NCBI GenBank assembly: GCA_029932675.1
Contig: JAOZPP010000034.1
Span: 1-31,919 of the forward strand
Length of the DNA stretch: 31,919 nt
Source of the DNA: a bacterium
GTDB taxonomy: Bacteria; SM23-81; DAOVCL01
Direction: 5' to 3'
The translations under genes were made by a program, and so were the position numbers. Below, in pieces: positions 1-31,919 of the stretch. Numbering within the stretch: the first letter of the stretch is position 1; the number at the start of each line of letters is the position of its first letter. The notes below the pieces were generated by a model. It searched no databases. It had not been told where the DNA came from and saw nothing but the letters and a program-made list of their open reading frames with translations.

Positions 1-226
1 TGTAACGCCTATTTATTGCTTAAGCAAGTGTCCAATTTTTGGGGTGCAGTACATTGATCTTGCAACAAAGAAAAATCGAACCAATCAAGACAGCGAAGTT
101 GATGATGAAAGAAGCTGAATACGGATGTTTGTGCTATGAAAATCTTCATTCCCGAAACAAGTTTACATTTTTGAAGGTTTTGCCCAATCATATTGTTCTA
201 CTTTATCGGTTTGAGGCGAAGCCTCT
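1..226. other. Left edge, no gene supported
   Basis: I see no coding region I can support here. Short open frames exist on both strands but lack a convincing ribosome binding site or a recognisable product. A small perfect hairpin (GAGGC-GAA-GCCTC, 213-225) lies directly after the stop of the minus-strand flippase. It could end that transcript, but there is no T-tract on the minus-strand side, so it is a weak terminator candidate. Confidence 0.4.
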
Positions 227-1666
227 TTAAATCTTAAATAGTTTCTTAAAAAACCTGATTTCTTCCATTGTGAATCCCCTGAGCACAAATAATATTGTAG
301 CGTATGAAAGAGCAGCGGTTATAATCGTAAAAACAATTTCTCTGGTTCTTATGGGACTTAGTGCTATGATGATGAAAGTAGCTATAACTGAGGCAAAAAT
401 ACTCTTAAATATAAATCTGATATCGATCTTAAATTTAATATATTTAAATGAATAAACTGCAGTGAGACTAAATGCAATAGTAAATGCTATCAATGTAGTG
501 ATTGCTGCGCCCAAGATCCCTATACGAGGAACTGCAAGAATATTTAACCCAAGATTCGATAAAGCCGCTATTACCCATATTATACCTACAATTCTTGTCT
601 TTTTCACCAAGGCAATAATGTTGGAAACGATGCTAATTATCCCATATAACAAAAAACTGGTTGCAACAAATGGAGTGGTCAAGTATCCTCGTGATGCAAT
701 CTCTGGGGTTGATAGGATTGTCAGTAATTGCCTCGATAGGATAGATAAACCAAATACAGAGGGAATTGCTAATGCCAAAAAATACTTCAATGAGTATCTC
801 AAATATGTTTTTACATCAGTTATATTATTTTCGTCATAGAATTTAGAGAGGACGGCTGGCAAGACAAAACCAAGTGGGGCCAAAAATATGCCTATAATAG
901 AACCTAAAGTGTAACCTGGCGAATAGTAGCCTACAAATGTGGCCCCCCAAAAAAATCCGATTACATATCGATCACTTGAATTTACAAGCCAACTTGAGAT
1001 ACTCCCCGGAATAGTGGGTAGTCCAAATGCTAAATACTCCTTTATTCTGCAGAAACCGGGTAATTTTGGTCCTACTCTTTTAAGGATGAAAACTCCCATT
1101 ACTATGAGAACAATAGATCTAACAAAAAGGACTGAAAAAACAGCCCCCAATAGGCCATAGCCGGTTGTTACAGTATATGCAATTAGGGCCAGTTCTCCGT
1201 AGGTTCTTAAAAGTGTGAAGAATGAATATTTTTTCATTTGCTGAAAAGCCCTAAAAACATTTAAAAATATTAAACTTAAACTTTGAACAGGAACAATTAG
1301 GGCTAAAACTTCAACCAATTGTCTGCCATCACCCAAGAAATTTGAAATCTGTTTCGAGAGCAATATTAATAATGCAGAGAGAATCAAACTCAGCGCTAAT
1401 ACCAAAGCAGAAGTGGAATAAATACCATCTTGAATTTCTTTCTTACTTTTTTCAGCAGCTAAAAATCTAACAAGAGTAAAGGGTAAACCGATAGTTGTTA
1501 GCGGTGTTAATATTGAGATGGTAACAATAATTTGAACCCAGATTCCATAGTTACCTGCTCCTAATGATTTTGTTAGAATGGGGATGAGGATAACTCTACT
1601 TAAAGCTATCAAGAAATTAGTTATACCTATGATTCCAATGTCTTTAGTAAATTTTCTATAAGACAT
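227..1666 (-). CDS. Polysaccharide / O-antigen flippase (Wzx-like, MATE/MOP superfamily)
   Basis: The product is a 479-residue, almost entirely hydrophobic protein with about 12-14 membrane segments and short basic loops, the size and pattern of Wzx/RfbX flippases that move lipid-linked oligosaccharides across the inner membrane. The N-terminus (KDIGIIGITNFLIALSRVI) resembles the first helix of polysaccharide biosynthesis proteins. The ATG is preceded on the minus strand by AAAGGT about 7 nt upstream, which supports this start. It is divergent from the YfhO-like gene. Neighbouring glycosyltransferases and RmlD fit a surface-glycan locus. The gene is clearly AT-rich compared with DNA from about 4.4 kb onward. 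Substrate cannot be inferred. Confidence 0.85.
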   Translation of the reverse strand: MSYRKFTKDIGIIGITNFLIALSRVILIPILTKSLGAGNYGIWVQIIVTISILTPLTTIGLPFTLVRFLAAEKSKKEIQDGIYSTSALVLALSLILSALLILLSKQISNFLGDGRQLVEVLALIVPVQSLSLIFLNVFRAFQQMKKYSFFTLLRTYGELALIAYTVTTGYGLLGAVFSVLFVRSIVLIVMGVFILKRVGPKLPGFCRIKEYLAFGLPTIPGSISSWLVNSSDRYVIGFFWGATFVGYYSPGYTLGSIIGIFLAPLGFVLPAVLSKFYDENNITDVKTYLRYSLKYFLALAIPSVFGLSILSRQLLTILSTPEIASRGYLTTPFVATSFLLYGIISIVSNIIALVKKTRIVGIIWVIAALSNLGLNILAVPRIGILGAAITTLIAFTIAFSLTAVYSFKYIKFKIDIRFIFKSIFASVIATFIIIALSPIRTREIVFTIITAALSYATILFVLRGFTMEEIRFFKKLFKI

Positions 1667-1827
1667 TTATTTTACCTTTGCATATTTTTATGTATATCAT
1701 TAAATACCAAACAACATTTTGCCTGCGAGGTAATTTCCTTTCCCCTCTCTTTGGTGTATATGGCAATAACCCCATCGGAGTGGAGAATTGTATGAGAACC
1801 TTTTTAACATTATTATAGGGGTGTCTA
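1667..1827. promoter_or_regulatory. Divergent intergenic region
   Basis: This 161-nt AT-rich gap separates the divergent flippase and YfhO-like genes and must hold or follow the start signals of both if they are transcribed independently. The ribosome binding site of the plus gene (AGGGGTG, just before the ATG at 1828) is clear. I could not identify a convincing -35/-10 pair with proper placement for either direction. Confidence 0.4.
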
Positions 1828-4305
1828 ATGAAAAAGAAAAGGAAAAAATCGACAAAGCCAACTAAACACACTTTCAAAACCATTCAAAGCAAAATATTCA
1901 TAGCTATCCTGTTTATTCTTCCCTTAATATATTTTGCCTCCTTGCTCTCGGGTACTAAAATGATGTACGGCTCTGACTGGTTATCATCAGGATATCCCTC
2001 TGCGAAATTAGTAGCAGATTACATCAGGCAATACGGAGGAATACCTAAATGGAACCCTTATGTTTTTGGAGGGATACCAGGTGGTAATCCATATAGCTTG
2101 TATACTCTTTTTGACCTTATTTTTTCTCCTCATCTGACCCAAGTGTATCTCTTTGTTCTCGCCATTTTTTTGGCTGGGGTCGGAATTTACCTTTTCTTGA
2201 AGGAGTTAAAGATTTCCAGCTATCCCGCCCTTTTTGCGTCAATAGCCTATATGGGTGCAGGTTCACTTCTCTCTATGCCATATCCGGGGCATTTTGGTAA
2301 AACTATGGCCGCTGCCTTGTTCCCATTTGTTCTACTTTTCTTGCACAAGGGACTCACGAAACATACACTTATCTACTTTCTATTTGCCGGCGCAATAGGA
2401 GGTTTTTCCGCTACTCAGGCACATTTTCAACTCACCTATTATGCCGGCTGGGTCTCTGTTTTCTATTTGCTCGTCCAGCTCATTTGGCAAAGGAAAGAAA
2501 ATAAATTGATGGGAACGATTAAGCTCCTCTTCTATTCTTTTTTAGGCTTATTACTTGCTGGTGGTTTAGCTGCCGTAAAATTCACGCCGATATTTGCCGG
2601 AATAGGGTGGGGTTCCAGAGGTGGAATAGTGAGGGGTTATCAATTTGCCACTTCATGGTCGTTATCAGCGGCTGAGCTCTTGGATCTCCTGACTCCTCAC
2701 TTTTCTGGTATACTGAATAACTATTGGGGAGAGAACTTTTTTAAACTTGATACCCAATATCTTGGGATATTGCCCCTCCTACTTGCTCTGATAGCAATAG
2801 TTGTAAAATACAAAGAAAAGTATGTAAAGTTCTTTGCTGGACTTGGTATTTTTGCCACATTATTTGCCCTTGGGGGTCATACTCCGTTCTATCGGATACC
2901 CTATTACTTCTTTCCTTACATAAAAAAATTCAGAGGACCCGCGATGGCATTTTATCTTGTAGCATTTTCCGTTGCGGTTCTCTCTGCATTTGGAATTCAG
3001 GCACTGGTTGATAGTAAAAAGACTAAAGCCAAAGCGAATGACTCCGTAAGGAAGATTGCGGTTTGCCTTCTAATTGTTTTTGGGGTTGTTGCACTTTTCT
3101 CTATTGTTTGTATTGGAGCAAAGGATTCAATCCTTTCGGTGCTCAAATCCCATTTTGAGCCAATCCTTCAGGCAAAGTATGGAGCACAACTTGCTCAGCA
3201 AAAGATGGCCAATCTTTACCGAAACTACCCGCATTTTCTCAATAGTTTAGGCAAGGCGCTTCTCTTGATTGCCATCAATGCTATTTTAATTATTGGGTTA
3301 GTTACCAGAAAGTTAAAGTTAGGCACCTGGACACTCATAGTCATACCAATCCTTATTTTTGATCAGTGGAGCGTCGAAAAGCAATTTCTGAAAACTGTCC
3401 CTCATCCAAGGGAATATTATGCTCCCGATAGTGTGGTGAGTTTCCTGAAGCGGGATCAAACCATATACAGGGTGTTTCCCCTCCATTATGAACACACAAC
3501 CGATTCCTATCTCAGCCTTCATGGCATTCAAAGTGTAGGAGGATATGTTTCTAACCCTTACCATAGATATCAGGATCTTATCGGAGCTGGAAAGAGTGTG
3601 ATGTTTAATGCTCCTAATCTGGTGAAATACAGAAAGTTCTTAGATATTTTGAATGTGAAATACATTATAGGGTTATGGCTGCCAGAAGATCTGTCGGGAT
3701 ACGACGAGGAGACTCAGAAAGCGATCAAGAACTTTAAACGGGGATTCTTGAGAAAATGGGGTGTTTCTTGGGAAGATGCTCATAAGGGGTTGAAACTTGT
3801 TTATAATGATAGACGAGGTCAGGCAGTTTATGAAAATGAGACTGTATTACCCCGGGCATGGATTGCATCGGATTATGAGGTATTGGCTAAAGATAAGGTA
3901 TTGAACAGGATGAAGGAGTCAAACTTCAACCCACGTCTCACCGTTATCTTGGAACAAGATCCAAGGGTGCCACATTTGGAGACACTCGAGAATCCCGGGA
4001 AGGTGAAAATAGACACCTATAGTCCCAATAAAATAATTTGTGTGGTAGAACTCTCCTCCCCTGGGTGGCTTGTGTTAAGCGAAAACTGGCATCCAGCATG
4101 GAAAGCTTGGGTAGATGGGGAAAGGACTAAAGTTTATTTGGCAGACTATGTGCTTAGGGCTGTTCGGCTTGAAAAGGGAAGACATACAGTTAAACTTGTT
4201 TTTGATCCTGGTGCTTTTAAAATAGGAAGTAGGATAAGTTTTAGTTTTCTTTTATTCTTAGTTAGTTGTGTCATTTATTGGGAAAGAATCCGTAGAAAAA
4301 AGTAA
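1828..4305 (+). CDS. YfhO-like multispanning membrane protein
   Basis: The product is an 825-residue membrane protein with a basic N-terminus, roughly 12 hydrophobic segments over residues 15-500, and a long soluble C-terminal part that ends with one more membrane helix and a basic tail (YWERIRRKK). The late motif 'GWLVLSENWHPAWKAWVDG' is characteristic of the YfhO family (bacterial membrane protein YfhO, GT-C-like fold). Family members are linked to glycosylation of teichoic acids or other surface polymers in Gram-positives and are common, mostly unstudied, in candidate phyla. It probably uses a lipid-linked sugar on the outer face of the inner membrane (inference). RmlD starts 40 nt after its stop, so they are probably co-transcribed. 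The gene is AT-rich like the flippase. Confidence 0.82.
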   Translation: MKKKRKKSTKPTKHTFKTIQSKIFIAILFILPLIYFASLLSGTKMMYGSDWLSSGYPSAKLVADYIRQYGGIPKWNPYVFGGIPGGNPYSLYTLFDLIFSPHLTQVYLFVLAIFLAGVGIYLFLKELKISSYPALFASIAYMGAGSLLSMPYPGHFGKTMAAALFPFVLLFLHKGLTKHTLIYFLFAGAIGGFSATQAHFQLTYYAGWVSVFYLLVQLIWQRKENKLMGTIKLLFYSFLGLLLAGGLAAVKFTPIFAGIGWGSRGGIVRGYQFATSWSLSAAELLDLLTPHFSGILNNYWGENFFKLDTQYLGILPLLLALIAIVVKYKEKYVKFFAGLGIFATLFALGGHTPFYRIPYYFFPYIKKFRGPAMAFYLVAFSVAVLSAFGIQALVDSKKTKAKANDSVRKIAVCLLIVFGVVALFSIVCIGAKDSILSVLKSHFEPILQAKYGAQLAQQKMANLYRNYPHFLNSLGKALLLIAINAILIIGLVTRKLKLGTWTLIVIPILIFDQWSVEKQFLKTVPHPREYYAPDSVVSFLKRDQTIYRVFPLHYEHTTDSYLSLHGIQSVGGYVSNPYHRYQDLIGAGKSVMFNAPNLVKYRKFLDILNVKYIIGLWLPEDLSGYDEETQKAIKNFKRGFLRKWGVSWEDAHKGLKLVYNDRRGQAVYENETVLPRAWIASDYEVLAKDKVLNRMKESNFNPRLTVILEQDPRVPHLETLENPGKVKIDTYSPNKIICVVELSSPGWLVLSENWHPAWKAWVDGERTKVYLADYVLRAVRLEKGRHTVKLVFDPGAFKIGSRISFSFLLFLVSCVIYWERIRRKK

Positions 4306-4345
4306 GTTCACCTTTGATGCTTTTGATAATCTTTTTACCGTTCCT

Positions 4346-5239
4346 ATGAAAAGGCTATTGATAACCGGATGTAATGGTCTTTTAGGTTCAGAACTTATAG
4401 AGCGGTTTTCCGAGAGATTTATAATTTTGGGCTTAGACTTTGAGTCTCCTCTTGGCAAGAGATGGAAATGTCAATTTGTAGAACAGGATTTGACTAACTT
4501 CGAGGGACTCAAATCCAGCTTTGCGGAATTTGCTCCAGAACTCGTCATCAATGCCGCTGCCTTCACCGATGTAGATGGGTGTGAGCGGGATAGAAAAAGG
4601 GCCTGGGAGGTGAATGTAAAGGGGGTAGAGAATATAGCTTCCATCTGTAGTGAAGTGGGGTGTAAACTCGTCCACATCTCCACAGACTATGTCTTTGATG
4701 GAAGGGCAGGCCCTTACTCTGAGGAGGATCCCCCTTCCCCTTGCAACTACTATGGAATGACAAAGCTGGAGGGCGAGAGAGTTCTCGGGAGGTTCCCCCT
4801 TGACTATGTTATTGTGAGGACATCAGCGCTCTATGGACTCCCCAGAGGGGGAAAGAAGGGTTTCTTCGGCTTCTTGCTGGAGGGGTTGAGCAGAGGAGAG
4901 GTGGTTTATGGTTTTATCGACCAGTTCACCACTCCCACCTGGGTAGGGGATCTGGTGAAGGGGATAATGGAAGCTGTGGGTGAGAGGGGTATATTTCATA
5001 TCTCTGGTGGAAAGTTTTTGAGCAGATTTGATTTCGCCCAGAAAGTGGCTCAAGTCTTTGGATACGACCCCAACCTCGTTAAGCCGGAGGAAACGGCTTC
5101 TGTCAGGTTCGTTGCTAACCGTCCCCCTAAGGGAGGGTTGAGGGTCGACAAAGCTCGGAGGGTCTTAGGATATACTCCCCACTCGATAACGGAGGCCTTG
5201 GAGACTATCAAAAAGGAGAGGGATGAAGGAGAAAGATAA
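4346..5239 (+). CDS. rfbD: dTDP-4-dehydrorhamnose reductase-like protein (RmlD/RfbD)
   Basis: This is a 297-residue extended short-chain dehydrogenase. The NAD(P)-binding glycine motif is TGCNGLLG (residues 7-14), followed by 'VINAAAFTDVDGCE', the RmlD hallmark 'STDYVFDG', and the catalytic YxxxK (Y136, K140, in 'NYYGMTK'). RmlD reduces dTDP-4-keto-L-rhamnose to dTDP-L-rhamnose. I place the start at 4346 because the Rossmann strand begins exactly there; an open frame extends to an ATG at 4268, but that stretch overlaps the YfhO gene and matches nothing in the family. No good ribosome binding site is visible, so translation may be coupled. RmlA, B and C are not in the window. The gene straddles the change from AT-rich to GC-richer DNA. 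A related sugar reductase is the alternative. Confidence 0.85.
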   Translation: MKRLLITGCNGLLGSELIERFSERFIILGLDFESPLGKRWKCQFVEQDLTNFEGLKSSFAEFAPELVINAAAFTDVDGCERDRKRAWEVNVKGVENIASICSEVGCKLVHISTDYVFDGRAGPYSEEDPPSPCNYYGMTKLEGERVLGRFPLDYVIVRTSALYGLPRGGKKGFFGFLLEGLSRGEVVYGFIDQFTTPTWVGDLVKGIMEAVGERGIFHISGGKFLSRFDFAQKVAQVFGYDPNLVKPEETASVRFVANRPPKGGLRVDKARRVLGYTPHSITEALETIKKERDEGER

Positions 5240-5954
5240 GGAGAGGGCATTGATCATCTTCCCTACCTACAATGAGAGGGAAAATATAGAGGGAATCATT
5301 GAGGCTGTCCTGGAGGTTGATCCCCGGATAGAGGTTTTGGTGGTTGATGACAACTCTCCAGATGGGACAGGCAAGCTGGTAGCCAAATTAGCTGAGTCGA
5401 ATGAAAAGGTAAACCTAATAGAGAGGGAGGAGAAGGCTGGTTTGGGATCTGCTTATATCGAGGGGTTCAGGTATGCCCTGCGGAAGGGATATGACTATAT
5501 ATTCGAAATGGATGCCGACTTTTCCCACGATCCCCAATATATACCAGAATTTTTGAAGAAGATAAAGGACCACGATTTGGTCATTGGCTCACGCTATATT
5601 ATGGGGGTTAATGTCATTAACTGGCCGATGAAGAGGCTCCTCCTCAGTTATTATGCCAATATTTACACCAGAATAGTGACCGGGCTTCCTCTCAAAGATG
5701 CTACGGGGGGGTTTAAATGTTTCCGGAGGGAGGTATTGGAGGGGATAGATCTCGGGAAGGTCAAATCCGATGGTTATTCATTTCAGATCGAGGTGAGCTA
5801 CAAGGCTTGGAAGAAGGGTTATAGGATCTGTGAGATACCGATAGTATTTGTGGACAGACAAGCAGGAAAATCCAAAATGTCCAAGAAGATCGTGCGGGAA
5901 GCCATCTGGATGGTGTGGAGGCTGAGGTTCTCCAGCCTTCTGGGGAGAAGCTAA
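5223..5954 (+). CDS. Polyprenol-phosphate mannosyltransferase-like glycosyltransferase (DPM1-like GT2)
   Basis: The product is a 243-residue soluble GT2 enzyme with all the signatures of dolichol/polyprenol-phosphate mannose synthases: 'FPTYNERENI' near the N-terminus, DDNSPDGTG (42-50), the metal-binding DAD (97-99) in 'MDADFSHDP', 'GSRY', 'GGFKCFRR', 'SDGYSFQIEV' and the late 'GKSKMS' motif. Such enzymes load a sugar from a nucleotide donor onto a polyprenyl phosphate for use on the periplasmic side. It has no C-terminal membrane anchor, like the single-domain DPM1 class. The start overlaps the end of rfbD by 17 nt, with AAGGAG just upstream, which indicates translational coupling. A polyprenol-linked sugar would suit the YfhO-like protein upstream and would draw on the kinase-like gene at 9493. 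Confidence 0.88.
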   Translation: MKEKDKERALIIFPTYNERENIEGIIEAVLEVDPRIEVLVVDDNSPDGTGKLVAKLAESNEKVNLIEREEKAGLGSAYIEGFRYALRKGYDYIFEMDADFSHDPQYIPEFLKKIKDHDLVIGSRYIMGVNVINWPMKRLLLSYYANIYTRIVTGLPLKDATGGFKCFRREVLEGIDLGKVKSDGYSFQIEVSYKAWKKGYRICEIPIVFVDRQAGKSKMSKKIVREAIWMVWRLRFSSLLGRS

Positions 5955-6005
5955 AGGGAGCTGTTATGATATATCTCTACCTTCCTTTACCAGGAGGATC
6001 AAGGG

Positions 6006-6935
6006 GTGAGTCCTTATCGATCAGAATTTGTACCAAAGTTGATTATCGTTATCGTCTCCTATAAGAGCAAAGGCCACTTGAAGAGATGTCTCCTTTCCCT
6101 CCAAGAGGATCCCCCTAAAATTGCTCATCAGGTGGTGGTAGTGGACAACGCCTCTGGGGATGGAACGACCTCCTTGGTGAGGGACAATTTCCCTCAGGTT
6201 CTTCTCCTCGAGGAGAAGAAGAATTTGGGCTTTGCAAAAGGTTGTAACCGGGTCCTGCAATTCCCTCCTCCCCAGTATATCCTCTTTTTAAACCCTGATG
6301 TCACAGTGGAAGAGGGGGCAATTGATCTAATGATCTCCCTCCTGGAGAAGAGGGAAGAGATAGGGATAGCAGGGGGAGGGTTGTGGGGGGTTAACCAAAA
6401 ACTTCAGCCTACCTACCGTGAGTTTCCTACCTACGGTAATCTTTTTGCTACCAAGAGGAATCCATTGGGTAGGTTGTTAGGAAAGGCACCACAAGCCAAG
6501 GAGGAGGAGAAGGAGGTTGACTCCGTGGCCGGAGCGTTTATGATGATTAGAGGGGAGCTTTTCCACCAGTTAGGGGGGTTTGATGAGAGGTTTTTTATGT
6601 ATGTAGAGGATGTAGATCTCTGCTATCGAGCGAAGAGGACTGGGAAGAAGGTCTTTTATTTTCCTCAGGCACGAGCTTGGCATCTCTGGGGTGGATCAAC
6701 GGAGCTTTGTAGGAAGAGGATGAAGGTAGAACATCACAGGAGCCTTTACCGTTTCTTTGAGAAGCATTATCCACATCCATTGAGGAACCTCCTTCTTGCC
6801 TGGCTCCTGCTCCTCAACTTGGGGATTACCTTGGCTGAAGAGCTACTACGGGAGGTGTTTTTCTCTAAGGGGCCAAATAGACCTAACCAAGAACTATCAA
6901 TCCAGATTTCGGACCAAGGGGGAGGTTTCAATTAA
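6006..6935 (+). CDS. GT2 glycosyltransferase (rhamnosyltransferase/WbbL-like)
   Basis: The product is a 309-residue GT2 enzyme of the WbbL/rhamnosyltransferase type. Visible motifs are 'VIVSYKSKGHLKRCL', DNASGDGT (47-54), NPDV (96-99, the donor/metal site), 'GAFMMIR' and 'GFDERFFMYVEDVDL' (EDVDL 201-205, containing the likely catalytic base). The start is a GTG, with AGGAGG eight nucleotides upstream at 5992-5997, which decides it over other codons. The rmlD gene upstream suggests dTDP-rhamnose as donor, but this is inference. A hydrophobic patch around residues 260-275 may attach it to the membrane. Confidence 0.88.
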   Translation: MSPYRSEFVPKLIIVIVSYKSKGHLKRCLLSLQEDPPKIAHQVVVVDNASGDGTTSLVRDNFPQVLLLEEKKNLGFAKGCNRVLQFPPPQYILFLNPDVTVEEGAIDLMISLLEKREEIGIAGGGLWGVNQKLQPTYREFPTYGNLFATKRNPLGRLLGKAPQAKEEEKEVDSVAGAFMMIRGELFHQLGGFDERFFMYVEDVDLCYRAKRTGKKVFYFPQARAWHLWGGSTELCRKRMKVEHHRSLYRFFEKHYPHPLRNLLLAWLLLLNLGITLAEELLREVFFSKGPNRPNQELSIQISDQGGGFN

Positions 6936-6989
6936 CCCTAGCCAACTCCTATGGCCTACTAATTTTCCTTAATAAAATGGGGGTATAAT

Positions 6990-8138
6990 ATGGGCAAAAA
7001 GACCATTTTTTGTGGTTTGATCCTTCCCTTTCTCTTGGTCGGCTTGGGGAATGGATATACCCTTCGTCATCAGCCGGATATTGCCGTTACCTACCCTGAG
7101 AATGGGAAGTTGAGGTGGAAGCTGGAGGGGCTCTACAATCGGGTGCAGGGACTCTTCCTCTATGGGGGACCAACTCTGCAGGGGCCTCCCTCCACAAAGG
7201 TGAGACTTTCCTTTAATCTCGGCTATGGATTTGCTGACCATCGCTGGGCCTACAGGTTACATTTAAGGAGACAGCTCTCCAGATGGTGGGGTATAAACCT
7301 GACAGGCTATGATGAGATCTTTAGTCAGGATCGGTGGCTCCTCTCCATTGAGGAGAATACCCTCTTCTCAGCCCTCATCAAGGAGGATTTTATGGACTAC
7401 TACCAAAGGAGTGGGGGGAGTATTGGTTTTTCCCTCAAATTCACCGAATGGATCCACCTCCAATTTTGCTACCAAGGGGAGAGGGAAAGGGGTGTTTCCA
7501 AAAGTACCAACTGGGCTTTGTTCAGAAGGGAGAGGAACTTTAGGGATAACCCGGCCATAAGGGAAGGGCTCCTCAGGTCTGGTATCCTAAGGGTAAAGTT
7601 GGATAGGGTAAGGGATGGCCAAAATCGGCTTCAGGGTTGGCAGATTTCAGCCAATTACCAAAGGGGGGGAGAAGATTTTGACTTCTCCCGCTATCAATTG
7701 GAGTTTAGATTGTATCAGGGGATAAGCATAAGGGAGGAGATAGATTTCAGGCTGCGGGCCGGGGCAATAAATGGAAATAACCTACCGGAACAATTTCTCT
7801 TCGACCTGGGGGGCATAGGAAGCTTAAGAGGTTATGGGTTCAAGGAGTTTAGCAATGGGGAGAGGGTTCTTCTGGCAAACTTAGAATATAGATTTAGCTC
7901 CGGTGGATGGCTTGAACCTGCGGGGATCTGGTTTTTGGAGAGCCTTCAGATTATTCCCTTCTATGATTTAGGCCTCATCTGGGACTCAGGAGAGGAGGTT
8001 CGATTGAATAAGCTAAAAAACGATATAGGACTGGGCATCTCTGGAGGAACCAGGGATGACTTCCGGTTGAACTTCGCTTGGAGGTTGGATAGAGAGGAGA
8101 AGTTTCGGGTGGGACTAAGGTTGCAAAGGATCTTTTGA
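6990..8138 (+). CDS. Outer-membrane beta-barrel protein, D15/BamA C-terminal type, no POTRA
   Basis: The 382-residue product has a signal peptide (MGKKTIFCGLILPFLLVGLGNG) and then alternating amphipathic strands rich in aromatic residues. Around residues 272-282 it shows 'GGIGSLRGYGF', the RGY loop-6 signature of Omp85/D15 surface-antigen barrels, followed by 'LLANLEYRF'; the last residue is phenylalanine, as in a beta-signal. There are no POTRA domains, so it is the barrel portion only, possibly a patatin-less or secretion/assembly-type member. It lies between a glycosyltransferase and a TPR protein in one run of genes. Its exact role is unknown; assembly or export of a surface polymer or protein is possible. 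Confidence 0.75.
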   Translation: MGKKTIFCGLILPFLLVGLGNGYTLRHQPDIAVTYPENGKLRWKLEGLYNRVQGLFLYGGPTLQGPPSTKVRLSFNLGYGFADHRWAYRLHLRRQLSRWWGINLTGYDEIFSQDRWLLSIEENTLFSALIKEDFMDYYQRSGGSIGFSLKFTEWIHLQFCYQGERERGVSKSTNWALFRRERNFRDNPAIREGLLRSGILRVKLDRVRDGQNRLQGWQISANYQRGGEDFDFSRYQLEFRLYQGISIREEIDFRLRAGAINGNNLPEQFLFDLGGIGSLRGYGFKEFSNGERVLLANLEYRFSSGGWLEPAGIWFLESLQIIPFYDLGLIWDSGEEVRLNKLKNDIGLGISGGTRDDFRLNFAWRLDREEKFRVGLRLQRIF

Positions 8139-8139
8139 T

Positions 8140-9162
8140 ATGATTTCCCATCTCATCCTTTCCCCTCTTCTTTTTCTTGCCTTAAGCTCAGCTTCCTTAC
8201 CCTCTAAAACTTGGGAGGGCATAGAAAAGGGGGTTGAGCTCAGCAAGAATGGCCAATATGAAGACGCCCTTGAGCTCTTTGATCAGATTATTGAACAGAG
8301 GCCTCGACACCCAGCGGGGTATTTTTTTAAGGCGGCGGTCCTCCAGGCTAAGATGATGGATCTGGAAGATTACCGTTGGGAAGGGCATTTCTTTGCCCTC
8401 ATAGATACCATAAAGGAGCTCACTCAATCCATTCTGCAGGCCAATGGAAGGGATGCCTGGGCCCAATTCTATTTAGGGGGGGCGTTCGGCCTCCGGGCAG
8501 CATATCAGGCAAAGCTAGGCCATTGGTGGTCAGGATTTAAGGATGGCCTGCGGGCAAAGGTTAAGTTAGAAGAGGCCTTGAGGTTAGATCCATATCTCTG
8601 GGATGCCTATTTAGGGTTGGGAACTTACCACTACTGGAGAAGCAGAATGACCAAATTTCTTAGATGGCTTCCTTTCTTCTCAGATGAACGGGAGAGAGGT
8701 ATAAGTGAGCTATGGCTGGCTGCACAAAAGGGTCATTTCTCCTCAACATCGGCGAAGGAGGGCTTAATCTGGATCTATATAGAGGAGGGTGAATATGGAA
8801 AAGCCCTTTCCTTATCCAAGGAGCTTTGTCGGGCTTATCCAGCAGGGAGGAGTTTTCTCTGGGGAATGGCCAGTGCCCTTTGGGGGATGAGGGATTGGAA
8901 GGGAGCAGAGGGTATCTATCGGAGAATATTGGATTCGGTGGAGGCTGAGGAGCTGGACAACCATTATAATGCCATTGAATGCCGCTACAGGATCGCTTTG
9001 TGCCTCTTCAAAAGAGGGGACTATTCCAATTGTATTAGGGAGTGTCAGGTTATCTTCAAATATGTGCTTGAACCTTGGGTGCGGAAGAGGCTCAGAGAGA
9101 GGTTAGAGAAGACCGCTCAACTTCTTGCCCTCGCCCAGAGGTCGCAGGGTTTGGAAAGATAA
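8140..9162 (+). CDS. Exported TPR-repeat protein
   Basis: The 340-residue product starts with a short signal-peptide-like segment (MISHLILSPLLFLALSSAS), followed by tetratricopeptide units such as 'EKGVELSKNGQYEDALELFDQIIEQRPRHP', in which the A/G, Y and P positions are readable, then 'AWAQFYLGGAFGLRA', 'DAYLGLGTYHYWRS' and 'EGEYGKALSLSKEL'. TPR proteins act as scaffolds; here it is most likely periplasmic and partners the barrel protein, whose stop codon lies one nucleotide before this ATG. AGGA at about 9 nt supports the start. It is the last gene of the plus-strand run; the terminator stem starts inside its stop codon. Confidence 0.75.
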   Translation: MISHLILSPLLFLALSSASLPSKTWEGIEKGVELSKNGQYEDALELFDQIIEQRPRHPAGYFFKAAVLQAKMMDLEDYRWEGHFFALIDTIKELTQSILQANGRDAWAQFYLGGAFGLRAAYQAKLGHWWSGFKDGLRAKVKLEEALRLDPYLWDAYLGLGTYHYWRSRMTKFLRWLPFFSDERERGISELWLAAQKGHFSSTSAKEGLIWIYIEEGEYGKALSLSKELCRAYPAGRSFLWGMASALWGMRDWKGAEGIYRRILDSVEAEELDNHYNAIECRYRIALCLFKRGDYSNCIRECQVIFKYVLEPWVRKRLRERLEKTAQLLALAQRSQGLER

Positions 9163-9191
9163 AGGCCCGATCCTTGAGGATCGGGCCTTTA
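9160..9191. terminator. Strong bidirectional intrinsic terminator
   Basis: A perfect 14-bp stem (TAAAGGCCCGATCC / GGATCGGGCCTTTA) closes on a TTGA tetraloop. It lies between the convergent TPR gene and cold-shock gene, and its 5' arm contains the TPR stop codon (TAA 9160-9162). The A-rich left flank and T-rich right end give a usable but short T-run in both directions. Confidence 0.88.
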
Positions 9192-9206
9192 TGGGCGATG
9201 CAAAAT

Positions 9207-9407
9207 CTATAGTTTGACTACATTCTGTGCTTGCGGTCCCTTTTCGCCTTCCACTACTTCGAATTCAACCTCTTGACCTTCAGTCAGGGTCTTGAATCCT
9301 TCACCCTGGATGGCTGAAAAATGGACGAACACATCATCGCCATTTTCCCGTTCAATGAAACCATAACCCTTGTTTTCATTGAACCACTTCACCTTGCCAT
9401 GTTCCAT
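9207..9407 (-). CDS. csp: Cold-shock protein (CspA family)
   Basis: This 66-residue protein is a complete cold-shock domain: '[16 protein letters not shown]' with RNP1 (KGYGFIE, 13-19) and RNP2 (DVFVHF, 25-30), and the usual end 'GPQAQNVV'. CspA-type proteins bind single-stranded RNA/DNA and act as RNA chaperones. The start is fixed by a very strong AAAGGAGGT about 11 nt upstream. It has its own near-consensus sigma-70-type promoter and a hairpin at the predicted 5' end of its mRNA (see next entry). It converges on the TPR gene through a shared terminator. Confidence 0.97.
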
Positions 9408-9434
9408 ACTAACTACTGACCTCCTTTACAGACT

Positions 9435-9487
9435 GAAAGCACTATTGCTTTCGACCTCAATATAAGGAATTGTTTTTAGGATGTCAA
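9435..9487 (-). promoter_or_regulatory. csp promoter and 5' hairpin
   Basis: On the minus strand, TTGACA (9482-9487) and TATATT (9459-9464) are separated by exactly 17 nt, a near-perfect housekeeping promoter. The predicted start, about 7 nt past the -10, falls at the edge of a perfect hairpin (GAAAGCA-ATAG-TGCTTTC, 9435-9452). The transcript would therefore begin with a stem-loop, followed about 30 nt later by the ribosome binding site. The -35 sits 5 nt beyond the stop of the upstream kinase-like gene. Confidence 0.85.
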
Positions 9488-9492
9488 GCTTT

Positions 9493-10122
9493 TTATGATA
9501 TTATTTGCATAATTCCACCACTAAATATTGGAATGGTAAAATTGTCATCAACGGGGAGGGGGAGAAGTTCGGTGAGGGTTGCCAGGAGCGCTCCCCAGAA
9601 CCCCACTCTGAATGGTAGGTGGGGGAGGGCCCACGCCGTCAAGAGGCAGATAAGAAGACAGGCCAAACTCCCGCTTAAGCTCTTCCTCCCTATGGGAACT
9701 AACCTCCAATGTTTTCCAACCAAGGCTGCGGAGACATCACCCAAAACGAGAAAGAGTATGGCCCCAGCGGCAATCTCCCTCTGATAGAATAGATCGGACA
9801 ATAGGCAGGCAGTGAGAAGATAGGTTGAGCTGGTGAAGGACCTCTTCTCATGTTTCCTCATGATTATGCCAAATGTGCGATTGAATACTTGGGCAAATGA
9901 TGGGTTTAGCAGGCGAAGAAGTTCTATAAACAGGATAAGGAGCGTGGCGAGGGCTAAGCCATAGACGGAGGTCCTTTGGGGGAGGATGAGGATTCCTAAG
10001 GGGATCACCAATGCTGTCAGATGGAAACCCTTCCTCTTCAGCTCAGAGCTCAGGCTTTCCCTTGCTTCGGAGCTGGTCAGCTTAGAAGAAGAGGAAGACG
10101 GAAACCTTATAGGAGTTGTCAA
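9493..10122 (-). CDS. Polyprenol/dolichol (phytol) kinase-like membrane protein, CTP-transferase family
   Basis: The product (up to 209 residues) is a small multispanning membrane protein of the CTP-dependent lipid kinase/cytidylyltransferase family (SEC59/VTE5/DGK1-like). Diagnostic pieces are 'ELKRKGFHL' (27-35), 'HEKRSFTSSTYLL', 'LGDVSAALVGKHW' (127-139), 'GRKSLSGSLA' and 'LPLPVDDNFTIPI' (188-200). Such enzymes phosphorylate polyprenols, dolichol or phytol. The start is uncertain: the longest frame uses a TTG at 10122 without a ribosome binding site and overlaps the PorV-like gene by 41 nt; conserved sequence begins only near residue 27, so a start close to the upstream stop (10082) is possible. 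Supply of polyprenyl phosphate for the glycosylation locus is an attractive role (inference). Confidence 0.78.
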   Translation of the reverse strand: MTTPIRFPSSSSSKLTSSEARESLSSELKRKGFHLTALVIPLGILILPQRTSVYGLALATLLILFIELLRLLNPSFAQVFNRTFGIIMRKHEKRSFTSSTYLLTACLLSDLFYQREIAAGAILFLVLGDVSAALVGKHWRLVPIGRKSLSGSLACLLICLLTAWALPHLPFRVGFWGALLATLTELLPLPVDDNFTIPIFSGGIMQIIS

Positions 10123-11044
10123 GGCTCTCGTGGGTGGAGAAGCTGGTATCCACCTGAAACCTCTTTACCATTACACCCAAGCCAGCAGTAAGGTTCCCCT
10201 GGTCAGAACCTATCCTAAAGGAGATGATCTCCCGGTAAGTATACTCCCCTCCCAGGTGGAAATCACCGCTTACATTCCCTAACCACCTTTGGGCGGAAGT
10301 CTTCCTTCCCTCAAACCTCAGATCCACATCAGTGGCTAAGGTGAGGCTTCCCCGGAGAGCCTCCACCCCAAGCGCGGCGCCTAATTTTAAGGTGGGGAGG
10401 ATCGATTCCTTCTCTCCAGTGTCCCAGGCCAAGAAGGTGGTAGTAGCATCCTGGAGGTTAAGGCCAAACCTAAGGTGGCCCTGGGTAAAGAGAACTCCCA
10501 AATCAGTGCCCAGGCCAAAGGCGGAGTTATCCGCCAACTTGCGGTAGATGAGTTTGGCATTGGCCCCCCAGGAGAGGTCTTGGCCTCTTTCTGCCGCATA
10601 GGTGAAGAAGAGAGTATAGTCAGCATGTCCGGTCTCTTTGACTACATAGGGGCGGTTCTCCGTTGTGTCCGGTGGAAGGTTTGGATGCGGAACGGCGGTG
10701 AGTTTTATTCCTCCCCCACCCAATCTAATCAAGCTAACTCCGATGGCGGTTGCGGAAGGCCCTGCTATGGGTCTGCTGTATGAGAGGTAATCGTGGTTCA
10801 GGAGTTGGCCGAAAGTCTCTGCATGCATCCCAGCCACCCCTCGGCCCCTTATTTGCACCAACCCGGCAGGGTTCCAATATCCGGCGGTCAAATCGTTAGC
10901 TATGGCCACAAAGGCCCCTCCCATTCCCAGCGGTCTTGCCCCGACCCCTAAGTAAAGAAACTCCCCTGCGTATTTAGCCCCCAAGACCTTAAGCGGGATT
11001 GAGGGGAGAAGCAATATAAGGAGAAGATAGATTCCCTTTTTCAT
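10082..11044 (-). CDS. PorV/PorQ-family outer-membrane protein
   Basis: The 320-residue product has a signal peptide (MKKGIYLLLILLLPSIPLKVLG) and then the family hallmark 'LGVGARPLGMGGAFVAIAND' followed by 'YWNPAGL', typical of PorV/PorQ/FadL-like barrels. The rest is strand-rich and ends in FLFF. In Bacteroidetes PorV is the outer-membrane shuttle of the type IX secretion system that brings cargo with a C-terminal sorting domain to the sortase. Four cargo-like proteins with such a domain lie in this window, so a role in their export fits, although family members also do other things. The ribosome binding site is weak. Confidence 0.8.
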   Translation of the reverse strand: MKKGIYLLLILLLPSIPLKVLGAKYAGEFLYLGVGARPLGMGGAFVAIANDLTAGYWNPAGLVQIRGRGVAGMHAETFGQLLNHDYLSYSRPIAGPSATAIGVSLIRLGGGGIKLTAVPHPNLPPDTTENRPYVVKETGHADYTLFFTYAAERGQDLSWGANAKLIYRKLADNSAFGLGTDLGVLFTQGHLRFGLNLQDATTTFLAWDTGEKESILPTLKLGAALGVEALRGSLTLATDVDLRFEGRKTSAQRWLGNVSGDFHLGGEYTYREIISFRIGSDQGNLTAGLGVMVKRFQVDTSFSTHESLDNSYKVSVFLFF

Positions 11045-11172
11045 AAGTGGCCTATCGAGTCTATCCTAAGCTTGAGCCAAAGCTGAAAGAGGCATCCTTT
11101 AGTATAAACCACCGCGTTTAAAGCCTCAAGCTTAATTGGTTGAATCCGATACTCCAGGAGTGCTATATAATT

Positions 11173-11201
11173 AATTTAAACTTTAGCCTTTGGGATGTCA
11201 A
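11173..11201 (-). promoter_or_regulatory. Candidate promoter for the PorV-like gene
   Basis: On the minus strand, TTGACA (11196-11201) lies 17 nt from TAAATT (11173-11178; four of six consensus bases). It sits directly after the rseP stop codon and about 130 nt before the PorV-like ATG. It would let the PorV-like and kinase-like genes be expressed apart from dxr-rseP. The remaining leader (11045-11172) holds no other gene that I can support. Confidence 0.5.
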
Positions 11202-11211
11202 GTTAAACTTT

Positions 11212-12516
11212 TTACTTTACTATTCTGGAAATATCGTTTATGGTCACAAAGAGCATTAAGGAGATGAGAATGAAAAAACCAACTTTCTGAAAAGCCAACT
11301 TCTGCTTGTGAGTAGGGGGCTTACCCCGAACACCTTCCCAGAGGAGGAAAGTGAATTGCCCCCCATCCAAGGGTGGGATAGGAAGGATATTTACCAGAGC
11401 TAAGTTGAGGCTAATGAGAGCCAATAGGTAGATGAGGCTGGAGAGCCCAGATTTTGCTGATTGACCAGCAGCCTCTACGATGAAGATCGGGCCGCCAATA
11501 GATTTAGGGGAGATTTGGCCCAGAATAAGCTTTTTTATAAAGGTAATTATCTGCCAGGTGAAATCTGCTGTCCAGGATAGGCTATAGGCAAAGGAGCTTA
11601 AAAGATTTAGCCTCTTCAGTTCCCAATAAGGGCTGATGCCTATAAGGCCCACCTCTTTAACTTTCTCCCCTTCGTCCAAGACCTGGCCAACCTTAGGTTT
11701 AATCTGAGCGGTAAACGTCTCCTTCCCCCTCATCCAAGTCACCTTAAGTTCTTTGCCCGGATGCGAATGGATCATCTCAGCCATATCATACCATTGCTCT
11801 ATCTTCTCGCCCTCGATAAGGATGATCAGATCTCCCCTCTTTAGGCCAGCCCTCTCGGCTGGGCTATCTGGCAGGACCTCTCCAATTCTGGCCTCCTGAT
11901 ATGGGAAGAGTAGGGAATCAAGGTTGAGCTTGCGGGGTTCAATTTGGAATTCCTTAATTTGTTCATCCCTTTCCACTTTGATGTGCAAGCCTTTTCCTTT
12001 GAGATGATGGAACCTCTCTGAGATGTCCTTCCATTCGTTTACTTTCTCCCCATTTATCTCTACTATTCTATCACCAACTTTCAACCCAGCTTCCTTTAGT
12101 GGAGATTGTGGAGGGAAACCACCGATTCTGGTAGTAGAGACAGTTCCTATACCTTGAATCCAAGCCAAGAGCCAAATGACCAATAGGGCCAGGATAATGT
12201 TCATCAAGGGACCGCTGAGGACAACAAGGAACCTTTGGGGCACCGACTTGGCCTTAAATTCCCAGGGTTGGACCTCCGCAGTTTGCTCTTCGCTTGCTTC
12301 CTCTTCTCCGGCCATCTTCACATAGCCCCCAAAGGGGATGAGGGAAATGGAATATTCTGTCTCCCCGATCTTTTTCCCCACCAACTTGGGTGGAAATCCT
12401 AAGGAGAACTTTTCTACCCTTATCCCCACCGCCTTGGCGGCCAGGAAGTGGCCTAGCTCATGAACAAAGATGAGAACGCCTAAGACAAAGAGAGCAGCTA
12501 AGATGGTGAGAAGCAT
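11212..12516 (-). CDS. rseP: Site-2 intramembrane zinc metalloprotease RseP
   Basis: The 434-residue protein has the zinc-binding HELGH (19-23) in its first membrane helix, two PDZ domains (about 125-200 and 205-285, with 'GDRIVEINGEKVNEW' and 'GDLIILIEGEKIEQW'), and the second active-site motif 'NILPIPPLDGG' (from about 376). RseP cleaves single-span membrane substrates such as anti-sigma factors and signal-peptide remnants in the inner membrane. AAAGGG six nucleotides upstream supports the ATG. It starts one nucleotide after the dxr stop, the common dxr-rseP order of many bacteria. Confidence 0.96.
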   Translation of the reverse strand: MLLTILAALFVLGVLIFVHELGHFLAAKAVGIRVEKFSLGFPPKLVGKKIGETEYSISLIPFGGYVKMAGEEEASEEQTAEVQPWEFKAKSVPQRFLVVLSGPLMNIILALLVIWLLAWIQGIGTVSTTRIGGFPPQSPLKEAGLKVGDRIVEINGEKVNEWKDISERFHHLKGKGLHIKVERDEQIKEFQIEPRKLNLDSLLFPYQEARIGEVLPDSPAERAGLKRGDLIILIEGEKIEQWYDMAEMIHSHPGKELKVTWMRGKETFTAQIKPKVGQVLDEGEKVKEVGLIGISPYWELKRLNLLSSFAYSLSWTADFTWQIITFIKKLILGQISPKSIGGPIFIVEAAGQSAKSGLSSLIYLLALISLNLALVNILPIPPLDGGQFTFLLWEGVRGKPPTHKQKLAFQKVGFFILISLMLFVTINDISRIVK

Positions 12517-12517
12517 T

Positions 12518-13687
12518 TTATCCCTTTGCTCTTTCCTCTATGATGAGTCTCCCCTCTTTCTGTGCCCATTTATGGGCCTCCCATATCCCTTCCCAGTCTG
12601 GATGTAGAGATGGCTGATGTAAATCCATTACTCCTTCCACTATCTTCGCTATGTCGGGGAGTTCTATCTTCCCTTCTAAAAAGGCCTCCACAGCGACCTC
12701 ATTTGCCCCGTTAAGGACAGCAGGCATGGTTCCTCCTTCCTCCAGGGCCTTATAAGCTAAGTTTAGACAAGGGAAACCCTTCTTGGGAGGGGGGTAAAAG
12801 TTTAGGTTACCCAATTGAACCAGGTCAAGGCCTGGTTTCACCCTGGGAAATCTCTGGGGCAGGGAGAGCGCATATTGGATGGGAATCTCCATATCAGGAG
12901 GAGCCAATTGGGCTATAACAGACCCATCGATAAATTCAACTAAAGAGTGCACCACCGACTGGGGGTGGATGAGGACTTGAATTTGTGATGGAGGGAGGCT
13001 AAATAGCCAATGGGCTTCAATCACCTCTAAACCTTTATTCATCAGGGTGGCTGAATCGATGGTAATCTTCTCTCCCATCCTCCAGGTAGGATGAGTGAGG
13101 GCTTCTTCCTTGGTGATCCCTTCTCGCAGGTGGCCAGGATTTTTCCAGAACGGTCCCCCAGAGGCAGTGAGGATTATCCTCTTTATCTCCCCTTTTCTTC
13201 CCGCCCTCAGACACTGATGAATAGCGCTGTGTTCGCTGTCCACAGGTATTATCTTTGCCCTCCTCCTTCCGGCCAGGGGCATAATTATCTCCCCAGCCAT
13301 AACCAAGGATTCTTTGTTGGCCAGGGCTACATCCTTCCCATTTTCCACCGCTCGGATAGTGGGAAGGGCTCCCACTGAGCCCACTAAGGCATTTATCACT
13401 AAGTCGACCTCTGGCCGGGAGACAAGCTCAAGGATCCCCTCCATTCCACTGAGGACCTCGGTCCCTTGCGCTTGGCTTTTAAGCTTGGGTAGAAAATGGT
13501 GGTCAGCCACTACAGCGAGTTTGGGGTTATGTTCTTTTACCTGAAGGGCGAGTAGATCAACATTACGGTAACAAGTAAGGCCATAGATGGTAAACAGATC
13601 CGGGAACCTTTCGATGACCTTCAGGGATTGACGCCCCACTGACCCGGTTGACCCGAGTATAGCAACTGTTTTCTTTCTTTTACTCAA
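12518..13687 (-). CDS. dxr: 1-deoxy-D-xylulose-5-phosphate reductoisomerase
   Basis: The 389-residue enzyme carries the NADPH motif GSTGSVG (12-18), 'ANKES', the metal-binding DSEHSA (150-155), 'TASGGPF', 'WRMGEKITIDSATLMNKGLE' and 'HPQSVVHS'. It converts DXP to MEP, the committed step of the non-mevalonate isoprenoid pathway, which supplies polyprenyl carriers. The start is a TTG at 13687: AAGGAG lies eight nucleotides upstream and the conserved sequence begins at once. The first codons overlap a 41-codon small ORF. cdsA, which often precedes dxr, is absent; a C25 peptidase takes that place here. Confidence 0.97.
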   Translation of the reverse strand: MSKRKKTVAILGSTGSVGRQSLKVIERFPDLFTIYGLTCYRNVDLLALQVKEHNPKLAVVADHHFLPKLKSQAQGTEVLSGMEGILELVSRPEVDLVINALVGSVGALPTIRAVENGKDVALANKESLVMAGEIIMPLAGRRRAKIIPVDSEHSAIHQCLRAGRKGEIKRIILTASGGPFWKNPGHLREGITKEEALTHPTWRMGEKITIDSATLMNKGLEVIEAHWLFSLPPSQIQVLIHPQSVVHSLVEFIDGSVIAQLAPPDMEIPIQYALSLPQRFPRVKPGLDLVQLGNLNFYPPPKKGFPCLNLAYKALEEGGTMPAVLNGANEVAVEAFLEGKIELPDIAKIVEGVMDLHQPSLHPDWEGIWEAHKWAQKEGRLIIEERAKG

Positions 13688-13805
13688 TGAAGGAGCTCCT
13701 TGGCAGTACCATTGCTAAGGCTACCGGTAGGGAAACCAGAAGTAAGGGGAAACTTCCTCTATTCCTCTTTCGAGACGTTAGGATAATATGCCTCCACACC
13801 CTCAT
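13680..13805 (-). CDS. Candidate small membrane protein (41 codons) linking C25 and dxr
   Basis: An ATG overlaps the stop of the giant C25 gene (ATGA), and the frame ends with a TAA three nucleotides past the dxr TTG. The 41-residue product has a basic start (MRVWRHIILTSRKRNRG) followed by one hydrophobic stretch (SFPLLLVSLPVALAMVL), so it would be a single-span membrane peptide. There is no strong ribosome binding site; translation would be coupled to the C25 gene and could deliver ribosomes to dxr. I do not recognise it. It may only be a coupling frame rather than a functional protein. Confidence 0.4.
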   Translation of the reverse strand: MRVWRHIILTSRKRNRGSFPLLLVSLPVALAMVLPRSSFIE

Positions 13806-16800
13806 CGCAAGAGGACCATCCGCTTGGCATTGGAAAACCCCCCGGCATTAAGCCGATAGAAGTAGATGCCGCTGGAAACTGGATTACCGCCTTCATCTTT
13901 ACCATCCCACTTTACCTCATAGTAGCCAGGAGCCTGCTTTTCCTCTACCAAGCTCCTCACCTCCTGACCCAGTATGTTGTAGATCTTTAAGCTCACTGCT
14001 AATCGCTTTTGACGAGCTACCGGTAACGAGTAACGAATCACGGTACTGGGGTTAAATGGGTTAGGATAGTTCTGGGCAAGGGAAAAGGACTTGGGAAGAG
14101 GAGAATCGTGTCCCTGATTATCCCTTACCCCCGTAGCTCTCCAAAGCCAGTTGAGGACCCCATGCAAGAATTCTATCCTGGAGTGGAGGGGCTCAACTCC
14201 CTCTAAACCAAAGGCCAAGAAGACCAGCCTATAGTCCCCATTGTCTACAGCCAAAGCCCCAGTTCCACTGGAATTTATTTGGCCATCTTCTCCAGAAGTA
14301 CTGTCATACACCAAAATGGAGAACGCAGGATCAATAGGATCAATCTCCCCTGGAGCATCCTGCTCATTGTTGCCCTCCTGGCTCAGGTCTAAATTCAACC
14401 CATCGATCACCGGATTGTTATCCAACCCCAAGAGATGGTGATAACCCGTGGAATAGGATACATACTGGGCATGGAGATAGTCTCTGTAGAAATCGGTTCC
14501 GTGCAGCCCATAAAGTGCCCATTGGCCAGATATGAGCAGCGATCCACCACTATCTAAGAAAGTCTTCAGATGTTCCCTGTCCTCAAGTGGTAAGGGAGAG
14601 GGCTCTTCCCCGATATACCAGATTACGTTCTTAAACCTCAGCAACTCTTCCTGAGGAAGCGGGCCATCGTTATCTACATCCCAGACCTCATACATCACCC
14701 CCAGGCTATCCAGCGTCTCTGTGTAATATCCCCGGTTGTTCACCAATCCATCATTTTCAACCAAAAGAGTTCTGCCCCAACCAACGGCCAGGCTGAAGCT
14801 CAACTGCTTGGTGTAATAACCTCCACCCTCTGAAACGCTGAGCCTAAAGGGAATTATCGGATCGGACACGGAGTTAGCAATTTGAATGGTAAGCGTATCT
14901 GTCGTATTTGCCCTTACAGAATCCACAGGGATATCGGGAAAATTCGCAGTGTTATCCAGAATATCCACCTCTGGACTCTGAGTGCTCAAAATCACCTCGG
15001 TACCAGATGCCTTCCTGCCTCCCTTATTCCGCAGGTAAAGGATGAGATTACAGGTCTCACCCGGATCGGGGATACCGTTATGATTTCCCCCTATATCATC
15101 CAAGGAGACGGTCTCCAATTCTATCTCTGGTTCCAGAATCTTCATCTTCAATGTGTTATCCCAGGAATCCCCCTTGGAGTCGGTAATCAGAAAGGAGAAA
15201 TAGGCGATATGGTTCACCGGTATATCCGGAGGGAGGGATAAGAGCAGGTTGTCCGTTGGCAAGGAGGAATCAGCAGGGGAGATACTGCCATAGCTGGCTA
15301 TACTATCCAGAATGGTCACATAAGGGTCCCTGGTGGAGAGGAAGACCTTAGTCCCCGGGGCCATAGCGTCCCCGAAGTTTCTGATCATCCCAGCAACCCC
15401 AATGGTCTCACCTGGGTCTGGGTAACCATTGCCATTACCATGAGTTCCCTCCTCTCCATCGTCCTGGATCTGATAACCCCCGAGGAAAAGTAGGGCTCCG
15501 GAGGAGGTGGTATCACTCCCTACCCAGACATCATCCACATAGTAGCCTTCGGATACATCCGCGCCATCACTCACAAATCTGAACCTGATTTTCACCTTTG
15601 CACCACAGGAATAGAAGGGGGAGAGATCATACCTGTCCTCCAGCCAACTATTGCCGATGAGAGCCGAGTCCAGGGCCCCTCCGCTGGCAATAAAGTCCAA
15701 CTTCCTCCAACCCGATCCATCATTTGCTTCCACATAGATCCCATCCACCCCATAGGTAGTTGTCTCATACCAGAGCCAAAAGGAGAGAACTGGTTTAGGG
15801 GGCAGAACAAACTTAGGGGTCTCCAGGTAGCAATCCATCTCGTTATCATAATGCCAACTATCCTCGTGTCCACAATACCAACTATGGCTGCCAGAATGGG
15901 CCCGCTGAGTGGTAAGGTGCCAGAGGTCATTTGTGCCCCCATGGACCCATCCATCCTCTCCTGTCTCCATACTGTCCGAGAACCCCGACTGTCCGATAGT
16001 CAAGATGAATCCGTCTTGGAAGCTCTCCCCCTCTTGGGTGCTACAATCGAGGAAGGCTTGTATAAAATGGGGAGCCGCACAGCCAGACAGGGCGGTAACG
16101 CCTATAATCCCTGTGCCTGTAGAGTCCGGAAGGATATCTCCAAAGTCTATTAAACATCTGGGGAATTGGGCACATGAGTCTGCGGAGGAGACCCCTCCCT
16201 GAACCCCTTTAGCCAAGCCGCTACCAATGTTAGCCAAGGTAATGGTCAGCTCTGCCTCTTCGCCTGGTTCCAGGATCCCATCCCCATTGATCCTATACCC
16301 CTTGAAAACCAACACCGGGGTGACGACAAGGAGGTTTAGTGGTTGACAGATACTATCTCCCTGGGAATCGGTGAGCAGAATGGTAAAGGGGACTGCATGA
16401 TTGTTGCTTGCCTCCGTTGATAAAGAGAGACCAAATGAGGAGGATGAAGTATCCCCAGGTCCTATATCGCCAAACTGTGCGGTGCTGTCGATAATCTGCA
16501 CTAAGCTATCATCTGTTCTCAAGAGGCCACCAACCCCAGAGGCCGGCTGGCTCCCTAAGTTCTTCAAGGTTACCACCAGACTAAAGCTCTCCCCTGGGTT
16601 TAGCTCTCCGTCGCCATTTCCCCCAATGCTATCCTGAATTGCGCTTCCTAAATAGGAGAGATAAGTCCCCCCTCCCTGCACAGGGATTGAGGTTTCGTAA
16701 GGGAGATAGTTGTGAGCAGTGACGGTAAGTTCTATAGGGGCGGAGGAAGAGGTTGAAAAGGAGAAGATCACCTCTCCCTTAGCATCCGCCCTCCCATATT

Positions 16801-18718
16801 CGTAGACATCCTCACCATTCATTAGGCAGACCAAGGCCCCAGGTAAGGCCCCCTGGCCATCGGAGATGGTAATCCGTACCTCATTTTCACCATAATTTGT
16901 CACCTGGGGATGATGGACAACTAAAGGCCGCGGCGTGTCCGTCCAGATGGGCATCTCTGGATCGCCCAAGAGGTTTATCTCATACTCACACCAACGGTAG
17001 ACATTGGCCTGTTGTGCCCGGGGAACATAGCTGGCCTTATCCAGGAAGAGGGTAGCTCCGATGTTGTAAACATCCTCAGCAAAAAGATATCTGTAGAATG
17101 TATGGTCAAAACGGTCCGAGTACCCATAACCCGGGTTCCCTGGTGACCCCCATCCATACCGGGAGTTCCCGATAAAGGCTACCCCACCACCAGAGGGGTT
17201 GGAGATGAAGTGCTCTGCTACGCAGTCATAATCAAATGCTGCTGGCCAACAGCCAATGGTGTAAAGGATGGAATAACGGGGGCCATTGTGGAGGCCATCC
17301 ACATGCCCTATATCGAGATACCCCATCTGATTATACCAAGCATGTCCATCGTGGTTTATTAGATTCTGACCCCGATTCATAGCCGACATTATCGAATGGA
17401 TATTCTCATTCCCCTTGGATTGATAGAGCTTGGTTATCGGATCAAACCGGGGAGGAACCCAGTCATCATCTATCATATCCTTCCCCACACCTGCATCGGT
17501 ATAGGGATTATTCCAGAGTACCTCTCCCATAAAAAGCATGTTTAGTTGGTAGTCTGTGGGTGGGTTCTTCTCATAAGTTAAGACCTTCTCCACCCAAGCC
17601 TGGACCTCACTCGGTTGGTCGAGGGACGCCCTCCCTATAATCACATCGGGATACATATCCACGCTATCAGCTACCTCCCCGTAGATACCATTCCCATTAG
17701 CATCCCAACTTCCATCGAGATCCGCATAGTAGAGGTCACAGGGAATGCTATCCTCGTCCGGCTCACCGTAGTTGGCGCTCATCGCATATGCTCTTCTGGT
17801 GGGAATGATTTCCGTATCCCCCCCCAAGAGGACCCACTCCGTCCCCCAGTTCTCCTTGGCATAGCTGATGAAATTCCTAATCTTCTCCTGTTGGTCCCTT
17901 CCAGTGTAGTTATCATATATGTAGGAGGTGGTGAATATTTCAGCCCTCAGACCCTTTTTGGTCTTCCAGTCAGCAAGGGGCTGAAACTTTGGCGCGTAGC
18001 TATCGCTGGTGATGATCAGATAGGGGTAAGAATCCATGGGAGGAAGCAAACCCTTGGAAGAAAGATCAGCACTGCCCACATCCTCTGGGTTCACAACCAG
18101 CTTCTTGGCAAGGCGGACCAATCCTCCGGGCTTGAGTTCCTCCTTCTGTGGATACCCCCTGGCTGGTGTAAAGTCGGCTTCAATCTCTACTTGAGGATGA
18201 AAAATAAGACCCCCCTTGGCAGGAATGTACTGCAGAGGATAGACGAGAAAACTCGCTATCTTCTGTCCCCCCATAGAGCCAATCCCCCTATATTCCACTA
18301 TCTGAGGGGGATAGGGTTCATCAGAGGAGTAAATAGCTTTATCTGGAGGAATGAAGTCTATCTTCTCTTTTTTCTTCCCAGGCATCTCCAACAACTGCGG
18401 GGGTTGACAGGGATAGAGGAGGTATTTCCCCTCTACCCCCTGGGAAGGTGCGGATAAAAGCTTGAAACCCGAAAACTCCTCCCCAGGCGGTATGGCAAAA
18501 TGGACCACCTTCACAGGCAATTGGGGTCTCCCTATATCCCTGGTCACATCACATCGCAAAAGGGTGACCTTATCAAATCCATGCAACTTCTCTAACTGCA
18601 AGTCAGTCTGAGAAAACCTGATAGTTTTGGTAAACTTCCCTGCCCATACCTCCTTTGATAGAAGGAGCAAGGAAAACGAGCCCAAAATCAAAACCATCTT
18701 CAAATATCTCTTATCCAT
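13802..18718 (-). CDS. Giant gingipain-type C25 cysteine peptidase with C-terminal sorting domain
   Basis: The 1638-residue product begins with a signal peptide (cleavage near A26) and a propeptide to about residue 225. The C25 catalytic domain (about 229-595) holds 'NHDGHAW' (H459, with H456 close by) and 'IGCWPAAFDYDC' (C490), the His/Cys pair of gingipains, and ends in 'LLGDPEMPIW'. Next come a gingipain-type Ig-like domain, four CARDB-like modules each opening with an 'NGDGxxxPGE'-type loop, a MAM/jelly-roll-like domain between modules 2 and 3 ('DSMETGEDGWVHGG'), a GATase-like region ('LKTFLDSGGSLLISGQW'), and the NYPNPFNP type IX-like sorting domain. AGGAGGT five nucleotides upstream fixes the ATG. 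It is probably a surface or secreted protease or adhesin; because it carries the sorting domain it is more likely cargo than a PorU sortase. Confidence 0.93.
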   Translation of the reverse strand: MDKRYLKMVLILGSFSLLLLSKEVWAGKFTKTIRFSQTDLQLEKLHGFDKVTLLRCDVTRDIGRPQLPVKVVHFAIPPGEEFSGFKLLSAPSQGVEGKYLLYPCQPPQLLEMPGKKKEKIDFIPPDKAIYSSDEPYPPQIVEYRGIGSMGGQKIASFLVYPLQYIPAKGGLIFHPQVEIEADFTPARGYPQKEELKPGGLVRLAKKLVVNPEDVGSADLSSKGLLPPMDSYPYLIITSDSYAPKFQPLADWKTKKGLRAEIFTTSYIYDNYTGRDQQEKIRNFISYAKENWGTEWVLLGGDTEIIPTRRAYAMSANYGEPDEDSIPCDLYYADLDGSWDANGNGIYGEVADSVDMYPDVIIGRASLDQPSEVQAWVEKVLTYEKNPPTDYQLNMLFMGEVLWNNPYTDAGVGKDMIDDDWVPPRFDPITKLYQSKGNENIHSIMSAMNRGQNLINHDGHAWYNQMGYLDIGHVDGLHNGPRYSILYTIGCWPAAFDYDCVAEHFISNPSGGGVAFIGNSRYGWGSPGNPGYGYSDRFDHTFYRYLFAEDVYNIGATLFLDKASYVPRAQQANVYRWCEYEINLLGDPEMPIWTDTPRPLVVHHPQVTNYGENEVRITISDGQGALPGALVCLMNGEDVYEYGRADAKGEVIFSFSTSSSAPIELTVTAHNYLPYETSIPVQGGGTYLSYLGSAIQDSIGGNGDGELNPGESFSLVVTLKNLGSQPASGVGGLLRTDDSLVQIIDSTAQFGDIGPGDTSSSSFGLSLSTEASNNHAVPFTILLTDSQGDSICQPLNLLVVTPVLVFKGYRINGDGILEPGEEAELTITLANIGSGLAKGVQGGVSSADSCAQFPRCLIDFGDILPDSTGTGIIGVTALSGCAAPHFIQAFLDCSTQEGESFQDGFILTIGQSGFSDSMETGEDGWVHGGTNDLWHLTTQRAHSGSHSWYCGHEDSWHYDNEMDCYLETPKFVLPPKPVLSFWLWYETTTYGVDGIYVEANDGSGWRKLDFIASGGALDSALIGNSWLEDRYDLSPFYSCGAKVKIRFRFVSDGADVSEGYYVDDVWVGSDTTSSGALLFLGGYQIQDDGEEGTHGNGNGYPDPGETIGVAGMIRNFGDAMAPGTKVFLSTRDPYVTILDSIASYGSISPADSSLPTDNLLLSLPPDIPVNHIAYFSFLITDSKGDSWDNTLKMKILEPEIELETVSLDDIGGNHNGIPDPGETCNLILYLRNKGGRKASGTEVILSTQSPEVDILDNTANFPDIPVDSVRANTTDTLTIQIANSVSDPIIPFRLSVSEGGGYYTKQLSFSLAVGWGRTLLVENDGLVNNRGYYTETLDSLGVMYEVWDVDNDGPLPQEELLRFKNVIWYIGEEPSPLPLEDREHLKTFLDSGGSLLISGQWALYGLHGTDFYRDYLHAQYVSYSTGYHHLLGLDNNPVIDGLNLDLSQEGNNEQDAPGEIDPIDPAFSILVYDSTSGEDGQINSSGTGALAVDNGDYRLVFLAFGLEGVEPLHSRIEFLHGVLNWLWRATGVRDNQGHDSPLPKSFSLAQNYPNPFNPSTVIRYSLPVARQKRLAVSLKIYNILGQEVRSLVEEKQAPGYYEVKWDGKDEGGNPVSSGIYFYRLNAGGFSNAKRMVLLR

Positions 18719-18736
18719 CTTTACCTCCTGTCTTTC

Positions 18737-18781
18737 TTACTGAAGAGAAACATAAGGGGGAAATGACTTCTCTAAACCCAT
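18737..18781 (-). CDS. Possible 14-residue leader peptide upstream of the C25 gene
   Basis: Between the ParB-like gene and the C25 gene lies an ATG with AAAGGAG six nucleotides upstream (18788-18794). It encodes MGLEKSFPPYVSLQ and stops 18 nt before the C25 ATG. The strong ribosome binding site and the FPPY stretch suggest a translated leader that may affect C25 expression, but such micro-ORFs also arise by chance. Confidence 0.3.
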   Translation of the reverse strand: MGLEKSFPPYVSLQ

Positions 18782-18796
18782 TATGAACTCCTTTAC

Positions 18797-19792
18797 TTAG
18801 GGGATGGATAGAAGCTCCTCCAAGGTCTTCCCCTCACAAAGGCGGTTGAGATAATGGACTGCACTCTGAAAATCGGCTTTTTTCCTAAAGGTAAACCTCA
18901 CTTCGTATTCCTCTCCCTCAAAGTATTGAGGGGGTTTAAGGGAAAGATTTAGGGGGAGCTGCAGCTCTTTAATCGACTTCTTGTATTCTTCCTCAGCCCT
19001 TCTATAGAGCGGATACCTCTCCCCTTTGAAATATTCCTCTATTTTCTGGGCCTTCACCGGCAAGGGCCAATCCTCCCTGGCCATTATCTCCTTAATTTTG
19101 GTGTCCTTCTCCAAAATGGCAGTGGGTCCTGAACCCTTTATCTTAGCCAAATCCCCCAGGAGGATAAGAAACTCCTTCTGTTTGTTCTTGCCCAACCTTA
19201 GTCCCTTGACCCAAGGGAATACTTTTTTCCTCTCCGATTTAGGGATTTGAGCAAGAAGCTTCACGGCTTCCAAGGAGAATCTCCCTCCAGCCACCTCCTC
19301 TTTGACTGCCTCCTCCATCCCGGCCAAATCAAGGTAGAGGTCCAAGACCTTCTCATTTTTCCCCAATCCCAGGTGGGGAAGGAATTCGTCTCTTACCTTG
19401 CTCCGAGGGAGGCCAAATTGGTTGATTAACTTTTCTAACACAGTAGCCTTTTCCACATCGTTTAACCATCTTGTGCCCAAGTTTTCATAGAGGTTAAAGA
19501 GGAAGAGCTTTAATCCACTGACCTCTTCTTTAACGATCTTCGCCAGGAGCCCTTTCGCCCCCATTTGCTTCAAGGCCAGTATTCTCCTATAGCCGGTGAC
19601 CAACCTGAAACCGCCCTTTTTCCTTTGCAGAAGGGGATGATGGGTGAGATTTATCCTTTTGATGGAGTCTGTTAGGTTATCTATTTCCGGCTTGAAAGTG
19701 AAGATATAGGTGAAATCGGAGAGGTCAACTCGAGAGATATCCACCCAGGCATCACTACTTGGGATTGGGCCAGACAAATCGGTGGGAGTCAT
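18797..19792 (-). CDS. Orphan ParB-like DNA-binding protein
   Basis: The 331-residue protein has a ParB/sulfiredoxin-type N-terminal fold: 'DISRVDLSD', 'LTDSIKRINLTHHPLLQRKKGGFRLVTGYRRILALKQMGAKG', then 'NLGTRWLNDVEKATVLEKLINQFGL' and a helix-turn-helix-like stretch up to 'AGGRFSLEAVKLLAQIP'. The ParB box usually written GERRxRA reads GYRRILA (67-73), so CTP binding may be altered. No parA or oriC feature is nearby. Instead, its ATG overlaps the stop of a glycosyltransferase by 4 nt (ATGA), in a STAS-GT2-ParB run. A regulatory rather than segregation role is likely (inference). Confidence 0.75.
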   Translation of the reverse strand: MTPTDLSGPIPSSDAWVDISRVDLSDFTYIFTFKPEIDNLTDSIKRINLTHHPLLQRKKGGFRLVTGYRRILALKQMGAKGLLAKIVKEEVSGLKLFLFNLYENLGTRWLNDVEKATVLEKLINQFGLPRSKVRDEFLPHLGLGKNEKVLDLYLDLAGMEEAVKEEVAGGRFSLEAVKLLAQIPKSERKKVFPWVKGLRLGKNKQKEFLILLGDLAKIKGSGPTAILEKDTKIKEIMAREDWPLPVKAQKIEEYFKGERYPLYRRAEEEYKKSIKELQLPLNLSLKPPQYFEGEEYEVRFTFRKKADFQSAVHYLNRLCEGKTLEELLSIP

Positions 19793-20619
19793 AGCTCTTC
19801 CCTCATTAGTTGTGGAAGATTGAGGTAGAATCTTCCCTCGGCAATTCTACCCCTCTTTAGACAGCCCTGACCATAGATCCTGCATTTTTCCTCCAGAATG
19901 GATAGGATTTCCTCTCTCCCTTCCCTCCCATTCCGAGAGAGGAGTTTAACTAAAGCCCTTATTCTAAATCTGTCCTGTCCCCAATAGATAGAGGAAAGCT
20001 GGTCAGATCTTCCTCCCCTCTTGACGATCAGTGGTTTCTCGATGAGGAGAATGGGCATCCTTGATCCTATCCTTAACCAGAGGTCATAATCTTCACAGAC
20101 CGGCAGGCTCTCATCAAAGAGCCCTACCTCCTCAAATACCCCTTTCTCTATCATCACTGATGAAGGGCTGATCAGACAAAGGGGGAGGAGCTTTTTTAGA
20201 ATCCAACCCGAGTATTTCCGGTGTCTCTTTCCTTGGTTAACTCTTCTTCCACACCGTATCCAGATCTCCTCTGTGTAGGAGACCCTCGCCCAGGGCTCGG
20301 CCTTTGTTCGATCAACTTGCTCCCTCAGTTTATCCTTGAGCCAAAGATCATCTGAATCTAAAAAGCAGATATAACGTCCCCTGGCCACCTTCACCCCCAA
20401 GTTTCTCGCCGCACTTACCCCCCTGTTCTCTTGGAAGAGGTATCTTATCTTACCCCGATATGGGGAGAGCACCTCTTGGGTGGAGTCTGTTGACCCATCG
20501 TCAACGACTATTAGCTCGAAGTCTGTATAGCTCTGGGAGAGGACTGAATCTATCGCTTGGGGAAGCAGATCGGCCCGATTAAAGGTGGGGATAACTACGC
20601 TTACCTCAGGGAAGATCAC
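19789..20619 (-). CDS. GT2 family glycosyltransferase
   Basis: The 276-residue enzyme shows the full GT2 N-terminal fold: 'VSVVIPTFNRADLLPQAIDSV', DDGSTD (40-45), 'ENRGVSAARNLGV', LDSDD (87-91, metal binding) and 'FDESLPVCEDYDLWLRI'. It would transfer a sugar from a nucleotide donor in the cytoplasm; donor and acceptor are unknown. The start is a GTG overlapping the STAS stop (GTGA), so translation is coupled upstream, and its own stop overlaps the ParB-like ATG. The pairing of a glycosyltransferase with STAS and ParB-like proteins is unusual. Confidence 0.88.
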   Translation of the reverse strand: MIFPEVSVVIPTFNRADLLPQAIDSVLSQSYTDFELIVVDDGSTDSTQEVLSPYRGKIRYLFQENRGVSAARNLGVKVARGRYICFLDSDDLWLKDKLREQVDRTKAEPWARVSYTEEIWIRCGRRVNQGKRHRKYSGWILKKLLPLCLISPSSVMIEKGVFEEVGLFDESLPVCEDYDLWLRIGSRMPILLIEKPLIVKRGGRSDQLSSIYWGQDRFRIRALVKLLSRNGREGREEILSILEEKCRIYGQGCLKRGRIAEGRFYLNLPQLMREEL

Positions 20620-20957
20620 CGACCAAAGCTGGCCACCGCCCTTTCTGCGCTCTCATAGGTATCGAAGATGGTAATTAGCTTGGTGATCATCAAGATGCTC
20701 TCTACCCTCTCGGTAACCTGGGCAAGCTTGAGGTCCCCACCGACGTTTTTCAGGGAGGTATAAGCGCTCATCAGCGCCCCCAGACCTGAACTGTTCAGCC
20801 ATTTCACTTTTCCTAAATCTACTACCACCTTCTTCATTCCATCGGCTATAAGGCCCTTAATGTGATCGTGAAATTCCATAGTCTCCGGTCCACCCATCAT
20901 CTTGCCGCTGAGGCTAATTACCGCCACATCTCCCTTTATTTCTTCCTTTATCTTCAC
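20616..20957 (-). CDS. STAS-domain protein (anti-sigma-factor antagonist, SpoIIAA/RsbV-like)
   Basis: The product is 113 residues when started at the GTG at 20955-20957, which is preceded by AAAGGAGGT; this gives the normal STAS length. An upstream in-frame ATG (21008) would place that ribosome binding site inside the gene and adds a non-conserved basic stretch, so I reject it. Family features are 'VAVISLSGKMMGG', 'KKVVVDLGKVKWLNSSGLGAL' (LNSSGL 54-59, with the phosphorylatable serine) and 'FDTYESAERAV'. Such proteins bind anti-sigma kinases in a phosphorylation-dependent way. No RsbW-type kinase or PP2C phosphatase is in the window. Confidence 0.92.
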   Translation of the reverse strand: MKIKEEIKGDVAVISLSGKMMGGPETMEFHDHIKGLIADGMKKVVVDLGKVKWLNSSGLGALMSAYTSLKNVGGDLKLAQVTERVESILMITKLITIFDTYESAERAVASFGR

Positions 20958-21012
20958 TGCCGACCTCCTTTTGGAAATCAATTTAATATTTTTCCTTGGA
21001 AATGGCAAGGAA

Positions 21013-21071
21013 TTTATGAACTCACCCTGGTGCTACTTCAACATTTCGGAATTTCTAAGAAATTTCGAAAT
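21013..21071 (-). promoter_or_regulatory. STAS-operon promoter with adjoining 29-nt palindrome
   Basis: On the minus strand, TTGAAG (21036-21041) and CATAAA (21013-21018) are 17 nt apart, a plausible promoter about 55 nt before the STAS start. Directly upstream of the -35, 21043-21071 is a palindrome with arms ATTTCGGAATTTCT and AGAAATTTCGAAAT around one central base, with one mismatched pair. The position suits a dimeric activator site. Further upstream a GGGGGT/ACCCCC inverted repeat (21074-21092) also occurs. Confidence 0.5.
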
Positions 21072-21185
21072 ATGGGGGTTGGGTATACCCCCTTCAAGGG
21101 TGAGGGCGGAGCAATCCGAGTTGGCACAGGATTACGGAGCGCCATAGGAGCGGTGAGGCCCTATGGAGAAGTTAGCGACCGAAGA

Positions 21186-21450
21186 GAGCTAAATTCTTAC
21201 ATATCAGCTTTGGTTCAACTACAAGAGGAAGAATAGGAACAGGGGGAGGAAGACGCCACTGGAGATATTTGGGGAGCTACCCCATAAAGGGATATCCCCT
21301 GAGGTCTTTAATCTTGCTCCCGTAATCGTTGACCAGCTTCTGCCTGCCTGGGCCACGGCAGACAGGTCTGTTTGGATAGAAAAGAGAGAATCTATTCAGG
21401 GTGGTTACCATGTGGGGTCATCAGCCAACTTGAGGAGAAAAAATGCTTGA
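21186..21450 (+). pseudogene. Degenerate transposase/integrase C-terminal remnant
   Basis: Two adjoining frames read like the end of an rve-type integrase/transposase. One frame gives 'RRELNSYISAL' (from about 21180); it then continues, shifted by one frame at about 21210, as WFNYKRKNRNRGRKTPLEIF and on through 'APVIVDQLL' and 'GGYHVGSS' to a TGA at 21448-21450. The 'YNxxRxHxxLGxKTPxE' pattern is typical of the C-terminal part of DDE integrases. No N-terminal or catalytic part is visible upstream, so this is a decayed fragment. An imperfect palindrome (CCTGCCTG ... CAGACAGG, 21343-21366) interrupts it and is probably a small repeat insertion. Confidence 0.55.
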
Positions 21451-21475
21451 CTTTCTGCAAGGGATTTGGTATATT
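21447..21475 (+). promoter_or_regulatory. Sigma-70-type promoter of the small-secreted-protein / activator operon
   Basis: TTGACT (21447-21452) and TATATT (21470-21475) are 17 nt apart; each matches the consensus at five of six bases. The predicted start is near 21482. The leader (about 280 nt) contains a 12-codon signal-peptide-like ORF, a palindromic repeat and a potential branched structure before the gene at 21761. The -35 overlaps the end of the transposase remnant. Confidence 0.75.
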
Positions 21476-21525
21476 TTTAACAAGTTGAACCAGCCGCGGG
21501 ATTTTCTTCTATGAGGTAAGGGTTG

Positions 21526-21564
21526 ATGAAGAAGTTAGTTATGATCATCTTGACCATATTATGA
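21526..21564 (+). pseudogene. Truncated signal-peptide ORF (possible decayed copy of the next gene)
   Basis: An ATG behind GAGGT encodes MKKLVMIILTIL and stops at a TGA formed where the palindromic repeat begins. It resembles the start of the protein at 21761 (MVKKLLVGLLILVIVL), and the upstream sequences are also alike (TGAGGTAAGG versus TGAGGTGATG). It may be a copy cut by repeat insertion, or a leader peptide. Confidence 0.35.
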
Positions 21565-21588
21565 GGTGGCAGAACCCCGATTCTGCTA
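21564..21588. repeat. Palindromic repeat, degraded copy
   Basis: AGGTGGCAGAACC-CC-GATTCTGCTACT matches the two complete hairpins at 25209-25236 and 25370-25397, including the flanking ATG before it, but its right arm has decayed. Its presence at three intergenic places marks a dispersed small palindromic element. Confidence 0.75.
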
Positions 21589-21594
21589 CTATGG

Positions 21595-21666
21595 AGTTCT
21601 CCCATTTGGAGTGCTGTGACTCCTGTCACAGCTTATGTCAACATGATTGACGCACTCCATAGAACT
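21595..21666 (+). other. Potential three-way-junction RNA/DNA structure in the leader
   Basis: An outer stem is formed by AGTTCT (21595-21600)/AGAACT (21661-21666) and, after an asymmetric internal loop, GGAGTG (21608-21613)/CACTCC (21653-21658). Inside lie two hairpins: CTGTGAC-TCCT-GTCACAG (21614-21631) and GTCAA-CATGA-TTGAC (21637-21651). An alternative outer pairing (CTATGGAGT 21589-21597 with ACTCCATAG 21654-21662) is also possible. It lies in the predicted 5' leader about 95 nt before the small secreted protein. It may be a structured regulator or another mobile palindromic element. Confidence 0.4.
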
Positions 21667-21760
21667 CGCACCAAATCCTAAAGAGGAATTCTCCGGAAGA
21701 TGGAGAAATCACACATCATTTTCATTCTTAATTCTCCCCCCCTTGTGAGGTGATGATAAG

Positions 21761-22072
21761 ATGGTAAAAAAACTTTTGGTTGGCCTGTTGATTTTGGTGA
21801 TTGTGCTTGGCCCAGTGGGTGGCTTTTGGGCAAAGCCAACATCGGCTAATACGGGACCTAAGATATTACTCTGCACCGCCGAGCCATGGCATGATGAGGA
21901 ATGGAACAAGGCAACTCCTCCTCCGAGTTCAGATCAAGATTCTACATACTCTTTTTTATCCAACTCTATCCAGCCCAAACCACAAAACCTTCGGCAGAAA
22001 CCCCAGAAATCATTCTGGCTCCGGCTACAGTTTTTCCTCTTTAATCTCAAGCTGCTATTTGAGGGTAAGTAG
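21761..22072 (+). CDS. Small secreted protein (103 aa) upstream of the sigma-54 activator
   Basis: The ATG is preceded by GAGGTGAT about 7-9 nt upstream. The product has a textbook signal peptide (MVKKLLVGLLILVIVLGPVGGFWA), a likely cleavage site near A24 or A29, a mature part of about 75 residues with one cysteine (C38), a polar Pro/Ser/Gln-rich middle, and a hydrophobic/basic amphipathic end (SFWLRLQFFLFNLKLLFEGK). I do not recognise the family. The stop is 16 nt before the regulator's ATG, so both are on one transcript. Position next to a TPR-bearing regulator makes a signalling or sensed-precursor role possible (inference). Another frame across this stretch is only an upstream extension of the regulator and is rejected. 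Confidence 0.7.
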   Translation: MVKKLLVGLLILVIVLGPVGGFWAKPTSANTGPKILLCTAEPWHDEEWNKATPPPSSDQDSTYSFLSNSIQPKPQNLRQKPQKSFWLRLQFFLFNLKLLFEGK

Positions 22073-22088
22073 AGGTGGGGAGGATAAA

Positions 22089-24881
22089 ATGAAGACTGGA
22101 ACAAAGTTACGGGAGGAAAGGACGGCTCTGAGGGAGTTAAAGGAGAAGGTGGAAGCCCTTCTTAGGGAGAGAAAGTATGCAAAGGTTGTTGAGGAGATAG
22201 GGGCTTTCTCCAAGGGGTATACTCGAGGAGGAAATGATGTGGAGTGGGCGGAACTTCAGGTGAGGTTGGCCTTTGCCCAGGAGAAGCTGGGTAGGTATGA
22301 TAGGCATACAGCAGAGGCCGCATATGAGATCTTGAAACTTACTGATAGGCGGAAGGAGATAGGTGCAATTGAGAGGATATTAGGTAGGGAGTATTTGGCA
22401 TTGGGTGAGACAAAAACAGCTCTCAGATATTTGAGGAATAGCCTCACAGAGTTCGACACAATAGGGAATAACAAGGGGAAGCTGGAAACACTTAATGCTT
22501 TGGGTAGAGCCTGCTTTATGACTGGTCGCATAAAGGAGGCAATTGAGCATCTCACGGAGGCCCTTGATCTTTGCCATCAGAATAAGGGGGATAAGGGCCA
22601 GGAGGCGATGGTCAGGGGAAATCTGGGCACTGTCTATCGCAGAGTAGGTGATTGGACATTAGCTTCTGATATGCTGAGAAAAAGTTTGAATCTCTATGAG
22701 CAGATAGGTGATAGACTGGAAATTGTCAAGGGACTGATTGCCCTTGCTCGGTTGCTCATTATGCAGAGGAATTTTGATGAAGCCGAGAGGCTATTACAGA
22801 GGGCAGAGGGTTTGAACCAGCTCTACCCCAGGGAGAGGGCAATGGTTTGGGAATCCCTTGGTGATCTGGCCGTCGAGAGGGGGGAGCTTGAGAAGGCGGA
22901 GGGGTATTATCAGAGGACACTGGAGATAGGCAGAAAGATAGCCCCTCGGGGTGACCTGATCAATCAGGTGCAGCGCAGGAGAGCGGAGTTGCTCATCGCC
23001 GAGGGGAAGGACCTCGCACAGGCCTCGGAATGTATCCAGGAAGCTTTGAGAGTCTCCCAATCTTTGGGTGATAAATTTGAGGAAGGCTGTTGTTATCGCA
23101 CAATGGGGAGACTCGTTCAGGCCAAAGGCGACTCTAAGGCTGCAGAGGCCAACTTTGAGAAGGCGGTTGAGGTCTTGCGCTCCCTTGAGGACAGGTTTGA
23201 GTTGGCGAATACTCTTTTGGCTCAGGGGGAACTTACCCGGAAGGTTGAGCTTTTGCGGGGAGCCCAGAGGCTCTTTTCCCAAATCCAAGGGGTAGAGTTC
23301 TACCAGGCTTTGGCCTTGCTTCAGATTGCTAAGGTGGAGCCTTCCTTCAAGAAAGCGATAGAGACCTTGGGGGAGGCGGAGAAGCTGCTGCAGGCTAAGG
23401 GAGAAACTGAGAAGCTCAAGGAGGTGGAAAACCTAAAGGTTGAGCTTAACCAAAGGCTGAAGAGGTTTCCGTCCAGGAAGTATGAGTTTTTGCAGGGATT
23501 GCCATCAGATGATTTGGGGAAGGTCTTTGGCCAGGTGATTGAGGTTGTAGGGGCCGACAGGGGCTTTGTGGCCTACGCTGTAGACGGAGATAAGAAGATG
23601 ATGGTGGGGGCAAGCCATAACCTTGGGGAGGGGGAAGTCAAGGGGCTTCTCTCCCTGTTGGCAGACAGGGATGGCTTTGAGGTGGGCAGTCCCTTTATCC
23701 TCTATGATAGTTCCCTGGATGAGCGGTTCTCCTCCACAGGGGCCTATAGCATAATGGTAACACCATTGGGGAGTAGGGAGAGGATAGATGGTTACCTCTA
23801 TGTGGATCGGCAGAGGGGCAAGGAGCCTTTTTTGGAGAAGGAGTTGGATCTCTTCTATCTTCTCTCCGAGAGGGTAGCCAAGGCAATAGCTGAGCAGAGG
23901 CAGAGGGAGTTGGAGAGGCAATTAGCGGTCTTGAAGAAGGAATCAGATATACTCACCCGTAGTCCCGAGATGCTAAAGGTGCTGGAGATGCTCAAATTAG
24001 TCCAGGATAGTGAAGCTCCTGTGCTCTTGATGGGGGAGACGGGAACGGGGAAGGACTTCCTGGCGCGGAAGATTCATCAAGGGAGTGCCCGGAGGGATGC
24101 AGACTTTATTGAGGTGCACTGCGGGGCGATCCCCAAGGAACTGGCGGAGTCAGAGCTATTTGGCCATGAGAGGGGAGCCTTTACCGGGGCAGTCTCCCGG
24201 AAGCTGGGACGGGTTGAGCTTGCCGAGGGAGGAACTCTCTTTCTCAACGAGGTAGGGGAACTACCAGAATCCACTCAGGTGAAGCTGTTGAGGTTCTTGG
24301 ACAGCAACGAGTTTGAGAGGGTAGGGGGCAACAAGACCCTCAAGGTAGACACCAGAATAATAGCGGCCACCAATAGGGATTTGAAGACAGCAATGGAACG
24401 GGGGACATTTCGCAGGGACCTCTACTACAGGCTGAATGTGTTTTGCATAGAGTTACCCCCGTTGAGGGCAAGGAAGGAGGACATTCTTCTCTTGGCTCAT
24501 CATTTTATGAAACTCTATGGGGACAAGTATGAGAAGGAAGTTCAGGGGATTGCTCCTCAGATTTTGCGGGCATTGATGGAATATGACTGGCCAGGGAACA
24601 TAAGGGAGTTGGAGAATGCAATTGAGACGATGGTTATAGCTACCAGGGATGGGGAGGAGATTGGCGCAGAGTTCCTGCCAAAGCAGATAATGGAGACTGG
24701 ACCCAAAGGGAATGACATACAATCTTCGCCCAGAGTTAAGCAGACCTTGAAGGAGATGGAGAAGAGACTCATCCGAGAAACTTTGAGGAGAACAAATGGT
24801 TCAAAATATGAGGCTTCTAAGCTATTGGGAATAGGCAAAAGCACTTTGTACCGGAAGGTCAAAGAATATGGACTAAATTAG
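22089..24881 (+). CDS. Sigma-54-dependent activator with TPR and GAF sensor domains
   Basis: The product is 930 residues from the ATG at 22089, chosen because GGGGAGG lies about 6 nt upstream; the open frame extends further 5' but across the secreted-protein gene. TPR repeats fill about residues 10-440, a GAF domain about 470-600 ('[22 protein letters not shown]'), a coiled linker follows, then the AAA+ domain about 620-850: Walker A GETGTGKD (649-656), sigma-54-contacting GAFTGA (696-701), Walker B LFLNE with N720 where Asp is usual, 'ATNRDL', '[12 protein letters not shown]', and a Fis-type helix-turn-helix at the end ('[19 protein letters not shown]'). There is no response-regulator receiver, so the input is a ligand or protein sensed by TPR/GAF. 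A terminator and a consensus -24/-12 promoter follow. Confidence 0.95.
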
Positions 24882-24891
24882 TGATTCTTGT

Positions 24892-24969
24892 TTTTGAGAA
24901 TTGTCCCATTTTGAGAGAGATATTGTATCCTATTTTTTAATAGTAACTTAGGTATTTCGTAATTCTCAA
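24892..24969 (+). promoter_or_regulatory. Candidate upstream activator sites for the sigma-54 promoter
   Basis: TTTTGAGA occurs twice 17 nt apart (24892-24899, 24909-24916), and an inverted copy lies at 24961-24969 (AATTCTCAA, exactly complementary to TTGAGAATT at 24894-24902). They are about 105-185 nt upstream of the -24/-12 promoter, the normal distance for enhancer-binding sites. The link to the activator is inference. Confidence 0.35.
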
Positions 24970-25037
24970 TAAAGGGATTTCTTCCTCTTATGATTCGGTG
25001 AGGGCAAAGAAGGTTGGTTTTATAAGATTTTGTTTTT

Positions 25038-25072
25038 AAGCCACTTAGGAGAAAATTCTAAGTGGCTTTTTT
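25038..25072 (+). terminator. Intrinsic terminator of the activator operon
   Basis: A perfect 11-bp stem (AAGCCACTTAG / CTAAGTGGCTT) with a 9-nt loop is followed directly by a T-run. It lies about 155 nt after the activator stop and only 2 nt before the sigma-54 promoter, so it insulates that promoter from read-through. Confidence 0.9.
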
Positions 25073-25074
25073 AT

Positions 25075-25090
25075 TGGCACGCTTTTTGCT
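25075..25090 (+). promoter_or_regulatory. Consensus sigma-54 (-24/-12) promoter
   Basis: TGGCAC-GCTTT-TTGCT matches the -24/-12 consensus (TGGCAC-N5-TTGCW) at every conserved position, with GG at 25076-25077 and GC at 25088-25089. Transcription would start near 25101 and run plus-ward into the 57-aa gene at 25461 and the propeller genes. The adjacent upstream gene encodes a sigma-54 activator, which makes autolocal control likely. Confidence 0.9.
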
Positions 25091-25162
25091 GTGTGAAATG
25101 AGTGCAGGCTGAGGTCTTTGCTTTCTTCCCCAGTCTGCTTGCTTTCCTCCAAAGGAAGGGGT

Positions 25163-25192
25163 GGTGGGACAGGGTAGGTGCCCTGTCCCACC
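25163..25192. repeat. Perfect hairpin repeat (GGTGGGACAGGG type)
   Basis: Arms GGTGGGACAGGG and CCCTGTCCCACC (12 bp) flank a TAGGTG loop. It is the first of six hairpins between the sigma-54 promoter and the 57-aa gene. There is no T-tract, so it is not an obvious terminator. Confidence 0.8.
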
Positions 25193-25208
25193 CATAAATG
25201 AGGTAATG

Positions 25209-25272
25209 AGGTGGCAGAACCCCGGTTCTGCCACCTATCCCCCGCCTCCCGTCAGAATTGGGGTTCTGACGG
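25209..25272. repeat. Double-hairpin repeat unit, copy 1
   Basis: This holds AGGTGGCAGAACC-CC-GGTTCTGCCACCT (25209-25236, 13-bp perfect stem), a C-rich spacer, then CCGTCAGAA-TTGGGG-TTCTGACGG (25249-25272, 9-bp stem). The same order with a similar spacer recurs at 25370-25431, so the two hairpins form one repeat unit. Confidence 0.85.
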
Positions 25273-25301
25273 TTCGATAGAGAGAAGGCAGTTCCCCGTG
25301 T

Positions 25302-25323
25302 CGTCAGGGCTCCTGCCCTGACG
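25302..25323. repeat. Perfect hairpin repeat (CGTCAGGGC type)
   Basis: CGTCAGGGC-TCCT-GCCCTGACG is a 9-bp perfect stem lying between the two double-hairpin units. It shares the CGTCAG beginning with the second hairpin of each unit. Confidence 0.75.
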
Positions 25324-25369
25324 GAGGTAATTCCTTTTGGGGACGCGGATACACGCAGATGGTTAAATG

Positions 25370-25431
25370 AGGTGGCAGAACCCTGGTTCTGCCACCTACC
25401 TCCCGCCTGCCGTCAGAATCGGAGATCTGAC
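25370..25431. repeat. Double-hairpin repeat unit, copy 2
   Basis: AGGTGGCAGAACC-CT-GGTTCTGCCACCT (25370-25397, 13-bp stem) is followed by a C-rich spacer and a weaker GTCAGA...TCTGAC hairpin (25412-25431). It matches copy 1 except for a few substitutions, several in the loops, so the stems appear conserved. Confidence 0.85.
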
Positions 25432-25460
25432 TGCTCGGTGAAGGAGGAGGAGTTGGCCTT

Positions 25461-25634
25461 ATGAAGTCCGATGACGATAAAAAGCCAAAGCCAGAATTAA
25501 GGCTGGAGCGTAAGCTGATTAAGCCACCAAAGAAGGAGAAAAAGAAGGGGGTGTGGCAGAGGATCTTAGAGGTGTTGGAGGAGGAGGTAAGAAGAGGGAG
25601 GGAAGAGGAGAGCAGGGACCCCAGTGACTGGTGA
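25461..25634 (+). CDS. Small, highly charged protein (57 aa) under the sigma-54 promoter
   Basis: The ATG follows a strong AAGGAGGAGGAG about 9 nt upstream. The 57-residue product begins MKSDDDKKPKPELRLERK, continues with a lysine/proline-rich stretch (IKPPKKEKKKG) and an amphipathic helix (VWQRILEVLEEEVRRG), and ends DPSDW. It has no signal peptide and more than half of its residues are charged. I do not recognise it. It is the first coding region after the -24/-12 promoter, about 360 nt downstream, the intervening leader being filled with hairpin repeats. It could be a regulator, chaperone-like or peptide precursor; none of these can be shown from sequence. Confidence 0.6.
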   Translation: MKSDDDKKPKPELRLERKLIKPPKKEKKKGVWQRILEVLEEEVRRGREEESRDPSDW

Positions 25635-25660
25635 GGAAGAGTTTTGGGAAATAAATAGGC

Positions 25661-25689
25661 TTGACTGAACCCGGCATTGGTGGTAGGAT
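25661..25689 (+). promoter_or_regulatory. Possible secondary promoter before the propeller genes
   Basis: TTGACT (25661-25666) and TAGGAT (25684-25689) are 17 nt apart, about 90 nt before the first propeller gene. The -10 is weak (four of six). It could give basal expression independent of sigma-54. Confidence 0.35.
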
Positions 25690-25780
25690 GTTAAACAACA
25701 GCTCACAGGAATCAGCGGTAAGGTATTCTCTTCTATCCAGGCAGGAGCCTTAAGAGGGCAATAAATGAAGGAGGGAGAAG

Positions 25781-26175
25781 ATGAGAAGGGAGAGGATCAA
25801 CCACTTTCTGGCAATGTTTTTGTTGGGGTTCTCGCTGACATTGCTGGGGCAATCTGGGCAGGCCCAGGAGGTGCTCTGGACGAGCCCTTATTGGGGAGGG
25901 GATGTGGCTACAGACAGTGCAGAGAATGTGTTACTTACGGGTGGAAAACTTAGTCCGGATGGGGACAGCCTTTGGATGAGAAGTCTAAGTGGGATGACTG
26001 CTTATGGAGTTGCCGCCGATCCCTGGGGCAATGTGATAGTAACTGGTTACATATACACCGATACGAGTTCTCTTGAGGACTACTGCACGGTGAAGTATAA
26101 CCCCAATGGCGACACCCTCTGGACAAGAACCTTCGATTCTGGTGATTGGGATGAGGCCCACGGCGTTGCCACCGA
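25781..26175 (+). repeat. 395-bp direct repeat, copy 1 (partner 27133-27527)
   Basis: Reading both stretches base by base shows no difference from the start codon to position 26175 / 27527 (offset 1352). Divergence begins abruptly. A second, nearly identical block runs 26249-26461 against about 27598-27811, with only a few substitutions. Confidence 0.9.
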
Positions 26176-27094
26176 CCCCTGGGGCAATATCATCGTAGCA
26201 GGATGGATTCCCGGCTATGGTCCTTGTGGTTGTGGTGATTACTGCACCATAAAGTATGATCCCAATGGGAATATGCTCTGGAAGAGAATCTTTGACTGGA
26301 GGTGGGAGGACTTTGCCCACGATGTAGCTGTTGACGGGGAGGGCAATGTGATAGTGACTGGACAATCAGACAACAACATAAACTGGGACTGGTGCACGGT
26401 GAAGTATGGCCCGGATGGGGATACCCTATGGATAAGGAGGGTTGATGTGGGCATTGACGACTTTCCTTATGGTGTGGCTACCGATCCCTGGGACAATGTG
26501 ATAGTGGTGGGGAGGGTAGATATTGGAGGGGGACATGGTAGGGCCTTTGCCATAAAGTATGGTCCAAATGGGGATACTCTCTGGACAAGACTCTATGATT
26601 ACATTGGGGGGTTTCGTGATGTGGCTACAGACATTGCAGGTAATGTGATATTATTATTTAGTGATGTTATGGGGTGTAACCCCGATGGGGACACCCTCTG
26701 GACGAGACATTTTGGGCGGTCAGCCAGGGTTACTACTGACCTATCCGGCAATATAATAGTAACAGGTACTCACACCACAAAGTATAAAGGCTATGCTGGA
26801 GTGGAGAAGGTTGGTGATTATTATTTCCCAAAGGTATTCTCGTTATCTCAGAACTACCCTAATCCGTTTAATCCAAAAACCCAGATCAATTATACCTTGC
26901 CAAGAGACAGTCAGGTTAGGCTTGAGGTTTACAACCTTCTTGGCCAAAGGGTGGCCACTTTGGTGGATGGCAGGCAAACCAGGGGGTATAAGTCCGTCAC
27001 TTGGGATGCAAGCTCTCTTTCCTCTGGCGTCTACCTTTACCGCCTTCAGGCGGGAGATTACACTGAAACCAAGAAGATGGTTTTGATTAAGTGA
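25781..27094 (+). CDS. Secreted seven-bladed beta-propeller protein with sorting domain, copy A
   Basis: The 437-residue product has a signal peptide ([28 protein letters not shown]) and then SBBP-type repeats. Seven 'VATDxxGNVIVTG'-like strands can be counted, each linked to a 'DGDTLW' turn, so one seven-bladed propeller is predicted. A complete C-terminal sorting domain follows (NYPNPFNP ... '[14 protein letters not shown]' ... '[14 protein letters not shown]' ... 'KKMVLIK'), without the repetitive DNA insert seen in the other sorting domains of the window. AAGGAGGGAG supports the ATG. Its first 395 bp are identical to copy B. It is probably carried across the outer membrane and kept at the surface; ligand unknown. 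Confidence 0.88.
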
Positions 27095-27132
27095 GTAGAT
27101 AGAGGGAGGTAGCAAAGACAAGGAGGGAAAGG

Positions 27133-27527
27133 ATGAGAAGGGAGAGGATCAACCACTTTCTGGCAATGTTTTTGTTGGGGTTCTCGCTGACATTGCTGGG
27201 GCAATCTGGGCAGGCCCAGGAGGTGCTCTGGACGAGCCCTTATTGGGGAGGGGATGTGGCTACAGACAGTGCAGAGAATGTGTTACTTACGGGTGGAAAA
27301 CTTAGTCCGGATGGGGACAGCCTTTGGATGAGAAGTCTAAGTGGGATGACTGCTTATGGAGTTGCCGCCGATCCCTGGGGCAATGTGATAGTAACTGGTT
27401 ACATATACACCGATACGAGTTCTCTTGAGGACTACTGCACGGTGAAGTATAACCCCAATGGCGACACCCTCTGGACAAGAACCTTCGATTCTGGTGATTG
27501 GGATGAGGCCCACGGCGTTGCCACCGA
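27133..27527 (+). repeat. 395-bp direct repeat, copy 2 (partner 25781-26175)
   Basis: This is the second copy of the identical block. It covers the signal peptide and the first two blades plus part of blade 3 of the second propeller gene. The sequence upstream of both start codons is only loosely similar beyond the ribosome binding site. Confidence 0.9.
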
Positions 27528-28497
27528 TTCCGAGGGCAATGTGATAGTGACAGGATGGATATGCACTCCTTACTCAGGCATCTTTAATTACTGCACCATA
27601 AAGTATGATCCCAATGGGAATATGCTTTGGAAGAGAATCTTTGACTGGAGGTGGGAGGACTTTGCCCAGGATGTGGCTGTTGACGGGGAGGGCAATGTGA
27701 TAGTGACTGGATATTCGGACAACAACATAAACTGGGACTGGTGCACGGTGAAGTATGGCCCAGATGGGGATACCCTATGGATAAGGAGGGTTGATGTGGG
27801 CATTGACGACTGGCCCTGGGGTGTAGCCACCGATCCCTGGGACAATGTGATAGTGGCTGGTGAAGTACACATAGGAGGATATCAAAAAAGAGGATACGTT
27901 GTAAAGTATGGTCCAAAAGGGGATACTCTCTGGGCAAGACTCTATGATGACATTGGGGGAATGTTTTATGATGTGGCTACAGATACTGCAGGCAATGTGA
28001 TATTGAAATCTAGGCTAAAGCTTATAAAGTGCGAACCCAACGGTGATACCCTCTGGACAATATCCACTCCTGGTTACTTCGGAAGTGTTACAACTGATCT
28101 CTCAGGTAACATAATAGTAACAAATCGGTCTGGGACCACAAAGTATAGGGGCTATGCTGGAGTTGAGGAGGCTGGTGATTATTATTTCCCAAAGGTATTC
28201 TCTCTCTCTCAGAACTACCCTAATCCGTTTAACGCAACCACCCTCATCCGCTACCACCTGTCCGCCGTCCGCGGTCGGCCGTCCGCCGTTACCCTTCGGG
28301 TTTACAACATCTTAGGAAAGGAAGTGGTAACCTTAGTAGACAGGATACAAGATACAGGAAGATACAGGGTCGTATGGGATGGGAAAGATAGCGGGGGAAG
28401 AGAAGTGGGTAGTGGCGTTTACTTTTATCAATTGAGGGTGCATATCCAGAAAGGGGGTGTATATCAAAAGACGAGGAAGTTGGTGCTGTTGAGGTAG
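27133..28497 (+). CDS. Secreted seven-bladed beta-propeller protein with sorting domain, copy B
   Basis: This 454-residue paralogue of copy A starts 38 nt after it, with AAGGAGGGA upstream. The signal peptide and blades to residue 131 are identical; blade 3's variable loop differs, blades 3-4 are almost identical again, and blades 5-7 diverge. Seven propeller strands can again be counted. The sorting domain (NYPNPFNA ... 'YNILGKEVVTLVD' ... 'GSGVYFYQL' ... 'RKLVLLR') carries a short GC-rich repetitive insert (28257-28300: repeats of the GTCCGCCG type) in the loop after its first strand. The stop is TAG. Function unknown; probably a surface protein with a swapped binding face relative to copy A. 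Confidence 0.88.
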   Translation: MRRERINHFLAMFLLGFSLTLLGQSGQAQEVLWTSPYWGGDVATDSAENVLLTGGKLSPDGDSLWMRSLSGMTAYGVAADPWGNVIVTGYIYTDTSSLEDYCTVKYNPNGDTLWTRTFDSGDWDEAHGVATDSEGNVIVTGWICTPYSGIFNYCTIKYDPNGNMLWKRIFDWRWEDFAQDVAVDGEGNVIVTGYSDNNINWDWCTVKYGPDGDTLWIRRVDVGIDDWPWGVATDPWDNVIVAGEVHIGGYQKRGYVVKYGPKGDTLWARLYDDIGGMFYDVATDTAGNVILKSRLKLIKCEPNGDTLWTISTPGYFGSVTTDLSGNIIVTNRSGTTKYRGYAGVEEAGDYYFPKVFSLSQNYPNPFNATTLIRYHLSAVRGRPSAVTLRVYNILGKEVVTLVDRIQDTGRYRVVWDGKDSGGREVGSGVYFYQLRVHIQKGGVYQKTRKLVLLR

Positions 28498-28566
28498 AGT
28501 TCAACGGTGGAGGGCCTACTTAAACCCCAAAATCAGAAAGGAGGTGAAACCCAGAGAAAACTTGTT

Positions 28567-28622
28567 GCGGGGGCATAACCCCGCTGGAGGTAGTTGGTGA
28601 GTTTAACCGAGGTTTATGCCTC
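28567..28622 (+). other. Two hairpins with complementary loops before the second C25 gene
   Basis: GCGGGG-GCATAA-CCCCGC (28567-28584) and GAGG-TTTATG-CCTC (28609-28622) lie in the 143-nt gap before the C25 gene. The first loop (GCATAA) is exactly complementary to TTATGC (28614-28619) of the second, so a kissing interaction is possible. A strong AGGAGGTG at about 28542 precedes no convincing gene. Confidence 0.35.
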
Positions 28623-28640
28623 AAAACCAAGGAGGAGGCC

Positions 28641-30506
28641 GTGAAAAGGTTCTTCTTATCACTGCTGATAGTTCCCCTGCTTTCTCTTTCAGTCAAGGGG
28701 GAATGGATAAGCTTGGGGGGAGCACCTGGCCAACCGCCGGAGATAACCATCTTAGAGGATGGGCCTGAGGGCACAACCATTGATTTCCAGATTCCCGGCT
28801 ATTATTTGGACACCCTCTACATAGAGGGTGAGCCATATTCGGTAGTGAGTTTGCCCAAGAGGATTAACTACCTCAATGAGGGGTGGCCCGCGCTTCCAAA
28901 GCTCACCGAGAGCATCATCATCCCTGATGATGCTCGGATGGACTACCAGATTCTGCAGACCGAATATGAGGGGAGGGAGGTTTTGCCTGTTGTCCCCTCA
29001 AAGGGGAATCTCCCCAGGTCGGTCAACCCGGACACCATCCCCTACACCTTTGGTGACTTCTACCAGACCGATACCTGGTGGCCTGAGGAGTTGGTTGGAC
29101 TGTCTCAGCCCTTCATCTTGAGGGACTTCCGGGGCATAACCCTGCAGTTCAATCCATTTCAGCACAACGCGGTGCAGGAGAGCCTCAGGGTGTGCAAGCA
29201 CCTGGTGGTCAAGGTCTATCCAGATGGGCCAGGAGAGGTGAATGTAAAGACCAGACCCAGGAATAGCATAAGCAAGGAGTTCTCGGACATCTATGCTAAC
29301 TTCTTTTTGAACTTCTCCGATGCGGAATGGGATACCATCGCCGAGGCAGGAAGGATGCTCATCATCGCCGCCGATGACTTCTACAACAATATGCTCCCTC
29401 TGGTTGACTGGAAGATGCGCAAGGGAATCGAGACCGAGCTGGTGAGGTGCTCAGATGTGGGGCTGACCAGGGAGGCGATCAAGGCCTACATCCAGGCCAA
29501 ATACGATACTGAGGGGTTAACCTTTGTTCTGCTGGTTGGTGATGGCGATCCTGAGGATGTACCTATCACAAGTGTACCTTATGATACGGGAACGGCGGAT
29601 GTTTTTCCACCTCCGGATACTAATGTAGTTGCAGATCCCGTCTACACCTACCTCGAAGGGGACGACTGGTATCCGGATGCCTTCATCTCCCGGTTCTCGG
29701 CCCAGACCCCTAATGATGTGGACAACCAGGTTGTCCGCACCATTAGCTACGAGAGGTATCCCCAGTCAGGGGCTGGCTGGTATCACCAGGGGACGGGCAT
29801 TGCCAGTTGTGAGGGTGAATGGAGTGGAGCTGCTGACTCCACCCGATGCAACTGGCTGAGGGAGGACCTCCTCGGCTACACTTATACTCAGGTGGACAGG
29901 ATCTACGACCCCTGGGCCACAGCCAGTTTAGTGGCCAATGCCCTGAATGACGGAAGAAGCATCGTGAACTACATCGGGCACGGCTGGAATCAAGGCTGGA
30001 GCACTTCGGGATTTTCCAACAGCGATGTTTATGGCTTAGAGAACCCCAATATGCTGCCCTTTATCATCTCCGTTGCTTGCGTTAATGGAGCCTTTGTGTC
30101 GAGAACGTGTTTCGCCGAGGCTTGGTTGAGGGCTGGCTCGGCAGAAAGCCCCAAGGGGGCCATCGCCTTCTATGGCTCCTCCATCTCTCAGTCCTGGGTG
30201 GAGCCCTGTGTGGGGCAGGCGGCAGCGGTTGACCTGCTCACTCAGGATAGGATGAACACCGTGGGCGGGATCCTGTTCAACGGGGCCTGCGAGATGATCG
30301 CGACATGCGGTGAGGTTGGAATCCAGATGTTCCAGACCTGGCACATCTTCGGGGATGCCTCGGTGCAGGTGAGGACCGATACGCCTGAGCCCCTTGTGGT
30401 CTCCCATCCCGTGGCTTATCAGATAGGTCCGGGCAGCTTCACCGTCAGCACTGGTGATCCCAATGCTATGGTCTGTCTGTGGAAGGAGAATGAGGGGTAT
30501 CACTAG
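28641..30506 (+). CDS. C25 (gingipain-type) cysteine peptidase, cut by an in-frame amber codon
   Basis: The start is a GTG behind AAGGAGGAGG. The 621-residue product has a signal peptide (MKRFFLSLLIVPLLSLSVKG), a gingipain-type propeptide to about residue 235, and a C25 catalytic domain with 'NYIGHGW' (H447) and 'SVACVNGAF' (C480), the exact active-site pattern of arginine gingipains. It stops at TAG (30504-30506), 10 residues past 'MVCLWK', in the middle of the Ig-like domain. The same frame continues with the missing half of that domain, so the gene was longer: the giant C25 protein at 13802 reads through at the aligned place. The peptidase domain itself is complete and could still be made, but without the sorting domain. 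Confidence 0.88.
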   Translation: MKRFFLSLLIVPLLSLSVKGEWISLGGAPGQPPEITILEDGPEGTTIDFQIPGYYLDTLYIEGEPYSVVSLPKRINYLNEGWPALPKLTESIIIPDDARMDYQILQTEYEGREVLPVVPSKGNLPRSVNPDTIPYTFGDFYQTDTWWPEELVGLSQPFILRDFRGITLQFNPFQHNAVQESLRVCKHLVVKVYPDGPGEVNVKTRPRNSISKEFSDIYANFFLNFSDAEWDTIAEAGRMLIIAADDFYNNMLPLVDWKMRKGIETELVRCSDVGLTREAIKAYIQAKYDTEGLTFVLLVGDGDPEDVPITSVPYDTGTADVFPPPDTNVVADPVYTYLEGDDWYPDAFISRFSAQTPNDVDNQVVRTISYERYPQSGAGWYHQGTGIASCEGEWSGAADSTRCNWLREDLLGYTYTQVDRIYDPWATASLVANALNDGRSIVNYIGHGWNQGWSTSGFSNSDVYGLENPNMLPFIISVACVNGAFVSRTCFAEAWLRAGSAESPKGAIAFYGSSISQSWVEPCVGQAAAVDLLTQDRMNTVGGILFNGACEMIATCGEVGIQMFQTWHIFGDASVQVRTDTPEPLVVSHPVAYQIGPGSFTVSTGDPNAMVCLWKENEGYH

Positions 30507-31919
30507 GCCAAGTTCACCGATACCACAGGAGAGGTCACCTTTAACACCTCTTTTGTCTCCACAGGGCCTCTGGAGGTAACGGTCACAGGGTATAACCGCC
30601 TTCCCTACGAGGCCCTGATCATCTCTGGTCCCCTTACGGAGAGCCAGACCTGGCCGAAGAACGTCTTCGTGTTCGGCGATGTCACCGTCCCTTCAGGCAT
30701 TACACTTACCATCGAATCAGGGACTAAGGTGAGGTTCACCGCCGGGGCTGACCACCAGGGCTCTGGTGTGGACCCAGACCTCTGCGAGCTCATCGTGGAA
30801 GGGACCTTGAATGCCATAGGTGATCCTTACCGGATATACCTCTCCTCCGATGCCGGGCCAGGGAGCTGGTATGGGATAAGGGTAAAAAGTGGAGGCTTTG
30901 CCACAATTGAGAATGCCACTATCGAGGATGGATATTGTGGGATAAGCTTCGACTCGGCCCAGGAAGGCCAGATTACCTCCTGCACCATAAAGGACAACTT
31001 AGTTTACGGGATAAGGGGTTGTACCGTTGATGATCTCTATATCTCCGGCAACTCTATCTTTAATAACGGAGTCTATGGCATCTACACCGAGGGCTGCTCA
31101 CCCTATATAATCGGGAACAACTTCCCCTATCCTGAACAGGATTATGCCATCAGGGCTGTGGGGGATTCCCCGGAGAGGGTGATGATTATCTGTGATAATA
31201 CCATCTCTATGCCCGTTCTGGGGTGTGACGACAGGCTGGAAGACGGTGCCAGGGGGATAACTGTCGAGTATGCCTCGCCACTGATAGAGGACAATGTGAT
31301 AGGTGGAGGTGGTTATGGTATATACGGGGTGGGCCTGGACTCTACCACCGTCATCAAGGGAAGCGAGGAACTGAGTCAAAAGCTGGATAGGAACTGTATA
31401 GGATTGGCTCTCTATGCAGGCTCCAGGCCAACGGTTTCTGGCAACCAGATTTCCGATTATAGAGACATAGGTGTGGCCTGTTACCAAAGCTGCCCTCTTT
31501 TAGGTGATTCCCTCATCCCCGGAACGGGCAACAACAGCATCACCCCGGGTTCCTGTTCACCTCAGTATGCGGTATACTGCGAGGGGGTGGCCGATACGAT
31601 AAAGGCGGAGATGAACTTCTGGGGTGGGTCACCACCTGATCCCTCCTGGTTCTATGGTCCGGTGGACTATGAGCCCTGGCTTACCTCGGTGGGGGTGGAA
31701 CCAACTACCAAGCCTCCTCTGCCCGACCACTTCTCCCTTGGCCAGAACTATCCCAATCCATTTAACCCTACTACCGTGATTCGTTACTCGTTGCTCGTAG
31801 ATCGTCAAAGGCAGTCAGGGGAGAGGGGTCCACGAGCACGAACTACGAGGGCAGTCAGGGGAGAGGGGTCCACGAGCACGAACTACGAGCACGAGCTACG
31901 TTAGTTTAAAGGTCTACAA
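30507..31919 (+). pseudogene. Downstream part of the C25 gene: Ig-like end, beta-helix, frameshifted sorting domain
   Basis: The frame of the C25 gene continues after the amber codon with 'AKFTDTTGEVTFNTS' and 'LEVTVTGYNRLPYEALI' (end of the Ig-like domain), then a parallel beta-helix region (from about 30669: 'VTVPSGITLTIESGTKVRF', repeated 'ISGNSIFNNGVYGIYTEG' units), then NYPNPFNP and the start of the sorting domain. At 31810-31889 a 40-bp tandem duplication shifts the frame, so it ends at TAG 31902-31904. The correct continuation (VSLKVYN) is present one frame over at 31900 and runs off the window. An internal ATG at 30669 has no good ribosome binding site; I regard this as the 3' part of the interrupted gene. 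Confidence 0.8.
31810..31889 (+). repeat. 40-bp tandem repeat, two copies, in the sorting-domain loop
   Basis: Positions 31810-31849 and 31850-31889 are identical (start GGCAGTCAGGGG, end GAACTACGAG). The period of 40 is not a multiple of three. Removing one copy restores the reading frame from NYPNPFNP into VSLKVYN. Shorter CACGAGC/CTACGAG echoes continue to 31900. Confidence 0.93.

Follow-up and report, generated by a model that had tools for sequence, protein, structure and literature searches.

A small secreted protein gene paired with a TPR-GAF sigma-54 activator beside a -24/-12 promoter: a candidate sensory module in an uncultured Gram-negative bacterium

Results

Organization of the locus

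The DNA analysed here, referred to as the window, is a stretch of 31,919 nucleotides from an uncultured bacterium related to Zixiibacteriota, in a Gram-negative lineage of the FCB type. The features of the locus given below by coordinate are on the forward strand. Reading of the sequence places a sigma-70-like promoter (TTGACT, 17 nt, TATATT) at 21447-21475, which probably drives both the small gene and the activator gene that follow; TTGAC and TATA boxes of a similar kind are found upstream of several paralogous small genes and of those in the related genome G001. At 21526-21564 there is an apparent relic, the start of another small gene (MKKLVMIILTIL and then a stop), which resembles a signal peptide of the A04 type when the DNA upstream of A04 is compared. 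The intact small gene (21761-22072) encodes a putative secreted protein of 103 aa and is separated by a gap of 16 nt from the ATG at 22089 of a 930-aa sigma-54 activator (22089-24881). A hairpin with a T-run resembling an intrinsic terminator (~25038-25072) ends this unit and is followed by a -24/-12 promoter, TTGGCACGCTTTTTGCT, identified by motif scan at 25074-25090. A conserved leader element begins at the predicted transcription start (25101 to approximately 25168), and downstream are the genes for a charged 57-aa protein of a small family (25461-25634) and for two exported beta-propeller-repeat proteins (25781-27094 and 27133-28497). The same order of small gene, activator, terminator, promoter, 57-aa ORF and two exported proteins had been given in a preliminary description of this DNA, and our analysis confirms it.

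Properties of the small protein and the activator

The small protein of the window consists of a signal peptide (residues ~1-29), an EPWHD motif, a loose linker and a C-terminal helix at residues 83-101. The AF2 model shows a signal helix, then disorder and then this C-terminal helix. Its relatives (102-122 aa in the genus, 70-114 aa elsewhere) are built alike: the signal peptide is followed by a PW or DPD motif and a loose linker, and the C-terminus usually forms a hydrophobic helix. Sec export is predicted from a signal-peptide-like N-terminus with an AxA-type site, called heuristically and modelled as a helix by AF2, and plausible signal-peptidase sites (ASA/N, ALC/N) are kept among the small proteins. 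The genes are under purifying selection; in most pairs, whole-gene dN is about one fifth to one half of dS. The C-terminus is locus-specific: it is retained by orthologues across genomes and differs between paralogues. Across phyla, the C-terminal helix is weakly recognisable by profile (two clear and two marginal cases of 19), and some distant small proteins do not have it.

The activator starts with a TPR superhelix of 24 helices (residues ~1-460; 22089-23468). Domain profiles identify a GAF domain (PF01590, residues 482-600; 23532-23888), an AAA+ sigma-54 interaction domain (Sigma54_activat, residues 622-787; 23952-24449; PF00158 match with E 3.6e-67) and a Fis-type HTH (HTH_8, PF02954, residues 886-927; 24744-24869). 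GAFTGA is present at ~24174-24191, as is the AAA lid, and no receiver domain was found in the 930 residues by profile search. The protein has the hallmarks of a bEBP, namely an AAA+ domain with GAFTGA and a DNA-binding HTH in a genome that encodes sigma-54; the genus genomes G000 and G001 have one PF04552 gene each. The best structural alignments of the TPR model, over ~340-350 residues, were with Rap Phi3T (Z 29.5) and NprR (Z 28.3). APC, MalT and LGN tie with these RRNPP receptors because TPR folds resemble one another; the TPR region also has a PF17874 profile match, and MalT domain III is among its best structural matches. The model points to a peptide-binding type of fold of the Rap/NprR kind, as the best match among others that tie with it.

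Conservation of the pair

The preliminary description had raised three expectations: that the small gene is conserved beside homologous activators, that -24/-12 sites are enriched downstream of them, and that the small protein varies together with the TPR domain. All three were borne out, the last for the N-terminal TPR repeats. The genome of the window encodes 13 relatives of the activator, one of them broken, and a signal-peptide gene for a protein of 103-122 aa is found directly upstream of the activator in 13 of 13. The paired set leaves out A14 (C35), a sigma-54 fusion of the kinase type that has no small gene. The 13 paired loci have clearly been duplicated and recombined. Two related MAGs have the module as well, with the small gene in all five relatives checked that have upstream sequence. 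Among homologues outside the phylum, all 19 for which upstream sequence is available have such a small gene, at a gap from about -47 to +123 nt, whereas only one of 14 control non-TPR activators has one (Fisher p ~2e-8). Neither G002 nor G003, two genomes of the same phylum, gave a match to the small protein, and their TPR matches lie in larger proteins of a different kind. Taken with the promoter sites described next, these sequence comparisons confirm that the pair and the downstream promoter are conserved as a module above chance.

The -24/-12 promoter and the genes downstream

The promoter at 25074 is the sole zero-mismatch TGGCAC-N5-TTGCW site of the window. The strict TGGCAY-N5-TTGC motif occurs 40 times in the genome, as compared to four times for the reversed control, and nine of the 40 sites fall in the 500 nt that follow paired activators, as compared to an expectation of about 0.04 by our arithmetic. 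A -24/-12 site is found 179-287 nt past the activator stop at no fewer than 11 of the 12 loci in this genome with enough downstream sequence and at four of four related loci; about half of the homologues outside the phylum have a site downstream. In most paralogous loci the promoter is preceded by terminator-like hairpins. The site is followed at the loci of this genome by a leader and then usually by the 57-aa gene, exported proteins or both; at A10 and its G001 orthologue it is not followed by a gene for an exported protein. From this arrangement we infer that the adjacent promoter is the target of the activator.

The 57-aa gene starts ~360 nt past the predicted transcription start, and the long leader between them contains REP-like hairpins. 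The leader element of the window locus is of a type (type 2) that A03 and A12 also have. The conserved 80-nt element after the promoter had no Rfam match at curated thresholds, and the weak matches were at chance level. It was found at these loci only and was therefore rejected as a general element. Of the 25 pairs in its predicted fold one is compensatory, and for this reason we do not claim that it is a structured RNA. The 57-aa protein was considered as a mimic of the C-terminal helix of the small protein, with which it aligns in register; this was rejected at an hhalign probability of 0.1% and E 0.41. The protein also occurs at C11, a locus for which the search gave no -24/-12 site, and so is not confined to the switch.

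The two exported proteins, which are the presumed targets, contain beta-propeller repeats (SBBP) and C-terminal sorting-type domains, and the N-terminal part of the second is near-identical to that of the first. The sorting domains are of the T9SS type and an SprA-like T9SS gene is present in the genome, which by sequence identifies T9SS as the predicted export route.

Covariation of the small protein and the TPR domain

The similarity of the small proteins tracks that of TPR residues 1-150 (Mantel rho 0.62, p 0.002), as opposed to the AAA+ domain (rho -0.02) or the HTH (rho 0.10). Physical linkage alone could yield this result, as the activator gene recombines and its TPR end adjoins the small gene. 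In addition, A07 and A08 have identical small proteins and TPR domains that are only 72% alike, and this counts against a dedicated ligand.

Discussion

We propose that the locus encodes a self-contained sensory module in which the small exported protein is the ligand of the TPR sigma-54 activator that sets surface-protein output, and we give this reading a probability of about 0.5. One transcription unit would yield both the Sec-exported protein and the cytosolic activator. The small protein, most likely a dedicated TPR ligand, would bind the initial TPR repeats of the adjacent activator, most likely through its C-terminal hydrophobic helix. Binding would alter the GAF/AAA+ engine so that the -24/-12 promoter immediately downstream is opened, or is no longer opened, and the state of this promoter would set the output of the exported surface proteins. 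Points against this reading are the weak recognition of the C-terminal helix across phyla and its absence from some distant members, the TPR matches that tie with RRNPP receptors, the A07 and A08 pairs, and the site at A10 and its G001 orthologue. The pool that is sensed may be the precursor still in the cell, such that the module would report on export status. We slightly prefer this to a peptide taken back up, since sensing inside the cell is favoured by the search for an OppA-type protein: no PF00496 (SBP_bac_5) match was found in G000, which is 97% complete, or in G001, at 90%, and the control matched in 11 of 14 genomes.

The alternative closest to this proposal is a peptide pheromone, in which the small protein is exported and cut and its C-terminal peptide re-enters to bind the TPR domain, forming a quorum circuit of the RRNPP kind that acts through a sigma-54 activator. 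The preliminary description had likened the locus to RRNPP systems such as Rap-Phr, NprR-NprX, PlcR-PapR and AimR-AimP. The likeness holds in that the gene for a small protein with a Sec-type export signal adjoins that of a TPR regulator in the cytosol, the best alignments of the TPR model are with Rap/NprR (with APC and MalT tying), many parallel pairs occur in a single genome, here 13, and the locus-specific C-termini are kept between species. Strict membership is not supported. The RRNPP signature has a receptor of 250-500 aa (PMC10075063), as compared to 930 aa for the activator. For the propeptide the signature gives 10-100 aa, and the small proteins lie around the upper limit of this range, at 103 aa in the window, 102-122 aa for those of the genus and 70-114 aa for the others. 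RRNPP signalling has moreover been described as a Gram-positive (Firmicutes) system (PMC10075063), whereas the output here is a GAF-AAA+-HTH sigma-54 activator in a Gram-negative host of the FCB type, with the small gene upstream. As the receptor is far too long and no OppA-type protein was found, we do not file the module as RRNPP. A pheromone would have to cross the outer membrane twice and be re-imported without its usual importer, and a hydrophobic helix of ~20 residues is unlike short pheromones. We consider this alternative unlikely, though worth keeping in mind.

The small ORF might instead be an arrest leader like SecM, VemP or MifM, in which slow export stalls the ribosome and thereby controls translation of the activator, while the TPR domain senses something else. 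As in those leaders, a small ORF with a signal sequence and a conserved C-terminal end is directly upstream, with a variable spacer; the signal sequence, a spacer of >30 residues, the conserved end and the short distance to the next gene account for three of the four criteria used to search for such leaders (PMC10987492). However, the downstream gene is a transcription activator rather than sec or yidC, the gap to it varies widely across phyla as given above, and the C-termini of paralogues differ widely. Of known arrest motifs, a RAPP-like one was not found near the end of any member, except for a chance-like QGGP in A10. No systematic pairing of the ribosome-binding region of the activator, as sequestration would predict, was seen in 12 loci (mean unpaired 0.50, as compared to 0.36 for that of the small gene). 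We regard such a leader as quite improbable.

A sensor of the envelope, in which a small protein that remains periplasmic or associated with the inner membrane tethers or inhibits the activator like other membrane-bound anti-activators, would suit the hydrophobic helices at both termini; with the signal-peptidase sites conserved and a C-terminal helix that is short for a membrane span, we regard it as very unlikely. That the small protein is an unrelated exported neighbour carried along by duplication, with no signalling link, is hardly credible: linkage by itself would give the observed covariation and the loci are clearly duplicated and recombined, but simple duplication does not account for the retention of the pair in distant phyla, between which the small proteins have hardly any sequence similarity.

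The dedicated-ligand module that we favour shares features with two further known systems. With LuxO-type and other NtrC-family bEBPs it has in common an AAA+ domain with GAFTGA, a Fis-type HTH and a nearby -24/-12 target, whereas it lacks a receiver domain and has as its input a long TPR superhelix and a GAF domain, to which a secreted protein is paired. One locus pair resembles an activator beside a short terminated RNA, an arrangement known from LuxO with qrr. MalT, a STAND-type LuxR-HTH protein that senses maltotriose, likewise uses a TPR domain as the ligand sensor of a transcription activator, in line with the PF17874 and structural matches; here the activator is of the sigma-54 type and has a paired small protein.

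Our literature search brought up no paper in which secreted small proteins are paired with sigma-54 activators, and the pairing suggests an undescribed way of sensing a cell's own exported protein. More tentatively, such pairs may be a class of peptide-sensing circuits that is widespread among Gram-negative phyla, most of them uncultured; the ligand of the TPR-GAF-sigma-54 activator would derive from the secreted small protein, and 13 insulated, recombining versions in one genome would control different surface proteins; this wider view is possible, although we would not lean on it. If the pairing works as proposed, it would be a second route to the intracellular sensing of a self-made secreted protein, one tied to sigma-54 and found in lineages that have no cultured representative. 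With 13 natural variants, in which the small protein and the TPR end vary together, a single genome also provides a ready set for tests of specificity.

Gene order and flanking sequence of the locus

The preliminary description of positions 21761 to 25634 was borne out, as every part that it named was present in the sequence and in the domain matches. A gene for a 103-aa protein with a signal peptide (21761-22072) is followed, after a gap of 16 nt, by a gene for a 930-aa activator (22089-24881), a terminator-like hairpin, a consensus -24/-12 site, a 57-aa ORF and two exported beta-propeller-repeat proteins. The activator contains TPR, GAF, AAA+ (GAFTGA) and Fis-type HTH domains and is without a receiver. 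The 57-aa gene is separated from the predicted transcription start by a leader of about 360 nt, which carries REP-like hairpins. REP-like palindromes (GAGGTGGCAGAACCCCGGTTCTGCCACC) lie at 21564-21589, 25209-25236 and 25370-25397 and are also found at most paralogous loci. The tandem propeller proteins (25781-28497) are nearly identical in their N-terminal part and differ in their C-terminal sorting domains.

A remnant of the start of another small gene (MKKLVMIILTIL and a stop), of the type found with the paralogous activator A04, occupies 21526-21564. It follows a sigma-70-like promoter, precedes the small gene at 21761-22072 and is truncated beside a REP-like hairpin. Judged from its sequence, this relic suggests that the small gene of the window was exchanged in the past.

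The small gene is kept beside the activator

The genome of the window (3.03 Mb, 116 contigs, 97% complete) was searched with the activator and yielded 13 TPR-GAF-sigma-54 relatives, all of which have a small gene of 103-122 aa directly upstream. The small protein was detected by homology at 12 of the 13 loci; that of A10 was recognized by position and later by profile. One activator, A03 on contig C98, has a frame break that splits it into two ORFs (691 and 286 aa) whose AAA+ sequence overlaps, and is either a decayed copy or an assembly fault. The pair also occurs at all five loci checked in two other MAGs, one from the same genus (G001) and a further one (GMC4). Repeated genes may be misassembled in MAG contigs; since independent MAGs show the pair, it is unlikely to be an artefact, although this is a weaker safeguard for the mosaic details described below.

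The search was extended to 290 relatives and to the five-genome phylum of one match, and full-length activator homologues were found in other lineages. With signal peptides called by our own heuristic, the same for cases and controls but over slightly different search windows, 19/19 of these homologues with upstream sequence have a short ORF (70-114 aa) that starts with a signal peptide, as against 1/14 non-TPR sigma-54 activators (p ~2e-8). In the homologues it lies at -47 to +123 nt relative to the first start of the activator. A PW/PD-type motif follows the signal peptide in 14 of the 19 (shuffled rate 10%), and the C-terminal profile of the genus matches two clearly and two marginally.

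A -24/-12 promoter lies downstream

The -24/-12 site is found 179-287 nt after the stop codon in 11 of the 12 activators of the genome with downstream sequence, being strict in eight (A01, A03-A08, A10) and deviating at one position in three (A09, A11, A12); in A02 a strict site lies further on, at +467. Related loci have it in 4/4 cases, at 196-220 nt. Genome-wide, there are 40 strict sites and four matches to the reversed control pattern. Nine of the 40 lie within 500 nt of paired activators, where by our own arithmetic about 0.04 would be expected, and the sites are enriched just downstream as proposed. Among homologues outside the phylum with enough downstream sequence, a similar site was seen in 10/19, against 1/14 controls (p 0.009).

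Directly after the site, at the predicted transcription start, is a conserved element of four types. A DNA search found it confined to these loci; it belongs to no Rfam family and has no covariation support. At most loci with enough contig, the site is followed by the 57-aa gene and/or by exported proteins whose sorting domain is of the T9SS type, and the genome encodes the T9SS translocon gene SprA. At A10 and its G001 orthologue it is followed by a conserved stretch of about 75 nt and a hairpin with a T-run, with no exported protein behind. From this layout the site may make a stand-alone small RNA, an arrangement that would resemble that of LuxO and qrr. At one further locus (L220, contig C11), the 57-aa and exported proteins lie behind a sigma-70-like box, and neither a -24/-12 site nor an activator was found there.

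In lineages outside the phylum, a factor of the sigma-70 family is often encoded behind the site (loci L184, L185, L187 and L201-L203), as judged by sequence for at least three of the homologues (G275a, G210 and G138). A sigma-54-to-sigma-70 cascade is possible there.

Small proteins and mosaic activators

Common to the small proteins are a signal peptide, the motif A-(E/W)-PW, a loose linker and an aromatic-hydrophobic C-terminal end; Pfam and NCBIfam gave no family for them. In all ten pairs compared, dN over the whole gene is much lower than dS, which shows that they are real proteins. The AF2 model has low overall confidence (63.5) but contains a helix in the signal segment and another at 83-101 (local pLDDT 74-79). 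Between the genome of the window and G001, N-terminal parts are alike within each genome, and C-terminal parts resemble the orthologue in the other. A07 and A08 have identical 113-aa small proteins, and their TPR domains are only 72% alike.

The activators are mosaics, in that the nearest relative differs between their TPR, GAF and AAA+ parts. The co-variation proposed between small protein and TPR domain was found in Mantel tests: similarity among small proteins follows TPR residues 1-150 (rho 0.62, p 0.002), and the values are much lower for TPR 151-300 (0.16), TPR 301-460 (0.35), GAF (0.33), AAA+ (-0.02) and HTH (0.10). This pattern supports, but does not prove, pairing of ligand and receptor, as the same would arise from physical linkage where a gene recombines.

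The TPR domain as a candidate peptide receptor

The TPR domain was modelled with 24 helices (pLDDT 89). Its best match in VIA-align is Rap of phage Phi3T with its pheromone (Z 29.5), tied with APC subunits and closely followed by NprR, RapF and MalT. Foldseek and the sequence profile instead rank LGN/Pins highest; LGN/Pins bind long peptides in the TPR groove. A fair reading of the model is a peptide-binding type of superhelix rather than a proven RRNPP receptor.

The likeness to RRNPP systems held in part when compared with their five-point signature (PMC10075063): Sec export, the TPR and gene adjacency agree and the propeptide length is borderline, but the receptor length falls outside. The system thus works like RRNPP at most and is not classed with it. 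Alternatively, the small ORF could be a leader that monitors export through translational arrest upstream of the activator. It agrees with several published criteria for such leaders (PMC10987492); however, no known arrest motif was found in it, and no sequestered ribosome-binding site was seen for the activator gene.

We propose, with a probability of about one half for the statement as a whole, that the TPR domain has the small protein as its dedicated ligand. In the literature searched, which was open-access with few subscription papers, there was no account of a sigma-54 activator that is paired with a small secreted protein. Neither genome of the genus yielded an OppA-type protein, and the presumed targets are themselves exported; for these reasons the pool sensed is more likely to be internal small-protein precursor than a re-imported peptide.
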